Below are positions 1 to 10,587 of a stretch of DNA of 10,587 nt, piece by piece. Numbering within the stretch: position 1 is the first letter of the stretch; each line of letters begins with the position of its first letter. The notes under the pieces were generated by a model. That model searched no databases. It saw only the letters and a list, made by a program, of their open reading frames with translations, and was not told the DNA's origin. The stretch is from Deltaproteobacteria bacterium (GTDB lineage Bacteria > Bdellovibrionota_F > JAHFAK01). Both the position numbers and the translations under genes were made by a program. The stretch spans positions 5,949-16,535 of the forward strand of contig JAHFAK010000045.1 in NCBI GenBank assembly GCA_023250585.1. The letters are read 5' to 3'.

Positions 1-1100
1 CCAACCGAAATTCGTATTAATGAATCAGAAATGCCTACTTTTTCCCTTTCTTCTTTTGGAATTGATGCATGAGTCATAAGCGCTGGATGCTCGATGAGCG
101 ATTCCACTCCCCCCAAGCTTTCAGCAACATTGAGTTCCTTTAAATTTTTTAAAAATGTTTTTGCTGTTTCAAGATTTCCACCCAATTCAAATGAAAACGT
201 ACCGCTATATCCTCTCATTTGTTTTTTGGCGAGTGAATGCTGTGGATGACTTTCTAAACCTGGATGATACACCTTTTGAACTTTCTTATGCTTCTCCAAA
301 TACGTAGCAACTTTCATTGCATTTTGCTGATGCCGATCCATTCTAAGAGCCAATGTTTTCAAACCTCGTAAGAGCAAATAACTATCAAAAGGAGACAGAA
401 TTGCTCCCATCGCATTTTGATTAAACTTGAGTCGTTCAAAAAGATTATCATCCGAAACCATGAGCGCACCGCCCAAAGAATCGCTATGTCCATTTAAATA
501 TTTGGTCGTGCTATGCATAACTACATGAGCACCAAGATCAAGCGGATTTTGGAAATAGGGACTCATAAAAGTATTATCAACGACTACCATAATTTTTTTT
601 TGCCGGGCAATCTCTGTAATTGCTCTAATATCGCAGAGTTTCATGAGGGGATTTGTTGGGGTTTCGAGCCATATCAGCTTTGTTGCACCGGTAATATGAG
701 TTTCAACGTTAGCTGTGTTTCGCGCATCTACATAGCTAACAGATACCCCGAGTTGTTTTTTAAAAAGATTCTCAAACAATCGCCTACAGCCACCATATAC
801 ATCATCAAAAACAATCACATGATCATTTGGCCGTAACAACGTTAGACACAACGTTGTTTCCGCCGCAAGCCCTGAAGCAAAAGCTAATCCGTAACGGGCA
901 TTTTCTAAGGCTGCTAAGCGTTTTTCTAATGCATTTCTCGTTGGATTACCTGATCGTGAATACTCATATCCCTTGGTTGGCTTATCAACTTCTTTTCGTG
1001 CAAAGGTACTCGATAAATGGATGGGAATTACAACGTCGCCCGTTCCATCAGTAACATTAGGTTCTTCACCGATACGAATCAGTTTTGTTTCAAATTTCAT
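1..1100 (-). CDS. Cystathionine gamma-lyase / gamma-synthase family PLP enzyme, 3' end cut by window edge
   Basis: This gene encodes a PLP enzyme of the Cys/Met-metabolism family (fold type I), and about 366 residues lie in the window. The start is the ATG at 1100-1098, with AAAGG six bases upstream. Visible family motifs are YEYSRSGNPTR (Tyr and Arg contacting PLP phosphate), FASGLAAE, DDVYGG, ETPTNP, VDNTF, and HSTTKYLNGHSD with the Schiff-base lysine at residue 200. The C-terminal SLGGVESLIEHPALMTHAS and GISDSLIRISVG stretches follow, so only about 10-15 residues should be missing. The gene overlaps the upstream cystathionine beta-synthase-like gene by 4 bp (ATGA), which suggests translational coupling. 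That partner favours the lyase role (cystathionine to cysteine, 2-oxobutyrate and ammonia) over gamma-synthase, but the two cannot be separated safely by sequence. The protein is cytosolic and no catalytic residue appears lost. Confidence 0.93.
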   Translation of the reverse strand, partial: MKFETKLIRIGEEPNVTDGTGDVVIPIHLSSTFARKEVDKPTKGYEYSRSGNPTRNALEKRLAALENARYGLAFASGLAAETTLCLTLLRPNDHVIVFDDVYGGCRRLFENLFKKQLGVSVSYVDARNTANVETHITGATKLIWLETPTNPLMKLCDIRAITEIARQKKIMVVVDNTFMSPYFQNPLDLGAHVVMHSTTKYLNGHSDSLGGALMVSDDNLFERLKFNQNAMGAILSPFDSYLLLRGLKTLALRMDRHQQNAMKVATYLEKHKKVQKVYHPGLESHPQHSLAKKQMRGYSGTFSFELGGNLETAKTFLKNLKELNVAESLGGVESLIEHPALMTHASIPKEEREKVGISDSLIRISV

Positions 1101-2080
1101 ATATGACCTTTCTCTTTCATCCATTCGTCGTTATACATTTTGCTTAAATATCTCGTTCCCGAATCAGGAAAAATGGTAACAACGACTTTTGAAGCATCGA
1201 GTTTTTCTGAAACCTCTAACGTACCTAAAAGAGCAGAGCCACTTGAACCTCCTGCAAAAATGCCCTCTTCTCGCGCAAGTTTGCGTGCAGCAAGAAATGA
1301 ATCTCGATCATTTATCTGAATAATGTCATCCATTACCGTAAAATCAATTGCACCAACGAGAAAATCCTCTCCAATACCTTCAACTTGATACACATGAGGT
1401 TTCACCATTTTTTTGGTTTTAAAATAATCGTAAAAAATTGATCCCTTTGGATCTACACCGATAATTTTAATCTGAGGATTTTGTTCTTTTAAATATTTTC
1501 CTATCCCACTTAATGTTCCACCAGTACCAATACCAGCGATGAGGTAGTCAATTTTTCCATTACACTGTTTCCAAATTTCAGGTCCTGTTGTTTTGTAATG
1601 CGCAAGAGGATTCATCGGATTATTATATTGATTAACATAGAAAGAATTAGGTGTCTCACGCGCGATACGCCGCGCAGTTTCATAATAGCTTCGAGGATCA
1701 TCATGGGGCACATCTGTTGGTGTTACGACAACCGTAGCGCCATAGGCTTTTAAGAGATCTATCTTTTCTTGGCTCATTTTATCAGCAATGGTAAAAATCG
1801 CCTTATACCCTTTGACGGCTGCAATCATAGCTAATCCAAGTCCAGTGTTTCCCGATGTATTCTCAATAATTGTCCCGCCTTTTTTTAAAATTCCTTTTCG
1901 TTCAGCATCTTCAATCATATAAAGAGCCATACGATCTTTAATACTTCCGCCGGGATTCATGTATTCAAGCTTTGCATATACGGCAGGCTTCACCCCTTGG
2001 ACAACTTTTTGTAATCTCACAAGAGGCGTATTCCCAATAGCTTCTAAGATAGTATTCTTTTTTATACTAATATCGTTCAC
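1097..2080 (-). CDS. cbs: Cystathionine beta-synthase-like (cysteine synthase family) PLP enzyme
   Basis: This is a fold-type II PLP enzyme expected to condense homocysteine with serine (or O-acetylserine) to give cystathionine. Motifs in order are GNTPLVRL, NPGGSIKDR with the PLP lysine (residue 48 from the GTG start), NTSGNTG phosphate/substrate loop, NPLAHY, GTGGTLSGIGKYLK, VEGIGEDF and GGSSGSAL. The VEGIG..DF and NPLAHY..T stretches resemble CBS more than CysK. It lacks the N-terminal haem region and the C-terminal regulatory CBS-domain pair, as do many bacterial forms. I chose GTG at 2080-2078 (327 residues) over the ATG at 2119 (340 residues). The ATG directly abuts a TGCTATAAT promoter element and would lie upstream of the mRNA start, whereas the GTG has GGAGGG four bases upstream. 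The stop overlaps the next gene's start, forming a reverse transsulfuration operon. O-acetylserine sulfhydrylase activity remains possible. Confidence 0.9.
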   Translation of the reverse strand: MNDISIKKNTILEAIGNTPLVRLQKVVQGVKPAVYAKLEYMNPGGSIKDRMALYMIEDAERKGILKKGGTIIENTSGNTGLGLAMIAAVKGYKAIFTIADKMSQEKIDLLKAYGATVVVTPTDVPHDDPRSYYETARRIARETPNSFYVNQYNNPMNPLAHYKTTGPEIWKQCNGKIDYLIAGIGTGGTLSGIGKYLKEQNPQIKIIGVDPKGSIFYDYFKTKKMVKPHVYQVEGIGEDFLVGAIDFTVMDDIIQINDRDSFLAARKLAREEGIFAGGSSGSALLGTLEVSEKLDASKVVVTIFPDSGTRYLSKMYNDEWMKEKGHI

Positions 2081-2090
2081 TGCACCCTCC
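2078..2090 (-). promoter_or_regulatory. Shine-Dalgarno plus GTG start that decides the cbs start
   Basis: Read on the minus strand, GGAGGG (2090-2085) is followed by TGCA and then GTG (2080-2078). This is close to ideal SD spacing. The upstream ATG at 2119-2117 has no SD. Confidence 0.7.
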
Positions 2091-2097
2091 ATAGTAT

Positions 2098-2124
2098 TTG
2101 ACAGGGTAGTAATTTTCATATTAT
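2098..2124 (+). promoter_or_regulatory. Candidate pyrF promoter, overlapping the divergent cbs promoter
   Basis: TTGACA (2098-2103) is a perfect -35. TATTAT (2119-2124) is a 5/6 match to the -10 at a short 15-bp spacing. The two divergent -10 boxes occupy nearly the same bases, so the promoters probably compete. The predicted transcript starts near 2131, only about 15 nt before the pyrF ATG, and that leader has no SD. Confidence 0.45.
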
Positions 2125-2128
2125 AGCA
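2120..2128 (-). promoter_or_regulatory. Extended -10 promoter of the cbs operon
   Basis: The minus strand reads TGCTATAAT, an extended -10 (TGn) joined to a consensus TATAAT at 2125-2120. Transcription should start near 2113, giving a leader of about 33 nt to the GTG start. There is no good -35 at 17 bp, as expected for an extended -10 promoter. The same 9-mer heads the epimerase gene at 6604-6596. Confidence 0.6.
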
Positions 2129-2145
2129 AAATTATCAATACAATT

Positions 2146-2859
2146 ATGAAAACAAAAAAAGATCTTATACATATCTCTAAAAGTATTATTGTCGCCTGTG
2201 ATACTGACTTGGATCTCTATAAAAAAATTCTTCATGAAACCCATGATATTCCAGGCATTAGCGCCTATAAAGTCGGAGTAGAACTTGGATTGCGCTATGG
2301 ATTACCTGAAGTAGTTAGCATTGCAAAAGATATAACTGACAAACCAATTATATATGATCATCAAAAAGCATGTACCGATATTCCTGAAATGGGACACAAA
2401 TTTGTAAAAGTTTGTAAAGAAGCGGGTCTCGATGCAATTATATATTTTCCGTTGTCAGGACCGCAAAGCCAAAAAGAATGGATTGAAGCGGCACGAGATC
2501 AAGACATGACAGTACTTCTCGGCGGCTACATGTCCCATCCTCAATTTCTCGTTTCTGAAGGTGGATATATTCATGATGAACGGGTCATTAATCTTTATAA
2601 TCTTGCCTATGAAATGGGAATTCGTGATTTTATTATTCCATCGACAAAGCTACACCTTTTTTCAAATCTTCCCTTCGCACAAAAAGATACCAAGCTAAAT
2701 TATTATCTGACGGGATTAATTTTGCAGGGAGGAAAAATACAAGAAGTTGACACACTTTTAAAGGAAAGATACCACTGCATTATAGGTCGTGCAATTTACG
2801 GTTCTGACAATATCATTCGAGAAATTTCACTCAAGCTTCTGGAAGAATTTCATTGCTAA
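2146..2859 (+). CDS. pyrF: Orotidine 5'-phosphate decarboxylase-family protein, variant active-site spacing
   Basis: At 237 residues this has the length of OMP decarboxylase, which converts OMP to UMP in the last step of de novo pyrimidine synthesis. It shows the beta1 segment IIVACDTD (D19), YKVGVELG with Lys42, a D71-H-Q-K74-A-C-T-D78-I-P catalytic segment, LQGGKIQEV, and the phosphate-binding IIGRAIYG with Arg215. Canonical enzymes have D-x-K-x-x-D. Here the charged residues are spaced D-x-x-K-x-x-x-D, a form I associate with archaeal and candidate-phylum homologues (from memory). It is therefore an OMPDC-suprafamily (HUMPS) TIM barrel, most likely PyrF, though substrate identity is not proven. 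The ATG at 2146 has no SD, so the message is nearly leaderless. The gene is divergent from the cbs operon, and no obvious terminator follows it. Confidence 0.82.
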   Translation: MKTKKDLIHISKSIIVACDTDLDLYKKILHETHDIPGISAYKVGVELGLRYGLPEVVSIAKDITDKPIIYDHQKACTDIPEMGHKFVKVCKEAGLDAIIYFPLSGPQSQKEWIEAARDQDMTVLLGGYMSHPQFLVSEGGYIHDERVINLYNLAYEMGIRDFIIPSTKLHLFSNLPFAQKDTKLNYYLTGLILQGGKIQEVDTLLKERYHCIIGRAIYGSDNIIREISLKLLEEFHC

Positions 2860-2864
2860 CTCAC

Positions 2865-2893
2865 TTGACTCACTTCATTGGTACGTTTACAAT
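2865..2893 (+). promoter_or_regulatory. Sigma-70-type promoter of the DUF3015/DUF4105 gene pair
   Basis: TTGACT (2865-2870), a 17-bp spacer, then TACAAT (2888-2893): 5/6 matches in both boxes at ideal spacing. Transcription should start near 2900, leaving about 35 nt before the ATG, with a strong SD (TAAGGAGG, 2921-2928). Confidence 0.65.
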
Positions 2894-2934
2894 TTTCTTA
2901 TTAAAAATTAACCATTTATGTAAGGAGGCCTCTC

Positions 2935-3420
2935 ATGAAAAATTTATTTGTAAAGCTTGGAAGTACCTGCTTTATTTTATGCACTATTTTGTCTGTACAC
3001 GCTCATGCAGGAAAATATGGAACTGCAGGTTGTGGTCTTGGCTCAATGCTTTTTGAAAATAAAGAAGGCATGGTACAAATTCTCGCTGCAACAACCAATG
3101 GAACTTTTGGTAGTCAAACATTTGGTATTACCAGTGGAACAAGTAATTGCGATGGAACAAATATGGGGGAAGCAACCTCACGAGTATTTATCGAAACAAA
3201 TCGCGAAGCAATCGCCAAAGAGATAGCTAAAGGACAAGGTGAAACAATCAGTAGCTTAACCGAATTAGCAGGCTGTATTGATCCAACTCTTGTTGGATCA
3301 ACATTACAACAATCTTTCACTTCAATTTTTCCAAACACCTCAGTAAGTGATGCAACGGTAAGCTCATCAATTGTACAAATTCTTGCTGAACATAATGAAC
3401 TCTCATGTAAAAATTTATAA
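2935..3420 (+). CDS. Exported DUF3015 family protein
   Basis: A 161-residue secreted protein. Residues 1-25 form a Sec signal peptide (Lys-containing n-region, hydrophobic core to Ser20, AHA cleavage site before Gly26). The mature part begins with GKYGTAGCGLGSMLFENKEG and continues to AATTNGTFGSQTFGITSGTSNC. I recognise this glycine/threonine-rich N-terminal region as DUF3015. Four cysteines (C33, C72, C114, C158) in the exported part could form two disulfides. The function of the family is unknown to me. A strong SD (TAAGGAGG, 6 nt spacing) and a good promoter suggest high expression. The DUF4105 gene starts 5 bp after its stop, so the two are probably co-transcribed and may act together in the envelope. 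Family recognition is firm; any role is inference. Confidence 0.9.
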   Translation: MKNLFVKLGSTCFILCTILSVHAHAGKYGTAGCGLGSMLFENKEGMVQILAATTNGTFGSQTFGITSGTSNCDGTNMGEATSRVFIETNREAIAKEIAKGQGETISSLTELAGCIDPTLVGSTLQQSFTSIFPNTSVSDATVSSSIVQILAEHNELSCKNL

Positions 3421-3425
3421 TTCCT

Positions 3426-5354
3426 TTGAATAAACCTATCATTTTTTTATTCTCATTATTATGTCTTTTCCCCCCAGATGTGTTAAGCAATCAAACTGAA
3501 AAAAATAATTCAATTGAAAAATTTATTGAAAGAGCTGTCACACAAAAACTCTATCTTGACCCTCAATGGATTAAGCTGGGCCATTACCAAAAAACAATGT
3601 TTGGAGATTGGAAGAGTCAAGCTGATGGAGAAAACTTTTTTCTTTCTCATCAGGGGAAGAATGATCCAAAAATTGAACTTGAAAAAACACTGAGAGGATT
3701 TTTTCAAGAAGCTTCTGACGTGGCTGATGATCATCCTATCTGTAGATTTCCTGCGCGCTTTCTTTGGCTGAATAACAAACTTTCAATTGACCCAAACTTA
3801 CTACCAAGGACAACATGTCCAGATCTTAGAAAGTTTTTAAAAGAACTCAATGCTCAATCAGTTACATTAGTATTCTCATCGTATTACTTAAATAATCCTT
3901 CTTCGGCTTTTGGACATACGTTGTTACGCATTAATAAAACTCCTCGAAGTGAGTCTGATAAACATCATGAGTTGCTCGACTATGGAATCAATTACGCAGC
4001 AGTTCCCGACACATATTTTGCGCCAATTTATGCATTTAAAGGCCTGACAGGTTTTTTTAAAGGAACCTTTCAGCGCATTCCTTATTATTATAAAGTTAGA
4101 GAATACAATGACTTTGAATCACGTGACTTATGGGAATATGACTTAGCGCTTACTCCTCAGCAACTACTTATGCTGACTCTCCATCTCTGGGAGCTTGGGC
4201 ATACGTATTTTGATTATTTTTATCTTACTGAAAATTGTTCTTATCACATTTTAAGCCTTATAGAAGTTGCAAATCCTGAACTTAAACTGACTGAAACCCT
4301 TAAATTTCCTGTCATACCTGCGGATACAGTCAAAGCTTTGTTTAACCAGCCGAACCTCATAGCAGATATCCATTATCGTCCATCGCTTCGTACACAATTT
4401 TTAGAACGAATTAAAAAAATTGATGAAAATAAAAAATCGTTTGTTGTGAAGCTTGCAAAAAATCCGGATCTTTCTTTGCCTTCATCTATATCTGAGCAAG
4501 AAAAAATAGAGATACTCGATGCAAGCCTTGATTTGGTTGATTTTCAATATGCAGAAGAATTACTCAAAAAGCCTGAGGGAAAAGGACAAAAAAATAAATA
4601 TGAGCTTATGAAAAAAAGAGCTGCTCTATTAAAGCCATCCAAACCATTGGCACTGAAGCCTCCAAAAAATAAGATGATTCATAATGGCCACGGCTCATGG
4701 AGAATAGGCACTGGCTATGGTTACGAAAATATAGATAAAAATTTTATTGCTCTCGACTTGCGCTTATCCCTGCATGATCTTGTTGATCCGGTTGAAGGAT
4801 ATTCTGATTTTTTTCAACTTGAATTTTTTAATACTCGTATGCGCTTATTTATTGAAAATAAAAATGTTGAGCTAACAGAATTAGATTTGGTGCATATTGT
4901 CTCACTCACTCCGCTCAGTCCTTTTGATCTTAGTCCATCATGGAAGTTTTCACTTGGCACTCGAACACTATACGATGGAAGCTGTAATGCATGTATGGCG
5001 GGAGTTACAGAATTAGGCGGGGGAGCTACAATGGCATTTTTTGATAATGCCATTATTACTTTTGTTCTTTTGGATACTACACTTCTTGGTTCCCCTGAAT
5101 TTCATGAATTTGGAGATCTTCCTCTACGTGCAGGATTTGGATCTTTTGGAGGGCTACGTTTTCGAATCAATGATAGCCTTATTTTACTTATCAAAGGAGA
5201 AAGTCTTTTCTTTCCTACACAAGACAAGAATCATATATGGAAGGTGCAACCAGTACTTCGATGGGAATTTATGAAGAATATAGCTTTTAATCTTGAAGGA
5301 AAAAAATCAAATACTGAATGGGAGGGACGAGCCCTCTTCTATTATTACTTTTAG
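3426..5354 (+). CDS. DUF4105 (Lnb N-terminal-like) periplasmic protein with C-terminal beta-barrel-like region
   Basis: This is a 642-residue envelope protein. The start is TTG at 3426: an in-frame stop at 3408 leaves no ATG or GTG ahead of the signal peptide (MNKPIIFLFSLLCLFPPDVLS). No clear SD exists, so translation is probably coupled to the DUF3015 gene that ends 5 bp upstream. The central region, about residues 145-330, carries the DUF4105 hallmarks SSYYLNNPSSAFGHTLLRI and TENCSYH. The His of FGHT and the Cys of ENCS are candidate catalytic residues of a papain/NlpC-like fold (inference). Residues about 420-642 alternate hydrophobic and polar residues, are rich in glycine and aromatics, and end in YYYF, an outer-membrane barrel-type C-terminal Phe. 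I recall some databases linking this family to Lnb, a lipoprotein N-acyltransferase; I cannot confirm that for this protein. The gene ends inside the left arm of the hairpin at 5353. Confidence 0.87.
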   Translation: MNKPIIFLFSLLCLFPPDVLSNQTEKNNSIEKFIERAVTQKLYLDPQWIKLGHYQKTMFGDWKSQADGENFFLSHQGKNDPKIELEKTLRGFFQEASDVADDHPICRFPARFLWLNNKLSIDPNLLPRTTCPDLRKFLKELNAQSVTLVFSSYYLNNPSSAFGHTLLRINKTPRSESDKHHELLDYGINYAAVPDTYFAPIYAFKGLTGFFKGTFQRIPYYYKVREYNDFESRDLWEYDLALTPQQLLMLTLHLWELGHTYFDYFYLTENCSYHILSLIEVANPELKLTETLKFPVIPADTVKALFNQPNLIADIHYRPSLRTQFLERIKKIDENKKSFVVKLAKNPDLSLPSSISEQEKIEILDASLDLVDFQYAEELLKKPEGKGQKNKYELMKKRAALLKPSKPLALKPPKNKMIHNGHGSWRIGTGYGYENIDKNFIALDLRLSLHDLVDPVEGYSDFFQLEFFNTRMRLFIENKNVELTELDLVHIVSLTPLSPFDLSPSWKFSLGTRTLYDGSCNACMAGVTELGGGATMAFFDNAIITFVLLDTTLLGSPEFHEFGDLPLRAGFGSFGGLRFRINDSLILLIKGESLFFPTQDKNHIWKVQPVLRWEFMKNIAFNLEGKKSNTEWEGRALFYYYF

Positions 5355-5478
5355 GAACCTTTCAAAAAGGCCCATCTGCATCGTTGCACGCAAAACCACA
5401 ATCCTCACATACTACCCGAGTATGCTCCGGTTGCGGCTTTGCATGCGCCTCGCATCTGGACCTTTTTGAGAGGTTCCT
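5353..5478. terminator. Large imperfect hairpin between convergent genes, likely bidirectional terminator
   Basis: The outer arms 5353-5374 and 5457-5478 match at 20 of 22 positions (AGGAACCTyTCAAAAAGGyC core). A second matching block, GCAyGCAAArCCrCAAy, lies further in with only transition differences. The hairpin closes on CATACT (5408-5413), loop ACCCG, and AGTATG (5419-5424). AAAAAGG on one side and CCTTTTT on the other flank the GC-rich inner part, the form expected of a terminator working in both directions. The left arm includes the last two bases of the DUF4105 stop codon, and the epimerase gene ends 28 bp beyond the right arm. The 'CCATCTGC...GATGCG' design resembles a gene-end palindrome I recall from deltaproteobacterial genomes. 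Confidence 0.8.
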
Positions 5479-5505
5479 TGAAATACGAGTTTTTCAGAAA
5501 GTCCT

Positions 5506-6588
5506 TTAATCTTTAAACGGCGGCAGCCACTTATTCTCTCGGTACCAATCAAGTGTTTGAGCCAAAGAATATTTTATTGATTTGTGTTTAATGACGTAGC
5601 CTGCTTTTTTTATATCATCGATTGAAAATACTCGATCACCAAAAAAATACGAATAAAACTCTTTATGAAGTTTGGGATAAAAATCTCTTTTTAAATCATA
5701 TTTTTCTACGATTCTTTTCCAAAATCGTACCACAAAAAAACTCAAAACTCCTGCGGAAAGGCAATTGGGAAGAGCAAGTAAAATAGAAGAAACAAGATTT
5801 AAGAAAAATTTTGAGATTGGAAGCGTGCAACATGGTTTAATTCCAAAATTCTTTAATAAAAGTTCTACTATTGTTCCCATCTCAATTACTTCTTCTTCAG
5901 CGATATTGAAAATTTTATTGTAGGTTCTTTCATTAAGAAGCGAAAACACTACAGAGCCGGCAACATCTTCCACATGAACTAAGGTAACTTTTGTGCCTCC
6001 AGTAAAATAAGGAAGTTTTTTAACACCCAAATATCGTAATACACAGGGCACTGAAAACAAGATTGCGGCGACATATGCACTTCTCGGACCATAGAGCATA
6101 GAAGGACGAATAATTGTCCATTGTATTTTATCTCTATCGTGATGATTATGAATAACCTCTTCAGCTTGAAGCTTACTCCACGCATAATTATTTTTTGGAT
6201 TCTTAGGATGATCAATACCAGCGGGGATATATTTCAATGCGCCATAAATATCGCATGATGAAATGTGAATAAATTGTGCTACTTTATTTTCAATCGCCGC
6301 TTCGAAAATATTTTTTGTTCCGATTACATTCACTTGATAGAGTCGTTCTTTACTCACCGACAAATCAAAAATTGCAGCACAGTGAACAATAACATCAATA
6401 TTTTTTGTAATTTCTGTCAGGCGATTTTTATCAAGTAAATCCGCTTTATAAAACTGAATGTCGGGTAGATGTTCTTTTTTGTCGATTGTATCAGTTGCAA
6501 CAACAGTATACCCCTTTTGTCGAGCTTCATTAATAATATATGAAGCTAAAAAACCATTTGCTCCCGTAATGAGTATTCTTTTATTCAT
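5506..6588 (-). CDS. NAD(P)-dependent epimerase/dehydratase (extended SDR, 3-beta-HSD-like)
   Basis: An extended short-chain dehydrogenase/reductase of 360 residues from the ATG at 6588-6586. Residues 1-18 hold the Rossmann motif ILITGANGFLAS, and Asp33 ends beta2, suggesting NAD preference. HCAAIFD, the catalytic ISSCDIYG and the YAWSK (Tyr135, Lys139) dyad follow, then RPSMLYGPR and HVEDVA. Residues about 255-292 are unusually hydrophobic and could anchor the protein to a membrane, as in 3-beta-hydroxysteroid dehydrogenase/sterol decarboxylase-like SDRs. The substrate (nucleotide sugar or a lipid/isoprenoid) cannot be read from the sequence. An ATG 12 codons further up (6624) is rejected because it coincides with the -35 box. 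The predicted transcript starts at about the ATG, so the mRNA is probably leaderless. The gene stands alone between the hairpin at 5353-5478 and the palindromic element at 6645-6715. Confidence 0.88.
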   Translation of the reverse strand: MNKRILITGANGFLASYIINEARQKGYTVVATDTIDKKEHLPDIQFYKADLLDKNRLTEITKNIDVIVHCAAIFDLSVSKERLYQVNVIGTKNIFEAAIENKVAQFIHISSCDIYGALKYIPAGIDHPKNPKNNYAWSKLQAEEVIHNHHDRDKIQWTIIRPSMLYGPRSAYVAAILFSVPCVLRYLGVKKLPYFTGGTKVTLVHVEDVAGSVVFSLLNERTYNKIFNIAEEEVIEMGTIVELLLKNFGIKPCCTLPISKFFLNLVSSILLALPNCLSAGVLSFFVVRFWKRIVEKYDLKRDFYPKLHKEFYSYFFGDRVFSIDDIKKAGYVIKHKSIKYSLAQTLDWYRENKWLPPFKD

Positions 6589-6595
6589 ATGTTTT

Positions 6596-6624
6596 ATTAT
6601 AGCATATTTTACTAGAAGTAGCAA
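6596..6624 (-). promoter_or_regulatory. Extended -10 promoter of the epimerase gene
   Basis: On the minus strand: TTGCTA (6624-6619), 17 bp, then TATAAT (6601-6596) preceded by TGC. The expected transcription start lies at about 6588-6590, on or next to the ATG. Confidence 0.65.
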
Positions 6625-6644
6625 AAAAAATTTGGAAAGATTTT

Positions 6645-6715
6645 GTCATTCCCGCGAAGGCGGGAATCCAGAAATAAAGTTTACAAGGCTGGATCCCCGC
6701 TTCCGCGGGGATGAC
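6645..6715. repeat. REP/BIME-like palindromic pair (two inverted 27-bp arms)
   Basis: Two 27-bp arms, 6645-6671 and 6689-6715, lie in inverted orientation around a 17-bp AT-rich spacer and agree at 23 of 27 positions. Each arm also folds on itself: ATTCCCGC/GCGGGAAT (6648-6655 with 6660-6667) and ATCCCCGC/GCGGGGAT (6693-6700 with 6705-6712), with 4-nt loops. The arm type GTCATTCCCGCGAAGGCGGG is a very widespread bacterial repeat motif, similar to REP and Neisseria dRS3 sequences. Such elements are often mobilised in trans by REP-associated tyrosine transposases (RAYT); none is in this window. It sits between the divergent epimerase and PFK promoters and could also act as a hairpin in RNA. Confidence 0.85.
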
Positions 6716-6744
6716 TTTTCAAAAGTAAGTTCTACATTTATTGC

Positions 6745-6772
6745 TTGAAAAAGTAACCACAAAGAGTAGCAT
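6745..6772 (+). promoter_or_regulatory. Weak candidate promoter of the PFK gene
   Basis: TTGAAA (6745-6750), a 16-bp spacer and TAGCAT (6767-6772). The -10 is poor (4/6). Nothing better lies between the palindromic element and the SD (AGGAGG, 6787-6792). Confidence 0.35.
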
Positions 6773-6797
6773 AAAGAGCGAAAATTAGGAGGCTTCA

Positions 6798-7838
6798 ATG
6801 AAAATTGGTATATTAACTGGTGGGGGTGATTGTCCCGGACTCAACGCGGTTATCCGAGCCGTGGTTCGACGTTCATTACGATATGGTCATAATGTGACAG
6901 GGATTATGCAAGGTTGGAAAGGACTTCTCGAAAAAAAAACCCGCGATTTAGCAATTAACAATGTCTCAGGCATCTTACACGTTGGAGGTACTATTCTAGG
7001 TACTTCCCGGACAAATCCTTATAAAGCAAAAGAAACTGAAAATGAACTCAAGCGTAATTTCAAAGAACTCTCACTCGATGCTCTCGTTGCTGTCGGCGGG
7101 GAGGATACGTTAGGTGTTGCGAATAAACTCTTTAAAGATGGTTTTCCTGTTGTAGGTGTTCCCAAAACAATCGATAATGATTTAAATGGAACTGATTTTA
7201 CGTTCGGCTTTGATACAGCAATTACAATTGCAACAGAAGCAATTGATCGCTTGCATACAACTGCTGAATCTCATAATCGTGTTATTGTCTGCGAAGTCAT
7301 GGGACGCCATGCAGGCTGGATTGCAACATATGCAGGTATTGCAGGAGGCGCGGATTATATTCTCATCCCTGAAAAAGAAACAAATATTCATGATCTCTGT
7401 AATGCTATCCAAGAACGATCATTACGCGGTAAAACCTTTAGTATTATTGTGGTTGCCGAAGGAGCAAAAATTTTTGATCCGGAAGAAAAAAAAGATACAG
7501 AAATATATGCAAAAACAGAGCAAGATGAATTTGGTCATGCAATCCTTGGTGGCATAGGAAATCTCCTCGGTCAAAAGATAGAAAAAATTACGGGTCATGA
7601 AACTCGTGTAAGTGTGCTTGGCCATATTCAACGCGGTGGTTCACCTACACCGCATGATCGTGTTCTGGCTACACGATTCGGAGTTCGTGCCATCGATCTT
7701 GTTAACCAAAAAAACTTTGGGAAAATGGTAGCGCTTCAAGGTAATGAAATTGTTGATGTCTCCCTCTCTGAAGCTGTAAAAGAGCTTAAAACAGTAGATA
7801 TGCGGCTATATGAAATAGCAAAGGTATTTTTTGGATGA
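6798..7838 (+). CDS. pfp: Phosphofructokinase with pyrophosphate-type active site (PPi-PFK)
   Basis: This enzyme phosphorylates fructose 6-phosphate to the 1,6-bisphosphate in glycolysis. It has 346 residues, a normal length for the group III ('mixed') PFKA family. Motifs are GGGDCPGLNA (8-17), GGEDT (100-104), PKTIDND (122-128, catalytic Asp126), MGRHAGW (168-174), PEKE, and LGHIQRGGSPTPHDR. The phosphoryl-donor determinants are Asp103, where ATP-dependent enzymes have Gly (E. coli Gly104, GGDGS), and Lys123, where E. coli has Gly124. Asp plus Lys at these sites is the known signature of PPi-dependent enzymes such as that of Amycolatopsis methanolica. I therefore predict diphosphate--fructose-6-phosphate 1-phosphotransferase, a reversible and ATP-sparing enzyme, although automatic annotation would likely say ATP-dependent. 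The start ATG has a strong AGGAGG five bases upstream. A 41-bp perfect inverted repeat begins 13 bp after the stop. Confidence 0.93.
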   Translation: MKIGILTGGGDCPGLNAVIRAVVRRSLRYGHNVTGIMQGWKGLLEKKTRDLAINNVSGILHVGGTILGTSRTNPYKAKETENELKRNFKELSLDALVAVGGEDTLGVANKLFKDGFPVVGVPKTIDNDLNGTDFTFGFDTAITIATEAIDRLHTTAESHNRVIVCEVMGRHAGWIATYAGIAGGADYILIPEKETNIHDLCNAIQERSLRGKTFSIIVVAEGAKIFDPEEKKDTEIYAKTEQDEFGHAILGGIGNLLGQKIEKITGHETRVSVLGHIQRGGSPTPHDRVLATRFGVRAIDLVNQKNFGKMVALQGNEIVDVSLSEAVKELKTVDMRLYEIAKVFFG

Positions 7839-7851
7839 AAGAAAAGATACC

Positions 7852-7961
7852 GGGAGAGTGGGTATGTGTTTTAAAAAAGTATATTTAAATTTGCTTCCTC
7901 TTATAAAACTTCACTGAGCAAAATTTAAATATACTTTTTTAAAACACATACCCACTCTCCC
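7852..7961. repeat. Long perfect inverted repeat (41-bp arms, 28-bp loop)
   Basis: Arms 7852-7892 and 7921-7961 are exact reverse complements over 41 bp. The outer part is G-rich (GGGAGAGTGGGTATGTG on the left arm) and the inner part is AT-rich, including TTTTAAAAAA. The loop is 7893-7920. The hairpin starts 13 bp after the PFK stop and ends 22 bp before the NUDIX-NadC start, between two genes on the same strand. It is not followed by a T-run, so it is not a textbook intrinsic terminator. No target-site duplication is evident at its edges. Confidence 0.95.
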
Positions 7962-7983
7962 TTAACAAACCCAGGTACGAACT

Positions 7984-9201
7984 ATGAATAACAGAGTTAC
8001 TCCATTTTTAACGGTTGATATAATTATTAATCTCGAAAACAAAGGCATTATTCTCATTAAGCGAAAAAATCCTCCGTATGGCTGGGCGTTGCCGGGTGGT
8101 TTTGTTGATGTGGGTGAATCAGTTGAACATGCCGCAATTCGTGAAGCAAAAGAAGAAACTAATTTAGATATTTGTAATCTCAAACAATTTCATGTCTATT
8201 CAGATCCTTCACGAGATCCACGAATGCATACCGTTGCAACTGTTTTTACTGCCAATGCTATAGGGACTCCAAGAGCTGGTGATGATGCACAAGAATTCAT
8301 GATCAGCGATTTGTATAATCTTCCAAAACTTGCTTTTGACCATGATATCATCGTGACTGATTATAAAAATCAATTCGCGCCACAAACATTAGCACATGAT
8401 CTCATCAGCATTGCAGAAAAAGAAGATTTTCCTTTTGGTGATTGTACTTCAGAAATTATTTTTGATGATAAGCACACCTCTAAGGCACAAATACTTGTTA
8501 AGGAAGACTGTATTATATCAGGGTTACAGGTCATTGAACAGATTGTCAAAAGACACCATAAAAACATCTCCTGCGACTTTCATTATAAAAACGGAGATCG
8601 AGTGAATAAGGGAAAGAATATTGCCACTATCACCGGTACAACAAAACTTCTTCTGACATACGAACGACTCATGTTGAATTTTCTCCAGCGTCTTTCCGGT
8701 ATTGCGACGTATACTCGTCAATTTACGGAAAAGATGGGAAATCATATTGAAATTCTTGATACGCGAAAAACAACTCCAGGATTACGATATCTTGAAAAAG
8801 AAGCCGTTGTACATGGGGGCGGGAAAAACCATCGTATGAATCTTTCCGATATGATCATGATTAAAGATACGCATATTCGTGCCGTAGGTTCGATTACCGA
8901 AGCGTTACGAAAAATTCGAAATGCTCACTTACATAAAAAAGTTGAAGTCGAAGTACGAACCATCGAAGAGGTATATGAAACGCTCTCAAATCCACCCGAT
9001 ATTATAATGTTAGATAACATGTCTTATGCTGACATGCAAAAAGCAATTCAGTTAATTAATAAAAAAAGCAAAATTGAGCTATCTGGAGGAGTATCATTGG
9101 ATTCAATCAATGAATATAAAAATTTAGATATAGATTACTGTTCAGTGGGCTCGCTTACTCATTCAGCTCGTGCTATCGATATATCAATGAAAATAGAATA
9201 A
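7984..9201 (+). CDS. nadC: Fusion: NUDIX hydrolase (ADP-ribose pyrophosphatase-like) + quinolinate phosphoribosyltransferase NadC
   Basis: A 405-residue two-domain protein. Residues 1-133 are a NUDIX domain with a box at 39-61 (G-x5-E45-x7-R53-E-A-K-E-E-T-N-L; the usual Gly before the last residue is Asn). The [21 protein letters not shown] and AGDDAQE stretches resemble archaeal/bacterial ADP-ribose pyrophosphatases. Residues 135-405 are a full-length NadC, which makes nicotinate mononucleotide, PPi and CO2 from quinolinate and PRPP. It shows [27 protein letters not shown] (259-268), GGGKNHR (278-284), KDTHI (294-298, usually KDNHI), [11 protein letters not shown] (367-369) and SVGSLTHS. A weak AGGT (7973-7976) precedes the ATG. 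No nadA or nadB is nearby, so the quinolinate source is unseen. The fusion could couple NAD-breakdown products to NAD synthesis or clean up nucleotides (inference). Confidence 0.93.
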
Positions 9202-9207
9202 GTACTT

Positions 9208-9326
9208 TAAGAGCGAGGTGCCTATCTTCTTTTTTATTATATATCGAGCGCGCTTTCCTGTTCTTAAAATTATTATGGAAGCGACGTCGATATATAATAA
9301 AAAAGAAGATAGGCACCTCGCTCTTA
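9208..9326. repeat. Long perfect inverted repeat (40-bp arms, 39-bp loop) between convergent nadC and folA
   Basis: Arms 9208-9247 and 9287-9326 are exact reverse complements over 40 bp (left arm begins TAAGAGCGAGGTGCCTATC, then a T-rich and AT-rich inner part). Inside the loop, CGCTTTCC (9251-9258) can pair with GGAAGCG (9277-9283) across a small internal loop, extending the stem. The left arm begins 6 bp after the nadC stop, and the outermost three bases of the right arm are the folA stop codon. The position fits a shared 3'-end structure for two converging transcripts, but no T-run follows either arm. Confidence 0.95.
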
Positions 9327-9833
9327 CCTATGTTTATTGTATGTCCTAAAAGAAAAAGAAACTTCTCTATGGTTTTTTGTATCAATACTCTTGAGATCTT
9401 CTTCGTAAGCAAGTTCCCACTCGGAAAAATTAATGGGAGGGAAAAAAGTATCTCCTGAATACGTGCCATGAATTGCCGTTAATTCAAGTGTGGCAGCTTT
9501 CTCTAATGCAATTTGAAATAGTGAAACTCCACCAATAATAAAAACTTTTGGATATTTTTTCTCATGCGCATACGCTATTGCATTGTCAAAATCAGTAAAG
9601 ACGGTAACATCGTGAGGTTTATAATTTTTAGTATGCGATAAAACAATATTTTCTCTCCCCGGTAATGGTTTAACTAACAGCGAATCATAGGTTTTGCGCC
9701 CCATAATGCAGGGATATCCGAGAGTAAGTTTTTTAAAATGTGCAAGATCTTCTTTAATATGCCATGGCAAGGTATTATTCTTACCAATGACATTATGAGC
9801 TGCAATTGCTGCTATAATTATAATTTCTGTCAT
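9324..9833 (-). CDS. folA: Dihydrofolate reductase
   Basis: NADPH-dependent reduction of dihydrofolate to tetrahydrofolate, which recycles the dihydrofolate made by thymidylate synthase. The 169 residues are a normal length. Visible are IIAAIAAHNVIGKNNTLPWHIKEDLAHFKK with catalytic Asp29 (E. coli Asp27), IMGRKTYDSL and LPGRENIVLS (cofactor site), VFIIGGVSLF (GG cofactor loop), and THGTYSGDTFFPP-like IHGTYSGDTFFPP. The ATG at 9833-9831 overlaps the thyA stop by 4 bp (ATGA), so the two are translationally coupled in a thyA-folA operon. The SD is weak (GAAG region inside thyA). The stop codon is the outer end of the perfect inverted repeat at 9208-9326. Confidence 0.96.
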   Translation of the reverse strand: MTEIIIIAAIAAHNVIGKNNTLPWHIKEDLAHFKKLTLGYPCIMGRKTYDSLLVKPLPGRENIVLSHTKNYKPHDVTVFTDFDNAIAYAHEKKYPKVFIIGGVSLFQIALEKAATLELTAIHGTYSGDTFFPPINFSEWELAYEEDLKSIDTKNHREVSFSFRTYNKHR

Positions 9834-10587
9834 ATGGCAACTTCAAATTCTATGCGAGGATGGGGATTGTATTCTTCTATTGTTGAATCAGTATACTGCC
9901 AATTAAAAATTGAACTGAATTGCGCGGTAATTATTTTTGGTAACTGTCGTGGTTCTCTTTTCATTTGTTCTTTTAAACCATCTATATGATTTACATACAC
10001 ATGAGTATCAGCTAAAAAGCCGACAAGACGCCCTTCTTCTAAATGAGCCTCTTTGGCAAGTAAATGCAACAGTAGTCCATAACTGGTAATATTGAATGGT
10101 AAACCTAACGCAACATCAACAGAACGCTGGTTCCATAAAAGATTGAGTTTATTTTCAGCAACGAGTACTTGAAAAGCATAATGACACGGTGGAAGCGCCA
10201 TTCGATGTAGATCTTGAGGATTCCAACTCGAAACAATCATACGGCGACTCATGGGGTCTTTCTTGAGACTGTCGACTAGGATTTTCAATTGATCAATTCC
10301 GTGAGTTGCAGGCCTTTCATTATACGAAGCATATGCTGCACCAAAATTACGCCACTGAAATCCATAAATAGGACCCAACTCACGTTCCGCTTTCATTTTC
10401 CTTTTTGCTGTTTCATCGTGGCTATAGGTAACAACATCAGGCGAACACCATTCATCCCAAATATGATTATCTCGGGTTTTGAGCACTCTTTGTCCGTATT
10501 ACCCTTAATAAAAAACTCGAGCTCTGAAGCAACAAGACGAAAAGGAACTCTCTTAGTGGTAAGTAAGGGAAAGCCTGCTGCCATATC
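9830..10587 (-). CDS. thyA: Thymidylate synthase, 5' end beyond window, with an apparent single-base frameshift
   Basis: Makes dTMP from dUMP and methylene-tetrahydrofolate. From the right edge to about 10492 one frame encodes [17 protein letters not shown] and FFIKGNTDK. From 10486 down to 9830 a different frame encodes [46 protein letters not shown] with the catalytic Cys, [26 protein letters not shown] and a normal C-terminus. Adding one base in the A-run at 10489-10491 would join them as [19 protein letters not shown], which is what the family has there. So the gene reads as one ThyA with a 1-base deletion. All catalytic motifs are intact on either side, so a sequencing or assembly error is at least as likely as a real pseudogene. 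The downstream piece could start at GTG 10486 but would lack the N-terminal phosphate-binding Arg. Confidence 0.92.

Follow-up and report, generated by a model that had tools for sequence, protein, structure and literature searches.

The palindrome at positions 7852–7961 of the window—that is, of the whole 10,587-nucleotide stretch of DNA analyzed—lies between a phosphofructokinase gene (pfp), which ends at 7838, and a gene for a NUDIX–NadC fusion protein, which starts at 7984. Its left arm (7852–7892, forward strand) and right arm (7921–7961, forward strand) are exact reverse complements over 41 nt (100% complementarity, no mismatch), and the 28-nt spacer between them, GCTTCCTCTTATAAAACTTCACTGAGCA (7893–7920, forward strand), defines what is here called family A and is the same in all five copies compared. 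The perfect 41-bp inverted repeat described in an earlier note was confirmed in its coordinates, arm length, and complementarity. The hairpin was calculated to fold with −64.8 kcal/mol as RNA (z −13.6) and −43.5 kcal/mol as DNA (z −12.5), values reached by no shuffle in either case. The earlier note was right to reject an intrinsic terminator, with no T-run following the stem on either strand and no entry at 7852–7961 in a terminator scan of the window. Furthermore, no Rfam family matches the hairpin at the gathering score. The downstream gene (7984–9201) joins a NUDIX domain to NadC (quinolinate phosphoribosyltransferase); matches to the NUDIX part span many phyla at 55–69% identity, and the best match listed for the protein, at 44% identity, lies over the NadC part.

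A hairpin of the same build, belonging to family B, is located 1.25 kb downstream of the first, at 9208–9326. It consists, on the forward strand, of a left arm (9208–9247), the spacer GCGCGCTTTCCTGTTCTTAAAATTATTATGGAAGCGACG (9248–9286), and a right arm (9287–9326) reaching into the 3′ end of a convergent DHFR gene, with the inner 40 bp of the arms paired perfectly. The window also contains a repeat with imperfect 34-bp arms at 5346–5485 (AGGAACCTTTCAAAAAGGCCC), which has many copies, one of them directly adjoining a family A hairpin at L054:5487, and a REP-like palindrome at 6645–6715 (GTCATTCCCGCGAAGGCGGGAATCCAG), which is multi-copy in the genome. A further inverted-repeat family with variable spacers (ACCGAAACGTGCCCGGCAACTTTCGGTC) was noticed at L107:672-791, L092:5128-5254, L085:6826-6943, and L119:123-252.

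The genome of origin (2.24 Mb in 164 contigs) contains at least 80 scattered hairpin repeats of families A and B, which have a similar arm pattern and different spacers. The family A spacer occurs in six hairpins genome-wide, and the family B spacer has 76 pattern matches, including 9208–9326, against none for a reversed control pattern. That 7852–7961 might be the only such repeat in the genome, an outcome considered in the earlier note, is contradicted by these spacer matches, which show it to be multi-copy. Copies were located by BLAST with the spacer sequence alone, without arm information, and each of the 65 copies so found in 1.0 Mb (6 A and 59 B) proved to be part of a long inverted repeat, with a median arm of 39 bp and perfect arms in 48. 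The same 1.0 Mb contains 85 inverted repeats with a score of at least 25—a density that is overstated, because these stretches were in part picked for holding hits—whereas none was found in 386 kb of the only same-class relative or in 364 kb from 20 other genomes.

Outside this genome, at the sensitivities used, the exact B spacer was found in no other hairpin in GTDB representatives or IMG/VR, and the exact A spacer in no other hairpin in IMG/VR. No family A hairpin was detected in plasmids or phages or in 59 other genomes, and no hairpin of the B element was found in 192 other genomes; short, weak A matches were all that these searches gave. The hairpin family is best read as lineage-specific, and no close relative showing an empty site exists.

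Among the 65 hairpins, 27 form a MITE-borne class, all of family B and with GTAA...TTAC ends (4 were assigned by arm type or target duplication). In these, the larger element reads GTAATnCCTCAGTTA, hairpin, CTC(A)CCCCATTAACTGAGCYRTTAC, and in many of them it is flanked by 8-bp target duplications, exact in 10 copies and matching at 7 of 8 positions in 4 more. The direction of the spacer relative to the ends is one way in 14 copies and inverted in 13. The ends and duplications are absent from the other 38 hairpins, including all of family A and the window copy, with the exception of one A left end: in the copy at L051:5898, GTAATCCGGCAGTTAT stands directly at the arm, as in B copies, with 13 of the 15 bases of the left end in position. 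A search for target duplications at the ends of the arms gave none in any copy, the window copy included. The copies with target-site duplications that the earlier note held would speak for a MITE were found among the sister copies, and not at 7852–7961 itself; its main alternative, a non-autonomous mobile or cruciform element, was rightly named. The copies without ends, 7852–7961 among them, are probably older copies of the mobile element. In addition, GTAACAGCTCAGTTAATGGG ends of this kind enclose a different hairpin family (TGGATCCCGYGGTCAAGCC) at L078:410-575, L124:13247-13374, and L110:17041-17165, so that several hairpin cargoes share a single set of ends. Apparent MITE remnants at L083:8380-8425 and L075:180-225 retain a single end plus about 12 nt of an outer arm; the hairpin is missing, as though lost by deletion.

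No autonomous partner with matching ends was found in the genome. GTAA ends with 8-bp duplications resemble those of IS66; no IS66 transposase was found in the genome, which rules against an IS66-derived element. RAYT-like Y1 transposase genes are present, and a link to IS200/RAYT was rejected since none of them is flanked by these hairpins. One match to an IS630-type transposase was detected; the transposases other than IS66 were not linked to the family. An integron attC site was also considered as a candidate, on account of the conserved tips of the hairpins and the resemblance of the element ends to TTAAC...GTTA. A short peptide starting from an ATG in the arm, noticed by eye, was discarded, as its frame varies between copies and the ATG is often ATC.

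The arms differ strongly between copies and the spacers hardly at all: left-arm divergence is 37% in family A, 26% in MITE-borne B copies, and 41% in other B copies, with the spacers diverging by 0%, 4%, and 8%, respectively. The inner stem and loop are almost invariant across 22 B copies, and the outer ends are the least conserved part of the palindrome. Within each copy the arms nevertheless remain paired, without a mismatch over 36 bp in 43 of 62 copies (a set not picked for clean arms) and with mismatches at 25 of 2088 pairs in the 58 copies lacking an arm indel, 10 of them G–T and 6 A–C. Two-sided changes were found at 27 of 43 pairs in family A (11.6 expected from shuffles), with no pair showing one-sided changes only, and at 38 of 40 pairs in the 22 B copies, all without MITE ends and picked for clean arms; in the latter, two-sided cells numbered 233, compared with 53 in shuffles. 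Between nearest copies, 31 changes were mirrored and 7 one-sided, these pairs having copies in common so that pairwise counts are not independent events. In 48 of 52 copies, against an expectation of 16.7, homopolymer runs have the same length on the two sides of the stem, and mirrored transversions (258) outnumber mirrored transitions (178). The "recent origin" suggested earlier for the perfect arms is wrong in detail, in that the arms are far diverged between copies yet change together. A separate observation concerns the B hairpin at L099:1056-1172, whose perfect stem has grown into the spacer (arms of 47 bp, loop of 23 nt); on the 3′ side, the usual GCGACG has given way to the mirror image of GCGCGC, the outcome expected of a template switch.

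No copy lies inside a gene, even though a simple home-made gene caller marks 86% of the sample as coding. Tandem gaps hold 35 copies, divergent gaps 21, and convergent gaps 6, roughly as the available intergenic sequence would give and without preference for convergent gaps, and spacers in tandem gaps run along transcription in 20 cases and against it in 15. These counts argue against a terminator or a strand-specific RNA function. The copies without MITE ends, however, prefer short same-direction gaps, with a residual gap of at most 45 bp in 19 of 26 compared with 36% in the background, and usually stand about 25 nt or less from a stop codon; an effect on transcripts therefore stays possible, and this preference is not fully explained by template switching.

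Overall, the most probable reading, at roughly two in three, is that the hairpins are a palindromic, MITE-like family specific to this lineage, in which template-switch copying keeps the two arms of each copy identical, and that 7852–7961 is one old member of it. Part of the family, at least, is or was mobile in the manner of a MITE, with GTAA...TTAC ends flanked by 8-bp target duplications; by extension, the copies that lack ends, 7852–7961 among them, are likely to be of mobile origin too. Each copy could fold into a hairpin while single-stranded, and replication could then use one arm as the template for its partner; a mutation on one side would be either erased or passed on to the opposite arm, and the spacer may flip as this occurs. 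Such erasing and copying would keep stems near-perfect while the stems of different copies drift apart. Mirrored changes in close copies and inversion of the spacer between copies, both expected of template switching, point to it as the probable copying process. If the hairpin influences the expression of pfp or nadC, it would do so only incidentally.

Selection on an RNA stem is a doubtful alternative, in which an intercistronic element cut by RNase III, or blocking an exonuclease, would tune the flanking genes. It would accommodate the extreme covariation of the arms and the position of end-less copies in short same-direction gaps, mostly near stop codons; it is opposed by the random orientation of the spacer to transcription (16 with and 11 against in the end-less class), by 11 copies in divergent gaps, and by the lack of an Rfam match. 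Two-step compensation in RNA is also expected to pass through G–U intermediates and to show a transition bias, neither being expected of arm-to-arm copying, and here G–T mismatches barely exceed A–C mismatches and transversions predominate. Gene-end regulation by the hairpin is not supported; more specifically, the mRNA processing, nadC insulation, or pfp 3′-end protection proposed in the earlier note finds no support in a placement that follows intergenic sequence, a nearly equal spacer orientation, and G–U pairs hardly more frequent than A–C mismatches. An ordinary intrinsic terminator or a chance palindrome, for which only the position between two same-strand genes would speak, is extremely improbable given the missing T-run, the 41-bp arms, the 28-nt spacer, and the lack of preference for convergent gaps; the number of copies and their positions already refute it.

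About as doubtful as selection on an RNA stem is a functional DNA site. In this reading, an extruded hairpin or cruciform would present the conserved spacer at its tip to a recognizing protein, with a role in chromosome organization, replication, or recombination, and selection would keep the arms pairable. The contrast between spacer divergence (0–8%) and arm divergence (26–41%), the near-invariant inner stem and loop of the 22 B copies, and a placement independent of orientation are consistent with such a site, but families A and B share one architecture with unrelated spacers, and part of the family is plainly borne by a mobile element. Moreover, a 40-bp stem should tolerate single mismatches, so selection alone would not account for near-perfect arms. 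Template switching alone leaves the near-constant spacer beside strongly diverged arms unexplained. An equally tentative proposal is a mobile hairpin that would be recognized at its conserved tip and re-made via a single-stranded hairpin, one arm being copied from the other in each round; arm sequence would then quickly become variable, with pairing and tip preserved. A search for a reverse transcriptase able to re-copy the arms found none.

SbcCD is the nuclease that normally cuts long hairpins. SbcC was undetected in this genome and registered in 14 of 14 control genomes, and the sole SbcD-like match scores better as a cAMP phosphodiesterase; with the assembly being about 97% complete, absence of SbcCD is likely, not certain. 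Its loss may be a reason why long hairpins are tolerated, and makes a link between palindrome-cleaving nucleases and palindrome load testable. Perfect covariation usually counts as proof that an RNA stem is functional; it is nearly maximal here, yet orientation, wobble pairs, and nearest-copy mirroring argue for templating at the DNA level. This is a warning for covariation-based RNA discovery, and with its roughly 80 natural replicates the genome lends itself to measuring template-switch copying.

Several known systems share features with this family. Like MITEs, the hairpins are short non-coding intergenic repeats, a subset of B having defined ends and 8-bp target duplications; unlike MITEs, they have long perfect arms that co-vary between copies, palindromes whose outer ends are least conserved, and copies such as 7852–7961 without a target duplication. 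REPs are described as palindromes of 20–40 bp with an end tag (PMC3733652). Many intergenic palindromes and RAYT-like Y1 genes recall REP/BIME systems with RAYT transposases, from which the present family differs in that its arms of about 40 bp vary around a constant tip and that none of the Y1 genes has the hairpins beside it. In the mitochondria of Nematomorpha, too, a single genome contains many long, perfect inverted repeats (PMC6649704), but those are coding palindromes inside genes, whereas the hairpins described here are strictly intergenic and share a spacer. A further known system is template switching, which has been described as homogenizing arms and inverting spacers (PMC8604942) and as maintaining stems (PMC8794818), together with quasipalindrome correction (van Noort 2003, as cited in PMC10434271). 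Mirrored changes and spacer inversion are common to both; the published cases are single repeats, unlike the family of at least 80 copies with arms of nearly 40 bp found here.
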